Positions 1 through 64,000 of a stretch of 64,000 bases of DNA are shown here, piece after piece (the first letter of the stretch is position 1; each line of letters begins with the position of its first letter). The stretch covers positions 1 through 64,000 of the forward strand of contig JABDKX010000007.1 of NCBI GenBank assembly GCA_013001975.1. The letters run 5' to 3'. This stretch comes from Saprospiraceae bacterium. Its GTDB lineage: Bacteria; Bacteroidota; Bacteroidia; Chitinophagales; Saprospiraceae. The translations under genes were made by a program, and so were the position numbers. The notes beneath the pieces were generated by a model. That model saw only the letters and a program-made list of their open reading frames with translations, was not told where the DNA came from and did no database searches.

Positions 1-714
1 AATATTTGGATGGGTTTCTTGCTTTATGGGGCTAACATTTCTAATAAAATTGATGGTTGGCTAAAAGCTGATAATAGTGCAATTGAAGATTTGAAACAAA
101 GAGTCGCAGATTATAGGGCAAGTATCACTGAAGTTCCAACTACGACGAAAATGTTTGTTTTATTAGCCTTTGCTTTTGGTGGTGTCGCGCTTTCTCATTG
201 GGGTGCAGACGTATTAAGTCCATTGATGGGTAAATTTAAAGAAACACTTAATAATCTGAGGCTTAACTCACTGATGTCCCACTTCTTTTGGTTGATTGTT
301 ATTAGTACGACAATTGGTCTTAGTCTTTCTTTGACAAAAGCAAAAAAGCTAGAAGGAATTGGTGCTTCAAGGTGGGGTTCAATTTTTATTTACATTCTCG
401 TAGCAACGATAGGTATGAAAATGAACTTAGGGGAAGTTTTTAAAAATTTAGGCTTATTTGCCGTTGGTATTACTTGGATGCTTGTTCATGTAATTCTATT
501 ATTAGTTGTAGCAAAACTTATAAAAGCACCTTTTTTCTTTGTTGCTGTAGGAAGCCAGGCAAATGTTGGTGGTGCCGCTTCTGCCCCAGTTGTTGCGTCT
601 GCTTTTAGTCCGAGTTTGGCTCCTGTTGGGGTATTAATGGCTGTTTTGGGTTATGCTCTTGGGACTTATGGTGCTATAATATGTGCTACTTTAATGCAAT
701 TGGTGAGCACATAA
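1..714 (+). CDS. DUF819 family integral membrane protein, 5' end outside window
   Basis: The frame is open from the first base (Asn-Ile-Trp precede the first Met at base 10), so this is the C-terminal part of a longer gene and base 10 is probably not the real start. The visible 234+ residues hold about six hydrophobic segments and a glycine/alanine-rich stretch near the end (VGGAASAPVVASAF) typical of the DUF819 (YjcL-like) membrane family. The family is thought to be transporter-like, but the substrate is unknown to me. The gene ends about 130 bp before the next one. A weak hairpin (CATATTG at 745-751 pairing with CAATATG at 762-768) lies between them and could end its transcript. Confidence 0.75.
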   Translation, partial: NIWMGFLLYGANISNKIDGWLKADNSAIEDLKQRVADYRASITEVPTTTKMFVLLAFAFGGVALSHWGADVLSPLMGKFKETLNNLRLNSLMSHFFWLIVISTTIGLSLSLTKAKKLEGIGASRWGSIFIYILVATIGMKMNLGEVFKNLGLFAVGITWMLVHVILLLVVAKLIKAPFFFVAVGSQANVGGAASAPVVASAFSPSLAPVGVLMAVLGYALGTYGAIICATLMQLVST

Positions 715-783
715 GAGAATTTTTTAGGGGATAAATGCGCATATCATATTGATAATCATCCCAATATGAACAAAAATCGAATA

Positions 784-809
784 TTGTATTAATATTTTAA
801 GTATCTTTG
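784..809 (+). promoter_or_regulatory. Bacteroidota-type promoter for the 844 gene
   Basis: A perfect -7 element TATCTTTG (802-809, consensus TAnnTTTG) lies 34 bp before the start codon at 844. A TTG at 784-786 is the nearest -33 candidate, but the 15-bp spacer is shorter than the usual 19-21, so only the -7 box is well supported. Confidence 0.55.
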
Positions 810-843
810 CAGCCCTATTTTCTAGAGATTCTAAATTGCAAGA

Positions 844-1659
844 ATGAGTAAGAAGAGAGTTTTGTATGTAACTCAAGAGATGGACCCATATACTACTATC
901 TCAGAAATATCTTCAATAGTTAATAAATTGGCTCCTTTAGTCCACACCAAAGGTATGGAAGTAAGGGTTCTGATGCCTAAATACGGTAGTATTAACGAAA
1001 GAAGACACAGACTTCATGAAGTCGTCCGCCTTTCAGGAATGAATATAATTGTAGATGATGACGATTATCCGTTGATAATAAAGGTCGCTTCTCTACCTGG
1101 TGCTCGGCTTCAGGTATATTTTCTTGAAAATGAAGAATTTTTCAAGCGAAAATTCATTTTTAAAGATGAAGAGGAAAAAATCTTTGAAGACAACCAAGAA
1201 AGAATGGTGTTTTTCTGCAAAGGTGTTATCGAAACTGTCAAAAAGTTTGGTTGGGCTCCTGATATCATTCACTGCCACGGCTGGATGACAAGTTTAGTGC
1301 CTTTTTATCTTAAAACGGTTTATAGCAATGAGCCTATCTTTGATAATTCTTCAATTGTTTATTCGGCTTACGAAAATGAATATGAGGATTCCTTTACTGA
1401 AAGGTTTTTTGATATCGCAGCGATTAACAATTTAGAAAAAGAAGATTTAGCAGACTTTAATGTAGATGGAAAAGTTAAATTACTTCAAGGAGGTATGAAA
1501 AACGCTCATGCTCTCGTTAGAGGTACCGAATCTTTACCAAAAGAAGAGGATGAATATTATTTAAATGCAGATGTACCCAAGTTGGATTATTTCAATCTTG
1601 AAGAACTGTCTGCAGAAATTCTTCCTTTTTATAGTGGATTATTAGAAACTGTTTCTTAG
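844..1659 (+). CDS. Glycogen/starch synthase N-terminal-domain-like protein (GT5 fold, lacks second domain)
   Basis: The 271 residues resemble only the N-terminal Rossmann half of GT5 glycogen synthases: an opening 'KKRVLYVTQEMDPY', a 'VRVLMPKYGSINERRH' segment and 'DIIHCHGWMTSLVP' around residues 140-152. Full GlgA is about 480 residues. Here the C-terminal sugar-nucleotide domain is missing, and the substrate loop usually written KTGGL is replaced by 'TTISEISSIV'. I therefore infer a non-catalytic or regulatory relative rather than a true GlgA. As far as I recall, short proteins like this are common beside DUF4270 genes in Bacteroidota; here the DUF4270 gene starts 11 bp downstream, suggesting one operon. 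Confidence 0.7.
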   Translation: MSKKRVLYVTQEMDPYTTISEISSIVNKLAPLVHTKGMEVRVLMPKYGSINERRHRLHEVVRLSGMNIIVDDDDYPLIIKVASLPGARLQVYFLENEEFFKRKFIFKDEEEKIFEDNQERMVFFCKGVIETVKKFGWAPDIIHCHGWMTSLVPFYLKTVYSNEPIFDNSSIVYSAYENEYEDSFTERFFDIAAINNLEKEDLADFNVDGKVKLLQGGMKNAHALVRGTESLPKEEDEYYLNADVPKLDYFNLEELSAEILPFYSGLLETVS

Positions 1660-1669
1660 TATAAATTTA

Positions 1670-2986
1670 ATGAGATTATATTTTTTACTACTTGTCGCTT
1701 TTTCAAGTGTATATTTTTCTTGTAATGAAGAAATTACTGTTGGATCTGCTATTCTTGAAGATACAACAATTGGGGTTGACTTTACAGACTCTCTAGAAAT
1801 TGAAGCCAAAACAGTCCTCGACGATAGTGTTGTCGTTTTCCGAACAAACTTTGACAGCAGAACATATCTTTTGGGAGAAATTGATGATCCGTCATTTGGT
1901 TTTTCAAAGGCTAACCTTTATCTGTCTGCTGCTAACGTAAACGTAACACCACCTAGGTTTGACACTTTGACTATCGACTCAGTCATCATGATTTTACCAT
2001 TAGATACACTAGGTCAATTTGGAGACGAGGATGCAATTCATAATATAAAAGTTTATCAGCTTGAAGAAGAGCTTACAACTGGTGACGATAATGATATTAT
2101 TTCAACAGATGAGTTTCTTTATAATTCTAATGCTATTGCTGAAGTTTCGCGTTCTGTAAATCACCAAGATTCCGCTTTTATTGCATTAGCATCAACCCGT
2201 GATTCGTTTATAACCTCTTTTCCTCAGTTACGAATTCCGATGGATATATCTTATTGGGAGCAATTTACAAATGATACATTAATCATTGGCGTAACAGATA
2301 CTTTCCGTCAATTAGTGCCCGGTTTCTTGTTAACTTCAGAACCATCAAACAGCAGTATGCTAGGGTTAAATGTTTCAAACAGTTCACCTTTGAGTATCGC
2401 TATTTATTATACGAATGACGACGGTACTGTTAATAATGCTTTCACAATAGACCTTGGGGCCGTAAGAGCCAATAATTTTAGACACGATATTTCTTCAACA
2501 CCTGTAGAAGCGGCGTTGGACTTACCTGCCACTGAGTTTGCTTATCTACAATCTATGGCTGGTGTAAATCTAGAGGTAGATTTGAAAAGCGTTCTTGATC
2601 TAAAAGACAAAATAATAAACAAGGCTACACTAAGTATGTTTTTGTTAGAAGAGGCAAGTCCTGTTGTATCACCTATAGATGCGTTAGATGTTCAATATGT
2701 AACTGATGCAGGAATAACAAGTCAAATTTTGGATGCAGTATTGCGACAAGAGATTCCTTTTTTAGATGGAGGTCTTGAGTCTGTCGTTATAGGGGGATTG
2801 ACTTATAGTAAATATGATTTAAACATAACCAATCATGTTATTAGTATCGCCCGTGGCAATATTGACAATACAAAAGTAGTTATAGAAGCAGTAAGGAAAC
2901 CTCAAAGGGCGTCCAGATCCATATTACTTGGTACGGAGCATCCAACGCTGCCATTGTCATTAAAGTTAGTCACATCAAACCCGTAA
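1670..2986 (+). CDS. DUF4270 family lipoprotein
   Basis: The 438-residue protein begins with a short signal peptide ending in a lipobox (YFSC, Cys18), so it should be a lipid-anchored envelope protein. After that it matches the DUF4270 pattern: repeated 'DSLxxxxKTVLDDSVVVFRT', then 'YLLGEIDDPSFG', and long beta-rich stretches. The family is Bacteroidota-specific and its function is unknown. It lies 11 bp after the GT5-like gene and 5 bp before glmS, so it is probably co-transcribed with both and linked to envelope biogenesis. No catalytic motif is visible. Confidence 0.8.
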   Translation: MRLYFLLLVAFSSVYFSCNEEITVGSAILEDTTIGVDFTDSLEIEAKTVLDDSVVVFRTNFDSRTYLLGEIDDPSFGFSKANLYLSAANVNVTPPRFDTLTIDSVIMILPLDTLGQFGDEDAIHNIKVYQLEEELTTGDDNDIISTDEFLYNSNAIAEVSRSVNHQDSAFIALASTRDSFITSFPQLRIPMDISYWEQFTNDTLIIGVTDTFRQLVPGFLLTSEPSNSSMLGLNVSNSSPLSIAIYYTNDDGTVNNAFTIDLGAVRANNFRHDISSTPVEAALDLPATEFAYLQSMAGVNLEVDLKSVLDLKDKIINKATLSMFLLEEASPVVSPIDALDVQYVTDAGITSQILDAVLRQEIPFLDGGLESVVIGGLTYSKYDLNITNHVISIARGNIDNTKVVIEAVRKPQRASRSILLGTEHPTLPLSLKLVTSNP

Positions 2987-2990
2987 TATT

Positions 2991-4835
2991 ATGTGTGGTA
3001 TTGTTGCATATCTTGGAAATAAGCAAGCGTATCCAATTTTAATTGAAGGCTTAAAAAGATTAGAATACAGAGGATACGATAGTGCTGGTGTTGCTTTATT
3101 GAATGGAGACTTGACCGTACTTAAAAAGCAAGGGAAAGTTTCCGCATTAGAACAACACAAAGAAGAAAGCAGTTTAAATGGAAAGTTCAATATGGGTATT
3201 GCACACACCCGTTGGGCAACCCATGGTGCCCCAAATGATATTAATGCCCATCCTCACGTATCTGGTGATGGTAACATTGCACTCATTCATAATGGCATAA
3301 TAGAAAATTATGCATCAATAAAAGAAGCTCTAGTTGAACTAGGCCACACCTTTACATCTGACACTGATACTGAAGTTTTAGTACACTTCATCGAAGAAAT
3401 AAAAAGCAAACAAAACCTTTCTCTTGAAGAAGCTGTTAGGGTTGCGCTCACTAAAATTGTTGGGGCTTATGCCATTGTTGTTATTGACAAAAATGAACCA
3501 GACAAAATAGTTGGTGCACGACTGTCGAGTCCTCTTGTTCTTGGAATCGGAGAAGACGAATTTTTCCTAGCATCGGATGCTACTCCTATAATTAAGTATA
3601 CCAATAAAGTAATTTATCTTGAAGACGGAGAAGTAGTGACCGTCTCTCGTTCTGGCGACTATGAAATCAGAACATTAGACAACAAAGTTCAAGTCCCTAA
3701 AATCTCTGAGCTCGATTTAAAGATCGACGAAATTGAAAAAGGCGGGTATCCTCATTATATGTTAAAAGAGATCTTCCAGCAGCCAAAAACAATTGGTGAA
3801 AGTATGGGAGGACGTATCAATTCTCACGAAGCTTGGGCTATGCTTGGTGGTATGCGTCAACACGAAAATAGAATTAAACAATCTGAAAGAATTGTACTTA
3901 CAGGATGTGGAACCTCTTGGCATGCCGCAATGATCGCAGAATATCTTTTAGAAGATTTGGCAAGAATACCAACTGAAGTAGAGTATGCTTCAGAATTTAG
4001 GTACAGAAACCCCATAATTAGAGAGAATGACTTTATAGTCGCGCTGAGTCAATCAGGAGAAACAGCCGATACTTTGGCGGCAATAAAGTTGGCAAAAGAA
4101 AAAGGAGCATTTCTATATGGTGTGGTAAATGTGATAGGCTCTTCAATTGCAAGAGAAACGCACTCTGGTTCATATATCCACGCTGGCCCTGAAATTGGTG
4201 TTGCTTCAACAAAAGCTTTTACCAGCCAGGTGACCGTTTTAGCTTTAATGGCTTTGCATTTTGGTAAATTAAGAGGAACATTATCAGAAGACTACTATAG
4301 AAAACTGTTGGCTTCTTTAGAAAGTGTTCCATCAAAAGTTGCAAGAATATTATCTAAAGACGATAAGATTAAATATATTGCCTCTGAAATCAAAAATGCA
4401 TCCAACGCACTATATTTGGGTCGTGGCTACAATTTTCCGGTAGCTTTAGAAGGTGCTCTCAAATTAAAAGAGATTAGTTACATTCACGCAGAAGGTTATC
4501 CTGCTGCAGAAATGAAACATGGACCAATTGCCTTAATAGACATGTATATGCCCGTTGTGGTAATCGCAACCAACAAAAGTGCATATGAAAAAGTAGTTAG
4601 TAATATTCAGGAAGTTAAAGCAAGAAAAGGTGTGGTTATTGCTATAGTAACTGAAGGTGATAAAATAATTAAAGATCTAGCAGATTATATAATAGAAATA
4701 CCAGAAATTGAGGAACCGTTTACACCTTTACTTTCAGTCGTTCCTCTACAACTTTTGGCATACCACATTGCGCTTATGAGAGGCTGTAATGTAGATCAAC
4801 CAAGAAATTTAGCTAAATCGGTAACAGTAGAATAA
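2991..4835 (+). CDS. glmS: Glutamine--fructose-6-phosphate aminotransferase (isomerizing)
   Basis: GlmS makes glucosamine-6-phosphate from fructose-6-phosphate and glutamine, the entry to UDP-GlcNAc, peptidoglycan and LPS. The 614-residue length is normal. The start MCGIVAYLG gives the N-terminal nucleophile Cys2 once Met is removed. 'HTRWATHG' and 'DTEVLVH' belong to the class II glutaminase domain (1-220). Two SIS domains follow, with 'TGCGTSWHA' and 'SQSGETADTL' in the isomerase part, and the canonical ending 'NLAKSVTVE' closes the active site. murA, which uses UDP-GlcNAc, lies two genes on, so the operon joins synthesis and use of the amino sugar. No glmS ribozyme is possible in the 4-bp gap upstream. 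Confidence 0.97.
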   Translation: MCGIVAYLGNKQAYPILIEGLKRLEYRGYDSAGVALLNGDLTVLKKQGKVSALEQHKEESSLNGKFNMGIAHTRWATHGAPNDINAHPHVSGDGNIALIHNGIIENYASIKEALVELGHTFTSDTDTEVLVHFIEEIKSKQNLSLEEAVRVALTKIVGAYAIVVIDKNEPDKIVGARLSSPLVLGIGEDEFFLASDATPIIKYTNKVIYLEDGEVVTVSRSGDYEIRTLDNKVQVPKISELDLKIDEIEKGGYPHYMLKEIFQQPKTIGESMGGRINSHEAWAMLGGMRQHENRIKQSERIVLTGCGTSWHAAMIAEYLLEDLARIPTEVEYASEFRYRNPIIRENDFIVALSQSGETADTLAAIKLAKEKGAFLYGVVNVIGSSIARETHSGSYIHAGPEIGVASTKAFTSQVTVLALMALHFGKLRGTLSEDYYRKLLASLESVPSKVARILSKDDKIKYIASEIKNASNALYLGRGYNFPVALEGALKLKEISYIHAEGYPAAEMKHGPIALIDMYMPVVVIATNKSAYEKVVSNIQEVKARKGVVIAIVTEGDKIIKDLADYIIEIPEIEEPFTPLLSVVPLQLLAYHIALMRGCNVDQPRNLAKSVTVE

Positions 4836-4840
4836 AGTAT

Positions 4841-5491
4841 ATGGAATTTACAATGACTTACAACAGCCAGGAAGATATTTTAATAATAGCTGAATATGGC
4901 CGTCACATTCAAAATCTTATTAACTATAATAAAACAATAGAAGATAAAGAAGAAAGACAAGCTTTCGCTGAACAGGTTATCAATTTGATGTATCAAATGA
5001 ACCCAAGCAGTAGAAACAACCAAGACATCAGATCAAAATTGTGGAAACACTATTTTATAATAGCAGACTATGATATTGATGTGATACCTCCAAATGGAAT
5101 TGTTCCTCAATCAGAAAACAGAGAGATCAATCCAGACAGAATTGATTACCCTGTTAAAGAAAGGGAGTTCCGTCACTACGGTCATAATGTTAGGCTCCTC
5201 ATGGAGAAGGCAATCAAAATGGAAGAAGGCCCGATTAAACAAGGCTTTGTTGAAACAATTGCTTCTTTTATGAAGTTGGCTTACAAAAACTGGAATAGAG
5301 AACACTATGTAAGTGATGAGATAATTCTTGAAGATTTAAAATCTTTATCGAAGGGAAAGTTGTCCGTTGATGAAAACCATTCTCTCGATACTTTAACTTC
5401 TGCTGTTAAGTACAAAAAGCGAAAGCATACTAACAATAACAACAATCGAAGAAGATCCAACAAAAACAACAATAACCGAAGACGAAGATAA
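4841..5491 (+). CDS. DUF4290 family protein with basic low-complexity tail
   Basis: This 216-residue protein belongs to the DUF4290 family, found in Bacteroidota next to murA. Its function is unknown. Residues 5-190 are a soluble alpha-helical domain ('EYGRHIQNLINY', 'REFRHYGHNVRLLMEKA'). The last 25 residues are almost only Asn, Arg and Lys (NNNNNRRRSNKNNNNRRRR), which looks like a disordered, nucleic-acid-binding type tail. An alternative start is the second Met at base 4853, which gives MTYNSQED; the first Met lies only 5 bp after the glmS stop. It sits between glmS and murA, so I infer a role tied to envelope precursor supply, but nothing in the sequence shows a reaction. Confidence 0.75.
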   Translation: MEFTMTYNSQEDILIIAEYGRHIQNLINYNKTIEDKEERQAFAEQVINLMYQMNPSSRNNQDIRSKLWKHYFIIADYDIDVIPPNGIVPQSENREINPDRIDYPVKEREFRHYGHNVRLLMEKAIKMEEGPIKQGFVETIASFMKLAYKNWNREHYVSDEIILEDLKSLSKGKLSVDENHSLDTLTSAVKYKKRKHTNNNNNRRRSNKNNNNRRRR

Positions 5492-5548
5492 ATTATTATA
5501 TTAATTTTTCTTTTAATATATTTGGTGCTGATTTACAAGCACTAGTAT

Positions 5549-6865
5549 ATGAATAATGGTTCGTTTATTGTAGAGGGCAACTGCAAGTTGTCTGGAGAAA
5601 TTACCCCTCAAGGAGCTAAGAATGAAGCACTTCAAATTATAAGCGCATGCTTATTGACCGCAAGTCCTGTCACTATTAATAATATTCCTAACATCGTTGA
5701 TGTTAGAAAACTAATATCCTTAATAAAAGGATTGGGTGTTATCGTTGAACAACACACGCCAAACAAATACACATTCACAGCAAAGGATATTGACTTAGAT
5801 TATTTTGCTTCCAAGGAATATCTGAATGAAGCTAAAAAAATTAGAGGATCCGTTCTTCTTTTGGGTCCTCTTTTGTCCCGGTTTGGAAAAGCATTTCTTC
5901 CCAAGCCAGGTGGCGATAAAATTGGAAGACGACGTTTAGATACCCACTTTCAAGGATTTATTTCTCTAGGTGCTGCATTTAATTATGACGAATCAAAAGA
6001 TGAGTTTTTCCTCGCTGCAGAAAAACTAAAAGGAACCTACTTACACATGGAAGAGATATCTGTAACCGGAACTGGTAACGTACTTATGGCGGCTTGCCTT
6101 GCAGAAGGAACCACAACAATTTATAATGCAGCATGTGAGCCATACATTCAACAGCTTTCAAAAATGTTGAATCAAATGGGGGCCAACATTAGAGGTATCG
6201 GATCTAACCTACTTGTTGTAGATGGTGTTTCATCTCTGAACGGTACTGAACATACGATTCTTCCCGATATGATAGAAATTGGAAGTTTGATTGGCTTGGC
6301 AGCCATGACACAGTCTCCATTAACTATAAAAAATGTGCGTCTTGATGCTCTAGGATTAATTCCATCTGTTTTTCAAAAACTGGGAATTCAAATGAGCTTT
6401 GAAAATGATGATATTATCATTCCTCAGCAAGATCTTTATGAAATTCAGAACTTTATTGACGGCTCCATACTAACTATATATGATGCGCCATGGCCGGGCT
6501 TTACTCCTGATTTGCTCAGTATCATTCTTGTCACTGCTATTCAAGCCAAAGGCAGTGTGTTAATTCATCAAAAAATGTTTGAAAGCCGGTTGTTTTTTGT
6601 TGATAAGCTGATAGAAATGGGCGCCCAAATTATTCTTTGTGATCCACACAGAGCAACGGTTATTGGACTAGAAAGAAATAGTCAATTAAGAGGAATAAAA
6701 ATGAGTTCTCCTGACATTAGAGCTGGTGTCTCCTTACTAATCGCGGCACTTTCTGCGAAAAGTACAAGTAGAATTGATAATATTCAACAAATTGATCGGG
6801 GTTACGAACGTATTGATGAGCGTTTAAACGCTCTTGGTGCAAATATTCAAAGAGTAAATAGCTAA
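5549..6865 (+). CDS. murA: UDP-N-acetylglucosamine 1-carboxyvinyltransferase (fosfomycin-insensitive type)
   Basis: MurA transfers enolpyruvate from PEP to UDP-GlcNAc, the first committed step of peptidoglycan synthesis, in the cytoplasm. The 438 residues are full length, with Lys24-Asn25 in 'PQGAKNEAL' and the C-terminal 'RGYERIDERLNALGA' of the EPSP-synthase fold. In the catalytic loop the usual PGGC is PGGD here (Asp123, 'KPGGDKIGRRRLD'). A Cys-to-Asp change at this position is the known natural cause of fosfomycin insensitivity in other bacteria, so that phenotype is expected. The gene closes the run that begins with the GT5-like gene, and its stop overlaps by 4 bp the stop of the convergent DinB-like gene. 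Confidence 0.95.
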   Translation: MNNGSFIVEGNCKLSGEITPQGAKNEALQIISACLLTASPVTINNIPNIVDVRKLISLIKGLGVIVEQHTPNKYTFTAKDIDLDYFASKEYLNEAKKIRGSVLLLGPLLSRFGKAFLPKPGGDKIGRRRLDTHFQGFISLGAAFNYDESKDEFFLAAEKLKGTYLHMEEISVTGTGNVLMAACLAEGTTTIYNAACEPYIQQLSKMLNQMGANIRGIGSNLLVVDGVSSLNGTEHTILPDMIEIGSLIGLAAMTQSPLTIKNVRLDALGLIPSVFQKLGIQMSFENDDIIIPQQDLYEIQNFIDGSILTIYDAPWPGFTPDLLSIILVTAIQAKGSVLIHQKMFESRLFFVDKLIEMGAQIILCDPHRATVIGLERNSQLRGIKMSSPDIRAGVSLLIAALSAKSTSRIDNIQQIDRGYERIDERLNALGANIQRVNS

Positions 6866-7359
6866 GAGGTAATATTTAGGTCTAAGCCCTCATAATAGCC
6901 AGTATCCGCGTCTTTTATATACTTAGTATAATAAGTTATTTGTCCTACGTGATAGCTGAAATGTTCGATAACATGGATTATAACTGACAATGTTGTTTCG
7001 CTAAATCCTTGAACCCTTATTTCTTTTGTTAGGTCCTCTTCTCTGATGTTTTGAATCGTTTTGTTGGCCGCATGCAGTGTTGATTCTATTTTGGCTATCA
7101 GTTTATCCTTAGAAATTCTAGCCGTTGTATCAAACTCTTCGTCCCGAACGCGTAAATCTTCTGCGTCACCTATTCCTGATAATATATATTGTGTTACATT
7201 ACCACTCAAGTGTAATATAAGATTCCCAACTGAGTTCGTGTTTTTGTTTTGATTGTGCCATACCTCTTTTTCACTCAACATGGATAAACACTTTTTTATC
7301 CTAGTCAAACCCTCTTCTATTAATCTTCTCTCAAATTCTGCCTTTACAATTGAAACCAT
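6862..7359 (-). CDS. DinB/DUF1572-like four-helix protein
   Basis: The 165-residue helical protein matches the DinB-like superfamily (DUF1572 type). A conserved His lies in 'LILHLSGNVTQYI', and a His pair in 'VIEHFSYHVGQI' (His-x3-His) is the typical metal-binding arrangement. Members are usually mycothiol- or bacillithiol-type transferases or metal-binding proteins of unknown role; none can be assigned here. The gene stands alone and is tail-to-tail with murA. Downstream of it in the reading direction there is no space for a terminator, so the two transcripts must overlap. Confidence 0.75.
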   Translation of the reverse strand: MVSIVKAEFERRLIEEGLTRIKKCLSMLSEKEVWHNQNKNTNSVGNLILHLSGNVTQYILSGIGDAEDLRVRDEEFDTTARISKDKLIAKIESTLHAANKTIQNIREEDLTKEIRVQGFSETTLSVIIHVIEHFSYHVGQITYYTKYIKDADTGYYEGLDLNITS

Positions 7360-7368
7360 ATTTAAGTT

Positions 7369-7512
7369 TTAAACTTGTCCAAACTTAGACAAAAAATCTT
7401 CTTTGTATCCGTTAATAATCGGTATTTTTTCTTTATTAATTACTGCTTGGTTGCCTTCTAAGTATTCAATTTGGTTAACATTTACAATATAAGAACGATG
7501 GCATTGAATAAG
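7369..7512 (-). pseudogene. Remnant of a LytTR DNA-binding domain (C-terminal end only)
   Basis: Read on the minus strand, about 47 codons ending at a stop at 7369-7371 translate to 'QCHRSYIVNVNQIEYLEGNQ' followed by a typical LytTR ending (IPIINGYKEDFLSKFGQV). This is the last half of the LytTR output domain of an AlgR/LytR-type response regulator. The frame is closed upstream by a stop at 7513-7515, and no start, no first half of LytTR and no receiver domain exist. It is therefore a gene fossil left by a deletion. It lies just upstream of the DinB-like gene. Confidence 0.75.
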
Positions 7513-7555
7513 TTATAAAACATGCGAGAATAAATAATACGTTTAATTTTTTCAT
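7475..7555 (-). pseudogene. Truncated secretion-signal start fused into the LytTR relic
   Basis: An ATG at 7555 opens a 26-codon frame beginning MKKLNVLFILACFITYS, which looks like a complete signal peptide. It then runs out of frame across the LytTR remnant and stops at 7475-7477. The natural reading is the 5' end of a secreted or lipoprotein gene whose body has been deleted, with the breakpoint near 7505-7515. It could instead be a very small secreted peptide, which I think less likely. The 150 bp upstream (7560-7711) contains no further coding sequence that I can support. Confidence 0.5.
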
Positions 7556-7711
7556 TTTTATATTTTTTTGATGCTACAATGATCATTTGGATCCGTCAAT
7601 CAATCAAAAAAATCGTTGGGTTGGATCATTCCGACGTTGGGTGAATAATTTTGATTCAAAATATTTACAAATAACTAAAAATCAGAACAGTATAGGTTTT
7701 GAACGGAGCCT

Positions 7712-8413
7712 CTAATTGTTTGCAATGGCTATCAAACCTAATTGTATCGTAATGTTTTCGATTTCATTGAGTAAGGTGTATGCCGCTTCTATTGTAGCGC
7801 CCGTTGTCAACACGTCATCAACAATCAATATGGTCATTCCCTTGAGCACCTCGGGTGATTGTAAGCTGAAAGAACCTAACACCTGATCAAACCGGTCCGT
7901 TCTTCCTTTTTTGGTTTGTGTTGTGGTCTTAGATTTTTTAACCAAAACTTTTTCTAAGATCGGTATGTCTGTAACGTCAAATATGCCTTTCGCAAATTCA
8001 TAACTTTGATTATATCCTCTTTTGCGTCGTTTTGAATTATGAATCGGAATCGGAATAATATAATCAGCTTTACTGAAGTGTGGCGAGAGAATATAGCTTC
8101 TACCAAAGGTTTTGCCCAAGTTATTTCCAAGGTCAAACCGACCAGAATACTTTAATCCATGAATTGCTTTTTGGACCAACCCTTCTTTTATGTATTCAAA
8201 TAATGCCGCACCATGTTGTGGGTTAATTCTGGGCGATATTCTTTTTATTAATTCGTTGTTCTTAATTTCAAAATGATCAGTATATCCAATTTTGCTATTG
8301 CATGTTATACAATAAATATTGGTATTCTCTCCTTTTTGTGAATTACATCCTATACATTGTTTTGGATAGACTAAAGACACGAGGTCTTTACCTAATTTGC
8401 TAATGAAGTCCAT
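7712..8413 (-). CDS. comF: ComF family phosphoribosyltransferase-like protein
   Basis: The 233-residue protein has the ComF layout: an N-terminal four-cysteine zinc ribbon (CIGC ... CITC, residues 20-38), then a type I PRTase domain with the PRPP-binding signature 'ILIVDDVLTTGAT' near residue 195. In naturally competent bacteria ComF takes part in uptake or handling of transforming DNA; in other lineages the exact role is unclear. The stop lies about 150 bp above the fossil at 7369-7555. The nearest upstream gene on this strand, the HtrA gene, ends with its own terminator, so comF probably has its own promoter in the 115-bp gap. Confidence 0.85.
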   Translation of the reverse strand: MDFISKLGKDLVSLVYPKQCIGCNSQKGENTNIYCITCNSKIGYTDHFEIKNNELIKRISPRINPQHGAALFEYIKEGLVQKAIHGLKYSGRFDLGNNLGKTFGRSYILSPHFSKADYIIPIPIHNSKRRKRGYNQSYEFAKGIFDVTDIPILEKVLVKKSKTTTQTKKGRTDRFDQVLGSFSLQSPEVLKGMTILIVDDVLTTGATIEAAYTLLNEIENITIQLGLIAIANN

Positions 8414-8467
8414 GGTTTTAAAAGTTGTTCTTATATAAAAGTAATATTGTTTTTACTTTAAGTCAAT

Positions 8468-8497
8468 AAAAAACGCCTGCCCCCGAAGAGGCAGACG
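8468..8497 (-). terminator. Rho-independent terminator after the HtrA gene
   Basis: On the minus strand, CGTCTGCCTC-TTCG-GGGGCAGGCG (8497 down to 8474) forms a 10-bp stem, with a few G-T pairs, closed by a UUCG tetraloop and followed by TTTTTT. It lies 30 bp after the HtrA stop and is one of the clearest terminators in the window. Confidence 0.9.
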
Positions 8498-8528
8498 TCT
8501 CAAAACAAAACGAAAAACCAACTTATCT

Positions 8529-9671
8529 TTAAATTCCTTTTCTTAAATAAACAGGAATTGTTATTACTTTGTTCTTTCTAACTATGTCTAATTCTATCGT
8601 GTCCCCGACTCTTGCTATCTCTACTACTTTCAACAAATCTTCGAAAGTATCCACGGTTTTGCCATTTGCTCCTATAACAATGTCTCCTGGTAAAACGCCA
8701 GAATATTGCGCTCCGCTTCCTTTAACTATTTCTTCTACTAGAAATCCGGTATCTCTACTTAGGTTTTGTGACCTATAAAGTTCATCATCAATCGTATTTC
8801 CTGCTATACCTAAACGTCCTCTCTCTATATCTCCTCCCTCTTTTATATCATCAATAATTCTCTTGACCAAATTAGAAGGAACTGCAAAACCATATCCTGC
8901 ATAAACACCTGTTGGCGTTGCAATCGCGGTATTTATTCCTACAAGTTCTCCTTCTACATTAACTAAAGCTCCACCACTATTTCCAGGATTGATTGCTGCG
9001 TCCGTTTGAATAAACTCTTCAATAGCTTTATCGTTTTGAAGAATGTCAATATCTCTTCCCTTAGCACTTACTATTCCGGCTGTTACAGTAGACTTTAAAT
9101 AACTAAACGGATTGCCAACAGCGGCTACCCATTCTCCAACTTCCAATTCGTCTGAATCAGCAAAAACAACTGGGGTTAGTCCTGTCGCTTCAACTTTCAA
9201 TAGTGCGATGTCTGTACTTGGATCTTTACCAACTTTTTCCGCAATAAACTCTCGGTCGTCAATAACAACTTTTATGATATCTCCATTCTCAACAACATGA
9301 TTGTTGGTTACAATATATCCATCTTCAGAAATAACCACTCCTGATCCTGCGCCACTTCTTGGATACATTTCTTGTCCAAACATATCTCCCATATCAAAAA
9401 ACCTATCAAATGGATTGCTTTGTCTTTTGTTCATTCTTTGCTGTGCCATCATTTTACTTTCTTCAACAGTAATGTGGGCAACAGCAGGTGTGGACAATTG
9501 TGCTGCTTTAACAAAATCGAAAGGTGCATTGGTTGCTGATGAAGCCAGAATGGCTCTTGGCGATTGGTTTACCTGAGGATCTGTTTCTTTGCTAGAAAAA
9601 TAATTTCCCACATATAGAGCCATAAGTCCTCCTACAAATCCGGCTGTAATTAATGAAAAAACTTTCTTCAT
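8529..9671 (-). CDS. htrA: HtrA/DegP-family periplasmic serine protease, one PDZ domain
   Basis: HtrA proteases degrade or refold damaged envelope proteins. The 380-residue protein starts with a membrane or signal segment (residues 5-24). It carries a trypsin-like domain with the full triad: His125 (VTNNHVV), Asp154 (TDIALLKV) and Ser232 (NPGNSGGAL). One PDZ domain follows (about 285-375), where E. coli DegP has two, so it is closer to DegS/DegQ-short types in architecture. It is a single-gene unit with a strong terminator and an upstream palindrome (9724-9740) that may be a stress operator. Confidence 0.92.
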   Translation of the reverse strand: MKKVFSLITAGFVGGLMALYVGNYFSSKETDPQVNQSPRAILASSATNAPFDFVKAAQLSTPAVAHITVEESKMMAQQRMNKRQSNPFDRFFDMGDMFGQEMYPRSGAGSGVVISEDGYIVTNNHVVENGDIIKVVIDDREFIAEKVGKDPSTDIALLKVEATGLTPVVFADSDELEVGEWVAAVGNPFSYLKSTVTAGIVSAKGRDIDILQNDKAIEEFIQTDAAINPGNSGGALVNVEGELVGINTAIATPTGVYAGYGFAVPSNLVKRIIDDIKEGGDIERGRLGIAGNTIDDELYRSQNLSRDTGFLVEEIVKGSGAQYSGVLPGDIVIGANGKTVDTFEDLLKVVEIARVGDTIELDIVRKNKVITIPVYLRKGI

Positions 9672-9695
9672 GATTATTATGCTTTTGGATAATTC

Positions 9696-9740
9696 AAACG
9701 AATACTAGTATGAATAGTTACGCTTAAACGAATCGTTTAA
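9696..9740 (-). promoter_or_regulatory. Palindromic operator candidate upstream of htrA
   Basis: A perfect 17-bp palindrome TTAAACGAATCGTTTAA (9724-9740) lies 53 bp upstream of the htrA start. Its half-site AAACGAAT recurs as a direct repeat at 9696-9703, exactly 30 bp away, with a 10-bp palindrome ATACTAGTAT (9702-9711) between. Repeated half-sites around three helical turns apart suggest a dimeric regulator. The regulator itself is not identifiable here. Confidence 0.5.
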
Positions 9741-9777
9741 CAATAAATTAACTCAAAAAGAAAGGTAAATGTTCTGG

Positions 9778-10827
9778 CTATTTGTGATCCCAGTTGTAGT
9801 CTTTCATACCAATAAGGCATGCTTTCAGTAGGTCTATAGCACCACGAACGTCTCTTTTGTCTGCCATTTCAATAACTTGGTGTAAGTACCTGCATGGTAT
9901 TGAAATGCCCCCGGCAATAGATCCTCCTTTAGCATATTGTTGCATGCTTGCTGTATCTGTGCCACCTTTAGGTAAAACTTCGAGCTGATATTTGATGTTG
10001 TTTTTTTCAGCCGTGGCTTTCATAAAATCAACCATTCTATAATCACAAATTGTGCGACCGTCTAAGACCTTAATTGCTGCGCCTTTCCCCAGGTCGGTTA
10101 TTCTTTCGTGGCTTGCAGAACCGGGCACATCACATGCTAAAGTAACATCCAGGTTTATAGCGAAATCAGGATCTATACCCATTGTTGCTGCAGTTGCTCC
10201 TCTTAGTCCGACTTCTTCTTGAACAGTGAAAACAGCATAAACATCCATCGGCAGGTCTTGGCCCTTAAGCTCTTTCATTGTCTCCATTAATAAGAAAACA
10301 CAAATTCTGTTGTCTATGCTTTTAGAATTAACCGCATTGCCCATTTCAATAAATCCCCGCTCTCTAGTAATTGGCGTACCTATTGAAATATATTTTAATA
10401 GCTCCTCTTTTGAAAGACCTGTGTCTATAAAATAATCTTGTATTTTCGGCGGTTTAGAAAGCTCTTCCGCGGTCATTATATGTATTGGCTTTGTACCCAT
10501 TACGCCAATGATGTCCTTTTTACCATGTAATATAATGCGCTGAGCCGTCAATGTTTTGGCGTCAAAGCCTCCAAGTGTTTGAAATTTTATGAATCCGTCT
10601 TCATCAATATGGGATACAATAAAACTAATTTCATCCATGTGGGCGGCAATCATCATCTTCTTGTCAGATGTCCCCTTTTGAACTGCAATCAGGTTTCCCA
10701 TTGCATCTGTATAGATTTCATCTACATGGCTTTCTATCTCACTCTGAATAAATGATCTAATTTTGTGTTCATACCCAGGAGCACCCGGGATTTGGGTTGT
10801 CTTCTCTAGAAGTTCTATATTTAACAT
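9778..10827 (-). CDS. M42 family metallopeptidase (glutamyl aminopeptidase-like)
   Basis: This 349-residue cytoplasmic protein has the M42 di-metal signature: His63 and Asp65 in 'AAHMDEISF', the catalytic Glu pair in 'VQEEVGLRGA', 'NLDVTLACD' and a late His in 'RYLHQVIEMADKR'. M42 enzymes form tetrahedral 12-subunit aminopeptidases that trim short peptides. Older labels such as endoglucanase or cellulase M are misnomers. Length is normal. It is monocistronic, with its own promoter at 10850-10879; htrA lies downstream with its own upstream region. Confidence 0.92.
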   Translation of the reverse strand: MLNIELLEKTTQIPGAPGYEHKIRSFIQSEIESHVDEIYTDAMGNLIAVQKGTSDKKMMIAAHMDEISFIVSHIDEDGFIKFQTLGGFDAKTLTAQRIILHGKKDIIGVMGTKPIHIMTAEELSKPPKIQDYFIDTGLSKEELLKYISIGTPITRERGFIEMGNAVNSKSIDNRICVFLLMETMKELKGQDLPMDVYAVFTVQEEVGLRGATAATMGIDPDFAINLDVTLACDVPGSASHERITDLGKGAAIKVLDGRTICDYRMVDFMKATAEKNNIKYQLEVLPKGGTDTASMQQYAKGGSIAGGISIPCRYLHQVIEMADKRDVRGAIDLLKACLIGMKDYNWDHK

Positions 10828-10849
10828 GGTAATTTTTTAAAAATTGTGA

Positions 10850-10879
10850 CAAAACTACATAATTCCTTGATATCCACAA
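10850..10879 (-). promoter_or_regulatory. Bacteroidota-type promoter for the M42 peptidase
   Basis: On the minus strand, a -33 TTG (10877-10879) and a perfect -7 box TAGTTTTG (10857-10850) are separated by 19 bp, the expected spacing for the major sigma factor of this phylum. The -7 box is 22 bp from the start codon. Confidence 0.65.
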
Positions 10880-10928
10880 GTTTAATCAAATATAAGTACT
10901 GTTTACAAATAGTTATCTTTTTTCATTT

Positions 10929-12416
10929 ATGAGCAGTATTAAAAAATTTGCTGGTCAAGCCATTTTTTATGGGCTTGGATCTATAATCTCAAAGGTAATC
11001 TGGCTTTTGTTGATTACAGTGTATTTAACACGCCTACTTGGAGAAGACGGTCAAATTGAATATGGAATTTATACGGCCTTATATTCTTACATGACCGTAC
11101 TCATTGTTCTTTTCTCAATGAAGCTAGATACCGCCTTATTTCGGTATGGAAATATTAAGGAACGGTTTCAAGAGAGCTATAACACCATAGCAACAATTGT
11201 TTTACTTAGCGCCATTTTAGTACTTTTTATTGTTTTTATATTCGGGGATCAAATTGCTGTGCTGATACAATTTCCTGGTGAAGGCCGCTACGTTAGGTGG
11301 TTTGGTTTTATTTTAGCATTTGACATTCTCTCGCTTATTGCGTTTGCAAAACTTCGATTAGAAAACAAAGCAAAGCAGTTTGCGCTATTTAAGATTGGCA
11401 ATGCATTGCTTTTAAGTTTACTCAGTATTTTCTTTTTAGCGATATACCCTAGATTGAGTACTGGTATACTCAATTGGCTCCCAAAGTTTGATGCTGTTAT
11501 AGACTATTTATTTTTAGTCAATTTGTTTGTCAGTGGCTTTTTTCTATGCATTCTCCTATTGTATACCAAGGGGTTTAAGTTTAAAATTTCTACCCAGTTG
11601 GTAAAGAAAATATTTCCATATATTTTACCTCTTGTTATTGTCGGTATCGCTAATAATTTCATACAATATTTTGGTGTTCCGCTTATTCAGTTTTTAGAAT
11701 CAGGCTCTGTTGAAGAAAATATTGAGACAAGTGGTGTTTATGAAGCATCAAGAAAAATAGCTGGCTTTTTTGCGTTATTTATTGGTGCATTCAATTATGC
11801 CGCAGAGCCTTTCTTTTTCAACAACTCAACAGAAAAAGACAAAGAAAAACTATATGGAAAAATATGCAACCTATATGTTTTGGTAGGTGGAGCATTTTGT
11901 CTTGGCTTGGTATTATATTTAGACATTGCCAAGTTGGCCGTTGATGCTGCTTATAGAGAAAGTTTATTTATTGTTCCCATTTTGTTGATGGCCTATCTCA
12001 TATTGGGAATTTATCACAACATATCTATTTGGTATAAACTTTCTGACAAAACTCTTTATGGTGCCTATATTTCTCTGATCGGTGCCTTAGTTATGTTTGG
12101 TATTACATTTAAATATATTGGTGTAATCGGATATGGTGCTTGTGCTTGGGCAACACTAACAACTTATATTATTATGGTGGTTCTGGCATACGTTTTGGGT
12201 CAAAAGAAGTATCCTATAAAATATCCTGTTGGAAAAATAACTACGTCACTTGTTATCATTACGCTGCTATTATATGTAGCTTATTATAACTACTCTAATC
12301 TTTCGGGGATCATGATGTATGCCGTTAATACGGTTATTTTTCTTATCTACCTAACGTATGTATATGTGATGGAAAAAGAAGAGTGGCACAAAATGCTGTC
12401 TAGAAGGTCGTCTTAG
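10929..12416 (+). CDS. Polysaccharide flippase (Wzx/MATE-like, MVF superfamily)
   Basis: The 495 residues form about 12-14 transmembrane helices across the whole length. The start 'SSIKKFAGQAIFYGLGSIISKVIWLLLITVYL' carries the N-terminal amphipathic plus glycine-rich helix of oligosaccharide flippases, and a mid-protein 'SGVYEASRKIAGFFALFIGAFNYAAEPFFF' matches the same superfamily. It probably moves lipid-linked glycans across the inner membrane. No glycosyltransferase genes lie beside it, so the glycan cannot be named. Its stop overlaps by 4 bp the stop of the small convergent gene at 12413. Confidence 0.88.
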   Translation: MSSIKKFAGQAIFYGLGSIISKVIWLLLITVYLTRLLGEDGQIEYGIYTALYSYMTVLIVLFSMKLDTALFRYGNIKERFQESYNTIATIVLLSAILVLFIVFIFGDQIAVLIQFPGEGRYVRWFGFILAFDILSLIAFAKLRLENKAKQFALFKIGNALLLSLLSIFFLAIYPRLSTGILNWLPKFDAVIDYLFLVNLFVSGFFLCILLLYTKGFKFKISTQLVKKIFPYILPLVIVGIANNFIQYFGVPLIQFLESGSVEENIETSGVYEASRKIAGFFALFIGAFNYAAEPFFFNNSTEKDKEKLYGKICNLYVLVGGAFCLGLVLYLDIAKLAVDAAYRESLFIVPILLMAYLILGIYHNISIWYKLSDKTLYGAYISLIGALVMFGITFKYIGVIGYGACAWATLTTYIIMVVLAYVLGQKKYPIKYPVGKITTSLVIITLLLYVAYYNYSNLSGIMMYAVNTVIFLIYLTYVYVMEKEEWHKMLSRRSS

Positions 12417-12574
12417 TATTCTGTAAAAAAGTAATCCTTTATATATACTCTGTTTTTAATAGCAAAAACGATAAGGGCAATAAGTATTACTAGAGTACCA
12501 ACTTTTACTTTTCTCCAGACATCCCTATTCTTTTCTCTCCTAGATTTATACTTATGCTTTCTTGCAAAATACAC
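12413..12574 (-). CDS. Small single-pass membrane protein, GTG start (53 residues)
   Basis: This short frame starts with GTG at 12574, three bases after the stop of the preceding gene and in the same frame (TAG CCC GTG). It encodes a very basic N-terminus (RKHKYKSRREKNRDVWRK), one clean hydrophobic helix (VGTLVILIALIVFAI) and a short C-terminal tail ending in FTEY, a positive-inside single-span layout. Translational coupling to the upstream gene is likely. The alternative is that the TAG interrupts a former fusion. The protein character (charged, then hydrophobic, then polar) argues for real coding. No family is recognised. Confidence 0.6.
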   Translation of the reverse strand: MYFARKHKYKSRREKNRDVWRKVKVGTLVILIALIVFAIKNRVYIKDYFFTEY

Positions 12575-12577
12575 GGG

Positions 12578-13225
12578 CTAATTTTTTAGTAGTCTATAAA
12601 ATGAAGCTTTTGCTTTCTGTCTTATTCTAAACTCTTGAAATATATAAGTCGACAAACCTAGAACAAATAATCCGTTTCTAATAATTTCAAAAAACTTTAC
12701 CATTTCTGGATAAAAGCTTCTTATGGCTAGAATTTCAACACCAATAATGATTGCAGATAATAGAAACATTAAAATTATAAACGCTCTGGTGTTTTGGCCT
12801 TCATATCTCAACTTATCTATATTATTCTTAATAAAAACCTCTTTGCACCTTTTGTGATCTGGATCAATTTTTAATAATTCTGAAGAAACATGATTAGCAC
12901 TATTGTAGTCAACAATCTGATACAATGCTTGTGCTTTTATAAATAACAATTCTTTATAAATATCCCTGCCGTTAACTTTGTAGACATTCTCCGTTATAAC
13001 TGTTGTAATCAAGGAGTCTATAACTTTAAGTAATTTGAAATTATGTTCCATCGAATGAAGAGCAAAGATGTAGTCACATTGAATTTCCAAACAAATGTTA
13101 AAAGGAAGTTTTAAAATACGAAGCTTATTCTTTTCAAAATACCTTATTTTCTCCGGAAAATTTTCTTTCCCAAGCTCCTGGTATTCTTCATAAATAAGAT
13201 CTTCTATTTCGTTTATAAAACTCAT
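12578..13225 (-). CDS. Hypothetical protein: helical repeat domain plus two membrane helices
   Basis: I do not recognise a named family. Residues 1-130 are helical and TPR-like ('ALYQIVDYNSANHVSSELLKIDPDHKRCKE' is one repeat). Two hydrophobic segments follow near residues 145-170 (AFIILMFLLSAIIIGVEIL) and 180-197 (GLFVLGLSTYIFQEF), and a basic C-terminus closes the protein. It should be an inner-membrane protein with a cytosolic helical domain. Its start overlaps the cyclase stop by 4 bp, so it is coupled to that gene, and the 53-residue membrane protein follows it directly. Confidence 0.7.
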   Translation of the reverse strand: MSFINEIEDLIYEEYQELGKENFPEKIRYFEKNKLRILKLPFNICLEIQCDYIFALHSMEHNFKLLKVIDSLITTVITENVYKVNGRDIYKELLFIKAQALYQIVDYNSANHVSSELLKIDPDHKRCKEVFIKNNIDKLRYEGQNTRAFIILMFLLSAIIIGVEILAIRSFYPEMVKFFEIIRNGLFVLGLSTYIFQEFRIRQKAKASFYRLLKN

Positions 13226-13980
13226 ATTTCTTTTAATTCAAACAATATCGGCTTTGAAGGACTGGCATCTATGTCCACTGAAATTGTGTGTATGTTTAAC
13301 AAATATAAGCCATCTTCATATGCGTTGTCAACATATATCATTTCAGTAATTGTTTTGTCTATCGCAATTTCTGTTTTTGTCTTCCAAAAACTATTATGAG
13401 CCAATAGCATTCCTCCATCTTCTTCTCTGTCTACACTTGGAAGATCAATTAACAAATGTTTTATAGACGTTTCATTTAAGGTCTCCATAACCGCTTTATC
13501 AAAATAGCACGGATTCGTATTTGTATAGTTTTTGCTTAATTTTTTGGTTGTGTTTGGTGTTGTTCTGATTATTAAGGCCTCAATGTTCTCTAGTTCTTCC
13601 TTAACTATAGGACAATTATTAAGGTCAATTATCAAATCACCGTTATTTAATTCTGATGGCTCAACGGTAATTAGTTTGGCTATAAAATGACTTCTTGTTA
13701 ATGTCTCACTTATGGTTTTGCCCCTTTCGTCAATATGTAACACTGATTCTGTATGTGTGCCATTCCCGTGCGGGTTAAAAAATAAATTATAGAAGTTAAC
13801 TGGTGATCCAGATTCCAGGTTTCCAATAAAGTCTCCAGCTCTAAATGGAGTAGATTTATAATTATCAGCACCAAAAGCCACAACGCCACCTTCATTTACA
13901 AAAGGGATAGAAATATCAATGCCTTTATAAAGGTCACACGTAAAAATCTTTTCTCCAACTTCAAGTTTTATTCTCATCAA
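13222..13980 (-). CDS. Cyclase / kynurenine formamidase-like metal-dependent hydrolase
   Basis: The 252-residue protein has the cyclase-family (PF04199) metal motif in 'HGNGTHTESVLHI' (His-x-Gly-Thr-His-x-Glu-x3-His pattern), an early 'GIDISIPF', and a later 'LLIDLPSVDREEDGG ... HNSFW' segment that matches the family's second metal and active-site region. Members hydrolyse N-formylkynurenine or other amides, or cyclise small molecules. No tryptophan-degradation genes are nearby, so substrate is open. It overlaps nadK upstream and the TPR-like gene downstream by 4 bp each, indicating tight translational coupling. Confidence 0.82.
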   Translation of the reverse strand: MMRIKLEVGEKIFTCDLYKGIDISIPFVNEGGVVAFGADNYKSTPFRAGDFIGNLESGSPVNFYNLFFNPHGNGTHTESVLHIDERGKTISETLTRSHFIAKLITVEPSELNNGDLIIDLNNCPIVKEELENIEALIIRTTPNTTKKLSKNYTNTNPCYFDKAVMETLNETSIKHLLIDLPSVDREEDGGMLLAHNSFWKTKTEIAIDKTITEMIYVDNAYEDGLYLLNIHTISVDIDASPSKPILFELKEI

Positions 13981-14849
13981 TTTCTTTTATCTAGTCCCCA
14001 GTTTAGTTTGTTGCGTATCGTCTTCATAAAGTTATCGCCTTGCAAACAAATTAGGTTTGTTGAAAAGTCATTTTTTACAAGTTTTATCTCATGTTCAGAA
14101 TTAATAATTTCATATCTACTATCTAAAGAACATAGGAAGTTTTCTGCTCTTCCTTCAATTTTAAAGCTCACTTCGTGTCCTCCAGAAATAACAACTGGTC
14201 TAACGTTTAAGTTGTGGGGAGCAACAGGAGTTAATACTAAGTTGTCGGATGATGGAAAAATGATTGGTCCTCCACAACTCAAAGAATAGCCGGTTGAACC
14301 TGTAGGTGTAGAAACTATAAGTCCGTCAGCCCAATAAGAATTTAAAAATTCTCCGTCAATAAACGTGTGCAAAACTATCATTGAAGAGTTATCCCTTTTT
14401 AATAAGGTAAAATCATTTAACGCGAAGTTGTCGTTTGCAAAAACCTGAGGGTTGGAAATCATTTTTATCATCGCTCGCTTGATAACCGTATAATTTCCTG
14501 CAACAAAATTATCTATAGCTTGATCTATTCTTTCTTGTTCAATACTTGCCAAAAACCCCAGTCTTCCTAAGTTTAAACCCATAATTGGAATTTCAAGCTC
14601 TCTTATTAAAGGAACAGCGGATAGTATCGTACCGTCACCCCCTAAGGTTATTATAACTTCTGGGCTATAGTCTTTTAACTCATCATGAGTTGACAAACAC
14701 TCATAATCCAAACTCAATTGTGGCAACTGGTCTGCATAATTTTGAAATACCTTAAAATCTATATCTGCCGCTTCTAGTTTGTTGAGCAACCGATTAACAA
14801 ATGGTGTATCAACTTCCTTCCACTTTTGTCCAAAAATAAATGCTTTCAT
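13977..14849 (-). CDS. nadK: NAD kinase
   Basis: NadK phosphorylates NAD to NADP in the cytoplasm. The 290 residues contain the GGDGT motif (70-74, 'ITLGGDGTIL'), the 'NDFTLLK' NE/D-type motif, and the glycine-rich 'ADGLIVSTPTGSTGYSLSCGGP' region that binds NAD. Length is normal for bacterial enzymes. It is inside the ten-gene minus-strand run, 20 bp after the outer-membrane barrel gene and overlapping the cyclase gene by 4 bp. Confidence 0.95.
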   Translation of the reverse strand: MKAFIFGQKWKEVDTPFVNRLLNKLEAADIDFKVFQNYADQLPQLSLDYECLSTHDELKDYSPEVIITLGGDGTILSAVPLIRELEIPIMGLNLGRLGFLASIEQERIDQAIDNFVAGNYTVIKRAMIKMISNPQVFANDNFALNDFTLLKRDNSSMIVLHTFIDGEFLNSYWADGLIVSTPTGSTGYSLSCGGPIIFPSSDNLVLTPVAPHNLNVRPVVISGGHEVSFKIEGRAENFLCSLDSRYEIINSEHEIKLVKNDFSTNLICLQGDNFMKTIRNKLNWGLDKRN

Positions 14850-14869
14850 AAAATCCTTTTATTGTGTCT

Positions 14870-16276
14870 CTAAAACGCTATTGTATTATGGAAAAATAGT
14901 CCACTTTCTCCAATATCGTTTAAACTATACTCAAAACTAAAGATAAAGTTATTAAAGAAAATAATATCAACAGCAGGGCCATAACCATAAATCCAACGAT
15001 TATTTAGGTGATTACCTTCTTTATACTTGCGCTCATTAACATAAGCCAAATCAAAGTTTGAACGAAGAAAAAGAGTCATGTTCATTTTACGAAATTGCTT
15101 TGGCAACCATTTAACCGTATTCATATTACTATCGAAAACCAAAAACTTGATGGCATTCATACTGATAATAAAATCAGAACCATCCATTACATATAGCTCA
15201 TAACCACTAACAATATCTGAGTCCCAACCCAGTCCAGTATTATTTGCAAATGCGACCTCATTTCGAATCAGGTTGGTTTTTACTTTATTTCGGCTGCTCA
15301 ATATGAGTTTTTGAGATATTGGTATATGTTTTTCAACACCAGCCGTTATACTTAAATTATCATAGTCATTAAAGATGCCGAAGCCTTCTTTTTTCAGATT
15401 TATAAAATACAAATAACCACCTAAAGGATAGTGTCGATATGATCTTTTATCATGATTAAAGTCATATTCTAAAAAGAAAAACTGTAAATCCGTTTTGCCA
15501 TTTAAAAAATAGTCCGGGTTTAAAACTTCTGATACATATGGGTCAACCTTATTGTGATGATATTCAAGTCTGAGCGCATGAAAGTTATGTTCATCGCTTC
15601 TGAATTTTATTTCTGGACCAATTCTAAATCGTGATAATAATTTACGCTCATCTTCAAGTTGTGCAAATTGTGTTTTATTCGCTTTCGTTGTGTATGCAAT
15701 TTCTCTGTTCTCAGAATAAAATATCGATCCACCAACACCCCACTTTTTATCTCTTGATAAATAAGGGAAGACGTACTTTAATTCATACTTTCTGGTATAG
15801 CCAAAATGGACTTTGATTTTAAGCGGGTCTTTATTTCCTGTTAGGTTAAAATGGGATAATCGGAATCCATAATTGACCCTACTTAACGATTTATTTTGTT
15901 CGTTCCACCAAACACTAAAATTTCTATCTGCCAATTCAAAAATAGGAACTGGATATAGATACCAGTTTTCTTCAACAGTTATTAAAACTTCGCCTTTTTG
16001 ACTTTTCGTATCATAATTTTTAACATTCAACGTAACATTGTTGAATAAGCCTGTACTTAAAATTTGAAACTTAGTAAGTTCAAAGATTTTGGTCAGATCC
16101 TCTGTTTTAATAGTGTCGCCAACAGATATACTTATTTCTCTAAATATCACACTTTCACTAGTATGATCATTTCCTTCACATGAAATATCACTAATGATCA
16201 AAGAACTGCTTTGTGAATTGAGAAAAGAAAAGGAGTAACAAAAGAATAATACTATTAATCCCTTTAAGTTATACAT
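14870..16276 (-). CDS. One-POTRA outer-membrane beta-barrel protein (BamA/TamA superfamily)
   Basis: The 468-residue protein has a signal peptide (cleavage near residue 21, 'FLNSQ'), a single POTRA domain (about 25-110, 'GNDHTSESVIFREISISVGD' onward) and a barrel of alternating polar and aromatic strands ending in Phe (NTIAF), the classical outer-membrane C-terminus. BamA itself has five POTRA domains and about 800 residues, so this is a small relative that probably inserts or exports particular proteins rather than the general BamA. Its start overlaps the CBS gene by 8 bp. Confidence 0.82.
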   Translation of the reverse strand: MYNLKGLIVLFFCYSFSFLNSQSSSLIISDISCEGNDHTSESVIFREISISVGDTIKTEDLTKIFELTKFQILSTGLFNNVTLNVKNYDTKSQKGEVLITVEENWYLYPVPIFELADRNFSVWWNEQNKSLSRVNYGFRLSHFNLTGNKDPLKIKVHFGYTRKYELKYVFPYLSRDKKWGVGGSIFYSENREIAYTTKANKTQFAQLEDERKLLSRFRIGPEIKFRSDEHNFHALRLEYHHNKVDPYVSEVLNPDYFLNGKTDLQFFFLEYDFNHDKRSYRHYPLGGYLYFINLKKEGFGIFNDYDNLSITAGVEKHIPISQKLILSSRNKVKTNLIRNEVAFANNTGLGWDSDIVSGYELYVMDGSDFIISMNAIKFLVFDSNMNTVKWLPKQFRKMNMTLFLRSNFDLAYVNERKYKEGNHLNNRWIYGYGPAVDIIFFNNFIFSFEYSLNDIGESGLFFHNTIAF

Positions 16277-16928
16277 TGAGATAGTTCATTAATTGATCAT
16301 AACGATCTTTCAAATCATCATCATATTCGTCTTCTGTAAAACTGGCATTGATTTTATAGTCATACCTTTCCAATGCTGAAATAATAGAACTGATCTCTTG
16401 CTGGTTTATTTTAATTGTTATTAACACAACTTCCGTGTTTGGAATATCAGTTATGAAGCTAGCCAACACAGATCCGTTTTCCAATTCTATAACCCTTGCA
16501 ATTTCAGAAAATGAATATCCTCGTTTAGAGCTTTCTACAACAATTATACTTCCTGGTTCTTTGAAAGAAAAAGAATTTGCATAATATTTTATTAAGTCCT
16601 CTTGAGTAATAATTCCTATAAATTTTTCGTCATTATCAACGACGGGAACAACAGTCATTTTATTTTGAGCAAGACGTGCTAAAACTTCAAAGACATGGTC
16701 GTTTATATTAACAAATGTATATGTACTGCTTATTTGAATGTCTCTCACCAACGTCTCAGGGCTGTTTGTTGTAGCATTATCTTCAGAGAGTATGCCCATC
16801 AATATTTCTTCTCTAACCACTGGCAAATGTTTGACGTGGTAAATGCTCATAATGGTTAGGGCCTGAGCTAAAGTATCGCTTGGCTCTAAAGGTAAAACTA
16901 GGTTTGATATTAATTCCTTGGCTATCAT
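16269..16928 (-). CDS. Tandem CBS-domain protein with C-terminal ACT-like region
   Basis: Two CBS domains cover residues 1-120 ('PLEPSDTLAQALTIMSIYHVKHLPVV', 'MTVVPVVDNDEKFIGIITQEDLIKYY'). The remaining hundred residues look like an ACT fold ('NTEVVLITIKINQQEISSIISALERYDY'). This is the AcuB-like layout of a cytosolic sensor of adenine nucleotides or other small ligands. No enzyme is fused to it. The 8-bp overlap with the barrel gene is more likely operon packing than functional linkage, though nadK two genes on also concerns adenine nucleotide metabolism. Confidence 0.8.
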   Translation of the reverse strand: MIAKELISNLVLPLEPSDTLAQALTIMSIYHVKHLPVVREEILMGILSEDNATTNSPETLVRDIQISSTYTFVNINDHVFEVLARLAQNKMTVVPVVDNDEKFIGIITQEDLIKYYANSFSFKEPGSIIVVESSKRGYSFSEIARVIELENGSVLASFITDIPNTEVVLITIKINQQEISSIISALERYDYKINASFTEDEYDDDLKDRYDQLMNYLNV

Positions 16929-16960
16929 ATTAATTAAGACGTTAAAAACGACACAAAAGT

Positions 16961-17773
16961 TTAGCGGCGAATAATTTTTTCTTTTTCTGCAATAAATTCT
17001 TTTTCTGACAACAAACCCCTTTCTCTTAATTCCTTAAGTTTATTTAACCTAGACAACAATAGGTCATCTAATTGTAAGTCTGGATTATTTGTTGTTTTTT
17101 TTGTTTTATCACCTATTGTGAAACCGTTATCCTTAAAGCTTTCAAACTCGGGTTGAATTCTTAAGTAAGCGAATTCATCCATTTCTAATATCTTCTCCTT
17201 TGGAGAAAACCCTAATTTTATGGCCTTATCTAAATGAAAAAAGGATTTGCCTTTCTTTTCGAGCATAGAGTATACGGCACCCATATAAAAATGGATTTCT
17301 TTGTCTTCTGGAGCAATCTCTAATGCTTGTTTGTAATCACTTATTGCATCTTCGAGATCAAATTCTTTATACTTTTTAAACGCACTCTTTTTAAACGGAT
17401 TAGATCTTTGTCTTTTAACTGACTTTTTAACTTCGTATCTGCCACGAGGTTCTTCACGTCTTCTTCTTGATTCTCTTTGTGGTTCTTCGTAGTTTCTATT
17501 TCTTCGTCTTGATCTTCTGGTTCTTCTTTCAGAAAAACTTGGTGCGTTTTTATTATATTTTTTATCGAACTTTTCTTGTGACATTCCAATCAATGTGAAT
17601 GCATCTATGATTCCTAAGATGGCAGTGAGTGGAAATCTTAATACTCCTGTCATCATATAAAACAACACCAAATAAAAAATACCACTACCTATATCTCTTA
17701 AATAGAATTTATGTAAGCCAATTATACCTCCAAAAAATGCCAGTGCTATAGCCGTGCCTTTACTTTTTCTCAT
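16961..17773 (-). CDS. TM2-domain protein with basic linker, TPR-like repeat and SHOCT C-terminus
   Basis: The 270 residues show an N-terminal TM2 domain with two membrane helices ('GTAIALAFFGGIIGLHKFYL' and 'GIFYLVLFYMMTG', residues 5-45). An unusually Arg/Glu-rich linker follows (85-125, RRTRRSRRRNRN and similar), then one TPR-like motif (about 140-180) and a C-terminal SHOCT helix pair ('LNKLKELRERGLLSEKEFIAEKEKI'). SHOCT segments usually mediate oligomerisation. The cellular role is unknown. The gene directly abuts the PP2C phosphatase (1 bp), so a functional link is possible. Confidence 0.82.
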   Translation of the reverse strand: MRKSKGTAIALAFFGGIIGLHKFYLRDIGSGIFYLVLFYMMTGVLRFPLTAILGIIDAFTLIGMSQEKFDKKYNKNAPSFSERRTRRSRRRNRNYEEPQRESRRRREEPRGRYEVKKSVKRQRSNPFKKSAFKKYKEFDLEDAISDYKQALEIAPEDKEIHFYMGAVYSMLEKKGKSFFHLDKAIKLGFSPKEKILEMDEFAYLRIQPEFESFKDNGFTIGDKTKKTTNNPDLQLDDLLLSRLNKLKELRERGLLSEKEFIAEKEKIIRR

Positions 17774-18997
17774 TTAAAATACTTTTGTAGCTAGTAACGC
17801 AATATCATCAACATATTCATTTTTTCCTTTAAATGTTTCTAGTGTGTTTATCAAATTTGCATTAAATTCTGATAATTTCTGATTTTTATTATCTGAAATA
17901 AATTTCTTTAGTTTTTCTTCATCAAAATAATCCCCTTCTTCATTTTGAATATCTACTAATCCATCTGTAAAACAAAATAACAATGCATCAGGTGCCAAAG
18001 TTATTTTTTCTTCATTAATAAAAGGTAATTTTTCAAACGCTCCTATTACAGTACTCCCTGTTTTAAGTTCTGACATCTTACCTTCATTATACAATATCGG
18101 AGGATAATGTCCCGCATTTATATACCTTAACTCTTTTTTCTCAGTATCTATCTCAGCCACAAAAAACGTAATAAATTTATCACTTTTGGTAATTCTATAG
18201 ACAGCTTGATTTAAAGCAAAGACGAAAGTCTCTAAATCTCTGTATTGGAATATCAAACTCTGCAACATAGCTTGAAAATTTGACATCAGTAAAGCTGCTG
18301 CTACACCTTTACCTGAAATATCTGCGATAACCACAGCAAATCTATTATCACTGAATTTCATGAAGTCTATATAATCGCCACCTATATTAAAGTGAGGTTT
18401 ATAATATGTATGTACTTCATAGAATTCACTCTCAGGAATTTTTTCTGGAATCAATCGCTGTTGAAACTCTTTTGCTAATTCCATTTCTTTGTTTAACTTC
18501 TCTTGTTCTATTTGCTTTTTAAATAATCGTTTATTTTCAATAGCAACAGCGATAATGTTTGTAATTGTTGTAATAAACTGAATTTTATTATAAATATCCT
18601 CCTTATCTTTTATACCTCCAATTAAAGCATAGGCAATAGGATAATCTTTATGGTAAACGGGAATAATAATATCAAAAAATTTGATACTAGGATGGTCTTC
18701 TTCTTTGACAGTATGTAATCTTTTATATTGCTCGCATTCCTCAATTAATGAATCATGATATTCCTCTTCTACATTTATAAATGTTGCAGTATTCCAATCC
18801 TCTCCACCTTTAACAAATAAAATCATTTTGTCTATACCCATTTCCCAGCTCAAGAAAGATCTGTACATATTAAATAATCCATCTGTCGATACATTATCAT
18901 TAATCGCCTGAGTAATAGTCAATAAACTTTTTATTTGGAGCTCTTTTAAACTTAACTCCTTTTCTAATTTTTCTGATATGCTTAGTTCCCTGTTCAA
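17774..18997 (-). CDS. GAF-type sensor plus SpoIIE/PP2C serine phosphatase
   Basis: The 407-residue cytosolic protein has an N-terminal GAF-like sensory region (about 20-160) and a coiled-coil linker (165-185, 'EQEKLNKEMELAKEFQQRL'). A SpoIIE-type PP2C domain follows with its metal-binding signatures 'IGGDYIDFMKF', 'VVIADISGKGVAAALLM' and 'FCFTDGLVDIQNEEGD'. Such enzymes (RsbU-like) usually dephosphorylate anti-anti-sigma factors. No RsbV/RsbW partner is encoded nearby, so its target must lie elsewhere or differ. It lies 3 bp after the MazG-like gene. Confidence 0.9.
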   Translation of the reverse strand: MNRELSISEKLEKELSLKELQIKSLLTITQAINDNVSTDGLFNMYRSFLSWEMGIDKMILFVKGGEDWNTATFINVEEEYHDSLIEECEQYKRLHTVKEEDHPSIKFFDIIIPVYHKDYPIAYALIGGIKDKEDIYNKIQFITTITNIIAVAIENKRLFKKQIEQEKLNKEMELAKEFQQRLIPEKIPESEFYEVHTYYKPHFNIGGDYIDFMKFSDNRFAVVIADISGKGVAAALLMSNFQAMLQSLIFQYRDLETFVFALNQAVYRITKSDKFITFFVAEIDTEKKELRYINAGHYPPILYNEGKMSELKTGSTVIGAFEKLPFINEEKITLAPDALLFCFTDGLVDIQNEEGDYFDEEKLKKFISDNKNQKLSEFNANLINTLETFKGKNEYVDDIALLATKVF

Positions 18998-19000
18998 ATT

Positions 19001-19336
19001 TTACAATTTAGAATTGTCTTGATGTCTGGTTTTATCTCTATTAGTCTTTTTGTCAAAATTATTTGCTATCGCTGATTCTAAATCTATGTCCATCTGATTA
19101 GACAAACATGTAACAACAAATAATATATCGGCCAATTCATCCGAAATCATCATTTTAATATCACTTGGCTCTACTGGACTTTTAAAAGATTGGTCTCCAT
19201 ATTCTCTTGCCATTAATCGGGACAGCTCTCCTACTTCTTCTGTTAATACAGCCATATTAGTGAGTTCAGAAAAATATCTAACACCAAATGATTTTATCCA
19301 ATCATCAACCTTACTTTGATATTCACTTATTGTCAT
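19001..19336 (-). CDS. MazG-like nucleotide pyrophosphohydrolase
   Basis: The 111-residue protein is a single MazG-type helical domain with the paired acidic motifs 'TEEVGEL' (29-35) and 'DELADILF' that bind Mg and hydrolyse NTPs to NMP plus PPi. The size fits the short MazG-like group rather than the 260-residue tandem MazG. It probably cleans up damaged or excess nucleotides. It is 7 bp downstream of dtd and 3 bp before the phosphatase gene. Confidence 0.9.
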   Translation of the reverse strand: MTISEYQSKVDDWIKSFGVRYFSELTNMAVLTEEVGELSRLMAREYGDQSFKSPVEPSDIKMMISDELADILFVVTCLSNQMDIDLESAIANNFDKKTNRDKTRHQDNSKL

Positions 19337-19343
19337 TATCGTA

Positions 19344-19799
19344 TTATTCCTTATGCTTACTATCTATAAATATTGTAATAGGTCCATCATTGGTATATTT
19401 AACCTTCATATCAGCACCGAATATACCACAAGAAACTTTTATATTATGTTGAGAATGTAAATGTGACTTGAAGTTTTCATACATCTCATTTGCAAATTCT
19501 GGTTTAGCAGATTTTAGAAAGGAAGGTCTGTTTCCTTTTTTAGTACTTGCAAATAAAGTAAATTGACTTATTAATAATATTTCACCACCTATATCGCGGA
19601 CACTCAGATTAATTTTCCCATCATCATCACCAAATATTCTCATATTCACAATCTTATTTGCTAACCACGATATATCGACATTATTATCCAATGGTTCAAT
19701 GCCCAAATAAACAATTAATCCCTTTTCTATTTGTCCAACTATTTTTTCTTCTACTTTTACTGTTGCAGGCAGGTGAGTGCGTTGTATAACTGCTCTCAT
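19344..19799 (-). CDS. dtd: D-aminoacyl-tRNA deacylase
   Basis: Dtd removes D-amino acids (and glycine mischarged on tRNA-Ala) from tRNA. The 151-residue sequence is full length, with the two signatures of the active site: 'SQFTLFA' (around 78-84) and 'TNDGPITIFID' near the C-terminus, the Gly-cisPro-type motif. It is the first gene of the minus-strand run 19799-12413, so the promoter should be in the AT-rich region just above 19800. Confidence 0.95.
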   Translation of the reverse strand: MRAVIQRTHLPATVKVEEKIVGQIEKGLIVYLGIEPLDNNVDISWLANKIVNMRIFGDDDGKINLSVRDIGGEILLISQFTLFASTKKGNRPSFLKSAKPEFANEMYENFKSHLHSQHNIKVSCGIFGADMKVKYTNDGPITIFIDSKHKE

Positions 19800-20239
19800 A
19801 GTGTTAGTTAATTTGTTTAAAACTATTACTTATTAACATCAATTTTTCGAAGAAAACAAATTACAATTAATTATATATTATAATAAATTAAAATGTGTTT
19901 TTTATTAAGATTTTCAATCACATGAATATTTTCTTCTTGACAGAAAAAATATATTATTCTTTCTACAACATAGCTAACCAACACGTTGTTAATAAACTTG
20001 AAAACGCTATATAAATATTGTTTAATTCTGTTAATAAGTTGTGAGTATAAATTATTCTAATGTCAGTTATGATAAATAGACCAATTAATGAATTTAGTTT
20101 TCAAGATATTAACACCCCTAATGATAAGGGTTGAATTTATATTTTAAAAATTTATAATTAATTAAGAGTGTTTATAAGTTTTCTAAACTATTAAATAAAA
20201 AAAGATTTGTTCGATTCTTATTTACTTTGCTAGAATATT
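19800..20239. other. 440-bp AT-rich divergent intergenic region
   Basis: No coding frame, RNA gene or repeat can be supported here. It separates dtd (-) from ctaA (+). A near-consensus -7 box TTACTTTG (20222-20229) lies 10 bp before the ctaA start and would give a very short leader. A weak hairpin (CCCT/AGGG) lies near 20115-20130. I could not find a clear -7 box for dtd. The length is unusual in a window where most gaps are below 100 bp. Confidence 0.5.
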
Positions 20240-21289
20240 ATGGATTATAATAAGTTTATAAAATATTGGCTCATAGCTGGCTGTATTCTATTGTTTTTTC
20301 AAATTTTTATTGGAGGAATTACTAGGATTACTGGATCAGGTTTATCTATAACGAAATGGGAAATTGTTACGGGAACTTTGCCACCATTATCTGAAGCTGC
20401 GTGGGATGAAGCTTTTGATTTGTACAAGGAGACACCACAGTATGATAAGATAAATAGAAATATGAGCTTGAAAAAATTTAAGTTTATATACTTCTGGGAA
20501 TATTTTCATCGTCTGTGGGCTAGATTAATGGGATTAATATTCATTTTTCCACTTTTGTTTTTTGTTTATAAAAAGTGGGTAGATAGGGATTTACTTAGGA
20601 GATTATCATATGTATTTTTTGCTGCTATGCTTGCTGCGGTTTTCGGATGGATTATGGTTGCAAGTGGGTTAGTTGAAAGACCATGGGTAAATGCTTATAA
20701 ATTATCTCTTCATTTAGGAATTGCATTATTAACATTATCATTTCTTTTATGGACAACTTATCATGTCTTTTTAAAAGATGATATCAAAACAGAATCTGAT
20801 TATTTTAAGAAGTTTTCCAAGTTCTTCTTTTTTGCGATCAGTGTCCAAATATTTTTTGGGGCAATAGTTTCTGGTATGCGCGCATCTATTTATTATCCAA
20901 CATGGCCAGATATGAACGGTGAATTCATCCCAGCTGTTCTTTTTGACGCTTCAAATTGGACTTTAAATGGTATTATAAATTATGATCAGGATACACTGAT
21001 GCCTGCTTTGATTCATGTATTACACCGTAATTGGGGATATATTGTTTATGCCATTGGCATGTATATGGCTTTTAAAATATTAAGATATCCCTTCAGACGT
21101 CTTTATCATATTCCTAACTTACTTTTGATTTTCTTTTTAAATCTCCAAGTTTTACTAGGAATACTCGTGTTAACTAATTCTACAACAACAATACCTGTTT
21201 TCTTTGGTGTAATGCACCAAGCAATTGCTATCTTTATCTTTTCAATTGCATTATTTAATGTATTTATTTTTAAGAAGGTAAGTAAGTAG
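20240..21289 (+). CDS. ctaA: Heme A synthase (COX15/CtaA family)
   Basis: CtaA oxidises the C8 methyl of heme O to give heme A for cytochrome oxidase, in the inner membrane. The 349 residues contain eight hydrophobic segments and the family landmarks: 'GGITRITGSGLSITKWEIVTG' near residues 24-44, the heme-ligand His in 'YFWEYFHRLWARLMG', 'SLHLGIALL', 'HVLHRNWGY' and a final 'FGVMHQAIAI'. The presence of heme A implies an aa3- or caa3-type oxidase elsewhere in the genome. The next gene starts 2 bp after its stop, so the two are an operon. Confidence 0.93.
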   Translation: MDYNKFIKYWLIAGCILLFFQIFIGGITRITGSGLSITKWEIVTGTLPPLSEAAWDEAFDLYKETPQYDKINRNMSLKKFKFIYFWEYFHRLWARLMGLIFIFPLLFFVYKKWVDRDLLRRLSYVFFAAMLAAVFGWIMVASGLVERPWVNAYKLSLHLGIALLTLSFLLWTTYHVFLKDDIKTESDYFKKFSKFFFFAISVQIFFGAIVSGMRASIYYPTWPDMNGEFIPAVLFDASNWTLNGIINYDQDTLMPALIHVLHRNWGYIVYAIGMYMAFKILRYPFRRLYHIPNLLLIFFLNLQVLLGILVLTNSTTTIPVFFGVMHQAIAIFIFSIALFNVFIFKKVSK

Positions 21290-21291
21290 AG

Positions 21292-22056
21292 ATGGATCCA
21301 GTTATAATTGAGGATGGTAAGTTTAAGTATATAGAGTCTAGTCCAGGAAAGCCGGTTTTAATGTTGCTTCATGGTTTATTAGGTGCCTTAAGTAATTTCA
21401 GATTTATTATTGATAAGTTCAGTACCGATTACAATGTGGTTACACCCATTTTACCGATAATGGAAATGCCTCTAAAGTCTTTGGGTTTGAAAGGTTTGGT
21501 AAAGTATATTGAGGAGTTTGTTGAATATAAATCGTTTTCTGATTTACATGTTATGGGAAACTCATTAGGAGGTCATCTTGCACAGTTATATACGCTCAAT
21601 AATCCTAGTATTGTAAAATCATTAATTCTTACAGGCAGTTCTGGTTTATTTGAAAATGCGATGGGTAATACTTTTCCTAAAAGAGGTGATTATGAATTTA
21701 TAAAGAAGAAAGCTGAATTGGTGTTTTATGATCCCAAAACAGCAACTCCAGAATTAGTGGATGAAGTTTATAATACTGTAAACGACAGGTCAAAAGCTAT
21801 TAGAGTTGTCGTGACTGCTAAGTCAGCTGTAAGGAATAATTTAGAGAACATAATTCATAATATTAGTGCCCCTACATTGTTGGTTTGGGGCAGACAAGAT
21901 GATATAACGCCACCTTTTGTTGCTGAAAAGTTTAATGAATTAATTCCAAATTCAAAACTGGTATTTATAGACAAATGTGGTCATGCTCCGATGATGGAAA
22001 GACCAGATGAGTTTAATGAAATTTTAGAATCTTTTTTGAAAAATCTAGAAGATTAA
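21292..22056 (+). CDS. Alpha/beta hydrolase
   Basis: The 254-residue cytosolic protein has an oxyanion-loop 'LLHGLLGALSNF', the nucleophile elbow 'GNSLGGH' (Ser91), an acid residue in 'WGRQDDITP' and the catalytic His in 'CGHAPMMERP'. The sequence shape is that of the MhpC/meta-cleavage hydrolase group, but no aromatic pathway genes are nearby, so the substrate is unknown. The stop codon lies inside the left arm of a long terminator hairpin. Confidence 0.88.
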   Translation: MDPVIIEDGKFKYIESSPGKPVLMLLHGLLGALSNFRFIIDKFSTDYNVVTPILPIMEMPLKSLGLKGLVKYIEEFVEYKSFSDLHVMGNSLGGHLAQLYTLNNPSIVKSLILTGSSGLFENAMGNTFPKRGDYEFIKKKAELVFYDPKTATPELVDEVYNTVNDRSKAIRVVVTAKSAVRNNLENIIHNISAPTLLVWGRQDDITPPFVAEKFNELIPNSKLVFIDKCGHAPMMERPDEFNEILESFLKNLED

Positions 22057-22080
22057 AATTTCATTTAATCTTCTAGATTT
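22041..22080. terminator. Bidirectional terminator, 17-bp perfect stem overlapping the hydrolase stop
   Basis: AAATCTAGAAGATTAAA (22041-22057) pairs perfectly with 22064-22080 around a 6-nt loop. The hydrolase's last codons and stop (22054-22056) are in the left arm. The convergent M1 peptidase ends at 22092. The arm is A/T-rich with T-tracts on both sides, so it can end both transcripts. Confidence 0.75.
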
Positions 22081-22091
22081 CAACTTATTTA

Positions 22092-24422
22092 TTAAGGTTG
22101 ATTCTCTTGTAATTTTTTAGCTCTTGCTGCTCGCTGCATTGGGTTTTCTCCCCCACCTCTTCTTCTATTACTTCTTTTAAATAATTCAAATCTGTTTGGT
22201 TGAGAATCTGGCACCAAACTATTATTCTCTGTATCAACATCTGCAGTCTCTAGAAATGGATCTAAAGTTATATTTATTACCTTCTTTTTAGTTGTGAACG
22301 CTTTGGTAACAGACGATTGATCGAATCTCCAAATTTCTGCAGGAATTCTTTTTATTTCTGTGGTTCCATCTTCGTAAGCAAACTCTAATATTATTGGCAT
22401 TGGTAAACCTCCAACGTTTTCAAACTCTAATTCATAATAATGACTATCGCCTTTAAGCATTTCTTTTTCATCATCAGATAAACTGGCAAGATATTTTTGA
22501 TATTCTTGCTCATCTATTATATCGGAATCAAGAGGGTCGTAGTTAGTATACAGATCATCAATGGTTGTATCTTGTTCATTTAGTGTTTGCTTAATTTGTT
22601 CTCTATTTCTCAATACACTAATATTTTCTCTTTCTTTTGCTCTCTCAGCTTTTTCTCGTTTACTTTTTTCCTTGGGTTCTTTGCTGTCTATTTTGTAATA
22701 TTTTACATTATTTAAACTCAGGTCAACATGGTCATTTGTGTAAAACCAACCACGCCAGAACCAATCCAAATCTACTGCGGATGCATCTTCCATAGTTCTA
22801 AAGAAATCTGCTGGTGAAGGATGTTTAAATTTCCATCGTTGAGCATATTCCTTAAATGCATAGTCAAAGAGCTCTCTTCCCATTATAGTTTCTCTAAGAA
22901 TATTAAGAGCCGTTGCCGGTTTACCGTAAGCATTATTACCAAATTGGAATATAGATTCTGAATTTGTCATGATTGGTGAAATTTTATCTTTGTCACCTTT
23001 CATGTAATCAACTATTTTATTTGCTGGACCTCTTCTTGATGGGTAATCTCTTTCCCAGTGCTGTTCAGTTATATATTGCATAAATGTATTGAGACCTTCA
23101 TCCATCCACGTCCATTGTCTTTCATCTGAGTTTATTATCATTGGAAACCAGTTATGTCCAACTTCATGGATAATTACGCCGATGTGACCGTATTTAGTTC
23201 TTTGTGAATAAGTACCATCATCTTCACACCTACCAAAATTGAAGCAAATCATTGGATATTCCATTCCCATACTGCCATCGATAGACCAAGCAACAGGATA
23301 AGGATAATCGACAGTGTAATGTGAATACCATTTAACTGTATGGGCTACAGCTTTAGTTGAATATTTTTTCCATAAGCAATCTCCTTCTTTGGTCCACATT
23401 GACATTGCCATCACTGTTCTCCCATCAGACATTGGAACACCCATTGCGTCCCAAATAAATCTACGGGATGTTGCAAAAGCGAAATCTCTTACGTTATCTG
23501 CCTTAAATTTCCATGTTTTTGTTCTGGTCTTCTTGTCTTGCATTCTTTCTTCAGCTTCATCATAAGTGGCAATTGTGACAGTTTGCTCATGAGATTTTTT
23601 GGCTTGCTTTAGTCTTTTCTTTTGATCTTTAGAGAGAACTTTGTCAGCATTTTGTAACTCTCCTGTTGCGGCAACCAAATGATCTTCTGGAACGGTAATC
23701 TCTACATTGTAATCTCCGAATATCAAAGCAAACTCTCCCCTACCTAAAAACTGTTTGTTTTGCCATCCATTTATGTCATCATATACGCACATTCTAGGAA
23801 AATACTGCGCAATGACATATACATTATTATCATCTTCAGCAAAGTGCTCATATCCGGATCTGCCACCAATTTCTCTTGTATTATTAATGTTATACCACCA
23901 CTTGATGTTAAAAGTGAATGAACTTTTAGGTTTTAGTGTTGATGGCAGTTCTATACGCATCATTGTTTTGTTGACGGTATATTTTAATGCTTTTCCGTTT
24001 TGATCAGTTACTGATTCTAGATTAAAGCCACCTTCGAATGATGGAGTTAATCTGTTAAGTTGTCCAGAAGACATTCGATCGGAGAGCCCACTAGATCTAA
24101 TATCGTATGAGTGAGAATCTTTAGCTCTAACATTTTGATCAAGTTGTAACCACATATATGTTAGGTCATTTGGTGATTCGTTATAGTAAGTTATTTTTTC
24201 CGAACCCATCAGTTTTTGATTTTCATCATCGATAGTAATTTTCATATCATAGTCTGCACGTTGTTGCCAATATTCATGGCCTGGTGCACCAGAAGCTGAC
24301 CTGTAAGTATTTGGAGTTGGTAACTCATTATCGAGTTGTCTGAATTTGTTTTGATTGGTATTTTCTTGTGCAGCTAATCCAACAACACTAAGTGAAAGGA
24401 ATATTATTAAAAGGCTTTTCAT
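22092..24422 (-). CDS. Secreted M1 family zinc metallopeptidase (gluzincin)
   Basis: The 776-residue protein begins with a signal peptide (cleaved after 'VVGLAAQ', about residue 18). It has an N-terminal beta domain ('YDMKITIDDENQKLMGSEKITYYN') and a catalytic domain with 'GSMGMEYPM' (GAMEN-like substrate motif) and HEVGH at about 419-423, followed 18 residues later by the third zinc ligand Glu in 'WMDEGLNTF'. It is an exported aminopeptidase, probably periplasmic or surface. A strongly charged stretch (about 590-640, many KE and KR) is unusual for the family. There is no T9SS sorting domain. Confidence 0.92.
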   Translation of the reverse strand: MKSLLIIFLSLSVVGLAAQENTNQNKFRQLDNELPTPNTYRSASGAPGHEYWQQRADYDMKITIDDENQKLMGSEKITYYNESPNDLTYMWLQLDQNVRAKDSHSYDIRSSGLSDRMSSGQLNRLTPSFEGGFNLESVTDQNGKALKYTVNKTMMRIELPSTLKPKSSFTFNIKWWYNINNTREIGGRSGYEHFAEDDNNVYVIAQYFPRMCVYDDINGWQNKQFLGRGEFALIFGDYNVEITVPEDHLVAATGELQNADKVLSKDQKKRLKQAKKSHEQTVTIATYDEAEERMQDKKTRTKTWKFKADNVRDFAFATSRRFIWDAMGVPMSDGRTVMAMSMWTKEGDCLWKKYSTKAVAHTVKWYSHYTVDYPYPVAWSIDGSMGMEYPMICFNFGRCEDDGTYSQRTKYGHIGVIIHEVGHNWFPMIINSDERQWTWMDEGLNTFMQYITEQHWERDYPSRRGPANKIVDYMKGDKDKISPIMTNSESIFQFGNNAYGKPATALNILRETIMGRELFDYAFKEYAQRWKFKHPSPADFFRTMEDASAVDLDWFWRGWFYTNDHVDLSLNNVKYYKIDSKEPKEKSKREKAERAKERENISVLRNREQIKQTLNEQDTTIDDLYTNYDPLDSDIIDEQEYQKYLASLSDDEKEMLKGDSHYYELEFENVGGLPMPIILEFAYEDGTTEIKRIPAEIWRFDQSSVTKAFTTKKKVINITLDPFLETADVDTENNSLVPDSQPNRFELFKRSNRRRGGGENPMQRAARAKKLQENQP

Positions 24423-24516
24423 AAGTAGATTTTTTTATAGAGCTCGAATATATAAATTATTTAAATTATCTGTTCCAAGAAACGCATTTAAGGTTTAGTA
24501 TATATTATAAATTTAT

Positions 24517-24915
24517 TTAATGTGTTTTGGCTTTTGGCTGTATCAAATCCCATAGGTTTCCATAAAGATCTTTAAAGACTAAAACTCTTCCATAGGGTTC
24601 ATTTGATAATTCCCTATGGATAGTAATCTGATTTTTATTAAAATTTAACAGATCTCTTTCAATGTCATCTGTGTATAAAAACAAAAACACCCTACCTCCT
24701 GTTTGATTCCCAACGAATTTAAGCTGTTCCGCATTCTTTGCCTTTGCTAATAATAGAGAAGTGGATGAACCTTGTGGTTTTACTCGAACCCATCTTTTAT
24801 TTTTACTTAATTGAATGTCTTCAACTAATTCAAATCCTAGTTTCTTTGTGTAAAAATTAATCGCTTCATCATAGTCAATAACTAACAATGATACTTGAAA
24901 TAAATCTTGCTTCAT
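24517..24915 (-). CDS. VOC-superfamily (glyoxalase/bleomycin-resistance-like) protein
   Basis: The 132 residues form one VOC module of two beta-alpha-beta-beta-beta repeats: 'SLLVIDYDEAINFYTKKLGFELVED' at the start and 'VFKDLYGNLWDLIQP' at the end, the common pattern of glyoxalase-like proteins. The metal ligands and substrate cannot be fixed from the sequence. The start codon is only 7 bp from a parS-like palindrome (24923-24936). It is the last gene read in the thr direction but is probably separate from the thr operon. Confidence 0.85.
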   Translation of the reverse strand: MKQDLFQVSLLVIDYDEAINFYTKKLGFELVEDIQLSKNKRWVRVKPQGSSTSLLLAKAKNAEQLKFVGNQTGGRVFLFLYTDDIERDLLNFNKNQITIHRELSNEPYGRVLVFKDLYGNLWDLIQPKAKTH

Positions 24916-24922
24916 ACAATAT

Positions 24923-24936
24923 GTTCCACGTGGAAC
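24923..24936. other. parS: parS-like palindrome 1
   Basis: GTTCCACGTGGAAC is a perfect 14-bp palindrome that differs from the Bacillus parS core GTTTCACGTGAAAC by one symmetrical position and fits known parS variation. It lies between the VOC gene start and the thrC stop. ParB-CTP would load here to organise the chromosome origin region. A second identical copy is 422 bp away. Confidence 0.75.
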
Positions 24937-25002
24937 GTTACTTTCTACAATTTCGGTATAAAATAGATGCTAAATAAAAGAATTAAGCTTCTTATTGTTT
25001 TA

Positions 25003-26310
25003 TTAACTATGTGAATGTATATCTAATAAAAGTGATTTAAAATCTTCAAATGAATTTTCTATAAGATATGCGTGTTTTTCCTTTTCCATGAAAGAAAGAA
25101 GTTTAGTGGGTATATTAATTTTATCCTCAAGTACGGGTTCTACTACTTCTTGAAATTTTGCAGGATGAGCCGTTTCAAGAAAAACGCAGTGACAGTCAGT
25201 CTTTTTTAAATACTCTTTGCTGGCTAAATATCCAATTGCGCCATGAGGGTCTGCAATATAATTGTAAAGATCTTTTAACTCTTTAAGACCACTCACCGTT
25301 TGATCGTCTGTATAAAAACTTCCTTTAATATCTTTTTTTAACATGTTCCACGTGGAACTATATAAACTTTGAATTCTTGAAAAATTACTTGGACTACCTA
25401 CGTCCATTGCATTTGAGATTGTTGCCAGACTTGGTTTTGGCTGATAATTTCCAGTGGAAAGATATAATGGAACCGTATTATTCATATTGGTTGCTGCAAG
25501 AAACTTTGAGATAGGAAGCCCCATCTTCTTTGCAATGAGCCCTGCAGTTAAATTCCCAAAGTTTCCTGATGGAACAGAAAAAACAATGTCATCAAACTTA
25601 TCTCTTAGTTGTTTATAGGCTTCGAAATAGTAAAAACTTTGTGGTATTAATCGAGCGATATTTATTGAGTTTGCAGAACTGAATGAGTAATTATCATTTA
25701 ATTCATTGTCAAGAAATGCTTGTTTAACCAATCTTTGACAATCATCAAAAACTCCCTTAACCTCAACAGCTTTGATATTGCTTCCCCAAGTTGTCAATTG
25801 CTTTTCTTGTAAAGGACTTACTTTGCCGGAAGGGTAGAGGATGACAACATCAATACCTTCTGTATTATGAAAACCAGATGCAACAGCACCTCCCGTATCC
25901 CCGCTTGTAGCAACAAGTATCGTCGTTTTTGCGGTTTCTCCTCTCAGAAAATATGACATAAGTTCAGCCATAAATCTTGCACCAAAGTCCTTAAACGCCA
26001 TTGTAGGACCATGAAACAACTCTAAAGTTGATAATTGATCGTTGAATGTGACGACAGGTGCAGGAAAATTTATTGCCCTTTTTATTATTTTTTCAAGCTC
26101 AGCTTGGGGTATTAAATTTCCAATTAACTTCTTAGCAACAGATTGGGAAAGTTCAGGAAAGGAATAGGACCACATGTCAAGAAGCTCTTCCTTCGAGAAG
26201 ATTGGAATCTGCTGTGGCATGTATAAGCCTTTATCAATAGGAAACGCATTAATGACCGCTTCTTTAAGGGAAACAATATTGTCTGGATTATTTGTACTGT
26301 ATAATTTCAT
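25003..26310 (-). CDS. thrC: Threonine synthase
   Basis: ThrC converts O-phosphohomoserine to threonine with PLP. The 435 residues include 'HGPTMAFKDFGARF' with the PLP Lys in FKD, 'TSGDTGGAVASGF' for phosphate binding, and 'VPSGNFGNLTAGL'. Length and N-terminus (MKLYSTN) are typical. It is the third gene of thrA-thrB-thrC, separated from thrB by 1 bp. A parS-like site lies inside its coding region (25345-25358, encoding SSTWN) without disturbing the frame. Confidence 0.96.
   Translation of the reverse strand: MKLYSTNNPDNIVSLKEAVINAFPIDKGLYMPQQIPIFSKEELLDMWSYSFPELSQSVAKKLIGNLIPQAELEKIIKRAINFPAPVVTFNDQLSTLELFHGPTMAFKDFGARFMAELMSYFLRGETAKTTILVATSGDTGGAVASGFHNTEGIDVVILYPSGKVSPLQEKQLTTWGSNIKAVEVKGVFDDCQRLVKQAFLDNELNDNYSFSSANSINIARLIPQSFYYFEAYKQLRDKFDDIVFSVPSGNFGNLTAGLIAKKMGLPISKFLAATNMNNTVPLYLSTGNYQPKPSLATISNAMDVGSPSNFSRIQSLYSSTWNMLKKDIKGSFYTDDQTVSGLKELKDLYNYIADPHGAIGYLASKEYLKKTDCHCVFLETAHPAKFQEVVEPVLEDKINIPTKLLSFMEKEKHAYLIENSFEDFKSLLLDIHSHS
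25345..25358. other. parS: parS-like palindrome 2, inside thrC
   Basis: A second exact copy of GTTCCACGTGGAAC, 422 bp from the first, is embedded in thrC. A random 14-bp match occurring twice this close is very unlikely, and intragenic parS sites are well known from other bacteria. Other CACGTG cores in the window (29371, 40538) lack the flanking arms. Confidence 0.75.
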
Positions 26311-26311
26311 A

Positions 26312-27247
26312 TTATGAAGGTCTTGCGCCCTGAGTGTTTATATCAGAAATATATAAATCGCAATCTATTTTTTTTGAGTTATAAATGGAAGCCCATTTTT
26401 CATGTATGTTTTCTGCAATGATACTGTTTATACATAAGCAAAAAATTGAAGGACCAGCTCCAGAGATGCTGCAGCCGATTGCCCCAAGACTTAGCGCGCT
26501 TTCTTTAATTAACTGGAAATGTGGAATTAAATGCGCGCGTTGTGGCTCTATTATACAATCACTTAAACTCCTTGACATCATTTCTAAATCTGTTCTATAA
26601 AGCGAAGAAACAAAAGCAGCCAAGTTTCCGCTTTGCTTAATGTGCTGATCAAGTGATATTGTTGATTTAAGAATTTCTCTCGAATCTTTGGTTAATATTT
26701 TAATCTTCGGATGCACAATGACAGCCTTTAGCCCTGGAGGAACCGGTAATTTAACGTAATCTAAACTGTCGTTATCTCTAATTAATATAAAGCTGCCCAA
26801 TAGGGAAGGAGCGACATTATCGGCATGGAAGGAACCGTCAGCAACCTGTTCCCCAATAGTTGCAAATTTTAATAATTCTTGTTTTGAATAAGGTCGACCT
26901 AAATATTCATTAACACCAAAAGCGCCTGCAACAGCACTAGAGGCACTGCTTCCAAGCCCCGTCCCAATGTCCATATGTTTGTATAGTTCCAATTGAATAG
27001 GTTCGTCTTGCAACCCAAGAGACTCCAATACTTTTTGTGCTGCGAGACCAGCTGTATTTTTATAAATGTCTTTAGATAACCCTTTATTCTTATAAATGGT
27101 CTTAATGACTAATCCTTTCTCAACTCCAGCTTTAATTTTGACTTCATCACCAATATCGTTAATTGGAAACCCAAGAATATCATATCCTACAGCTACATTA
27201 GCAACTGTCGCTGGTGCAAATACCCTTAATGGTTGTCTTTTTTTCAT
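26312..27247 (-). CDS. thrB: Homoserine kinase
   Basis: ThrB phosphorylates homoserine, the step between ThrA and ThrC. The 311-residue protein is a GHMP kinase: start 'VFAPATVANVAVGYDILG', the ATP loop 'GTGLGSSASSAVAGAFG' (about 94-110) and a C-terminal 'GCSISGAGPSIFCL'. It lies 21 bp after thrA and 1 bp before thrC, so the three form one operon in pathway order. Confidence 0.96.
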   Translation of the reverse strand: MKKRQPLRVFAPATVANVAVGYDILGFPINDIGDEVKIKAGVEKGLVIKTIYKNKGLSKDIYKNTAGLAAQKVLESLGLQDEPIQLELYKHMDIGTGLGSSASSAVAGAFGVNEYLGRPYSKQELLKFATIGEQVADGSFHADNVAPSLLGSFILIRDNDSLDYVKLPVPPGLKAVIVHPKIKILTKDSREILKSTISLDQHIKQSGNLAAFVSSLYRTDLEMMSRSLSDCIIEPQRAHLIPHFQLIKESALSLGAIGCSISGAGPSIFCLCINSIIAENIHEKWASIYNSKKIDCDLYISDINTQGARPS

Positions 27248-27268
27248 ATATAATTGATAATCAGTTAT

Positions 27269-29725
27269 TTATAATAGCTTACCTAAATTTATAATTTCAG
27301 ATAATACACCAGCTGCTGTGACATCGGCGCCTGCTCCAGGTCCTCTGATAACAAGAGGCGTTTTATTATATCTTCTACTGGTAAATGATATCATATTATC
27401 GGATCCATTTAATCCATAAAAAGGAGAATCTTGTCCAACTGCCTTTAAAGCAATGGAGCCCACACCATTTTCAAGTGTTGCAATGATGCGGAGTTTCTTT
27501 TGTTCAAGATTACTTTCTTTATATAATTTTTTGAAATAGTGGTCTTCTTTTTCGAGCGCATCAAAGAATGCTTCAATACTTTCTGCGGCCATAATTTTAT
27601 CAGAAACAATGGGTTTTATGTTTATATTGCTTTCTTCTAAATCATATCCAGCTTCACGCCCTAAAATAAGCAGCTTTCTCATAATATCCTTCCCAGAAAG
27701 ATCATCTCTAGGGTCAGGTTCTGTTAGTCCTTGATCCTTAGCCAATTTTACCAAGGCACTGAAAGTAAGACTTGAATCATAATTATTAAAAATATACGAA
27801 AGCGAACCAGAAAGAACGGCCTCTATTTTCTCAATTTGATCACCACTGTTTAACAAATTATTCAATGTAGAAATAACAGGAAGTCCAGCACCAACATTCG
27901 TTTCGAATAAGAAATGTGTATTATGCTTTTGAGTGAGCCGCTTAATTTCTTTGTAATCGTTTAGACTAGAGGAAAGGGCGATTTTATTTGGGGTTGATAT
28001 CGGAATACTGTTTTTAAGAATTTTAGAGTAATGGCCCGGAACAACATCACTTGCTGTATTATCGACAAAGATACTGTTAGCATAATTCAACGAAATCATT
28101 TCATTTATAAATTGATTTGGGTCAGCTTTAGTTTCTGACTTTGTCAGCAGATCTTGGAATTGTTTTGTTTCTATATTCTGGTCTGAAATTATCATTTTTT
28201 TTGAATTAGAAAGACCATTTATAACAATCTCTATACCGCATTCCTGTTTAATGTTTTCCTTATAAGATTCGATTTGTTTTAATAGTGTCTTGCCTATCAG
28301 ACCTACACCAATAATAAACAAATGTATCGTCTTGTGTTGAGAAAGGAAAAAGGCATCATGAATAGAATTCAGTGCTTTTACCTCCAAACTTTTCTTAACT
28401 GCAAAAGTTATATTTAGCTCTGAAGATCCTTGTGCAATTGCCTCAATATTGATCCCGTTTTTACCTAGTGTGCTGAAAAGCTTTCCAGCAACACCAGGAC
28501 TGTTTTTCATATTCTCACCTACGATTGCAAGAAGAGATAAGTTGTTTTCTAATCTAATGGGTTCTATTAATTGTCTTTTAATTTCATACTCAAATTCTTC
28601 CTCAATTAATTTCTGCGACTTATTTGCTTGATTGTCTTTAATAGCTAAAGAAATAGAATACTCGGAGCTGGCCTGAGTGATCATAATCACATTAACGTTT
28701 CCTAGCGCCAAACATTTAAACAAGCGATTAGCAATACCACTAACACCTTGTAACCCAGAGCCCTCAATCGTTACTATAGAGATATCACTTAATGAAGATA
28801 ATCCAGAAATTATTTGATTTGACTTTGACCTTTTCGAATGTATTATTGTGCCGGTATCATTGGGTTTAAAGGTGTTTTTAATACGCGTGGGTATGCCTTT
28901 TTCTTTGACGGGCCTGATGGTAGGATAGTATAAAACCTTCGCCCCAAAGTGAGACATTTCCATCGCTTCAGAATAAGTTAACTCTTTGATAGTATACGCT
29001 TTAGATACCATTTTTGGATTAGACGTTAAAACACCAGAAACATCTGTCCAAATTTGTAGTTCTTTAGCATTAATAGCTGCAGCAAATATAGCTGCTGTGA
29101 AATCTGAACCACCCCTTCCAAGTGTTGTTGTTCTTCCTGTAGCGAGATCACTTCCTATGAAACCAGTTATTAAAGCAACACGTTTGTAAGATGTAAATTT
29201 GTCAATAATATTTTTATTTGTGACAGAAAAATTTACCCTAGCAGAGCCATGACTAGCATCAGTTTTAATATATTTCCTGGCGTCTATAAATTCTGATGAA
29301 AGACCTTTATCTTCGAAGTATTGACTTATTATAAATGCTGAATTTCTTTCTCCAAAACTTAAAATATAATCACGTGTTTTTTTAGAGGCTTCTTGTACTA
29401 AAGAAACACCAGACAAGATATTCTCTAGTGAGTTTATGTTTTCACAGATAGTCTTTTTTACAACGTTAAATCTATCTGGAGAAAGCAATTCTTCAGCAAT
29501 CGACAAAGATCGATCTGATATTTCTTTTAATCCATTTAAATAGATGGGATTATTTGATTCTGCTTGATCTGAAGTTCGAATAAGCAAATCAGTTATTCCT
29601 CCAAAAGCCGAAACCACAACCAGTATACCTGGACTATCTTCACTTTTTTGTTGCACGATATCAAATACGCGTGCTATAGACTGAGCTGATGCCACAGAAC
29701 TACCCCCAAACTTTAGTACGTTCAT
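27269..29725 (-). CDS. thrA: Bifunctional aspartate kinase / homoserine dehydrogenase
   Basis: ThrA catalyses the first and third steps of the aspartate-to-threonine pathway. I chose the start at 29725 (MNVLKFGGSSVAS) because the aspartokinase motif begins there; a longer frame to 29752 adds nine residues that overlap the promoter. The kinase part (1-280) has KFGGSS and 'TTLGRGGSDFTAA'. Two ACT domains follow (about 305-445), which usually bind threonine for feedback inhibition. The dehydrogenase part (455-818) has the NAD(P) motif 'IIGVGLIGKTLL' and ends with 'VIRGPGAGADVTAAGV'. The 818-residue length matches E. coli ThrA. No leader peptide is visible upstream. Confidence 0.96.
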   Translation of the reverse strand: MNVLKFGGSSVASAQSIARVFDIVQQKSEDSPGILVVVSAFGGITDLLIRTSDQAESNNPIYLNGLKEISDRSLSIAEELLSPDRFNVVKKTICENINSLENILSGVSLVQEASKKTRDYILSFGERNSAFIISQYFEDKGLSSEFIDARKYIKTDASHGSARVNFSVTNKNIIDKFTSYKRVALITGFIGSDLATGRTTTLGRGGSDFTAAIFAAAINAKELQIWTDVSGVLTSNPKMVSKAYTIKELTYSEAMEMSHFGAKVLYYPTIRPVKEKGIPTRIKNTFKPNDTGTIIHSKRSKSNQIISGLSSLSDISIVTIEGSGLQGVSGIANRLFKCLALGNVNVIMITQASSEYSISLAIKDNQANKSQKLIEEEFEYEIKRQLIEPIRLENNLSLLAIVGENMKNSPGVAGKLFSTLGKNGINIEAIAQGSSELNITFAVKKSLEVKALNSIHDAFFLSQHKTIHLFIIGVGLIGKTLLKQIESYKENIKQECGIEIVINGLSNSKKMIISDQNIETKQFQDLLTKSETKADPNQFINEMISLNYANSIFVDNTASDVVPGHYSKILKNSIPISTPNKIALSSSLNDYKEIKRLTQKHNTHFLFETNVGAGLPVISTLNNLLNSGDQIEKIEAVLSGSLSYIFNNYDSSLTFSALVKLAKDQGLTEPDPRDDLSGKDIMRKLLILGREAGYDLEESNINIKPIVSDKIMAAESIEAFFDALEKEDHYFKKLYKESNLEQKKLRIIATLENGVGSIALKAVGQDSPFYGLNGSDNMISFTSRRYNKTPLVIRGPGAGADVTAAGVLSEIINLGKLL

Positions 29726-29745
29726 ACAAGTTTTTAAGAAAATAT

Positions 29746-29762
29746 TGCACAATTTGTGCCAA
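29746..29762 (-). promoter_or_regulatory. Sigma-54-like -24/-12 promoter and palindrome upstream of thrA
   Basis: On the minus strand TTGGCACAAATTGTGCA has GG and GC separated by exactly 10 bp and a perfect TTGGCAC, the hallmarks of a sigma-54 promoter. The predicted start would be about 10 nt before the thrA ATG. The same bases contain the 13-bp palindrome GCACAATTTGTGC, and an overlapping TATGTTTG (29767-29760) fits the vegetative -7 box. One of these readings, or both, may be real. Confidence 0.5.
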
Positions 29763-29861
29763 ACATATTAATTCTTTTACTAATATGAAGCAGCGTTTTA
29801 TCATTATGTAATGTTAAATTATTAATAAGTGAATAATACTATATGTAAGGTATTGTTCTCA

Positions 29862-29892
29862 TGCCAATAAAACTTATCTTCGGGTATTGGCA
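29862..29892. promoter_or_regulatory. Inverted repeat in the leader of the T9SS protein gene
   Basis: TGCCAATA (29862-29869) and TATTGGCA (29885-29892) form an 8-bp inverted repeat with a 15-bp spacer, ending 26 bp before the start codon at 29919. It may be an operator or an mRNA hairpin. Nothing more specific can be said. Confidence 0.4.
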
Positions 29893-29918
29893 CATAGACA
29901 ATAAAAATTAGAAAACCA

Positions 29919-32063
29919 ATGAAAACTATTTTATCAACCTTTGCTGTTATTGTATTGACTTTCAGTTCCTTAATGAGCAATAAATCAACTTCTGTAACCT
30001 TAGTATGCCCATCTGATGTCTGGTTAAATTGTGGCGCTGAAATATGGGACCTTTCAATTTACGGTCAAGCAGTCTATTATAAAAATGGTTATCAATACGA
30101 TGCAGGACCAGCACAAGTGGTATATGATGTGACAACTTGTGAGACAGGTAAAATTTACAGAACATGGCAAATTGAGGACGAAAACTGGAATATCATTGAG
30201 TGTACACAAACCATTTCAATAGGAGGGGGATCGTTCAATTACCACAATATTTATTGGCCGAATAACGACTTACAGCTTTATGGGTGTGGTGTAAACACTC
30301 ATCCTGACCACCTGCCGTATGGATACGGCAGACCAACATATGATTATGTAACATGCAGTATGGTGGGATCTTCTTATAAAGACCAAGTATTTAATTTTGG
30401 CCCCGACTGTAAGAAAATTCTTAGGACATGGACCGTTTTGGATTGGTGTAATTATAATACAGGAGGAAGTAACCCAGGCATTTGGAAATATATACAAACC
30501 ATTAAAGTAAGTGGAACAAGTCAACCTAATTTAACTTGCGTAGATGAAGTATCGATAGTGGCAAATAATTGTCATGGAGCCTATGTAAGTATCCCAAAAG
30601 TGACAGTTGATGAAGATGGGTGTTACGGAGGATATTATATTACGAACGACTCTCCATATGCGGACAATAATGGCGATGACGCTTCAGGCGATTATCCAAT
30701 TGGAACAACAACGGTAAACTTTAAGGTTGAATATTCATGTGGACAAGAAATGTATTGTAGTACAAAAGTTATTGTTGACGATAAGGGCCCAGTACCGTAT
30801 TGTTTATCTACCTTATCGGTAGCCCTAATGCCTGTTGATACGGATTTAGACGGTGTTGTGGATGACGGCATGGTAGAGGTTTGGGCTAAAGACTTGGACT
30901 ACGGAAGCTACCATCCATGTAATAATGGGCCATTGAAATTTTCTTTTTCTTCAAATGTTGACTCCACATTTCATGTGTTTACTTGTAAAGAAGCGGGATA
31001 TAATGATATGCAACTTTGGGTAACAGATATTCACGGAAATCAAAGGTGGTGTGCTGTGACGTTAATCGTACAAAACAATGCCGCAAATATTCCTGATTGT
31101 GAGGAAGAATCTGGTGCAATGGCTGTTAGTGGAATCGTTACAAACCAAAATTCTGAGCCATTAGAAAATGTTTATATAAATTTAAAATCAAAAGGATATA
31201 CAAAAACGACAACAACCATCGATACGGTTTTGGTGCCATTTGTGATTGATAGTTTTTATAACCAAGGGGGATTACTTATACATATTTATGACCATAGAGA
31301 ATCATATATTTACAATGAACACTCCGAGTACGTAATAAAAGGACAACAATACAATATTATGACGGACGAAGCTGGGCGATTTGGAACTAATGAGCCAGAA
31401 GCTAACCGGATCTATAATATGACAGCATTTAAAATCGGAGACAATTCAAAAGTTGATCAGTCTGACCTTGACCTTTTATCTTCTTATTTAAAAGAAGAAG
31501 TCAACTTTGAAAATCCATATTCTTTCATTGCAGCAGATATAAATGAAGATGGTTATATTGACTTTGAGGACTACAATCTTCTAGAAGAGATTTTTAATGA
31601 AGAAGAAGACGAATGGCCAAATGAAAGACAGTGGGTCTTTTATAATAAAGCAGACTTTGAGACGGTCATTGGAAACCCACTTGGATTGGATTTAAAACAA
31701 AGAATAACAATTGATAGAAGTCGGTTTATCTCTGGCAACCTCGACTTTATAGGAATTTTAAAGGGAGATATTTCTAACTACGAAACGGGGGAAGCCATTA
31801 ATAGTGAAGTCGTATCAAGGTCTATTACAGAATCAAGTGCAAAAGTTTATCCTAACCCGTTTTCAGATAATATCATTTTGGAAAACAATCAGGAAGAAGA
31901 GGTAACCATTACGATTTATTCTGTTGATGGAAAACAACTGTTTAAACAAACAACATCTGATAGACAAGTTCAAATTTCTTCTGAGGAATGGAATGTCGGA
32001 CCTTATTTATATACAATAAAAACGGATGTTGACATAACGTCAGGAAAAATAATAAAGATATAG
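29919..32063 (+). CDS. T9SS-exported multidomain protein with HYR-like modules and dockerin-like EF pair
   Basis: The 714-residue secreted protein has a signal peptide (1-20). Cysteine-rich beta modules follow (25-390); they include 'RTWTVLDWCNY', a repeat type I associate with large Saprospiria surface proteins. Next come a carboxypeptidase-regulatory-like stalk (about 405-480, 'SGIVTNQNSEPLENVYINL') and a dockerin-like pair of calcium loops (505-565, 'DQSDLDLL' and 'DINEDGYIDFEDYNLL'). A C-terminal T9SS sorting domain ends it (640-714, starting 'VYPNPFSDN'). It should pass through Sec, then type IX secretion, to the cell surface or medium. It is a single-gene unit directly convergent with gldD. 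Confidence 0.85.
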   Translation: MKTILSTFAVIVLTFSSLMSNKSTSVTLVCPSDVWLNCGAEIWDLSIYGQAVYYKNGYQYDAGPAQVVYDVTTCETGKIYRTWQIEDENWNIIECTQTISIGGGSFNYHNIYWPNNDLQLYGCGVNTHPDHLPYGYGRPTYDYVTCSMVGSSYKDQVFNFGPDCKKILRTWTVLDWCNYNTGGSNPGIWKYIQTIKVSGTSQPNLTCVDEVSIVANNCHGAYVSIPKVTVDEDGCYGGYYITNDSPYADNNGDDASGDYPIGTTTVNFKVEYSCGQEMYCSTKVIVDDKGPVPYCLSTLSVALMPVDTDLDGVVDDGMVEVWAKDLDYGSYHPCNNGPLKFSFSSNVDSTFHVFTCKEAGYNDMQLWVTDIHGNQRWCAVTLIVQNNAANIPDCEEESGAMAVSGIVTNQNSEPLENVYINLKSKGYTKTTTTIDTVLVPFVIDSFYNQGGLLIHIYDHRESYIYNEHSEYVIKGQQYNIMTDEAGRFGTNEPEANRIYNMTAFKIGDNSKVDQSDLDLLSSYLKEEVNFENPYSFIAADINEDGYIDFEDYNLLEEIFNEEEDEWPNERQWVFYNKADFETVIGNPLGLDLKQRITIDRSRFISGNLDFIGILKGDISNYETGEAINSEVVSRSITESSAKVYPNPFSDNIILENNQEEEVTITIYSVDGKQLFKQTTSDRQVQISSEEWNVGPYLYTIKTDVDITSGKIIKI

Positions 32064-32076
32064 TTTAAAAATATAG

Positions 32077-32667
32077 TTACTTCCAAACCCAGGTGTCTAA
32101 CATTATGTCTAAATCTTTTTTGAGAAAGGCAAAGACTGGCGCAATGGAATCCCGATTAACCACATCGTTAAAATAAAGGCTTCCTCGAACAAAGTGTTGG
32201 GTGCTATCTGTTAAAAAAAACTGAGTAGGCGAAGCAACGGGGCCATCTATTTGGAATAAAAAACCATATACATTATTCGCAGAATTTGAGATTTTAATTT
32301 CGTCACGATAACTGGCTTTAACATTGTGCCTGTCAACCATTTCAAAAGCATCTTCTGTTAAAACTTCTAGGTTTTTTGATGTGGTAATCGGAACATAACT
32401 AAAGTGAACATTTGTATTGAGTTCTTCACAAACCAAGTCAAACCAACAGCTGTATTGCGCTTCTCCTTTATTTTTTTTCTCATCTTTTATATACTTAAAA
32501 TATGTTGGAACCGTCATTTCGAACGGGCACTGAGATTTAGAAAAGAGGAGCTCTTTACCAGAAGGGTAATTTACCTTAGGGTAAATTCTTGGCTTTGGTA
32601 ATGGAACTCTAGTATCATTACAAGAAACTAATAATAAGATTAAAATATTTGATATTAGAATTTTCAT
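32077..32667 (-). CDS. gldD: Gliding motility lipoprotein GldD
   Basis: GldD is needed for T9SS and gliding in Flavobacterium. The 196-residue protein has a lipoprotein signal (lipobox LVSC, Cys16) and the family landmarks 'LPKPRIYPKVNYPSG', 'CPFEMTVPTYF', 'CWFDL', and near the end 'QFFLTDSTQHFVRGSLYF' and a final 'WVWK'. It overlaps gldE by 4 bp, reproducing the conserved mutY-ssb-gldE-gldD order of the phylum. Its location is the periplasmic face of a membrane. Confidence 0.92.
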   Translation of the reverse strand: MKILISNILILLLVSCNDTRVPLPKPRIYPKVNYPSGKELLFSKSQCPFEMTVPTYFKYIKDEKKNKGEAQYSCWFDLVCEELNTNVHFSYVPITTSKNLEVLTEDAFEMVDRHNVKASYRDEIKISNSANNVYGFLFQIDGPVASPTQFFLTDSTQHFVRGSLYFNDVVNRDSIAPVFAFLKKDLDIMLDTWVWK

Positions 32668-34055
32668 AAAAGGGTAACATGAATTTTTTCTATCCGCCTT
32701 TTGGAAACAGAAACGATTTTAAATTTAAAAGGGTGAATGATCAGCGTTTTATCCTTTTTAGGAATGTATCCTAATTGATGAAGAATAAGCCCAGCTAAAG
32801 AGTCTGCGTCTCCCTTTATATTCTCGAAAGCGGTTTTGTCTGTTGATATAATCCTAGATACATCACTTAAAAAAGTCTTTCCGTCAAAAATAAAATTGAA
32901 ATCATTTATCTTTATAAAATCAACTTCTTCGTCTTCGTCAAACTCATCTTTAATTTCACCGATCACTTCTTCCATGATGTCTTCAAGTGTAACAAGGCCA
33001 GCACTGCCACCAAACTCATCAACTATAATTGCAATGTGAAGGCGACGTTTTTGAAACTCCTTAAGTAAGTCATCAATTTTTTTTGATTCAGGTGCATAAA
33101 GAACATCTTCTCTAATCAGTTTTCTCCAATTGAAACCATCATCTTCTTTTGAATATCCCAACAGATCTTTAACGTATAGAATACCAATGACATTGTCGAA
33201 GTCTTCTTGGTAAACAGGAATTCTAGAAAAACCACTTTCTTTAATTATTGCCATCAACTCTGCAAAGCTTGCGCCTTCTTCAATGGCAACCACATCGACT
33301 CTAGACTTCATAATTTGTTTGGCGGAAACATTTCCAAACTTTATAATGCCCCTTAAAATATCTGCTTCATCTGCTGATTCATTTTCATTATCAACAGTCA
33401 ACAAAATAGCTTTGTCTAACTCATCTTTACTTGTATTGGGTATTCCAGACTTTTTATAAATAAATCGAGACTCTAATTTTGAAGACCACCGAACAAGTAG
33501 CGCGCTAAATGGTCTAAAAAGACCAAACATTATTGTCATTGGTAAAGCCATTACTTTTGCGAACTTCATGTTGTTTAAGTTGGCGTAGATTTTTGGAGCA
33601 ACCTCTCCAAAGAGAACCAAAAGAAAAGTAACACCAACTATCGTTATAAGAACACTAATTGTTTTTTCTAGAAACTCTGACGTTAAGGGGATGTGTTCAC
33701 TCAGAGCAACACCCCAATCTATAAATGTTTGACTTCCAAAGACATTTCTAATCAAGTACTCTGAGAGAATGACTATAGCAATGTTTATAAAATTATTGCT
33801 TATTAATATGGTTGCTAACAAGCGACGTGGCTCAGCCCTCAACGTCAATATTTGATCAGAAACTTTCGACTCCTCTTTATTTAAGTCGTCTAAGTCGTGT
33901 GGGCTTAGTGAAAAAAAGGCAACCTCTGACCCTGATACCAATGCAGATGAAAACAATAGTAAAACCAAGAAAAATGAAATACCCAAGATCATTTCTACAG
34001 ATAGCGAGCTTGCTAGTATGTAATGTAAATGAAGAAGGGGGGGCTCAGGATCCAA
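32664..34055 (-). CDS. gldE: Gliding motility-associated CNNM/CBS membrane protein GldE
   Basis: The 463 residues hold a DUF21/CNNM membrane domain (helices within 10-190, 'SGSEVAFFSLSPHDLDDL'), a tandem CBS pair (about 225-350, 'FSRIPVYQEDFDNVIGILYVKDLLG', 'HIAIIVDEFGGSAGLVTLEDIMEEVIGEI') and a CorC/HlyC C-terminal domain (370-455). General CNNM proteins handle Mg or Co. GldE is its gliding-cluster paralogue and can support GldD function in Flavobacterium. The order with gldD and ssb identifies it as GldE rather than a generic paralogue. Confidence 0.9.
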   Translation of the reverse strand: MDPEPPLLHLHYILASSLSVEMILGISFFLVLLLFSSALVSGSEVAFFSLSPHDLDDLNKEESKVSDQILTLRAEPRRLLATILISNNFINIAIVILSEYLIRNVFGSQTFIDWGVALSEHIPLTSEFLEKTISVLITIVGVTFLLVLFGEVAPKIYANLNNMKFAKVMALPMTIMFGLFRPFSALLVRWSSKLESRFIYKKSGIPNTSKDELDKAILLTVDNENESADEADILRGIIKFGNVSAKQIMKSRVDVVAIEEGASFAELMAIIKESGFSRIPVYQEDFDNVIGILYVKDLLGYSKEDDGFNWRKLIREDVLYAPESKKIDDLLKEFQKRRLHIAIIVDEFGGSAGLVTLEDIMEEVIGEIKDEFDEDEEVDFIKINDFNFIFDGKTFLSDVSRIISTDKTAFENIKGDADSLAGLILHQLGYIPKKDKTLIIHPFKFKIVSVSKRRIEKIHVTLL

Positions 34056-34084
34056 GATTAATAGTTTTGTTAATAAATAGACGC

Positions 34085-34549
34085 TTAGAATGGTAAATCA
34101 TCATCTTCCTCAACTTTCGGTGTTTCCGATTTTGCAGGTGTAGATGGTGCGTCAAATTGTTTAGAAGTTGTAGGTCCTTCGTCTATTGCTGTTGGAAAAC
34201 TTTTATATCCTTCACCAGAACTTTCGCGCTTATCTAGTGGCTTCAATAACTGTGCTACAACTTCAGTTGTATATCTGTTATTTCCTTCTTTGTCTTGCCA
34301 CTTTCTAGTAGTCAACTTACCTTCAACAAAAGCCAAGGAGCCTTTTTTAAGATCTCTTTCTGCTCTTTCGGCAAGACCTCTCCATAACACGATATCATGC
34401 CACTCGGTTAACGTTTGCCATTCGCCTGCTTTATCACGATAACTTTCACTGGTAGCTAATGAAAATTTAGCAACGACAGCACCACTTTCTAAACGTCTGA
34501 CTTCTGGGTCTTTGCCCAAATGACCTATTAAACTTACTTTATTATACAT
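34085..34549 (-). CDS. ssb: Single-stranded DNA-binding protein
   Basis: The 154-residue SSB has an OB-fold (1-108, start 'MYNKVSLIGHLGKDPEVR', 'LTEWHDIVLWRGLAE'), a short flexible linker and the acidic partner-binding tip EEDDDLPF. It coats ssDNA in replication and repair. It sits 28 bp downstream of mutY and 29 bp upstream of gldE in the conserved cluster. Confidence 0.95.
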   Translation of the reverse strand: MYNKVSLIGHLGKDPEVRRLESGAVVAKFSLATSESYRDKAGEWQTLTEWHDIVLWRGLAERAERDLKKGSLAFVEGKLTTRKWQDKEGNNRYTTEVVAQLLKPLDKRESSGEGYKSFPTAIDEGPTTSKQFDAPSTPAKSETPKVEEDDDLPF

Positions 34550-34577
34550 CTAAAGAATTTGTTGAGAAATATTAAAA

Positions 34578-35657
34578 CTAAAATAAAGGTATAGATAAAT
34601 CATTTAAATACAAATCTATTGTTCTTGGCCAGGCGTAATTAACTACATTTTCGATGTTTATTTTGAGATACCCGTCCAAATCATTACGGACCTTTAAGTC
34701 TTCATAGGTCTTTGCAGAAATATAATAGGTGTGGAATACACTATAAATTGTCTGATGTGTCAGAAGTTGCTTGAAAACCTTAGAGGTGTTTTTTGATTGA
34801 ACGACAACGCCGTTAAAAGGACTTTGAATAGAATTAATTTTTTCTAAATTATCAACTTCTACCAGAGGAAACTGATACAGACCTTGCCAAATATCCTTCG
34901 CCATTCTTTTTTGAATAAGGGTACTTTCGTTTTCAATTATAAAGAACGAGAAATTGAAAAACCGAGGCCTTCTTTTTATCTTCTTTGACTTAAAAGGAAT
35001 TTTAGGGATGAGGTTGCTTTTCTTAGCAAGACACTTTTTAGAAAAAGGACATGATGAACAAAGTGGTTTATGTGTTTTACAAACCATTGCGCCCACCTCC
35101 ATAATCGCTTGATTAAAAACATCTGGGCTTTGTGTGTCACATAAGTTTTGGGCAAACGCTTTGATCTTTTTTTTAGTCTCTAAATTTAAAACGTCTTCTT
35201 CAATTCCAAATAAACGAGAGATTACTCGGGTGACATTACCATCAACGACAACATGGTTTTCATTAAAACAAAAGCTTGAAATTGCTGCAGCAGTATAAGG
35301 GCCCACACCCTTCAGTTTTAGTAAGTCGTCATATGTGTTTGGAAATTTTCCCCCGAATTCTTTTTGAATGTATTGGGCCGTGAAATGCAAGTTCCTTGCC
35401 CTTGAATAATACCCAAGGCCTTCCCACATTTTAAGCACCGCATCTATGTTGGCTTTTGCGAGGGATTTTAAAGTTTTGAACTTCCTGAGAAACCTGAGGT
35501 AATACCCAAGGCCCTGTGCGACAGTTGTTTGCTGAAGCATTATTTCTGAGAGCCAAACTTTGTAAGGATCTTTAGTTTTTCGCCAAGGCAAATCTCTCTT
35601 ATTAAGGAGATACCACTTAATGAGATTTGTAGAAAGTCTTTTGAAATTTGTTGCCAT
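34578..35657 (-). CDS. mutY: A/G-specific adenine DNA glycosylase
   Basis: MutY removes adenine opposite 8-oxoguanine. I place the start at 35657 (MATNFKRLS), because the next upstream Met (35684) adds nine atypical residues and falls in an inverted repeat. The protein has the helix-hairpin-helix 'LLKLKGVGPYTAAAI' with catalytic Asp in 'VVVDGNVTRV', the 4Fe-4S ligands Cys-x6-Cys-x2-Cys-x5-Cys ('CKTHKPLCSSCPFSKKC'), and a NUDIX-like C-terminal recognition domain. The length of 359 residues is normal. Confidence 0.95.
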   Translation of the reverse strand: MATNFKRLSTNLIKWYLLNKRDLPWRKTKDPYKVWLSEIMLQQTTVAQGLGYYLRFLRKFKTLKSLAKANIDAVLKMWEGLGYYSRARNLHFTAQYIQKEFGGKFPNTYDDLLKLKGVGPYTAAAISSFCFNENHVVVDGNVTRVISRLFGIEEDVLNLETKKKIKAFAQNLCDTQSPDVFNQAIMEVGAMVCKTHKPLCSSCPFSKKCLAKKSNLIPKIPFKSKKIKRRPRFFNFSFFIIENESTLIQKRMAKDIWQGLYQFPLVEVDNLEKINSIQSPFNGVVVQSKNTSKVFKQLLTHQTIYSVFHTYYISAKTYEDLKVRNDLDGYLKINIENVVNYAWPRTIDLYLNDLSIPLF

Positions 35658-35706
35658 TAGAAATGTTGGATTGTAAAAAAACAAACATTTCTATTCAGAG
35701 ACTAAT

Positions 35707-36246
35707 TTATGCCGTTAGTTTTTTACGAATTGTATGATAGTCCCCATAATGACCTTTTATGGCAGCCTTTAATTCTTTTCTTGCAAAAAAGATTCTACTT
35801 TTTACCGTACCTAGAGGAAGAGATAATTGTTCTGCTATTTCTTGATATTTAAATCCTTCGTAATGCAGCATAAAGGGAACCTTAATAGAATCATCTAAGT
35901 CCTTGATCATTTTTTGCAATTCTTGCATAACTATGTTTCCATCAACAGCATTGTCTACGGCATTTTTACCTGAATTGAGATAAAACATATTATCTGTTCG
36001 GTCAATAATAGTATTGGCTTTTACCTTTTTCCTATAGTTATTTATAAATATGTTTTTCATTATAGTAAAGACCCAAGCCTTAAAGTTGGTGTCGGGTCTG
36101 AATTTGTCCTTATTTGAAATCGCTCGAAAGGCAGTTTCTTGAAATAAATCTTCAGCGTCAGATTTGTCTTTCGTTAAGTTGTAAGCAAAAGCATCTAATG
36201 CAGCTTTTATAAAATCTATTTTGTTATAAAACTCAATTGTTGACAT
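35707..36246 (-). CDS. ECF-subfamily RNA polymerase sigma factor
   Basis: The 179 residues show sigma region 2 ('DAEDLFQETAFRAISNKDKFRPDTNFKAWVFTIMKNIFINNYRK', about 30-75) and region 4 ('MLHYEGFKYQEIAEQLSLPLGTVKSRIFFARKEL', about 125-160), the pair that defines ECF sigma factors. No anti-sigma gene follows; mutY is next, about 50 bp on. Regulation may therefore be at the transcriptional level from its own consensus promoter. The regulon is unknown. Confidence 0.92.
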   Translation of the reverse strand: MSTIEFYNKIDFIKAALDAFAYNLTKDKSDAEDLFQETAFRAISNKDKFRPDTNFKAWVFTIMKNIFINNYRKKVKANTIIDRTDNMFYLNSGKNAVDNAVDGNIVMQELQKMIKDLDDSIKVPFMLHYEGFKYQEIAEQLSLPLGTVKSRIFFARKELKAAIKGHYGDYHTIRKKLTA

Positions 36247-36265
36247 GTTTGATTGTTTTGTTTAA

Positions 36266-36296
36266 CAAATCTAAACAAAAGTTAAACAAAATACAA
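36266..36296 (-). promoter_or_regulatory. Consensus promoter of the ECF sigma gene
   Basis: On the minus strand a -33 TTG (36294-36296) and a perfect -7 TAGATTTG (36273-36266) are separated by 20 bp, ideal for the vegetative sigma factor of Bacteroidota. The -7 box ends 19 bp before the start codon. Confidence 0.7.
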
Positions 36297-36395
36297 GCAA
36301 AGATTATACAAAGTGATAATTAATATACAAATATTTTTTGTATTATTAGTTAATTTATTGATTAACAACGTTTTATAAAAATATAATTATTTTTA

Positions 36396-36419
36396 AACTT
36401 TCAGAATAAATTGAAAGTT
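36396..36419 (-). terminator. Hairpin terminator after the LptF/G-type gene
   Basis: AACTTTCA (36396-36403) and TGAAAGTT (36412-36419) form a perfect 8-bp stem with an 8-nt loop, immediately after the stop of the permease gene. The trailing sequence on the minus strand is A/T-rich but has no long T-run, so termination may be partial. Confidence 0.5.
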
Positions 36420-36422
36420 GTT

Positions 36423-37511
36423 TTATTTTTGAGAAAGTTTTGCTAATAAAAGGGCGATAATAGTGAAAACGAAATTTGGCATCCACGCACCAAGGCCAGG
36501 AGATAAAGATAAATTATTGGAAAAAGTAGCGGCAAATTTCGAAATAATAACGAAAGCGGCACCTAAAATGACTCCAATAGCAAGGTGAAGGCCCATTCCG
36601 CCACGAACTTTTCTCGAAGCAACAGCTAATCCAATAATAGTTAGAATGATAATTGTAAATGGTTGGGAGTTTCGCAAGTGTTTTTCAATTAGAAAGCCTT
36701 TTGCCTCTCCCAGACCGCGTTCTCTTTCACGATTAATAAAATCTTCCAGATCGGCAGTTGTCATATTTTCCATTTGCTTTGTATTTCTCACAAAGTCCTC
36801 CGGCGTCAAATCCAAGATGGTATCTATAGATTCTCCGGGATGCTTCTCGAGAGTTTCATTTAAACCATTAAACTTTCGAATCGTATAGTTTTTTATCGTC
36901 CATTCTTTTGGCTCACTTTTGAAAACAAGCTTTTCAGCATTTAAAACCTCAACCAAGCGGTTGTCATTAAATTTTTCTAGCCTGAAAGACTGAGCGGTAG
37001 AGTCCGATCTTCTATAGTATCGGATGTAAACTTTTTCATTAGGATTTAAAAAAAAGTGCACATCACTGTTCAGCGTTTTTTCATGCTTCTTAGAAAGGTA
37101 TTCGCTTTCAAATTGGTTTTTGATTTTACAGCTATGTGGAATAATATGATTTTTGCCAATCCAAAGTAGACCCGCAATAATAGAGGCAGAAACTAAATAG
37201 GGCCACATCAATCTATTAAAACTTACACCGCTACTCAGCAAAGCAACGATTTCAGAATTTTTTGCCAAACGAGAAGTAAAGAAAATAACGGCGATCAAAG
37301 AAAATAATGGCCACATCATCCCATTGATCCAAGGAATAAAATTTAGATAATATTCTCCTAAAATTTGACCCAAAGAAAGTTCTGCATCGATAAAGCGATT
37401 AATTTTTTCACTGAAGTCAATGACAATTGCCATTAGGGTAATCAGCAACATCGTAAAGAAGAAGCTCGATAGATATTTTTTGATTATATAAACATCAATC
37501 TTTTTGAACAC
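36423..37511 (-). CDS. LptF/LptG family LPS-transport permease
   Basis: This 362-residue protein has the YjgP/YjgQ layout: N-terminal membrane helices ('YIIKKYLSSFFFTMLLITLMAIVIDFSEK', 60-120), a large periplasmic beta-jellyroll (about 125-275) and three C-terminal helices from residue 275. It would pair with a second permease and the LptB ATPase to extract LPS from the inner membrane. The paralogue and lptB are not in the window, so F or G cannot be assigned. It overlaps tgt by one base; the tgt-lptF/G pairing is common in Bacteroidota. Confidence 0.88.
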   Translation of the reverse strand: MFKKIDVYIIKKYLSSFFFTMLLITLMAIVIDFSEKINRFIDAELSLGQILGEYYLNFIPWINGMMWPLFSLIAVIFFTSRLAKNSEIVALLSSGVSFNRLMWPYLVSASIIAGLLWIGKNHIIPHSCKIKNQFESEYLSKKHEKTLNSDVHFFLNPNEKVYIRYYRRSDSTAQSFRLEKFNDNRLVEVLNAEKLVFKSEPKEWTIKNYTIRKFNGLNETLEKHPGESIDTILDLTPEDFVRNTKQMENMTTADLEDFINRERERGLGEAKGFLIEKHLRNSQPFTIIILTIIGLAVASRKVRGGMGLHLAIGVILGAAFVIISKFAATFSNNLSLSPGLGAWMPNFVFTIIALLLAKLSQK

Positions 37512-38641
37512 TACAGTCTTGTCATTAATTTAGGAAGTAAACTCTTTTTCCATGCATAAAATTCTCCTGAGATAATTTTATTACGTGCTATTTGGGTTAA
37601 ATTAACAAAAAAGCTTAGGTTATGCACACTTGCAATTTGCATCGCTAAAAATTCTTTTACTTGGAACAGGTGTCTTAAATATGCTTTGCTATATTTTCTC
37701 GAGAGGCTAGATGTACTGTTTGAATCAATTGGGGAAAAGTCATTAATCCACTTAGCGTTTTTCATATTTAAAACGCCTTCGGAAGTATAAAGAAGACCGT
37801 GACGTGCGTTTCTTGTTGGTAGAACACAATCAAACATATCAATGCCCAATCCAATACATTCTAAAATATTTTCCGGCAATCCAACACCCATTAAATATCG
37901 TGGCTTGTCTTCAGGAAGTACGCCGGTACAGATTTCGGTCATTTCGTAAAGAATATCATGTGGCTCTCCAACCGACAATCCTCCTATAGCGTTTATGTCA
38001 CGGTTTGTTTCTCCAATATATTCACAAGACTGTATTCTTAGATCTTTATAAGTGGACCCTTGAGCGATTGGCGCAAGACATTGTTCATAACCATATGGAT
38101 CTTCAGTCGAGTCAAAACGAGCGATACATCTGTCTAGCCAACGGTGTGTTAACCCAAGGGACTTCTTCGCATATTTATAATCACATGGAAAAGGTGTGCA
38201 TTCATCAAAAGCCATTATAATATCTGCGCCGATTGAACGCTGAATATCCATGACATTTTCTGGTGTGAAAAGGTGTTTGCTGCCATCAATATGTGAAGAA
38301 AATTTAGCACCCTCTTCTGAAATTTTTCTTCTATCGCTAAGTGAATACACTTGATACCCTCCTGAGTCCGTTAACACTGGCTTGTCCCAGGACATAAATT
38401 TATGTATACCCCCAGCGCCTTCAATTACACTTATTTTTGGTCGAAGATATAAGTGATAGGTATTAGCAAGAATAATTTGAGCTTCTATTTCTTTAACCAA
38501 CAAATCCTGATCGACCGTTTTAACGGTTGCTTGTGTTCCAACAGGCATAAAGATAGGCGTTTCAATTACGCCATGGTCAGTGTGCAGTAATCCGGCTCTT
38601 GCTCTTGAATCTTTATCACTTTTTATTAATTCAAATTTCAT
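37511..38641 (-). CDS. tgt: tRNA-guanine(34) transglycosylase (queuosine pathway)
   Basis: Tgt swaps guanine 34 for preQ1 in tRNAs with GUN anticodons. The 376 residues contain 'LTDSGGYQVYSLSDRRKI' (substrate Asp), 'GGLSVGEPHDILYEM' and 'GIDMFDCVLPTRNARHG' (nucleophile Asp). The zinc site, usually Cys-x-Cys-x2-Cys plus a later His, reads Ser309-Thr-Ser311-Ser-Leu-Ser314: all three cysteines are serine, while the His in 'SVHNL' remains. I believe similar loss occurs in other Bacteroidota Tgt proteins. The rest of the enzyme looks intact. Confidence 0.94.
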   Translation of the reverse strand: MKFELIKSDKDSRARAGLLHTDHGVIETPIFMPVGTQATVKTVDQDLLVKEIEAQIILANTYHLYLRPKISVIEGAGGIHKFMSWDKPVLTDSGGYQVYSLSDRRKISEEGAKFSSHIDGSKHLFTPENVMDIQRSIGADIIMAFDECTPFPCDYKYAKKSLGLTHRWLDRCIARFDSTEDPYGYEQCLAPIAQGSTYKDLRIQSCEYIGETNRDINAIGGLSVGEPHDILYEMTEICTGVLPEDKPRYLMGVGLPENILECIGLGIDMFDCVLPTRNARHGLLYTSEGVLNMKNAKWINDFSPIDSNSTSSLSRKYSKAYLRHLFQVKEFLAMQIASVHNLSFFVNLTQIARNKIISGEFYAWKKSLLPKLMTRL

Positions 38642-38700
38642 TAAGTTTTAGCTTATTTACTAGGCGTTAAAGATATGATAATCTTTGTTGAATCCGTTTG

Positions 38701-38708
38701 TATCTTTG
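38701..38708 (+). promoter_or_regulatory. -7 box that fixes the start of the MtfA-like gene
   Basis: TATCTTTG (38701-38708) matches TAnnTTTG exactly. Transcription from here would begin near 38713, which excludes the earlier Met at 38675 and supports the Met at 38744, which also has a purine-rich GAATAGA just before it. No good -33 element is seen. Confidence 0.55.
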
Positions 38709-38743
38709 ATTTCTACAATTTTAATACTAACAGATCGAATAGA

Positions 38744-39571
38744 ATGAAGATTTATAAATTTTCTAGAGTCCTGTCAGCGCCTTTTGCGTTGATCTTTATA
38801 TGGTTTATGTATAAAATATTTTCTGACTATAATTTTCCATATATAGCTTGGGCGATTATTCCCGGAGCTATTTTAATCTTGCTTTATCTATTCCAGCCAC
38901 AAATAGATTATTGGTGGCTCAGTAAAAATCCAATTGAAATTGACAAGCCCATTCTTGATCTTTTGAGTAAAACAAATCCTCGATACAGCTCGCTCTCAAG
39001 TATCAGAAAAGAAGAGTTTAATCGAAGGTTGTTATTGTATACTGAAGGAAGGTCTTTTATTTCAAAAGGATCAGAAAGAGACTATGAGGTTCCATATGAT
39101 ATAAAAAATATGATTGCTCAAGTTCCTGTGACCATGACGTTAAATGAAAAGGACTTTTTATTGAAAGCATTTGACCATATCGTATTGTATAAGCACGCAT
39201 TTCCATCACCCACATTTCAATTTTTGCATACAGCAGAAACCCAACTAGAAGATGGTGTTATTATTATGTCACTTGAACATATTGAGTTAGGAATGTTACA
39301 GCCTGACCTTTATTACAATATTGCTTATCACGCCTATGCTGAAGCATTTGTTAAAAATTTTCCAAGAAAAAACTACCCACTAGCCGAAGATGAACTTTGG
39401 CCAAAAATTGAAGCAACAACAGGCTTTACAAAAGAAAAAATATTATCTATACTAGGTTTCGAGTCAATCGACCTTTTGCACGTTTTGATAACCTTATATT
39501 TTACACACCGAAATGGAATGAAAAGAACGATGCCTGAAAAACATATGCGATTAGAACAGATATTTAGCTGA
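38744..39571 (+). CDS. MtfA/M90-like membrane protein lacking the HExxH zinc motif
   Basis: I start the protein at 38744 (MKIYKFSRVL), giving 275 residues. Two membrane helices (about 10-28 and 35-55) precede a domain resembling the MtfA (M90) peptidase family: 'IVLYKHAFPSP', 'HTAETQLEDGVIIMS', and a segment aligned with the zinc helix. Where the family has HEFAH, this protein has HAYAE, so the catalytic Glu and the second zinc His are gone. It is probably a non-catalytic relative. It is monocistronic and convergent with the thioredoxin-like gene. Confidence 0.6.
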   Translation: MKIYKFSRVLSAPFALIFIWFMYKIFSDYNFPYIAWAIIPGAILILLYLFQPQIDYWWLSKNPIEIDKPILDLLSKTNPRYSSLSSIRKEEFNRRLLLYTEGRSFISKGSERDYEVPYDIKNMIAQVPVTMTLNEKDFLLKAFDHIVLYKHAFPSPTFQFLHTAETQLEDGVIIMSLEHIELGMLQPDLYYNIAYHAYAEAFVKNFPRKNYPLAEDELWPKIEATTGFTKEKILSILGFESIDLLHVLITLYFTHRNGMKRTMPEKHMRLEQIFS

Positions 39572-39603
39572 ATTAGACATTCAATAAAACGAAAAAAAAG
39601 ATG

Positions 39604-40158
39604 TTATTTCCACTTAATATTACAACCTGCGCTGGGTATTTGTGGTGAAATGTCATTAATACCTAAAGCTATAGCATCTAGAGCAAAGCGAATGTCTGCA
39701 CCAGTCACGGGCAAACTGTTACCCGGCCTGCTTGCGTCCAAACGACCCCTATAAACCAATTTGTCTTCTTTATTAAATATGTAAAAGTCAGGTGTACAAG
39801 CGGCGTCATAGGCTTTGGCAATATCTTGAGTTTCATCGTATAAATACGGAAACGGATATTTTAAAACTTTGGCAACTAAGCTCATTTTTTCAGGACTGTC
39901 ATCAGGGTAGTTTGCGACATCATTTGACGATATGGCAACAAATCCAAATCCTTGAGGAATATATTGGTTTGCCAGATTAACCAATTCTTGATTTATGTGA
40001 ACGACAAAGGGACAGTGGTTACAAGAAAAAACAACGACCGTTCCTTTTGTCCCCTTAATATCAATAAACGAAAGCGATCTTTTGCTAACGGTATCATGAA
40101 GTGTGAATGACGGAGCGGTTGTTCCTAATGGAAGCATGTTAGATTCAGTAAGTGCCAT
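39604..40158 (-). CDS. Thioredoxin-fold redox protein (AhpC/TSA type, CNHC site)
   Basis: The 184-residue protein is a peroxiredoxin/thioredoxin-fold domain: 'GTTAPSFTLHDTVSK' and 'GTVVVFSCNHCPFVVH' with the pair Cys46-x-x-Cys49, then 'FGFVAISSNDVANYPDDSPEKM' and 'TPDFYIFNKEDKLVYRGRLDASR'. There is no signal peptide, so it should be cytosolic. The exact substrate is unknown. It is the last gene of a three-gene run with the M15 peptidase (2 bp apart) and the 475-residue protein. Confidence 0.85.
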   Translation of the reverse strand: MALTESNMLPLGTTAPSFTLHDTVSKRSLSFIDIKGTKGTVVVFSCNHCPFVVHINQELVNLANQYIPQGFGFVAISSNDVANYPDDSPEKMSLVAKVLKYPFPYLYDETQDIAKAYDAACTPDFYIFNKEDKLVYRGRLDASRPGNSLPVTGADIRFALDAIALGINDISPQIPSAGCNIKWK

Positions 40159-40160
40159 AT

Positions 40161-40982
40161 CTAGTGATTACAATTTTGATTAATTCCAAGAACATATTTT
40201 GAAACGACATCTATTTTGCTGGCAACAGCGCTTCCAGCAAACCCGTGAATATCCTTGTTTTTTAAATATTTAGAAGCATAACTCGTATAAACATCAGACA
40301 GTGGTGTATAACTCCAGTGCCACTTTTCTTCATTATACCCAAAAGGCCTGCTTTTGTCTAAAGTTGTATAAGGTCGACAAAAACCAAACTTTTCTGCATT
40401 GTTTTCCAGCCATGTAAAAAGAGCTAATCCCTCACCAGATTCAAACCATTCGTTGTTAAAATTATTTAAATCTATATCTGTCCCCCAATGGTGCCTTGAA
40501 GTGCCTGGCATTGAACTGTATTCAAGTATTTTTAAGGCACGTGCATTTTCATCTTCGTATGCAGTCATTGCATTTTCTCCATTACTTAATTTTGCCTCCC
40601 CCTTCCACTTTCTTTCCCAAATCCCCTTCTGATAATCGAAGTTTCTCGTTGCAGAACGGACAACTAAGTTTATATTATCTTCTTTTGCGGCATCATACAT
40701 TTTTTTAAATGCATTAAAGGCCTCTTTCTTCATATACATCCCGTGTCGATCAGAATACTTGTCAGGTATAAGAACAAAGCTTGAATCTTTCGAAGGATCG
40801 AAGTGCCCAGTAATAAAATCTACACTTATATTTTGATTAGTATCAAGCTTCTCAACTTGAGACCGAATTCTTTCTTTGGCTGCTACATCTAATACTTCGG
40901 AATCAGCGTTTGTTTTAGAGTCCTTTTGGCTACAAAACAAAAGAATAAAAGACATCAAAAACAAAAGAATAATTTTATGCAA
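40161..40982 (-). CDS. M15B D-alanyl-D-alanine carboxypeptidase-like lipoprotein
   Basis: The 273-residue protein has a lipoprotein signal (lipobox LLFC, Cys17) and a VanY-type zinc domain: 'SATRNFDYQKGIWERKW', 'SRHHWGTDIDLN' (His and Asp ligands) and 'EKWHWSYTP' (catalytic Glu and last His). It should trim peptidoglycan stem peptides from a membrane anchor in the periplasm. Its start overlaps the end of the 475-residue gene by 8 bp, so the two are translated together. Confidence 0.88.
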   Translation of the reverse strand: MHKIILLFLMSFILLFCSQKDSKTNADSEVLDVAAKERIRSQVEKLDTNQNISVDFITGHFDPSKDSSFVLIPDKYSDRHGMYMKKEAFNAFKKMYDAAKEDNINLVVRSATRNFDYQKGIWERKWKGEAKLSNGENAMTAYEDENARALKILEYSSMPGTSRHHWGTDIDLNNFNNEWFESGEGLALFTWLENNAEKFGFCRPYTTLDKSRPFGYNEEKWHWSYTPLSDVYTSYASKYLKNKDIHGFAGSAVASKIDVVSKYVLGINQNCNH

Positions 40983-42402
40983 GATCTAAACTTTTTTGTG
41001 CGTAATTAAATAACCCTTTTTTTATGATAAGGTTCTTTATTTTTTCAGGGACAGCATCTTCCCAAGCTTTATCTCCTTTTTCAATTGACTCTAAAACTTC
41101 CCAAGGCATAATATCTAATTGGCTTTTATCATAACCTTCAATTTCGACAACCTGCTTTGCATCGATTAGATGTTTGTACAGGAAATGAATGCCATCGGGC
41201 ACCATTAATGTTTTTGCATTTATTAAAGGACCCCCTTTTTCGAAATAAGCAGGGTAGACATAAACTTTAATGTTTCTATTAAAAAGTTCGCCAAACGCAA
41301 CTAAAAGTCTGCCGTCTTGATTATTGAAAAACTTTTCCTCAATAATGGAAGAAAGTTCTCTCACACCAATAACCAATCCTAACTGACCAATATTGTAATC
41401 AGACAAATAATTTATAAGCGTTTGATGGTTTTGACAATCAGAAACGATGACATCAAAACCCAATTCACACAGACAATCTGCTCTTTCTAAAAAGTCATCA
41501 AAATTTAAGACCCCATCAACAATCAGATTTTCCATTGTTATTTCAGCAACCAAATAAGCCCTCTCTTCATCAACATCTTTTTCACGCTTAAATTGCTTTA
41601 AGCTTGATGAGAATGCATCCATTGTTACCTTGGTTGGTGGGTGGTAATGTCCACGAACAACCATAAGGTCTTTTTTCCATAAAAACTCAGATGCGTGTAT
41701 ACTTCTTTTATTGGAATTAAAAATGGCCACATCGGTTAGTCCATATTTTACTATGTATAATGACAATAAGCGATTATCCACATCATTAAAGTCGGGCCCC
41801 TCCAACCGAATCATATCAATCGAAACACGACCATGTATTCCGTCGACCAAGGATTGTATAAATTCGTGCATGTCATCGTTAAGCTTAAAGCACGCATAAA
41901 CCATGTTAACACCTAACACACCAATAGCTTCTTGTTGTAAATGACTGTTTCCATCATTCATTTTAACATGAATTATTAAATCGTTGGTAGGACCATCGGG
42001 TTTAAGTTGAAATCGGATGCCCATCCACCCACTGCCCTTAATCGTTCTTTTATAATTGATGGCGGCAACCGTATCAGCAAATGCAAAAAACAAAGATTCT
42101 GGTCTTTTAGATGTTAAGCGTTCATCCATTAGCCCATATTCATGATCAAGCATTTTGTAAAGGCGAGACTCACATACATAACGACCGCTATCTTCAACGC
42201 CATAAATAGCGTCGGAGTACGTTTTATCATAAGCTGACATTGTTTTAGCAATTGTTCCTGCTGCTGCTCCAGCTTGAAAAAAGTTTCTTGCAACCTCTTG
42301 TCCTGCCCCAATTTCTGCAAAGGAGCCGTATATTTTTTTATTCAGATTAATATCAAGCGCTTTTTGCGCTGCTTTAAGAAAGTGTCTTTTCTGTTTTTTC
42401 AA
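40975..42402 (-). CDS. Conserved protein of unknown function (475 residues)
   Basis: I cannot assign a named domain. The protein is soluble, has no signal peptide, and opens with a basic segment followed by 'YGSFAEIGAGQEVARNFFQAGAAAGTIAKT', a glycine-rich stretch. Further conserved-looking blocks are 'DNRLLSLYIVKYGLTDVAIF', 'MVVRGHYHPPTKVTMDAF' and 'LIVSD-like' segments in the second half. I have the impression that the family is spread over several phyla with unreliable automatic names. It leads an operon with the M15 peptidase and the thioredoxin-like protein. Confidence 0.6.
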   Translation of the reverse strand: MKKQKRHFLKAAQKALDINLNKKIYGSFAEIGAGQEVARNFFQAGAAAGTIAKTMSAYDKTYSDAIYGVEDSGRYVCESRLYKMLDHEYGLMDERLTSKRPESLFFAFADTVAAINYKRTIKGSGWMGIRFQLKPDGPTNDLIIHVKMNDGNSHLQQEAIGVLGVNMVYACFKLNDDMHEFIQSLVDGIHGRVSIDMIRLEGPDFNDVDNRLLSLYIVKYGLTDVAIFNSNKRSIHASEFLWKKDLMVVRGHYHPPTKVTMDAFSSSLKQFKREKDVDEERAYLVAEITMENLIVDGVLNFDDFLERADCLCELGFDVIVSDCQNHQTLINYLSDYNIGQLGLVIGVRELSSIIEEKFFNNQDGRLLVAFGELFNRNIKVYVYPAYFEKGGPLINAKTLMVPDGIHFLYKHLIDAKQVVEIEGYDKSQLDIMPWEVLESIEKGDKAWEDAVPEKIKNLIIKKGLFNYAQKSLDLA

Positions 42403-42419
42403 TGATTATGACTTTTGGA

Positions 42420-42445
42420 CAAAGATATAATTTTCTCGCGGTCAA
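42420..42445 (-). promoter_or_regulatory. Promoter of the 475-residue protein operon
   Basis: On the minus strand the -7 box TATCTTTG (42427-42420) is a perfect match and ends 17 bp before the start codon. A TTG at 42443-42445 is the best -33 candidate at a short 15-bp spacing. Confidence 0.5.
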
Positions 42446-42563
42446 TAAATTTGTTGAATTCCAATAATCAAACCAGTTTCGACAAATTAATAAAATGTTA
42501 ATTGGAATATTTGAATTAGTTTAAGCGTTATATTGTACAAGATTTAAACGGAAAACAATCTAA

Positions 42564-43949
42564 ATGAAAAGCAATCGACTTCTTTGGTTAGCAGCCACTA
42601 TTATTATCATAATCGCACTTTATTTCTTTTTTAGGTCAGACAAAGCGCAAGATCTGACATCTATCACGACCTTAGTAGAAAAGGGCCCTTTTCAAATTTC
42701 AGTTGTCGCAACCGGAGAGCTGGAGGCAAAACGATCCAAAAAAATACTCGGTCCAAGCACAATGCAATCTGCTCAAATTTATGAAACAACAATCCAAAGA
42801 ATGATCCCTGAAGGATCCTCTGTTTCAGAAGGAGACTTTGTCGCACAATTGGATAAAACAGAAATCGCAAATAGAATGTCTGACATACAAGTTGAAGTTG
42901 ATAAAATAAATACTCAGTTAGATCAAGCCAAAATCGACACCACAATTGAGATGAGAAGCTTGAGGGACCAAATGAACAATATCAAATTCTCATTAGAAGA
43001 AACCAAGCTTCAAGTTGAATTAAACAGATATGAGCCACAAGCAGTGATAAGGCAGAAAAACATTGAGTACGAAAAAACACAAAGAGAGTTTGAGCAAATA
43101 AGAGTTAAGCTAGGCTTAACAGAGGAAAAGAATTATGCTAAAATTCAAGAGATAAAGGCGACCTTAAAACAACAGCAGAAAAAAATGAAAAGGCTACAAG
43201 ACCTTTCAAAAGAATTTACCATAAAGGCGCCCGCAGATGGCATGTTAATTTATTCAAGAACATGGAATGGCAAGGTGACAACTGGCTCGAGAGTTCGAGC
43301 ATGGAATCCAGTGGTCGCAGAGCTTCCAGATCTGTCGGAAATGATTTCTAAAACCTATGTAAACGAAGTAGATATAAGTAAGATTAGTGTAGGTCAAGAT
43401 GCTATTATAAATGTAGATGCTTTTCCAGATAAATCATATACAGGAACAATTACACAGGTAGCCAATATTGGAGAACAACTGCGAGACTATGATACAAAAG
43501 TTTTTGAAGTACTCATTTCTGTAAATGAGCACGACTCAATTTTAAGACCAGCCATGACAACAGGGATAGAAGTATTGGTTAATAACTTTGACTCCATTTG
43601 CTATATACCTATTGAAGCGATTTTTGTAGATTCTGTAGAATATGTCTATAAGAAGCAAAAGAAAAACATTGTAAAACAAGAGGTTGTCAAAGGGTTAAGC
43701 AACGAAACAGACATACTCATATTAAGTGGACTAGTAGAAGGAGAAAAAATACTATTAAACAAACCGGAAAATGAGGAATCATTAAGGTTTGAATATGTTC
43801 CTAAAGAAAAAGCGGATCTTGCAATAAAAGCATTTCAAAGAGAAAAAGACAAACTTCAAGCAGAATTGTTAGAAAAGAAAAGGAAAGTCAAAGATGACAT
43901 AGAAAGGCCAAAAGAAGGCTCAAGCTCATTTTTTACAATTAGGTTTTAA
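42564..43949 (+). CDS. Periplasmic adaptor (HlyD/MacA-like membrane-fusion protein)
   Basis: The 461-residue protein has an N-terminal membrane anchor (7-22, 'LWLAATIIIIIALYFFF'), a split biotinyl-lipoyl motif, a long coiled-coil hairpin (about 90-215, rich in Glu, Gln and Lys) and a beta-barrel domain ('TYVNEVDISKISVGQDAIINVDAFPDKSYTGTITQVANIGE'). It bridges an inner-membrane exporter and a TolC channel. It shares one base with the permease gene and leads the three-gene efflux set. The C-terminal 50 residues form an extra charged helix. Confidence 0.88.
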   Translation: MKSNRLLWLAATIIIIIALYFFFRSDKAQDLTSITTLVEKGPFQISVVATGELEAKRSKKILGPSTMQSAQIYETTIQRMIPEGSSVSEGDFVAQLDKTEIANRMSDIQVEVDKINTQLDQAKIDTTIEMRSLRDQMNNIKFSLEETKLQVELNRYEPQAVIRQKNIEYEKTQREFEQIRVKLGLTEEKNYAKIQEIKATLKQQQKKMKRLQDLSKEFTIKAPADGMLIYSRTWNGKVTTGSRVRAWNPVVAELPDLSEMISKTYVNEVDISKISVGQDAIINVDAFPDKSYTGTITQVANIGEQLRDYDTKVFEVLISVNEHDSILRPAMTTGIEVLVNNFDSICYIPIEAIFVDSVEYVYKKQKKNIVKQEVVKGLSNETDILILSGLVEGEKILLNKPENEESLRFEYVPKEKADLAIKAFQREKDKLQAELLEKKRKVKDDIERPKEGSSSFFTIRF

Positions 43950-45271
43950 TGGAAAGGCTAATATTTAATTTTCGATTAGCTATAGAAGGCATTGCTGCTA
44001 ATAGGTTAAGGGCTTTTTTGACTGCTCTTGGAATAATTTTTGGTGTCGCCGCTGTCGTTGCCATGCTAGGAATTGGATCCGGTGCTCAAAAGGCCATCAT
44101 GGAGCAAATGAAACTCATTGGCGCCAACAGCATAATTATTGAAAGCACAATTGATATTGGCGATGATGTAGAAGAGAGCGAAGAAAGTGAAAGCAGCACA
44201 CCTGGAAATGGAAAACGTAAATGGTCTCCAGGACTGTCTAACCAAGATTTAGTTAATATAAAAGAGATTCTTCCTAGCTTAGACCTAACAGGAGGCGAAA
44301 TAAACCTTAGATACCCAGCAATAGCAAACGGCATTCAAAGCAAAACAAATTGCATTGGAATAGAACCTTCTTTTTTCGAATTGAACAATTTAGTTATTGG
44401 TGAGGGCAAGAACTTTACAGAAACAAATGTCATTAACGGCCACGCAGTATGCGTTATAGGAAAAAATATAGAATCAAAATTTTTTAAAGGCCAAAGTGCT
44501 ATTGGAGAGAGAATAAAAGTAGGTAAAAACTGGCTTACAATTATTGGTGTAATCAAGCGAAGGTTGGCTACGAAAGAAAATTTAGAAAAGCTTGGTCTTC
44601 AAGACTATAATCAAAACATTTACATACCAATACAAACCGCATTAATAAGATTTAAAAATAGAAGCAAGGTTGGGAAAGACGACATTTCAAACCGTAATGA
44701 CTTTGACCCCAATCACAACTATAACCAATTAGATCGTGTAGTTTTAAGGGTTGAAAACGCAAAAGAGCTTCAGGCTAGTGCAGATTTGGTTGGAAGATAC
44801 TTAGAAAGAAAGCACAATGGGGTTAAAGATTATGAAATAAAAATTCCAGAACTTCTAATACAACAGCAACAAAAAACTCAGGAAACATTTAATATTGTAC
44901 TAGCGGTTATTGCTGGGATCTCTTTACTCGTAGGTGGAATAGGCATAATGAATATTATGTTGGCGTCTGTTCTTGAAAGAATTAAAGAAATTGGAATACG
45001 AAGATCAATTGGTGCACACAAAAGAGACATCATACTACAGTTTTTATTCGAAGCTGTTTTCATTTGTTTTATTGGAGGACTTATAGGAATTATTTTGGGT
45101 GTCGTTACTGCAAAAGTAATTGCTCAATCTGCAGACATCCCAACTGTTATTAGTTGGTGGTCAATTGTTTTATCCTTTGGAGTGGCGTTTGTTGTTGGTT
45201 TGGTATTTGGATTGTTTCCTGCTAAAAGAGCGTCAGAATATGATCCAATAATGGCATTAAGATCTAATTAA
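43949..45271 (+). CDS. MacB-type ABC transporter permease (FtsX/MacB_PCD), no ATPase domain
   Basis: The 440 residues contain a MacB_PCD periplasmic domain (about 45-285) between membrane helix 1 ('AFLTALGIIFGVAAVVAMLGIGSGA') and three C-terminal helices of the FtsX domain ('FNIVLAVIAGISLLVGGIGIMNIML', 'EIGIRRSIGAHKRDI', 'GLVFGLFPAKRASEYDPIMALR'). E. coli MacB carries its ATPase in the same chain; here no Walker motif exists and no ATPase gene lies in the cluster, so the nucleotide-binding subunit must be encoded elsewhere. Confidence 0.9.
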   Translation: MERLIFNFRLAIEGIAANRLRAFLTALGIIFGVAAVVAMLGIGSGAQKAIMEQMKLIGANSIIIESTIDIGDDVEESEESESSTPGNGKRKWSPGLSNQDLVNIKEILPSLDLTGGEINLRYPAIANGIQSKTNCIGIEPSFFELNNLVIGEGKNFTETNVINGHAVCVIGKNIESKFFKGQSAIGERIKVGKNWLTIIGVIKRRLATKENLEKLGLQDYNQNIYIPIQTALIRFKNRSKVGKDDISNRNDFDPNHNYNQLDRVVLRVENAKELQASADLVGRYLERKHNGVKDYEIKIPELLIQQQQKTQETFNIVLAVIAGISLLVGGIGIMNIMLASVLERIKEIGIRRSIGAHKRDIILQFLFEAVFICFIGGLIGIILGVVTAKVIAQSADIPTVISWWSIVLSFGVAFVVGLVFGLFPAKRASEYDPIMALRSN

Positions 45272-45279
45272 AATAGAAG

Positions 45280-46743
45280 ATGAAGATAATACTAAAAATA
45301 TTTTTCTTTTTGGGAATTGTTAGCAACACGTTAGCACAAGACACCTACGAATTTGATTTAAATGAAATCATTGAAATAGCACAAGCAGAGTCACCAGAAA
45401 TTAAATTAGCTGAAATTCGAAAGAGCAATGCATATTGGACCTATCAGTCGTTCCTAGGTAATTATAAACCACAAATAGATCTTGGAGTTACTTTTCCACA
45501 ATTGACAAGAGCGGTAGCACCGGTTACGCAACCAGATGGAACAGATATCTTTATTGCAAGATCTCAAATGTCAACTAATGTTGATGTTGCTTTGACACAG
45601 AATGTAACAGCAACAGGAGCAACCGTGTTTGCTTCAACCGGTCTTCAACGGTTGGATATTTTTAAAACAGACGTAAATGCAGGGAATAAAAGTTATTTAA
45701 GTAATCCAATAACACTTGGCTTTTCTCAACCTCTTTTTGGTTTCAATGCACTGCAATGGGATAGAAGAATTGCACCCCTTTCGTACGAAGAGTCCAAATA
45801 TAAATATTCAGAGGATATAGAAGCCGTTGCGAACCAAGCCGTAGCAATTTATTTTGACTTGATGGTTGCGCAACTAAACCTAAAATCTTCTTTAGACAGG
45901 AAAGAAGTAGCAGACACATTATATCAACTAGGTAAAAACAGATTTGATGTTGGCAAAATTGCAGAAACAGAATTGTTGCAATTAGAGATGGACCAAATGA
46001 GAGCAAACTCCGACATTTCAAGAAACAAACTTAATGTTCAAACGACGAATGAAAGACTTAGGGACTTTTTAGGGATTGAAGAGCAAACGAATTTCACTTT
46101 AAAGTTGCCAGATGGTGTACCCGATGTTTACATTGACCAAGATATTGCTTTAGCATATTCAAGGCAAAATAGAAGCAGAATAAAACAACTTCAAAGGACA
46201 TTATTAGAAGCTGAACGAAACAGAGAGCAATCAAAAGCTGAGGCAGGTATTTCTGGACAACTAACGGGAAGCGTAGGTTTCACAGCCTTTGGAAATAATT
46301 TAAAAGATGCATATTCGGAGCTTCTGGATCAACAACAAGTAAGACTTGGTTTAAACATTCCAATTGCAGACTGGGGCAAAAGTAAAGCCAACTATGAAAT
46401 AGCAAAATCTAATTATGAACTCATTGAGTTAAATACAAGGTTAGAAAAAGTAAACTTTGAAAGGGAAGTTATAATCAGTGTACAACAATTTACTTTGGTT
46501 CAGGAGAATGTCGCCTTAGCAAAACTGTCTTATGAAACAGCACAAAAAAGATACGACTTAACGCGAAAACGATATTTAATAGGAAAGGCAGAAATAACAG
46601 ATTTGACTTTAGCGGAAAATGAACAAGAAAATCAGAGGAAACAATATATTCAAGCAATCAGTGACTTTTGGAAAGCATATTATAATATTAGATCATTAAC
46701 ACTTTATGATTTTATTGGTCAAACTTCTTTAGTAAGGGACTAA
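45280..46743 (+). CDS. TolC family outer-membrane efflux protein
   Basis: The 487-residue protein has a signal peptide (cleavage after 'SNTLAQ', about residue 20) and two repeated outer-membrane-efflux halves with long coiled-coil helices: 'AEIRKSNAYWTYQSFLGNYKPQIDLG' in the first and 'LLEAERNREQSKAEAGISGQLTGS' in the second, ending in the typical 'DLTLAENEQENQRKQYIQAISDFWKAYYNIRSLTLYD'. It completes the adaptor-permease-channel set, 8 bp after the permease. The exported substrate is unknown. Confidence 0.92.
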   Translation: MKIILKIFFFLGIVSNTLAQDTYEFDLNEIIEIAQAESPEIKLAEIRKSNAYWTYQSFLGNYKPQIDLGVTFPQLTRAVAPVTQPDGTDIFIARSQMSTNVDVALTQNVTATGATVFASTGLQRLDIFKTDVNAGNKSYLSNPITLGFSQPLFGFNALQWDRRIAPLSYEESKYKYSEDIEAVANQAVAIYFDLMVAQLNLKSSLDRKEVADTLYQLGKNRFDVGKIAETELLQLEMDQMRANSDISRNKLNVQTTNERLRDFLGIEEQTNFTLKLPDGVPDVYIDQDIALAYSRQNRSRIKQLQRTLLEAERNREQSKAEAGISGQLTGSVGFTAFGNNLKDAYSELLDQQQVRLGLNIPIADWGKSKANYEIAKSNYELIELNTRLEKVNFEREVIISVQQFTLVQENVALAKLSYETAQKRYDLTRKRYLIGKAEITDLTLAENEQENQRKQYIQAISDFWKAYYNIRSLTLYDFIGQTSLVRD

Positions 46744-46766
46744 AATATCAAGTCAATTAAACCCTC

Positions 46767-46797
46767 TTTCATAAAGTATGGAAATGCTATACCTTTG
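46767..46797 (+). promoter_or_regulatory. mnmG promoter giving a leaderless or near-leaderless mRNA
   Basis: TACCTTTG (46790-46797) is a perfect -7 box and lies only 5 bp before the mnmG ATG (46803). The -33 region TTTC (46767-46770) is one base off TTTG at 19-bp spacing. The expected start of transcription falls at or next to the start codon. Confidence 0.6.
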
Positions 46798-46802
46798 CAC
46801 CC

Positions 46803-48665
46803 ATGTTTCAAGAATACGATGTAATAGTTGTTGGTGCGGGCCACGCAGGAAGTGAAGCCGCTGTTGCTGCTGCTAATATGGGCTCAAAAGTTTTATTGGC
46901 CACAATGAATATGCAAACCATTGCCCAAATGAGTTGCAATCCAGCTATGGGTGGTGTCGCAAAAGGACAAATTGTAAGGGAAATAGATGCACTAGGTGGA
47001 TATAGCGGTATTGTAACAGATCATACCATGGTTCAGTTCAGAATGTTGAACAAATCTAAAGGACCTGCGATGTGGAGCCCAAGGGCACAAAGCGATAGGC
47101 ACAAGTTTGCACGAAAGTGGAGAAACTTGCTAGAAGCACACCCGAATATTGATTTCTGGCAAGAAATGGTAAGAGGCCTAATTGTTGAAGAAGGCAGATG
47201 CGTAGGTGTTGTTACTGGGATCGGTTTAGAAATTCGTTCAAAAGCAGTCGTATTAACCAACGGCACTTTTTTAAATGGACTAATTCACATTGGAGAGAAA
47301 CAATTTGGGGGAGGAAGAGCGGGAGAGAGAGCTGCTACAGGAATTACCGAACAACTTGTAGAATTAGGCTTTGAATCAGGGAGGATGAAAACAGGAACGC
47401 CACCCCGAGTTGATGGCAGAAGTTTGGATTGGTCAAAAATGGAAATGCAGCCAGGAGACGAAAACCCAGAAAAATTTTCATTTACAAATACACCAAACTT
47501 AGACGACCAAGTTCCTTGTCATATAACTTTTACCAACAAAGAAGTCCACGAAACCTTGAAAACGGGTTTTGACAAGTCTCCAATGTTTAACGGGAGGATC
47601 AGAGGGCTGGGTCCAAGGTATTGTCCAAGCATTGAAGACAAGATTAATCGCTTTGCAGATAGAGACAGACACCAGCTTTTTGTTGAGCCAGAAGGAAGAG
47701 ATACATGTGAGATTTATGTAAATGGTTTTTCTTCTTCATTACCAGAAGATGTTCAATATAAAGCGATGATTAAAATTCCTGGTTTTGAAAATGCAAAAAT
47801 GTTTCGCCCAGGATATGCTATCGAATATGATTTCTTTCCTCCAACGCAACTGAATATTAGCCTTGAAACCAAATTAATCAGCAATCTGTTTTTTGCAGGT
47901 CAGATTAATGGAACAACTGGTTATGAAGAAGCGGCCTCTCAAGGATATATGGCAGGACTGAATGCGCATTTAAAAATCAACGAAAGAGAACCGTTGGTAT
48001 TAAAACGATCAGAAGCTTACATTGGTGTACTGATCGATGACTTAGTAAACAAAGGGACAAAAGAGCCCTATAGGATGTTTACTTCAAGAGCAGAGTACAG
48101 AATTTTGCTTAGACAAGATAACGCCGATATTCGGCTAACGCCTATAGCTGAAGCGTTAGGGGTACAAAACATGACAGAGAGAATGTCTAGAGTTGAAGAA
48201 AAGACTTCTGCGATAAAAGAGATAAGAAAGTTTTATGAAGAAACAAGCATCGCACCTGAAAATGTAAACGGATACTTAGAATCGATCGGTAGTTCACGCC
48301 TAAAACAGAAAGTTAAATTACTATCTATTTTGTCAAGACCAAAAGTATCAAATACGGAATTAGAAAAAGTCTTTCCACCGTTATCAAACTTTATGTCAAA
48401 ATTTGATCGAGAAATAAAGGTAATGGCAGAAACCAATATTAAGTATGAAGGCTATATTCAGAAAGAAAAAGAAATGGCCGAAAAAATGAACAGACTGGAA
48501 AAAGTAAAAATTAAAGATGTTGTTTATGAGGAAATAACAGCTTTGTCTGCAGAGGCGAGAGAGAAATTAAAGACAATTATGCCACGTACTATTGGTCAAG
48601 CTTCAAGAATTAGTGGGGTGTCGCCGTCAGATATCTCAATATTATTGGTCCACTTGGGCAGATAA
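46803..48665 (+). CDS. mnmG: tRNA uridine-5-carboxymethylaminomethyl modification enzyme MnmG (GidA)
   Basis: MnmG with MnmE modifies U34 of certain tRNAs using FAD, NADH and methylene-THF. The 620-residue protein opens with the FAD Rossmann motif 'DVIVVGAGHAGSEAA', has 'SCNPAMGGVAKGQIVREIDALGG' and 'KTGTPPRVD' of the GidA family, and 'FFAGQINGTTGYEEAASQG' at the second FAD region. A C-terminal helical domain that binds MnmE follows ('RTIGQASRISGVSPSDISILLVHL'). No later Met precedes the Rossmann motif, so the start is fixed. It is monocistronic. Confidence 0.96.
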   Translation: MFQEYDVIVVGAGHAGSEAAVAAANMGSKVLLATMNMQTIAQMSCNPAMGGVAKGQIVREIDALGGYSGIVTDHTMVQFRMLNKSKGPAMWSPRAQSDRHKFARKWRNLLEAHPNIDFWQEMVRGLIVEEGRCVGVVTGIGLEIRSKAVVLTNGTFLNGLIHIGEKQFGGGRAGERAATGITEQLVELGFESGRMKTGTPPRVDGRSLDWSKMEMQPGDENPEKFSFTNTPNLDDQVPCHITFTNKEVHETLKTGFDKSPMFNGRIRGLGPRYCPSIEDKINRFADRDRHQLFVEPEGRDTCEIYVNGFSSSLPEDVQYKAMIKIPGFENAKMFRPGYAIEYDFFPPTQLNISLETKLISNLFFAGQINGTTGYEEAASQGYMAGLNAHLKINEREPLVLKRSEAYIGVLIDDLVNKGTKEPYRMFTSRAEYRILLRQDNADIRLTPIAEALGVQNMTERMSRVEEKTSAIKEIRKFYEETSIAPENVNGYLESIGSSRLKQKVKLLSILSRPKVSNTELEKVFPPLSNFMSKFDREIKVMAETNIKYEGYIQKEKEMAEKMNRLEKVKIKDVVYEEITALSAEAREKLKTIMPRTIGQASRISGVSPSDISILLVHLGR

Positions 48666-48753
48666 ATCGAATGTTCTAAATAAAAGTGTGCGATATTTTT
48701 ATTGATTATCAGATAGTTACAAATATTAAACACATTTTTTTTCTTCAGATTCC

Positions 48754-48784
48754 TTGATTTCCAAATAAAAGAAATATACATTTG
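48754..48784 (+). promoter_or_regulatory. Promoter of the rplM-rpsI-rpsB-tsf run
   Basis: TTG (48754-48756) and TACATTTG (48777-48784) are separated by 20 bp, an ideal Bacteroidota promoter. About 45 bp of leader follow before the GTG start. The leader contains a small GCTTT/AAAG-type hairpin but nothing I can identify as a ribosomal-protein leader motif. Confidence 0.75.
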
Positions 48785-48830
48785 CAGCCGCTTTGTAAAG
48801 AGCGCTTTTAATTGATAAAAAAATAGTATT

Positions 48831-49274
48831 GTGAATACATTAAGCTATAAAACTAAATCAGCGAAAAAAGAAGACGTACAACGTAACTGGTATGTCGTTG
48901 ATGCACAATCTGAAGTTGTTGGACGATTGGGTACTAAAATCGCTACCGTATTAAGAGGCAAGCACAAGCCTAACTTTACACCTCATGTAGATACAGGAGA
49001 TTTTGTGATTGTTATTAATGCTGAGAAAGCAAGATTTTCTGGAGCTAAAATGGATCAAAAAGAGTATCAAAGATATTCTGGATATCCTGGAGGCCAGAAA
49101 AGCAGAACTGCAAGAGAAATGATTGAGAAAAAACCTTTGGAGATCATCGAACATGCAGTTAAAGGAATGCTTCCTAAAAACAGACTAGGAAGACAGATGT
49201 TTAAAAAATTATTCGTGTATGCAGGACCAGATCATCCACATGCAGCACAAAAACCAGAAACATTTAATTTTTAA
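48831..49274 (+). CDS. rplM: 50S ribosomal protein L13
   Basis: L13 is an early-assembly protein of the large subunit. The 147-residue protein starts at a GTG (48831; [11 protein letters not shown] after initiation) and contains '[40 protein letters not shown]' and '[23 protein letters not shown]', both diagnostic of L13. rpsI follows 3 bp later as in almost all bacteria. The GTG start may lower its translation relative to S9. Confidence 0.97.
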
Positions 49275-49277
49275 TAA

Positions 49278-49664
49278 ATGGAGGTAATTAATACAATAGG
49301 AAGAAGAAAAGCTTCAGTTGCTAGAATTTATATGAAGGCAGGAAGCGGGAAAATAACTGTTAATGGCAAAGACTATAAAGATTATTTTCCACAAGCAAAC
49401 ATCCAGTTTAACCTTGAAGATCCACTTAATACTGTGGATGCTGCTAAATCTTATGACATTCAAGTAAATGTTAAAGGAGGCGGATTTAAAGGTCAAGCAG
49501 AGGCTGTGAGATTAGCAGTGTCCAAAGCATTGGTTATTGTTAATGAAGACAATAAAAAACCATTAAAAGAGAAAAAATATCTTACAAGAGATTCTCGTGT
49601 TGTTGAACGTAAAAAATACGGAAAACCAAAGGCGAGAAAAAGCTTCCAGTTCTCTAAAAGATAA
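49278..49664 (+). CDS. rpsI: 30S ribosomal protein S9
   Basis: S9 (128 residues) contacts P-site tRNA with its C-terminal tail. Landmarks are 'TIGRRKASVARIYMKAGSGKITVNG', 'GGGFKGQAEAVRLAVSKAL', and the ending 'DSRVVERKKYGKPKARKSFQFSKR', whose last Lys-Arg is the conserved tRNA contact. It lies between rplM and rpsB. Confidence 0.98.
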   Translation: MEVINTIGRRKASVARIYMKAGSGKITVNGKDYKDYFPQANIQFNLEDPLNTVDAAKSYDIQVNVKGGGFKGQAEAVRLAVSKALVIVNEDNKKPLKEKKYLTRDSRVVERKKYGKPKARKSFQFSKR

Positions 49665-49691
49665 TTTGTTCAATATAATAGAAAAAATAAA

Positions 49692-50417
49692 ATGGCATTA
49701 CCTACATATAAAGAGCTATTAGAATCAGGAGCACATTTAGGACACATGAAAAGAAAGTGGAATCCTAAAATGTTGCCTTATATATTCATGGAAAGAAAAG
49801 GTATTCATATCATAGACCTAAATAGGACTATGGAATTTATGGATAAAGCTGCTTCAGCTATCAAGCAGGTTGCAAAATCTGGCCGTAAGGTTATGTTTGT
49901 TGCAACAAAAAAGCAAGCTAAAGAAAGTGTTGCAAAATTAGCTAGAGAAGCCAATATGCCTTACGTCACTGAAAGGTGGTTAGGAGGTATGATGACTAAC
50001 TTCTCAACTATTAAGAGATCTGTTAAGAAGATGAACAGCATCGACAAACTTTTAGCTGATGAAAATGTAACCAGCATTACCAAGAAGGAGAGACTAACAC
50101 TTACTAGAGAAAGAAACAAACTAGAAAAAGTGTTGGGCGGAATCGCTAATATGAACAGATTACCTGCAGCAATTTTTGTTGTAGATATTCACCATGAACA
50201 TATTGCTATCGCTGAAGCTAAAAAATTAGGCATTAAGATCTTCGGTATCGTTGATACGAATTCTGACCCAACGTCTATTGACTTTCCAATTCCTGCTAAT
50301 GACGATGCTTCTAAATCAATTAAGTTGATTACATCTTATATAGCAGAAGTTGTAAAAGAAGGAACAGCTGATAGAAAGAAAGCTAAAGAAGAGAAAAAAG
50401 AATCAGTAGCAAGTTAA
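49692..50417 (+). CDS. rpsB: 30S ribosomal protein S2
   Basis: The 241-residue S2 shows 'LLESGAHLGHMKRKWNPKMLPYIF', 'GRKVMFVATKKQAKESVAK', 'ERWLGGMMTNFSTIKRSVKKM' and 'IVDTNSDPTSIDFPIPANDDASKSIKL', all standard. Unlike in E. coli, it shares a run with rplM-rpsI, a common Bacteroidota order (rplM-rpsI-rpsB-tsf). The C-terminus is a Lys/Glu-rich tail. Confidence 0.98.
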   Translation: MALPTYKELLESGAHLGHMKRKWNPKMLPYIFMERKGIHIIDLNRTMEFMDKAASAIKQVAKSGRKVMFVATKKQAKESVAKLAREANMPYVTERWLGGMMTNFSTIKRSVKKMNSIDKLLADENVTSITKKERLTLTRERNKLEKVLGGIANMNRLPAAIFVVDIHHEHIAIAEAKKLGIKIFGIVDTNSDPTSIDFPIPANDDASKSIKLITSYIAEVVKEGTADRKKAKEEKKESVAS

Positions 50418-50456
50418 AAGCACAAAATAATTTATTAAAGTTTAAAAGAATATAAA

Positions 50457-51299
50457 ATGAGTATCTCAGCAGCAGAAGTAAAAAAACTAAGAGATCAGAC
50501 GGGTGCTGGTATGATGGATTGTAAAAAAGCACTAACAGAAGCAGAAGGTGACTTTGAAAAAGCAATCGAAAATTTAAGAAAAAAAGGACAGAAGTTATCA
50601 GCTAAAAGAGCAGACAGAGAAGCTAAAGAAGGCGTGGTTATTGCTAAAACTTCAGACAATAAAAACAAAGGCGTAGTTGTAAGATTAAGTTGTGAAACAG
50701 ACTTCGTAGCTAAAGGAGAAAGTTTTGTTCAATTAGCAGAATCATTTGCAGATTTAGCTTTATCTCATCTGCCAGCAGACAAAGCAGAACTTCTTGCTTT
50801 ACCGTTCGACGGAATGACGGTAGCAGAAAAAGTTGAAGAGCAAACAGGTGTTATAGGCGAAAAGCTGGAGCTATCTGATTATGCTAAAATCGAAACAGCA
50901 GCAGGAGAGGGTCAAGTTTTACCTTATATCCACATGGGCCACAAAGCAGGTGTTATAGTTGCACTTAACTTAGAGGGACCTCAATTTGAAGAAGCAGGAA
51001 GAAATGTAGCAATGCAAGTTGCAGCAATGCATCCAATTGCAGTTGATAAAGACGGGATTGATTCTTCAGTTGTTGAGAAAGAAATCGAAATAGGAAAAGA
51101 GATCGCTAGAAAAGAAGGGAAACCTGAAGAGATGTTAGAAAGAATAGCAACAGGAAAGCTTAATAAGTTTTTCAAAGAAAACACGTTACTCGCACAAGTT
51201 TATGTTAAAGCAACCAGCAAAGAAAATGTTGCTGATTATCTGCGAAGCATAGATCAAAACTTGACAGTTACCGACTTCAAACATATTAAGTTAGGATAA
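50457..51299 (+). CDS. tsf: Elongation factor Ts
   Basis: EF-Ts recycles EF-Tu by exchanging GDP for GTP. The 280-residue protein has the N-terminal UBA-like 'VKKLRDQTGAGMMDCKKALTEAEGDFEKAIENLRKKG', 'SCETDFVAKGESFVQLA' and 'VALNLEGPQFEEAGRNVAMQVAAMHP', all conserved in the family. It closes the ribosomal run with a strong terminator 3 bp beyond its stop. Confidence 0.97.
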   Translation: MSISAAEVKKLRDQTGAGMMDCKKALTEAEGDFEKAIENLRKKGQKLSAKRADREAKEGVVIAKTSDNKNKGVVVRLSCETDFVAKGESFVQLAESFADLALSHLPADKAELLALPFDGMTVAEKVEEQTGVIGEKLELSDYAKIETAAGEGQVLPYIHMGHKAGVIVALNLEGPQFEEAGRNVAMQVAAMHPIAVDKDGIDSSVVEKEIEIGKEIARKEGKPEEMLERIATGKLNKFFKENTLLAQVYVKATSKENVADYLRSIDQNLTVTDFKHIKLG

Positions 51300-51302
51300 A
51301 TT

Positions 51303-51335
51303 AAAAAAGCGATTCATTTGAATCGCTTTTTTTTT
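51303..51335 (+). terminator. Rho-independent terminator after tsf
   Basis: AAAAAAGCGATTC-ATTT-GAATCGC followed by nine T residues forms a clean 7-bp G/C-containing stem, extended by A-T pairs, with a U-tract. It ends the rplM-tsf transcript before pyrH. Confidence 0.93.
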
Positions 51336-51346
51336 GAATAAATATT

Positions 51347-51354
51347 TAGATTTG
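51347..51354 (+). promoter_or_regulatory. -7 box for pyrH
   Basis: TAGATTTG (51347-51354) is a perfect match 25 bp before the pyrH ATG and just beyond the tsf terminator, so pyrH is probably transcribed on its own. No good -33 element is found at 19-21 bp. Confidence 0.5.
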
Positions 51355-51379
51355 CGGAACATCTACTAATAAATATTAA

Positions 51380-52099
51380 ATGAGCGTAAAATATAAGAGA
51401 GTTTTACTAAAATTAAGTGGAGAATCTTTAATGGGGAGTAAGAGTTTTGGCATAGATCCAGAACGCCTAAGACATTATGCTCAGGAAATAGACTCAATTT
51501 CTAAATTAGGAGTTGAAATTGCTATTGTAATTGGTGGCGGAAACATCTTTAGAGGACTACAAGCAAAAGACAGTGGCATAGAGAGGGTGCAAGGAGATTA
51601 TATGGGAATGATGGCAACGGTTATTAATGGAATGGCATTGCAAAGCGCCCTTGAAACACAAGGCGTATATTCACGACTCGTTAGTGCTATTGAGATGAGG
51701 GAAATCGCAGAATCGTATATTCGAAGAAGAGCTATTAGGCATTTAGAAAAAGGAAGAGTAGTTATCTTTTCTGCTGGGACAGGAAGTCCTTATTTTACAA
51801 CCGATTCAGCAGCAGCCCTAAGAGCAAGTGAAGTAAGTGCAGATGTTATCTTAAAGGGAACAAGAGTTGATGGAATTTACAGTGCCGACCCAGAGAAAGA
51901 CCCGAATGCTACCAAGTACGAAACGATCTCTTTTAATGAGGTAATTAATAAAAACCTTAAAGTGATGGATATGACGGCATTTACTATGTGCCATGAAAAC
52001 AAACTACCAATCGTCGTATTTGATATTAATAATAAAGGAAACTTGAAAAGAGTTGTTGAAGGGGAGAAACTAGGTACACTTGTAGATTGTGAATGTTAA
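51380..52099 (+). CDS. pyrH: Uridylate kinase
   Basis: PyrH phosphorylates UMP to UDP and is a hexameric amino-acid-kinase-fold enzyme. The 239 residues have '[13 protein letters not shown]' at the start, the glycine-rich '[13 protein letters not shown]', '[16 protein letters not shown]', '[18 protein letters not shown]' and '[17 protein letters not shown]'. It commonly follows rpsB-tsf in bacteria, as here. The frr gene, often next, is absent; recA is convergent instead. Confidence 0.97.
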
Positions 52100-52118
52100 A
52101 ATGCATTACTGTATAAAG

Positions 52119-52152
52119 AAAAAGGCTCGATAAAAACTATCGAGCCTTTTTT
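52119..52152. terminator. Bidirectional terminator between pyrH and recA
   Basis: GGCTCGATA (52124-52132) and TATCGAGCC (52138-52146) form a perfect 9-bp stem with an AAAAC loop, flanked by A5 on the left and T6 on the right, so it can end transcription from both sides. Confidence 0.93.
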
Positions 52153-52169
52153 ATTTTTAAACGAGAATT

Positions 52170-53243
52170 TTAAGCATCTGTTTTTTCAACATCCATTACT
52201 TCTAACTCTTGCTCTACTTCATCATCATTTGAAAGAAAGTGAGATTTTATTTTACCAGCGATTTCTTCCATAACCTCAGGGTTATCTAAAAGAAACTGTT
52301 TAGCACTTTCTCTTCCTTGCGCTATTTTCGTTTCATTATAGCTGTACCAAGAACCACTCTTTCCTACAATATTTAGATCGACTCCTATATCAATTATCTC
52401 ACCAGTTCTTGAGATACCTTGTCCATAAACCATGTCGAAATATGCAATTCTAAAAGGAGGAGCCAATTTGTTTTTTACAACCTTTACTTTGGTTGGACTT
52501 GCAATGACATTTCCTTCTTTATCTTTTATTGCGGAGCCAGATTTTCTAATGTCTAATCTAATTGATGCATAGAACTTGAGTGCATTACCACCAGTAGTTG
52601 TCTCTGGATTACCGAACATAACACCAATTTTTTCTCTTAACTGATTTATAAATATGCAGCAACAACCAGTTCTACCAATTACTGATGTTAATTTTCTGAG
52701 AGCTTGAGACATAAGTCTTGCCTGAAGTCCCATTTTAGAGTCTCCCATTTCTCCCTCGATTTCTGCTCTTGGCGTTAAAGCCGCAACAGAGTCAATAACG
52801 ATTATGTCTATCGCACCAGATCTGATTAAATGTTCAGCGATTTCTAAAGCCTGTTCTCCATTGTCCGGTTGTGAGATCAGCAGGTTTTCTGTATCAACAC
52901 CAAGCGCTTCTGCATACGTTTTATCAAATGCATGTTCTGCATCAATTATAGCTGCTATACCACCCTTTTTCTGACATTCAGCAATTGAGTGAATGGCTAA
53001 TGTTGTTTTACCAGATGATTCTGGTCCGTATACTTCGATTACTCTTCCTCTAGGTAGACCACCGATACCTAAAGCAATATCCAGACTTAGAGATCCTGTA
53101 GATATCGTATCTACATTTACAACTTGTTTATCACCAAGTTTCATGATTGCACCTTTACCAAAGTTCTTTTCAACTTTTTCTACGGCAAGGCTTAAAGCTT
53201 TTAATTTAGCTTGCTTTTCTTTGCTTATATTTTCTTTACCCAT
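52170..53243 (-). CDS. recA: Recombinase RecA
   Basis: RecA catalyses strand exchange and SOS co-protease activity. The 357-residue protein has Walker A GPESSGKT (73-80), '[11 protein letters not shown]', Walker B '[10 protein letters not shown]', loop L2 '[26 protein letters not shown]' and an acidic C-terminal tail. Length is typical. No LexA-type box could be recognised upstream. Confidence 0.98.
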
Positions 53244-53563
53244 TGTTTTTATGTTTCGCGATTAAAGATAGACAATATATATTACGAATTGTTTAATATA
53301 TATGTAATTTATACATGATTTAATTATTATTATGTAGGTTCCATTATTATGTTCAGGTTTATTAATTAGCTAATGTTATTGCAAGTATAGAAACAACCAT
53401 GCATTCAATCTGCACGATGCTTCATTCTTGCAAATTTGTCCATTTAAATACGATCTTGTTTGAACTATAATCGGCCTCATTTCTTTAAATTGAGAACCAA
53501 TGGCATTATTAGTTAAATATGACAAACCTTTAGAAAAGTAAACACTATAAAAAGAAAGAATTT
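53244..53563. other. 320-bp intergenic region between recA and a TlpA-like gene
   Basis: No coding frame is supported; frames tried on both strands stop within a few codons. The first 100 bp next to recA are very A/T-rich, and a one-mismatch -7 box TATCTTTA lies at 53270-53263 on the minus strand, 20 bp before the recA start. The rest shows no repeat, RNA gene or clear promoter. Confidence 0.5.
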
Positions 53564-54088
53564 ATGAAAAGCACGATTATAAAAGCCGTTTTTGCGCTAG
53601 CCATTGGATATTCAGGGTATTATTTTTTACTCAGGTCTCCAAGTAGTACAAAAGGAAAACTAGCACCGGACTTTGAATCACAACTGATAGATGGAAGTAA
53701 ATTTAATCTAAGCAGTTTAAAAGGTAATTATGTTCTATTAGACTTTTGGGGTTCTTGGTGCCCACCATGTAGAAGGGACAACCCGAATTTGGTAAAGCTT
53801 CATAATCAGTTTTATAATGAATCATTCAAGGATGCAAATAACTTTCATATAGTAACTGTAGCCTTAGAGAAAAATGATAAAACATGGAAAAAAGCAGCAG
53901 ACAGAGATGGATTTAAATGGGAGCACCAAATAGTTGAGCAAGCAAAGGTTGTGTTGTTGTCCCCATTAGCTCAAAAATATGCTGTAAAAGACATTCCTGC
54001 TAAGTTTTTAATCGACCCAGATGGCAATATAGTAGGCGTAAACCAACCTTATTCTGAAATTAAGGCTTATTTACAATCAAAAATTTAA
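53564..54088 (+). CDS. TlpA/ResA-like membrane-anchored thioredoxin
   Basis: The 174-residue protein starts with one hydrophobic helix (7-23, uncleaved anchor or signal). A thioredoxin domain follows with the active site Trp-Cys66-Pro-Pro-Cys69 ('DFWGSWCPPCRRDNPNLVKLH') and the cis-Pro region 'VKDIPAKFLIDPDGNIVGVN'. It should reduce disulfides on the periplasmic side, for example in cytochrome c maturation or protein folding. It is probably monocistronic; the stress element for grpE starts 8 bp after its stop. Confidence 0.9.
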   Translation: MKSTIIKAVFALAIGYSGYYFLLRSPSSTKGKLAPDFESQLIDGSKFNLSSLKGNYVLLDFWGSWCPPCRRDNPNLVKLHNQFYNESFKDANNFHIVTVALEKNDKTWKKAADRDGFKWEHQIVEQAKVVLLSPLAQKYAVKDIPAKFLIDPDGNIVGVNQPYSEIKAYLQSKI

Positions 54089-54095
54089 TTTTGTC

Positions 54096-54135
54096 TGCCA
54101 AAATGGCTGTAAATAAAGCGTGGCAAAGGAATTGA
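54096..54135 (+). promoter_or_regulatory. Composite stress-type promoter of grpE-dnaJ (inverted repeat plus -24/-12-like box)
   Basis: TGCCA-AAA-TGGCT (54096-54108) is followed by TGGCAAAGGAATTGAT (54121-54136), in which GG and GA are 10 bp apart like the -24/-12 pair of a sigma-54 promoter. The distance from the repeat centre (54102) to GG (54122) is 20 bp. The same arrangement and spacing appears before secA at 60097-60136. The -12-like box is about 23 bp from the grpE ATG. Confidence 0.55.
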
Positions 54136-54157
54136 TTGATTAAAAGAAAAGTTTTAA

Positions 54158-54685
54158 ATGGCAGATACAAATAAAGCTGAAGAAAAAATGAAAGCTAAGG
54201 TGAAGTCGAAAAAAAGTAAGGGCAAAAAAGTTGATAAACAGGTTGAAGAATTAACCCAGCAGCTTGAAGAAGCAAGAGATAAACATTTGAGATTGTTTGC
54301 TGAGTTCGAAAACTTTAAGAAAAGAAACTCTCGTGAAAGGCTTGACCTATTAAAAAATGCTGCTCAGGATACGATGAGCGCCATTCTTCCAATTTTAGAT
54401 GACTTCGATAGAGCAAAGAAAGCTGCAGAAGACGAAAAAACAGAAGAACAACTTAGTGAGGGTGTTTTAATGGTCTATAACAAGTTATATTCTGTGTTAG
54501 GAAACAAAGGCCTTAAACCGATGGTTTCTACTGGAGAAGTATTTGATCCAGAAGTACATGAAGCCATAACAGAAATACCCGCGCCATCAGAAGACTTAAA
54601 AGGTAAAGTTGTCGACACTGTAGAAAAAGGATATTACCTAAATGATAAGATAATACGATTCGCAAAAGTTGTAGTAGGGAAATAG
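54158..54685 (+). CDS. grpE: Nucleotide exchange factor GrpE
   Basis: GrpE releases ADP from DnaK. The 175-residue protein has a Lys-rich head, a long coiled-coil (30-75, 'QVEELTQQLEEARDKHLRLFAEFENFKKRNSRER') and the C-terminal beta-wing ('GLKPMVSTGEVFDPEVHEAI', 'GYYLNDKIIRFAKVVVGK'). It is 19 bp upstream of dnaJ; dnaK is not in the window. Confidence 0.96.
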   Translation: MADTNKAEEKMKAKVKSKKSKGKKVDKQVEELTQQLEEARDKHLRLFAEFENFKKRNSRERLDLLKNAAQDTMSAILPILDDFDRAKKAAEDEKTEEQLSEGVLMVYNKLYSVLGNKGLKPMVSTGEVFDPEVHEAITEIPAPSEDLKGKVVDTVEKGYYLNDKIIRFAKVVVGK

Positions 54686-54704
54686 TATTTAAAAAAGAAA
54701 CGGA

Positions 54705-55865
54705 ATGGCAAAAAGAGATTATTACGAAATTTTAGGTGTTTCCAAAACAGCAGATGCAAAGGAGATTAAAAAGGCGTATCGAAAAGTCGCAATAAAATAT
54801 CATCCAGATAAAAACCCTGACGATAAATCAGCAGAAGAGAAATTTAAGGAGGCAGCTGAAGCTTACGAAGTTTTAAGTGATGAAAATAAGAGAGCCAGAT
54901 ACGACAGGTTTGGACACGCAGGTGTTGATGGACAAAGTGGTTTTGGCGGAAGAGGAGGTATGACCATGGATGATATATTTTCCAATTTCAGTGATATTTT
55001 TGGAGATTCTGGCAGTCCTTTTGAAAGCTTTTTTGGTGGGCAAACAAGAAGTTCAGGTCGAAGACGAGGGCAGAAAGGCTCAAACCTACGAATCAAAGTC
55101 TCTTTAACATTAGAAGAAATAGCAAAAGGTGTTACCAAAAAAATAAAAGTCAAAAAACAAGGTAAGTGTGAAACTTGTAGCGGGTCTGGAGCTAAAGACA
55201 GCTCTTCTGTTCAAAGCTGTGGGACATGTGGAGGCTCTGGATATGTAAGACAAGTGAAATCTACTTTTCTAGGACAAATGCAAACAACCACCGTTTGTCC
55301 AGGTTGTAATGGTTCAGGACAACAAATAACATCAAAATGCACATCCTGCAAAGGTGAAGGAAGAAAACTTACAGACGAAACAATTGAGATAGACATACCT
55401 GCAGGTGTAGAAGAAGGCATGCAATTGTCAATGAGAGGAAAAGGGAACGCCGGGAAAGCTTCTGGTCCCGCAGGAGACCTCTTGATAATGATTGAAGAAA
55501 AAAAACACAAATACTTTTCTAGAGATGGTCAAAACATAATGTATGACCTGTTTTTGAATTTTGCTGATTCTGCATTAGGCACATCTGTTGAAGTTCCAAC
55601 ACTAGATAAAGCAGTAAAAATTACAATTCCTCCAGGAACACCAGCCGGGAAAATATTTAGACTAAGATCTAAAGGCCTACCTTCAGTACAAGGCTATAGT
55701 GGCAAAGGAGACCAACTTATCAATGTTAATATTTGGACGCCCAAAAAACTAAGTCCAGAAGAAAAAGAGGTGTTGGAAAAAATGAGAGAAATGCCAGGTT
55801 TTAAACCGAAAGAAGGCAGTGATCAAAAAGGATTTTTCGCGCGAATGAAAGACTTCTTTGAATAA
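54705..55865 (+). CDS. dnaJ: Chaperone DnaJ (type I)
   Basis: DnaJ delivers unfolded clients to DnaK and stimulates its ATPase. The 386 residues show the complete type I layout: J domain with HPD ('YHPDKNP', 1-70), a Gly/Phe-rich linker (75-110), four zinc motifs [24 protein letters not shown] and CTSCKGEG (150-215), and the C-terminal substrate domains. It follows grpE in the same transcript. The gldH gene begins 56 bp later. Confidence 0.97.
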
Positions 55866-55921
55866 CATCCAAAGAAGCTGACTTCAAAGATTTTATAGAA
55901 TTAAGTTAACTTAGTGGTGAG

Positions 55922-56395
55922 ATGAATACGTTTAGGTTTCTAGCACTTACGATTTTAATGTCTTCGGTTTTTAGCTGCTCTGAAGATTACATTTATAGTC
56001 AAAATCAAATTATTGATGATGGTATTTGGTTCTATGATGATATCAAGACATTTGAAGTAGAGTTAAATGATGTCGACATACTTTACAGTCTTCACCTTTT
56101 AGTTAAACACTCACAAGACTATAAGTTTGAAAATGTGTATATGAAAATTCATACAACGTTTCCAACGATTGAAAAGAAAGAAGAACAGATCACGATTAAT
56201 TTGTCGGATAAAATGGGAGACTGGGTAGGAAATTGTTCTGGAAATACGTGTAAAGTTAAAGTATTCTTACTTGAAGACTTTAAAATCCCAGAAGCAGGAT
56301 CATATTCTTTTTCTTTTGAACAATACACGAGAGTTGCGAGCCTAGAAGGAATTCAAGAATTACAACTTCAAATTCTAGAGGTTCATGATAAATAA
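55922..56395 (+). CDS. gldH: Gliding motility lipoprotein GldH
   Basis: GldH is a lipoprotein needed for gliding and T9SS in Flavobacterium. The 157-residue protein has a lipobox (VFSC, Cys19) and the family pattern: 'ESxx-like' early acidic segment, 'IWFYDDIKTFEVEL', 'YSLHLLVKHSQDYKFENVYMKIHTTFP', 'MGDWVGNCSGNTCKVKVFLLEDFKIPEAGSYSFSFEQYTR'. It overlaps the next gene by 11 bp. Confidence 0.88.
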   Translation: MNTFRFLALTILMSSVFSCSEDYIYSQNQIIDDGIWFYDDIKTFEVELNDVDILYSLHLLVKHSQDYKFENVYMKIHTTFPTIEKKEEQITINLSDKMGDWVGNCSGNTCKVKVFLLEDFKIPEAGSYSFSFEQYTRVASLEGIQELQLQILEVHDK

Positions 56396-56939
56396 GTTTT
56401 ACACTTCAAAGTGGGTGATTCTATTACTTATGCTGATGAGCCACCATTTATCTTCTCAAATAAGTGAAGTGGGGCTAGAACTTCAAATATATCCAACAGG
56501 AATTACTCCTACAATTAACATGGATCACAATTTTGGAGATAAACATAATGTTCATGCAAGAATTGGACTCAACCTTTTCAACCACCGTAACTTAGGGAAA
56601 CAAGATCAAGAAAAAGGATCTGGCTTTGGTTTCAGTTTAGGTTATAGAAAGTATTTCAAAGAGAAATTTCAAGGGTGGCGTATTGGTATTAAAAACGACC
56701 TCTGGTGGAACACCGTTAATTGGAGAAACGGCATCAATAATCCAAATGAAGATAGTGGTCAAACTAAGATCTTGGTATTACAACCGACTGTTGAAATAGC
56801 GAAAGTATTTCGAAAAGATAGCTGGTCTATCTCTCCCTCATTGGCTTTAGGAATAGAATGGAATGTAATAACTGACGGTTTGCCAACAGGTGAAGGCCCA
56901 ATTGTTCTTCTTGGAGTTCAAATTATGAAACACATTTAA
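56385..56939 (+). CDS. Small outer-membrane beta-barrel-like protein
   Basis: The 184-residue protein has a signal peptide (cleavage near residue 25, 'HHLSSQ') and alternating beta-strands such as 'HARIGLNLFNHRNLG', 'FGFSLGYRKYF' and 'WSISPSLALGIEWNV', which suggests an eight-stranded barrel. No specific family is recognised. Its start lies inside the end of gldH (11-bp overlap), so it is translationally coupled to gldH, which hints at an envelope role alongside gliding proteins. Confidence 0.65.
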   Translation: MINKFYTSKWVILLLMLMSHHLSSQISEVGLELQIYPTGITPTINMDHNFGDKHNVHARIGLNLFNHRNLGKQDQEKGSGFGFSLGYRKYFKEKFQGWRIGIKNDLWWNTVNWRNGINNPNEDSGQTKILVLQPTVEIAKVFRKDSWSISPSLALGIEWNVITDGLPTGEGPIVLLGVQIMKHI

Positions 56940-56957
56940 ATTAAAAATTAAGGCGAA

Positions 56958-57980
56958 ATGTATATTTATCGAAATATAAGTTTGAAGGTCGTTCTACAAT
57001 TTGCATGGATAAACCTTCTTATCTTTACAGCATGGAATGTCATAGTGTATCTTTTTTTACATCACTTAGAACACGAGGGGTTGAACCCACACATTCCGTT
57101 TTTACCATTAAGTACAATTGGTATCGCGGTGGCATTTTATATTGGCTTCAAAAACAATGCATCGTATGATAGATTTTGGGAAGCAAGAAAAATCTGGGGA
57201 GGTATTGTAAACTATAGCAGAACATGGGCCAATCAAGTATTAAGCTTTATAACACCTCATGACGACGATAAACAATACGAAGAAGGAGAGATTTATAATT
57301 ATCAAAAACAACTGATTTATACGCATATTGCTTGGATTAATGCTTTAAGATTACATCTTAGAAAGCCTAACCCAAACAGTATGAAACATAACAGGACCGT
57401 AAAAAAGGCATTAACGATAAACGCACCCGAAGACAACCATTGGAGAGACGAAGTTTTTTCATTTTTACCAGACAATGCGTGTAAAGAATTATATAATGTT
57501 GTCAACAAGCCTACACAAATCATAAGGGCTCAAGGGCAAGCACTTAAACACCACCGACATAATACAAAGCTTGTAGAAGACTTTCGACACATGGAAATGA
57601 TGCGTGTTTTGGAAGAGTTTTACAACCTTCAAGGTAAATGCGAACGTATTAAAAACACCCCATTTCCAAGGCAATATGGGTATTTCAGTAAATTGTTTAC
57701 TTGGATTTTTATTGCATTGCTTCCATTTGGTTTATTAGGGGAGTTTGCAAAAATGGGGCATACAATGGAAATATTAGCTATTCCATTTAGTGTTTTAATT
57801 TCATGGATTTTTCTTACTATGGAAATAGTAGGTGACAACAGTGAAGATCCATTTGAAAACTTTATTAACGACGTACCAATGACAGCACTTTGTAGAACGA
57901 TAGAAATTGACTTAAGAGAGATGTTAGGTGAAAAAGACTTGCCACCAAAAGTGGAAGCAGTGAATGGAATTCTGATGTAA
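56958..57980 (+). CDS. Bestrophin-like ion channel
   Basis: The 340-residue integral membrane protein matches the bacterial bestrophin family: 'ISLKVVLQFAWINLLIFTAWNVIVYLF' (first helix), the hallmark 'PLSTIGIAVAFYIGFKNNASYDRFWEARKIWGGIVNYSRTW' (pore and neck), a helical cytosolic middle, and 'EDPFENFINDVPMTALCRTIEIDL' at the end. Bacterial members are pentameric cation or anion channels. It is 3 bp from the convergent acetyltransferase stop. Confidence 0.9.
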   Translation: MYIYRNISLKVVLQFAWINLLIFTAWNVIVYLFLHHLEHEGLNPHIPFLPLSTIGIAVAFYIGFKNNASYDRFWEARKIWGGIVNYSRTWANQVLSFITPHDDDKQYEEGEIYNYQKQLIYTHIAWINALRLHLRKPNPNSMKHNRTVKKALTINAPEDNHWRDEVFSFLPDNACKELYNVVNKPTQIIRAQGQALKHHRHNTKLVEDFRHMEMMRVLEEFYNLQGKCERIKNTPFPRQYGYFSKLFTWIFIALLPFGLLGEFAKMGHTMEILAIPFSVLISWIFLTMEIVGDNSEDPFENFINDVPMTALCRTIEIDLREMLGEKDLPPKVEAVNGILM

Positions 57981-57983
57981 CAG

Positions 57984-58499
57984 TTAATTGTTTTTTGTTC
58001 TTGAATACAACATCAACTCTTCTCCGTTTTCATAGGTTATCATTTTTTCGAAAGACAACCCTATTTTTTCAAGTAACCTTTTCGAAGCGTGGTTTACTTC
58101 TAACGTAATGCCAACAACTTTTTTTAGGTTCAATTTATTGAAAGCAAGATCAATTATGGCAGATGCAGATTCATAGCCGTATCCTTTATTACAAAATGCC
58201 GTCAAGAAAGCGAAACCAACATCTACATTTTCCAGAATATCTCTTTTGAGCAAACCACACAATCCTATTTTGTTATTAGACCCCTTTTCGGTTACGACAT
58301 ATAAGCCGAAACCATTTTTCTTGTAGCTGGAAATTAATGATTTTGAAATGTAAGCACCAGCTTGAGGGATAGAACGGATGTTTCGATCACCGATATATTT
58401 AATCCAACCTTCATCATTTAAAAGTTCGAGAATGAATGCTGCATCACCAATATTGGCTTCCCGTAGAAAAAGTCGTTTTGTTGATAATACAGCTTTCAA
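57984..58499 (-). CDS. GNAT acetyltransferase (RimJ/RimL type)
   Basis: The 171-residue protein starts 'STKRLFLREANIGDAAFILELLNDEGWIKYIGDR' and has the acetyl-CoA loop region 'LTAFCNKGYGYESASAIIDLAF' followed by 'LNLKKVVGITLEVNHASKRLLEKIG', the standard GNAT_3 pattern for N-terminal or small-molecule acetylation. The substrate is unknown. It lies 5 bp after the aldehyde dehydrogenase gene, probably co-transcribed. Confidence 0.88.
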   Translation of the reverse strand: MKAVLSTKRLFLREANIGDAAFILELLNDEGWIKYIGDRNIRSIPQAGAYISKSLISSYKKNGFGLYVVTEKGSNNKIGLCGLLKRDILENVDVGFAFLTAFCNKGYGYESASAIIDLAFNKLNLKKVVGITLEVNHASKRLLEKIGLSFEKMITYENGEELMLYSRTKNN

Positions 58500-58504
58500 A
58501 GTAA

Positions 58505-60037
58505 TTAGAAGTCAAATTTAATACCTTGCGCTAAAGGCAACTCAGTACTATAGTTAATAGTATTTGTTTGTCTTCTCATATAAGCTTTCCATGAATCAGA
58601 ACCAGATTCTCTACCACCACCAGTTTCTTTTTCACCTCCAAAGGCGCCACCGATTTCTGCACCGCTTGTTCCAATATTAACGTTAGCAATGCCACAATCT
58701 GATCCAGCAACGGACAAGAACTTTTCGGCCTCTCTCATATTGTTTGTCATTATTGCTGATGACAATCCTTGAGGAACGTTATTTTGAATCTTGATTGCAT
58801 TTTCTATTGGTCCTGAGTACTTAATCAGGTAAAGGATTGGTGCAAAAGTTTCATGTTGTACGATTTCGAAATCAGCACCAACCTCTGCAATACAAGGCTT
58901 AACATAACAGCCACTTTTATACTTAGCACCGTCTAAAACACCACCACTTACAGCAAATTTTCCACCTTCTTTTTTGATCGCCTTTAAAGTAGTTAAATAA
59001 TTGTTTACCGAATCGTGATCGATTAATGGTCCCATATGATTTTTTGGATTTAATGGATCTCCAATTTTTACTTGCTTATAAGCTTTAACCAACCCTTTTT
59101 TAACAGCATTGTATTGAGACTCATGAATGATCAATCTTCGAGTGGAAGTACACCTTTGTCCGCACGTTCCAACAGCACCAAAAACGACACCCGTTAACAC
59201 TAAACTTAAGTCAGCATCTGGCGTAACAATAACTGCATTGTTTCCACCTAATTCCAACAATGTATTTCCAAGTCTAGAAGCAACAGTACTCGCAACAATT
59301 TTTCCCATTCTGGTACTTCCTGTTGCAGAGACTAAAGGAATACGACCATCGTTTGTCATGTATTCTCCAACCTTATAGTCACCCGTTACAATAGAAGAAA
59401 CGCCTTCGGGAACTTTATTTGCTTTTAATACATCTTGTAAAATATTATGACAAGCAACAGAACAAAGAGGCGTTTTTTCACTTCCCTTCCAAACACAGAC
59501 ATCACCACAAACGAGTGCAATCATCGCATTCCAAGACCAAACGGCAACGGGAAAGTTAAATGCAGATATAATTCCAACAATGCCCAGAGGGTGCCATTGC
59601 TCATACATTCTGTGTTGCGGTCTTTCACTGTGCATAGTTAATCCATAGAGTTGTCTTGAAAGCCCAACAGCAAAATCACAAATGTCAATCATTTCTTGTA
59701 CCTCTCCCCATCCTTCTTGTAATGATTTTCCCATTTCGTATGAAACAAGTCTTCCTAATGCATCTTTATTTTTTCTTAGTGCTTCACCATATTGTCTTAC
59801 GATCTCACCCCTCTTTGGAGCGGGAACTTCTCTCCAGGTTTTAAATGCCTTTTCAGCTGTTGCTATAACTTTCTCGTAATCTTTTTTAGAGGAAATGTTT
59901 ACACTACCAATATACTTGCCATCTACTGGTGAATAAGAGTCAATTTTTCCAGATTTTCCTTTTATTGACTTTAAACCAGTAAAGCTTCCTTCGTTTGTCT
60001 TTTTTAATCCTAATTTTTTCAAAAATGTCGTATTCAT
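58505..60037 (-). CDS. Aldehyde dehydrogenase, ALDH7 (antiquitin-like) type
   Basis: I chose the start at 60037 (MNTTFLKKLG); the longer frame to 60094 would run through the promoter. The 510 residues have the catalytic Cys in 'GTCGQRCTSTRRLI', the general-base Glu in 'LLELGGNNAVIV', NAD-binding 'VSATGSTRMGKIV' and the C-terminal 'GGAFGGEKETGGGRESGSDSWKAYMRRQT'. The sequence is closest to ALDH7 enzymes, which oxidise alpha-aminoadipic semialdehyde in lysine catabolism. That substrate is likely but not shown here. The acetyltransferase follows 5 bp on. Confidence 0.92.
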   Translation of the reverse strand: MNTTFLKKLGLKKTNEGSFTGLKSIKGKSGKIDSYSPVDGKYIGSVNISSKKDYEKVIATAEKAFKTWREVPAPKRGEIVRQYGEALRKNKDALGRLVSYEMGKSLQEGWGEVQEMIDICDFAVGLSRQLYGLTMHSERPQHRMYEQWHPLGIVGIISAFNFPVAVWSWNAMIALVCGDVCVWKGSEKTPLCSVACHNILQDVLKANKVPEGVSSIVTGDYKVGEYMTNDGRIPLVSATGSTRMGKIVASTVASRLGNTLLELGGNNAVIVTPDADLSLVLTGVVFGAVGTCGQRCTSTRRLIIHESQYNAVKKGLVKAYKQVKIGDPLNPKNHMGPLIDHDSVNNYLTTLKAIKKEGGKFAVSGGVLDGAKYKSGCYVKPCIAEVGADFEIVQHETFAPILYLIKYSGPIENAIKIQNNVPQGLSSAIMTNNMREAEKFLSVAGSDCGIANVNIGTSGAEIGGAFGGEKETGGGRESGSDSWKAYMRRQTNTINYSTELPLAQGIKFDF

Positions 60038-60056
60038 GTGGGTTGTTTTTTCGATG

Positions 60057-60088
60057 CAAATGTATAAAAAGCATTTAAACGATGTCAA
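60057..60088 (-). promoter_or_regulatory. Consensus promoter of the aldehyde dehydrogenase gene
   Basis: On the minus strand TTG (60088-60086) and TACATTTG (60064-60057) are 21 bp apart, a near-perfect Bacteroidota promoter. The -7 box is 19 bp from the ATG at 60037. This supports the shorter start for the gene. Confidence 0.72.
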
Positions 60089-60096
60089 TATCAATT

Positions 60097-60136
60097 TGCC
60101 AAATTGGCATAATAGGCAAGTTGGTACAATATCTGA
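60097..60136 (+). promoter_or_regulatory. Composite stress-type promoter of secA, matching that of grpE
   Basis: TGCCA-AAT-TGGCA (60097-60109) is a perfect inverted repeat. TTGGTACAATATCTGAT (60121-60137) follows, with GG (60123-60124) and GA (60135-60136) 10 bp apart. Repeat centre to GG is 20 bp, exactly as upstream of grpE. A vegetative-like TATCTTCG (60201-60208) also lies closer to the secA start, so secA may have two promoters. Confidence 0.5.
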
Positions 60137-60232
60137 TCGTAATTATCGAAATTTAGACTGCAATTTTGAAGAATGGAAGGCATTTGGTAAAATGAATAGT
60201 TATCTTCGCAAAGCAAATTAAGAAAAGAGTAT

Positions 60233-63200
60233 ATGCTAAAAGTATTAAAGAAGTTTTTTGGGACAAAGTACGATAAGGATGTTAAAACAATTATGCCTTA
60301 TGTCGATCAAATAAATGCTTTGTATGAAGAGTATCAAGACATAAGCAATGACGCTCTTAGAAATAAAACTTTAGAATTTAAACAAAGGATCCAAGAACAC
60401 CTTCAAGCTATTGACGATGAAATCGCTAAAACGGAAGCGGCCTCTAATGCAGAAACAGACTTGTCTTTAAAAGAAGATTATTATAGAGAAATTGATGATT
60501 TAAAGAAAGATAGAGATGAGGAGTTAGAAGTCGTATTAATGGAAATTCTTCCAGAAGCTTTTGCCGTTGTTAAAGCAACAGCCAAAAGATTTACCGAAAA
60601 CATAACCATAGAAGTATCGGCAACAGATCATGATAAAGAGATAGCGGCAAAACATGACTATGTGACGATTGAAGGAAATAAAGCTGTTTGGAAAAACTCA
60701 TGGATGGCAGCAGGAGGAGAGATCACTTGGAATATGGTTCATTACGATGTTCAATTAATTGGTGGTTTCGTATTACACTCTGGAAAAATTGCAGAAATGC
60801 AAACAGGTGAAGGTAAAACCTTAGTTGCGACTTTGCCTGCATACCTAAATGGAATTACAGGTCAAGGAGTCCACGTCATTACGGTTAACGATTATTTAGC
60901 AAGAAGGGATTCAGAATGGATTGGTCCTATCTTTGAGTTTTTATTTTTAACAGTTGACTGTATTGATAAATATAAGCCCCATTCACCTGAAAGGGTGGCC
61001 GCTTATAAGTGTGACATTACTTACGGAACAAACAATGAATTTGGTTTTGACTACCTGAGAGATAATATGGTCCGCTCAGAAGCAGAAAAGGTTCAAGGGA
61101 AGCACCATTTTGCAATGATAGATGAGGTCGACTCTGTCTTGATTGATGATGCAAGAACGCCACTAATCATTTCGGGTCCAGTTCCTGCGGGAACAGAAGA
61201 GCAAGAGTATCAGGTATTAAAGCCAAAAGTAGAACGCCTCATGTCTGCGCAGAAAAAAATGGCTACGGAATACTTAGCAACAGCAAAAAGGTTGTTTAAG
61301 GAAGGAAATACTGGATTTAATGAAGGTGATGCAGGGTTAGCACTTTTAAGAGCTTACAGGTCTCTTCCCAAGTATCGACCACTCATTAAATTTTTGAGTG
61401 AAGATGGTGTTAAGGCTGTTCTTCAAAAGGCTGAAAACTACTACATGCAAGAGCAAAATAAAAACATGCACTTAGTAGATGAACCACTTCTTTTTACGAT
61501 TGATGAAAAAAACAGAAATGTTGAACTGACGGAATATGGTTCTGAATATCTTTCAAAAGGAGAAAATGATATTAAGTTTTTCGTGATGCCAGATATTGCG
61601 AGTGAGATGCAAGCTCTTGAGGAACAAGCTAAAGAAACAGGTGAGGACTTAAGTGAAGCCAAAGCAAATTTGATCCAAGATTTCTCAATAAAGTCGAGAA
61701 GGTTGCATGCTGTTAGTCAACTGCTAAAAGCCTATACTCTTTTCGAAAAAGAGGAGGAGTATGTAGTAATTGATGGGCAGGTAAAAATTGTAGACGAACA
61801 AACAGGTCGGATGATGGAAGGACGACGATATTCAGACGGTCTACATCAGGCTTTAGAGGCAAAAGAAAATGTAAAGGTTGGAGATATTACACAAACGTAT
61901 GCGACCATTACGTTACAGAACTATTTTAGAATGTTTCACAAGCTATCCGGAATGACGGGTACTGCCGAAACAGAAGCAGGAGAGTTTTGGGAAATATATA
62001 AGTTAGATGTAGTAGTAATTCCAACAAACAGACCCATTGTTAGAGATGACAGAGAGGACTTGGTTTATAAAACTGACAGAGAAAAGTTCAATGCCGTTAT
62101 AGAAGAGATATACAATCTTACGGGTCAAGGAAGGCCCGTCCTAGTTGGTACAACAACTGTGGACATTTCTGAAAAACTAAGTAGAATGCTTAACCTTAGA
62201 GGTATTAAGCACAATGTTCTTAATGCAAAACAACATCAACGAGAAGCTGAAATCGTAACCTTAGCAGGAAAACCATCGGCAGTTACCATAGCTACAAACA
62301 TGGCAGGTAGAGGAACCGATATTAAGTTGTCAGATGAAGTTAAAAAAGCAGGAGGCCTTGCCATTGTTGCAACGGAAAGACATGATTCACGAAGGGTAGA
62401 CAGACAACTAAGAGGACGTGCAGGCCGTCAAGGAGATCCAGGGTCGTCTCAGTTCTATGTTTCATTAGAAGATAAGCTAATGAGACTTTTTAATTCTGAT
62501 AGAATTGTAAAGGTGATGGATAAAATGGGTCACGAAGAAGGCGAAGTGATCCAACACTCAATGATTACAAAGTCAATAGAAAGGGCGCAGAAAAAAGTAG
62601 AAGAAAACAACTTTGGCATTAGAAAAAGATTGCTTGAATATGATGATGTCATGAATATTCAAAGGTCTGCCATTTATAATAAAAGAAACAATGCATTGTC
62701 GGGAGACAGGCTTTCAGTTGACTTATATAACATGATAATGTCGTTGACAGAAAGCTTGATTGAAGATCACAAAAGAGTCGGTGACTATAATACATTTAAA
62801 AATGACTGCTTAAGAGTCCTTTCAATGGAACCCTCTATTGATGAAGTTACTTTTATTGAAGGACAAGAAGGAGAACTGATCGAAATGTTTCAAAACCAAG
62901 TGCTAGCACAATACAAAGAGAAGACAGAAAAAATAGCCGAAGTTTTGTTGCCAGTGATTTCTAATGTTTATGAAAATGAAGGACATCGTTACAGGCGGAT
63001 CTCTGTTCCATATGTAAGCCCATCAAGAGAAACACCGTTGCCAATTGCAGCAGAGCTAAAAGAAGCTGTTGAGACGAAGGGAGAATCAATAATGAAAGAT
63101 ATTGAAAAAGCCGTTACCTTGGTTTTGATTGATGAGAATTGGAAAGAGCATTTAAGATCAATGGATGAGTTGAAAGATTCCGTTCAGTCAGCATCTTTTG

Positions 63201-63538
63201 AGCAAAAAGATCCATTGGTTATTTATAAAATGGAAGCATATACTGCCTTTGAACAACTCGTTTACAGAATAAACTATGATGTTATTTCGTATTTAATGGG
63301 AGGAAAGCTGTTGTTAGGCAGACCTGAAGATGTAAGAGAAGCTAAATCTAACAGAACAGACTTTAGAAAGGTAAGAACCAATAAAGATGCAGCCGCAAGA
63401 AAAAGAGCAGCCGCTTCAGCAGGAAGAGGAGAAAGGGCAAAACCGGAAACTTTTAAAAGGACTGAAAAGAAAGTCAAAAGAAATGATCCCTGCCCATGTG
63501 GAAGTGGTAAAAAATATAAACAATGCCATGGCGCTTAA
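60233..63538 (+). CDS. secA: Preprotein translocase ATPase SecA
   Basis: SecA drives preproteins through SecYEG. The 1101-residue protein is longer than E. coli SecA (901) because of insertions in the first nucleotide-binding and preprotein regions, as usual in Bacteroidota. Walker A is '[17 protein letters not shown]' near residue 190. Further landmarks are 'FDYLRDNM', DEVD in '[21 protein letters not shown]', '[16 protein letters not shown]', '[11 protein letters not shown]' and '[24 protein letters not shown]'. The C-terminal zinc SEC-C motif is '[18 protein letters not shown]', which binds SecB or ribosomes. Confidence 0.98.
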
Positions 63539-63554
63539 AATTTAAAAACGAACG

Positions 63555-63950
63555 ATGAGAATATCTTTATTTATTATTTGTTTATTAACTTTTGGAAATC
63601 TATTTTCTCAAGTTACGATAAAAGAAGATCCAAATGTTTCACGCATCATGAATGCTTATGAAACGTTTAATAAAGAAGAGCCAACAGTAAGAGGTTGGAG
63701 AATTCAAATTTTAACGACAAATGATAGAAGCAATATGGAAGCTGGAGTAAAAAGATTTGAAAGACTATATCCTCATATTGATTTTAAATGGGAGCACAAT
63801 CCACCATACTATCAAGTAAGAATTGGAGCTTATGAAAAAAAGGCTGAGCTAGAAGCGTTCTTGCTAGAACTCAAACAAGAGTTTCCATCTGCAATTCCTG
63901 TGCAAGATGATATACAGAAAACAGAAATCTTAAAATTTAATGCACAATAG
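63555..63950 (+). CDS. Secreted SPOR-domain protein
   Basis: The 131-residue protein has a signal peptide (cleavage near residue 19, 'GNLFSQ') and a single SPOR-like domain (about 48-125, 'GWRIQILTTNDRSNMEAGVKRFERLYP', 'YYQVRIGAYEKKAELEAFLLELKQEFPSAIPV'). SPOR domains bind denuded glycan strands of peptidoglycan at division or repair sites. Length and layout (signal plus SPOR only) are typical of small Bacteroidota members. It is 16 bp downstream of secA and overlaps the start of the next gene. Confidence 0.88.
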   Translation: MRISLFIICLLTFGNLFSQVTIKEDPNVSRIMNAYETFNKEEPTVRGWRIQILTTNDRSNMEAGVKRFERLYPHIDFKWEHNPPYYQVRIGAYEKKAELEAFLLELKQEFPSAIPVQDDIQKTEILKFNAQ

Positions 63951-64000
63951 AAGATCTAGGGTTTCAATTGATTGGATACTTCTAAGTGTTTTTTTAAGCA
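63940..64000 (+). CDS. Probable start of rodA-like gene, cut by window end
   Basis: An ATG at 63940, overlapping the previous stop by 11 bp, opens a frame to the window edge: basic residues (HNRRSRVS) followed by 'IDWILLSVFLS', the beginning of a membrane helix. The pattern basic-tail plus I/VDW-hydrophobic matches the N-terminus of RodA/FtsW SEDS glycosyltransferases, and the SPOR neighbour fits. With only 20 codons visible, this is a tentative call. Confidence 0.45.
   Translation, partial: MHNRRSRVSIDWILLSVFLS

Follow-up and report, generated by a model that had tools for sequence, protein, structure and literature searches.

A conserved palindrome and sigma-54-type promoter element before grpE-dnaJ and other proteostasis genes of Bacteroidia, and a candidate activator

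The window, a stretch of 64,000 nucleotides from a Saprospiraceae bacterium (contig JABDKX010000007.1), carries grpE on the forward strand (54158..54685, ATG at 54158; Pfam GrpE, E 1.3e-40), followed on the same strand by dnaJ (54705..55865; Pfam DnaJ domains), which is presumably cotranscribed with it. A composite element lies upstream of grpE, and a thioredoxin-like gene (53564-54088; Pfam) is found on its other flank. On the forward strand the element consists of a palindromic operator, TGCCA-AAA-TGGC (54096..54107; general form TGNCA-W3-TGNC), a 13-bp spacer (54108..54120), and the -24 box TGGCA (54121..54125) and -12 box TTGAT (54132..54136) of a sigma-54-type promoter. Sigma-54 geometry predicts a transcription start at 54147 if 54135 is taken as -12, with the centre of the operator at about -45. 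An earlier note on this DNA had placed the inverted repeat at 54096-54108. The repeat is present, but it ends at 54107 and the T at 54108 does not extend it. The two distances given in the note were correct when measured again: GG (54122-54123) and GA (54134-54135) are 10 bp apart, and the centre of the repeat (54102) is 20 bp from GG.

In the window alone, neither the palindrome nor a loose form of the composite exceeds chance. TGNCA-N3-TGNCA occurs twice (in a copy before secA and at 43268) against 0.89 expected, a number reached in 20 of 100 shuffles, and the grpE copy misses this strict pattern by its last base. With up to three mismatches the composite occurs three times against 1.36 expected (reached in 13 of 100 shuffles). 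The element is certain because of the comparison across genomes, not because of window statistics. The composite used for searching was 39 bp long with a spacer of 13; of its 15 fixed bases, seven belong to the palindrome and the other eight to the boxes. The 4.2-Mb genome to which the window belongs has three exact copies, all 5' of chaperone genes, and no exact control match; with up to two mismatches it has eight matches against two in the control. In the family, 129 exact matches were found in 98 of 150 genomes (own genome included) and none was found with the reversed pattern, which rules out a chance origin. The other 52 genomes have no exact composite, partly because other spacers occur. 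In a sample of the phylum (296 genomes), 36 genomes contained the composite, all of them from the class of the window, and the control gave none. This sequence conservation indicates that the composite is a real, strongly conserved promoter element of Bacteroidia proteostasis genes.

A search for grpE in 60 genomes, own included, gave matches in 57, and 30 loci were read (own and 29 relatives). In all 30 a -24/-12 pair comes after TGNCA-N3-TGNC. From operator to -24 box the spacer is 13 bp in 24 loci, 14 bp in five and 12 bp in one; its length is fixed within 12-14 bp, and its sequence is variable and partly A/T-rich. Spacer bases are likewise mostly unconstrained in the grpE and htpG sites of the family, where the three-base core of the palindrome is all A/T in 73 of 80 grpE sites and in 29 of 29 htpG sites.

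The three exact composites of the own genome (spacer 13) precede grpE, htpG and hsp20-degP, the last being hsp20 followed by a DegP-type protease (Pfam). In the family set, 125 of 129 exact composites precede grpE, htpG, hsp20 or clpB. Reading of 119 sites gave 80 grpE, 29 htpG, three hsp20, three clpB and four sites without an assigned gene, one of which has just 109 bases left in its stretch; the remaining 10 coincide with grpE coordinates from the grpE search. A stricter pattern was used for a scan of named genomes, which gave at least 119 stretches, with five cores common to the family set. Among the matches listed, BLAST assigned 72 to grpE, 15 to htpG, six to hsp20, five to clpB and two to groES, N-termini read by eye gave four dnaK, two lon and five trxA, and eight had no gene label (five of these with at most 211 bases left). 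One product each of dnaK, lon, trxA, clpB and htpG was confirmed by Pfam, as was one protein for each of the other labels. The 80 titles among the matches listed are all Bacteroidota by name, including Flavobacteriaceae, Saprospiraceae, Bacteroidales, Pedobacter and Alistipes; Candidatus Scybalousia among them is placed in Bacteroidales. The occurrence of the composite 5' of the thioredoxin gene trxA (L238, L244, L283, L293 and L297) ties the regulon to thiol stress.

The earlier note had proposed a proteostasis regulon in this lineage, with matches expected at dnaK, groES, clpB, htpG and lon. All five have exact or degenerate copies, but for clpB and lon these come from other genomes. A model of the composite gave no match at the own ClpB-like loci (L079-L082) or in the stretch L087, and the own lon was not located. 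The exact composite is not scattered in coding DNA and is enriched before chaperone genes. The regulon is supported by these data, and its site is not limited to the lineage named in the note but spans the class Bacteroidia.

The model, which is sequence-only and was built from 49 composites, was used to rank sites of the own genome. The three exact sites came at the top, dnaK ranked fourth with 17.1 bits, groES sixth with 15.6 and secA 11th with 12.9, and the Hsp70, Cpn10 and SecA products downstream were confirmed by Pfam. The other lower matches inspected are probably noise, since none lies 5' of a recognised chaperone gene and several fall within long ORFs. The degenerate composite before secA (60097..60137, forward strand) reads TGCCA-AAT-TGGCA (60097-60109) and then TGGTA-N6-CTGAT, with two mismatches, and precedes the secA ORF on the same strand (60233..63538, ATG at 60233; Pfam SecA domains). 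The second copy of the layout that the note had described here does exist at 60097, but in a weaker, degenerate form. A site of this type occurs in five of 21 secA loci (own included), all five among the 12 loci of the window's genus; four of them have boxes of the form TGGTA-N6-(C/A)TG, and the fifth has TGGCA-N6-TAG. At groES, the -12 box is NTG in place of TTG in all nine near loci, six have at spacer 13 a proximal palindrome that is half-degenerate by a single base, and a perfect palindrome lies farther upstream in seven. Among seven more distant groES loci, four have a perfect distal palindrome and one more is ambiguous. L084:4597-4760 and the groES upstream regions of L088-L094 share this arrangement (distal perfect, proximal mostly half-degenerate, NTG) as a conserved second promoter architecture.

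HrcA was found in none of 60 genomes, by a search whose control was positive in seven of 14 known genomes. This agrees with the regulon without HrcA that had been proposed. The own genome has six PF00158 matches, of which two, EBP_A and EBP_B, are strong. EBP_B (C112) has an intact GAFTGA motif, an AAA+ domain from residue 13 and a Fis-type HTH_8 domain at 382-417 (Pfam). Most NtrC-family members, PspF excepted, carry an N-terminal receiver or sensor domain, and Pfam found no receiver or other sensor domain in EBP_B. No other sigma-54 activator with an HTH was found in the own genome, although a further one could be missed in this draft assembly, which is 98.6% complete. EBP_A (C182; L077:1081-2355) has a receiver and an AAA+ domain without HTH (Pfam). 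Its C-terminus stops before the HTH in all three other genus members read (L102, L103 and L104), and its GAFTGA motif reads GSFTSA in three of four genus members. Orthologs in two other families keep the HTH (Pfam for one). Lacking the HTH in this genus, EBP_A is disfavoured as a binder of the palindrome, and it may act from solution.

The gene order around EBP_B is miaB-EBP_B-lptE-hypothetical-secG-groES-groEL, with LptE, SecG, GroES and GroEL confirmed by Pfam, and much of the class shares this cluster. groESL lies 3' of EBP_B in the own genome, in eight of 14 relatives and in seven of 20 more distant loci, although some of these stretches end early; the gap in L447 is about 2 kb. The hypothetical gene in the lptE/secG interval (L084:5030-5986) is lysine-rich and recurs in the EBP_B clusters of many relatives, with a short conserved region only. 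An ortholog-grade match to EBP_B was defined by E <= 1e-85, because the next matches begin at 9.5e-73, and was present in 116 of 119 class genomes (own included), the exceptions being G515, G522 and G554. G515 and G554 contain the composite and their best EBP_B matches have E values of 3.6e-61 and 1.2e-62; the lack of an ortholog-grade match is perhaps due to contig breaks, or else to loss or replacement of the gene. Under strict filters 38 of the 119 class genomes gave no match to the composite model at E<=0.01, and 37 of these 38 have EBP_B. In the HTH, S406 and R408-I414 are invariant in 32 of 32 aligned sequences. Short alignments had raised the suspicion that loss of the HTH was coupled to loss of the motif; this was rejected, since gene reading found the HTH in all 20 of the more distant loci fetched.

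The AlphaFold2 model of EBP_B (mean pLDDT 82.4, pTM 0.60) contains the AAA+ domain, an isolated helix (277-308) and the HTH, and no further folded domain. Residues 317-374 have pLDDT < 50, and this linker is probably disordered, as judged from the model. The helix at 277-308 (EREILYKFLFEMKNDLNDLKKLV; L078) is conserved, lies between the AAA+ lid and the linker, and is a possible docking point for a regulator. The relatives of EBP_B with solved structures include NtrC-family proteins, ZraR, LuxO and PspF, and NCBIfam gives it no name, as no match shown reaches its cut-off. PspF is a sigma-54 activator that starts directly with the AAA+ domain, ends in an HTH, serves a stress regulon and is controlled by PspA. 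EBP_B resembles it in its AAA+ start and HTH end, but does not reach the cut-offs set for PspF in NCBIfam (258 against 444 bits and 201 against 529) and differs in having the conserved extra helix 277-308 and the low-confidence, probably disordered linker.

Sigma-54 promoters have GG at -25/-24, G at -13 and 10 bp from GG to a GC-type dinucleotide. This arrangement was found exactly, as TGGCA-N6-TTG, in 27 of 30 grpE loci, and one base off in three (L021, L033 and L037). The canonical -12 box is TTGC, with C at -12. Following TTG, the 80 family grpE sites have A in 57, C in 17, T in six and G in none, and this predominance of A, together with the NTG boxes at groES, might suggest that a different sigma factor, such as an ECF factor, reads the boxes and that their likeness to sigma-54 boxes is superficial. 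However, the spacing of GG to G is the sigma-54 spacing, and all four Flavobacterium-titled loci among the matches listed carry the composite before grpE with TGGCA-N6-TTGC (the pattern allowed A or C). In addition, start sites in Flavobacterium psychrophilum have been mapped before groES, lon, dnaK, grpE, htpG and clpB, and passages of that paper assign them to the -24/-12 motif SM4 of sigma-54 (Guerin et al. 2021, PMC9723704). Use of another sigma factor is very improbable in our judgement. The earlier reading of a sigma-54-like promoter under a dimer site is supported by the GG-to-G spacing, and from the sequence we infer that the grpE composite uses sigma-54. Upstream activator sites of sigma-54 activators are palindromes of about 13-17 bp with an A/T core that fit an HTH dimer, and the palindrome here has this size and form. 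Sites of sigma-54 activators usually lie about 80 bp or more upstream and act by DNA looping. The main site here is centred at about -45 in all 30 grpE loci, and distal copies are confined to groES and a few other genes; the -45 position is unusually close for a sigma-54 activator and is a reason for caution.

The earlier note had left a choice between a repressor and an activator dimer. If the palindrome were a repressor operator, an HrcA-like dimer beside the sigma-54-type promoter would leave on stress, and another activator would work elsewhere or in solution. The position of the palindrome directly 5' of the polymerase footprint, at a fixed spacer of 12-14 bp, would suit such a repressor, and EBP_A of this genus could be the activator in solution. 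The distal copies do not fit this reading well. Simple steric repression is improbable from the extra palindromes, which are 42-106 bp upstream, and at groES it is the distal copy that is kept perfect while the proximal one is half-degenerate. Sixteen groES loci (nine near and seven distant) were read for phasing, and the 11 perfect palindromes used lie 44, 55, 65, 73, 73, 74, 75, 76, 76, 76 and 87 bp from the -24 box. An overlapping palindrome at L088 (95 bp) and the ambiguous promoter of L449 were left out, one of two candidate -24 boxes was used at L444, and L096, L097, L442 and L447 have no perfect palindrome. Among 232 composite promoters (238 before removal of exact repeats; 86 stretches have only 100 bases upstream), 13 extra perfect palindromes occur in 34 kb against five in 56 kb of control DNA; of the 13, three are at 5 bp and two are at 21 bp. 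At a period of 10.5 the Rayleigh test gave p 0.041 for all 13 and 0.0095 for the eight beyond 30 bp, a cut chosen after the data had been seen. The combined set beyond 30 bp has a phase of 2.1 at period 10.5 against 2.5 for the proximal site (R 0.73, n=19; one of 20000 permutations); these 19 come from related genomes and are non-independent, and they do not include the five extra copies that lie at 5 or 21 bp. Because an activator that touches the polymerase needs helical phase and a repressor does not, the phasing of the distal copies favours an activator, and we consider a repressor unlikely. Of the two options in the note, the activator is thus favoured, by inference from this phasing. The palindrome could also be an activator site with a binder other than EBP_B, such as HTH-bearing EBP_A orthologs, another activator or an unrelated factor that aids sigma-54 polymerase. 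The motif in G515 and G554, which have no ortholog-grade EBP_B, and the presence of more than two strong PF00158 matches in several genomes are consistent with this. In contrast, the motif is intact in the own genome and the three further genus members in which EBP_A has no HTH, the neighbours of EBP_B include the target groESL, and across the class one meets again both the HTH of EBP_B and the motif. There is accordingly little probability that another protein is the binder.

We consider it likely that grpE-dnaJ has at 54096-54136 a sigma-54-type promoter core with a single activator site, and that throughout the regulon this site is bound most likely by EBP_B. The palindrome TGNCA-W3-TGNCA, whose position about 20 bp 5' of the -24 GG is fixed, would bind EBP_B, and an EBP_B oligomer at this site would remodel the neighbouring sigma-54 RNA polymerase. 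EBP_B would in this way switch on grpE-dnaJ, htpG, hsp20-degP, dnaK and groESL, and in relatives also clpB, lon and trxA. As EBP_B lacks an input domain, the stress signal would have to arrive in trans. That this signal is heat is an assumption based on the gene set, and the published passages found do not mention heat; our guess is that chaperone titration conveys the signal, with feedback through groESL. More tentatively, class Bacteroidia might control core proteostasis through one sensorless activator, docked beside the promoter without a DNA loop and set in trans by free chaperone, possibly at helix 277-308, with groESL in its own cluster closing the feedback; we regard this wider scheme as possible rather than probable.

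The CIRCE/HrcA and RpoH systems of heat-shock control act on the same target genes, and the composite differs from them in both operator and promoter. The SM4 promoters of F. psychrophilum are closer, with the same phylum, the same genes (groES, lon, dnaK, grpE-dnaJ, htpG and clpB) and the same -24/-12 boxes, but their description, in the passages on these promoters, mentions neither a palindrome at -45 nor an assigned activator (PMC9723704), whereas an operator and a candidate activator are given here. The word stem 'palindrom' does not occur in the main paper. It suggests that co-expression clusters might reflect distinct activators among three PF00158 proteins. One of its tables lists THC0290_0733 and 0732, a probable sigma-54 regulator and LptE, at a distance of three to four locus tags from groES-groEL (0729 and 0728). 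From the order of the locus tags we infer that this regulator is EBP_B. According to passages of a survey of computed sigma-54 regulons, a chaperone cluster is found in Bacteroidota and Planctomycetota and is enriched in Bacteroidota (PMC12316311). That survey likewise has sigma-54 promoters at grpE, dnaJ, dnaK, groES, groEL and ibpA homologs, but its passages on them give no operator, fixed spacing or cognate activator, unlike the present analysis. In word searches of two Bacteroides thetaiotaomicron papers, neither rpoN nor groEL occurred in PMC12596196, and none of rpoN, groES and grpE occurred in PMC7366714. The LuxO site of the Vibrio qrr genes, TTGCAWWWTGCAA, is, in the excerpt describing it, likewise a 13-bp palindrome of 5-3-5 form with a W3 core, and LuxO, of the same NtrC family, binds it through its HTH domain (PMC10162802). 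The LuxO sites are reported in part of another article to lie about 100 bp upstream (PMC11407668) whereas the main site here is at -45, and LuxO is described in a further excerpt as having a receiver domain (PMC4878744), which EBP_B lacks.

Transcription of Bacteroidota chaperone genes by sigma-54 is already published. The contribution here is therefore the operator, its fixed position, its class-wide reach and the candidate activator, which are new as far as the literature searched shows; no report of the operator, fixed position or activator was found in that literature, which covered few subscription journals and no supplements. The same literature gave no answer to how chaperones are controlled without HrcA in Bacteroidota, which are major gut and environmental bacteria. 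If the proposed reading is true, a core stress regulon would, unusually, be run by sigma-54, and the activator would be docked beside the polymerase at a fixed site and not at a remote enhancer. The specificity of the composite is sufficient for the prediction of chaperone promoters in much of Bacteroidia.

EBP_B with its HTH is kept, adjoining miaB, even in the 0.49-Mb reduced Bacteroidia genome G494 (L441:9055-10263). It is perhaps the only sigma-54 activator of this genome, as it is the sole match of the EBP_B search at E <= 1e-60. The 19 kb read around EBP_B in G494 contain one weak match to the composite model (11.6 bits).
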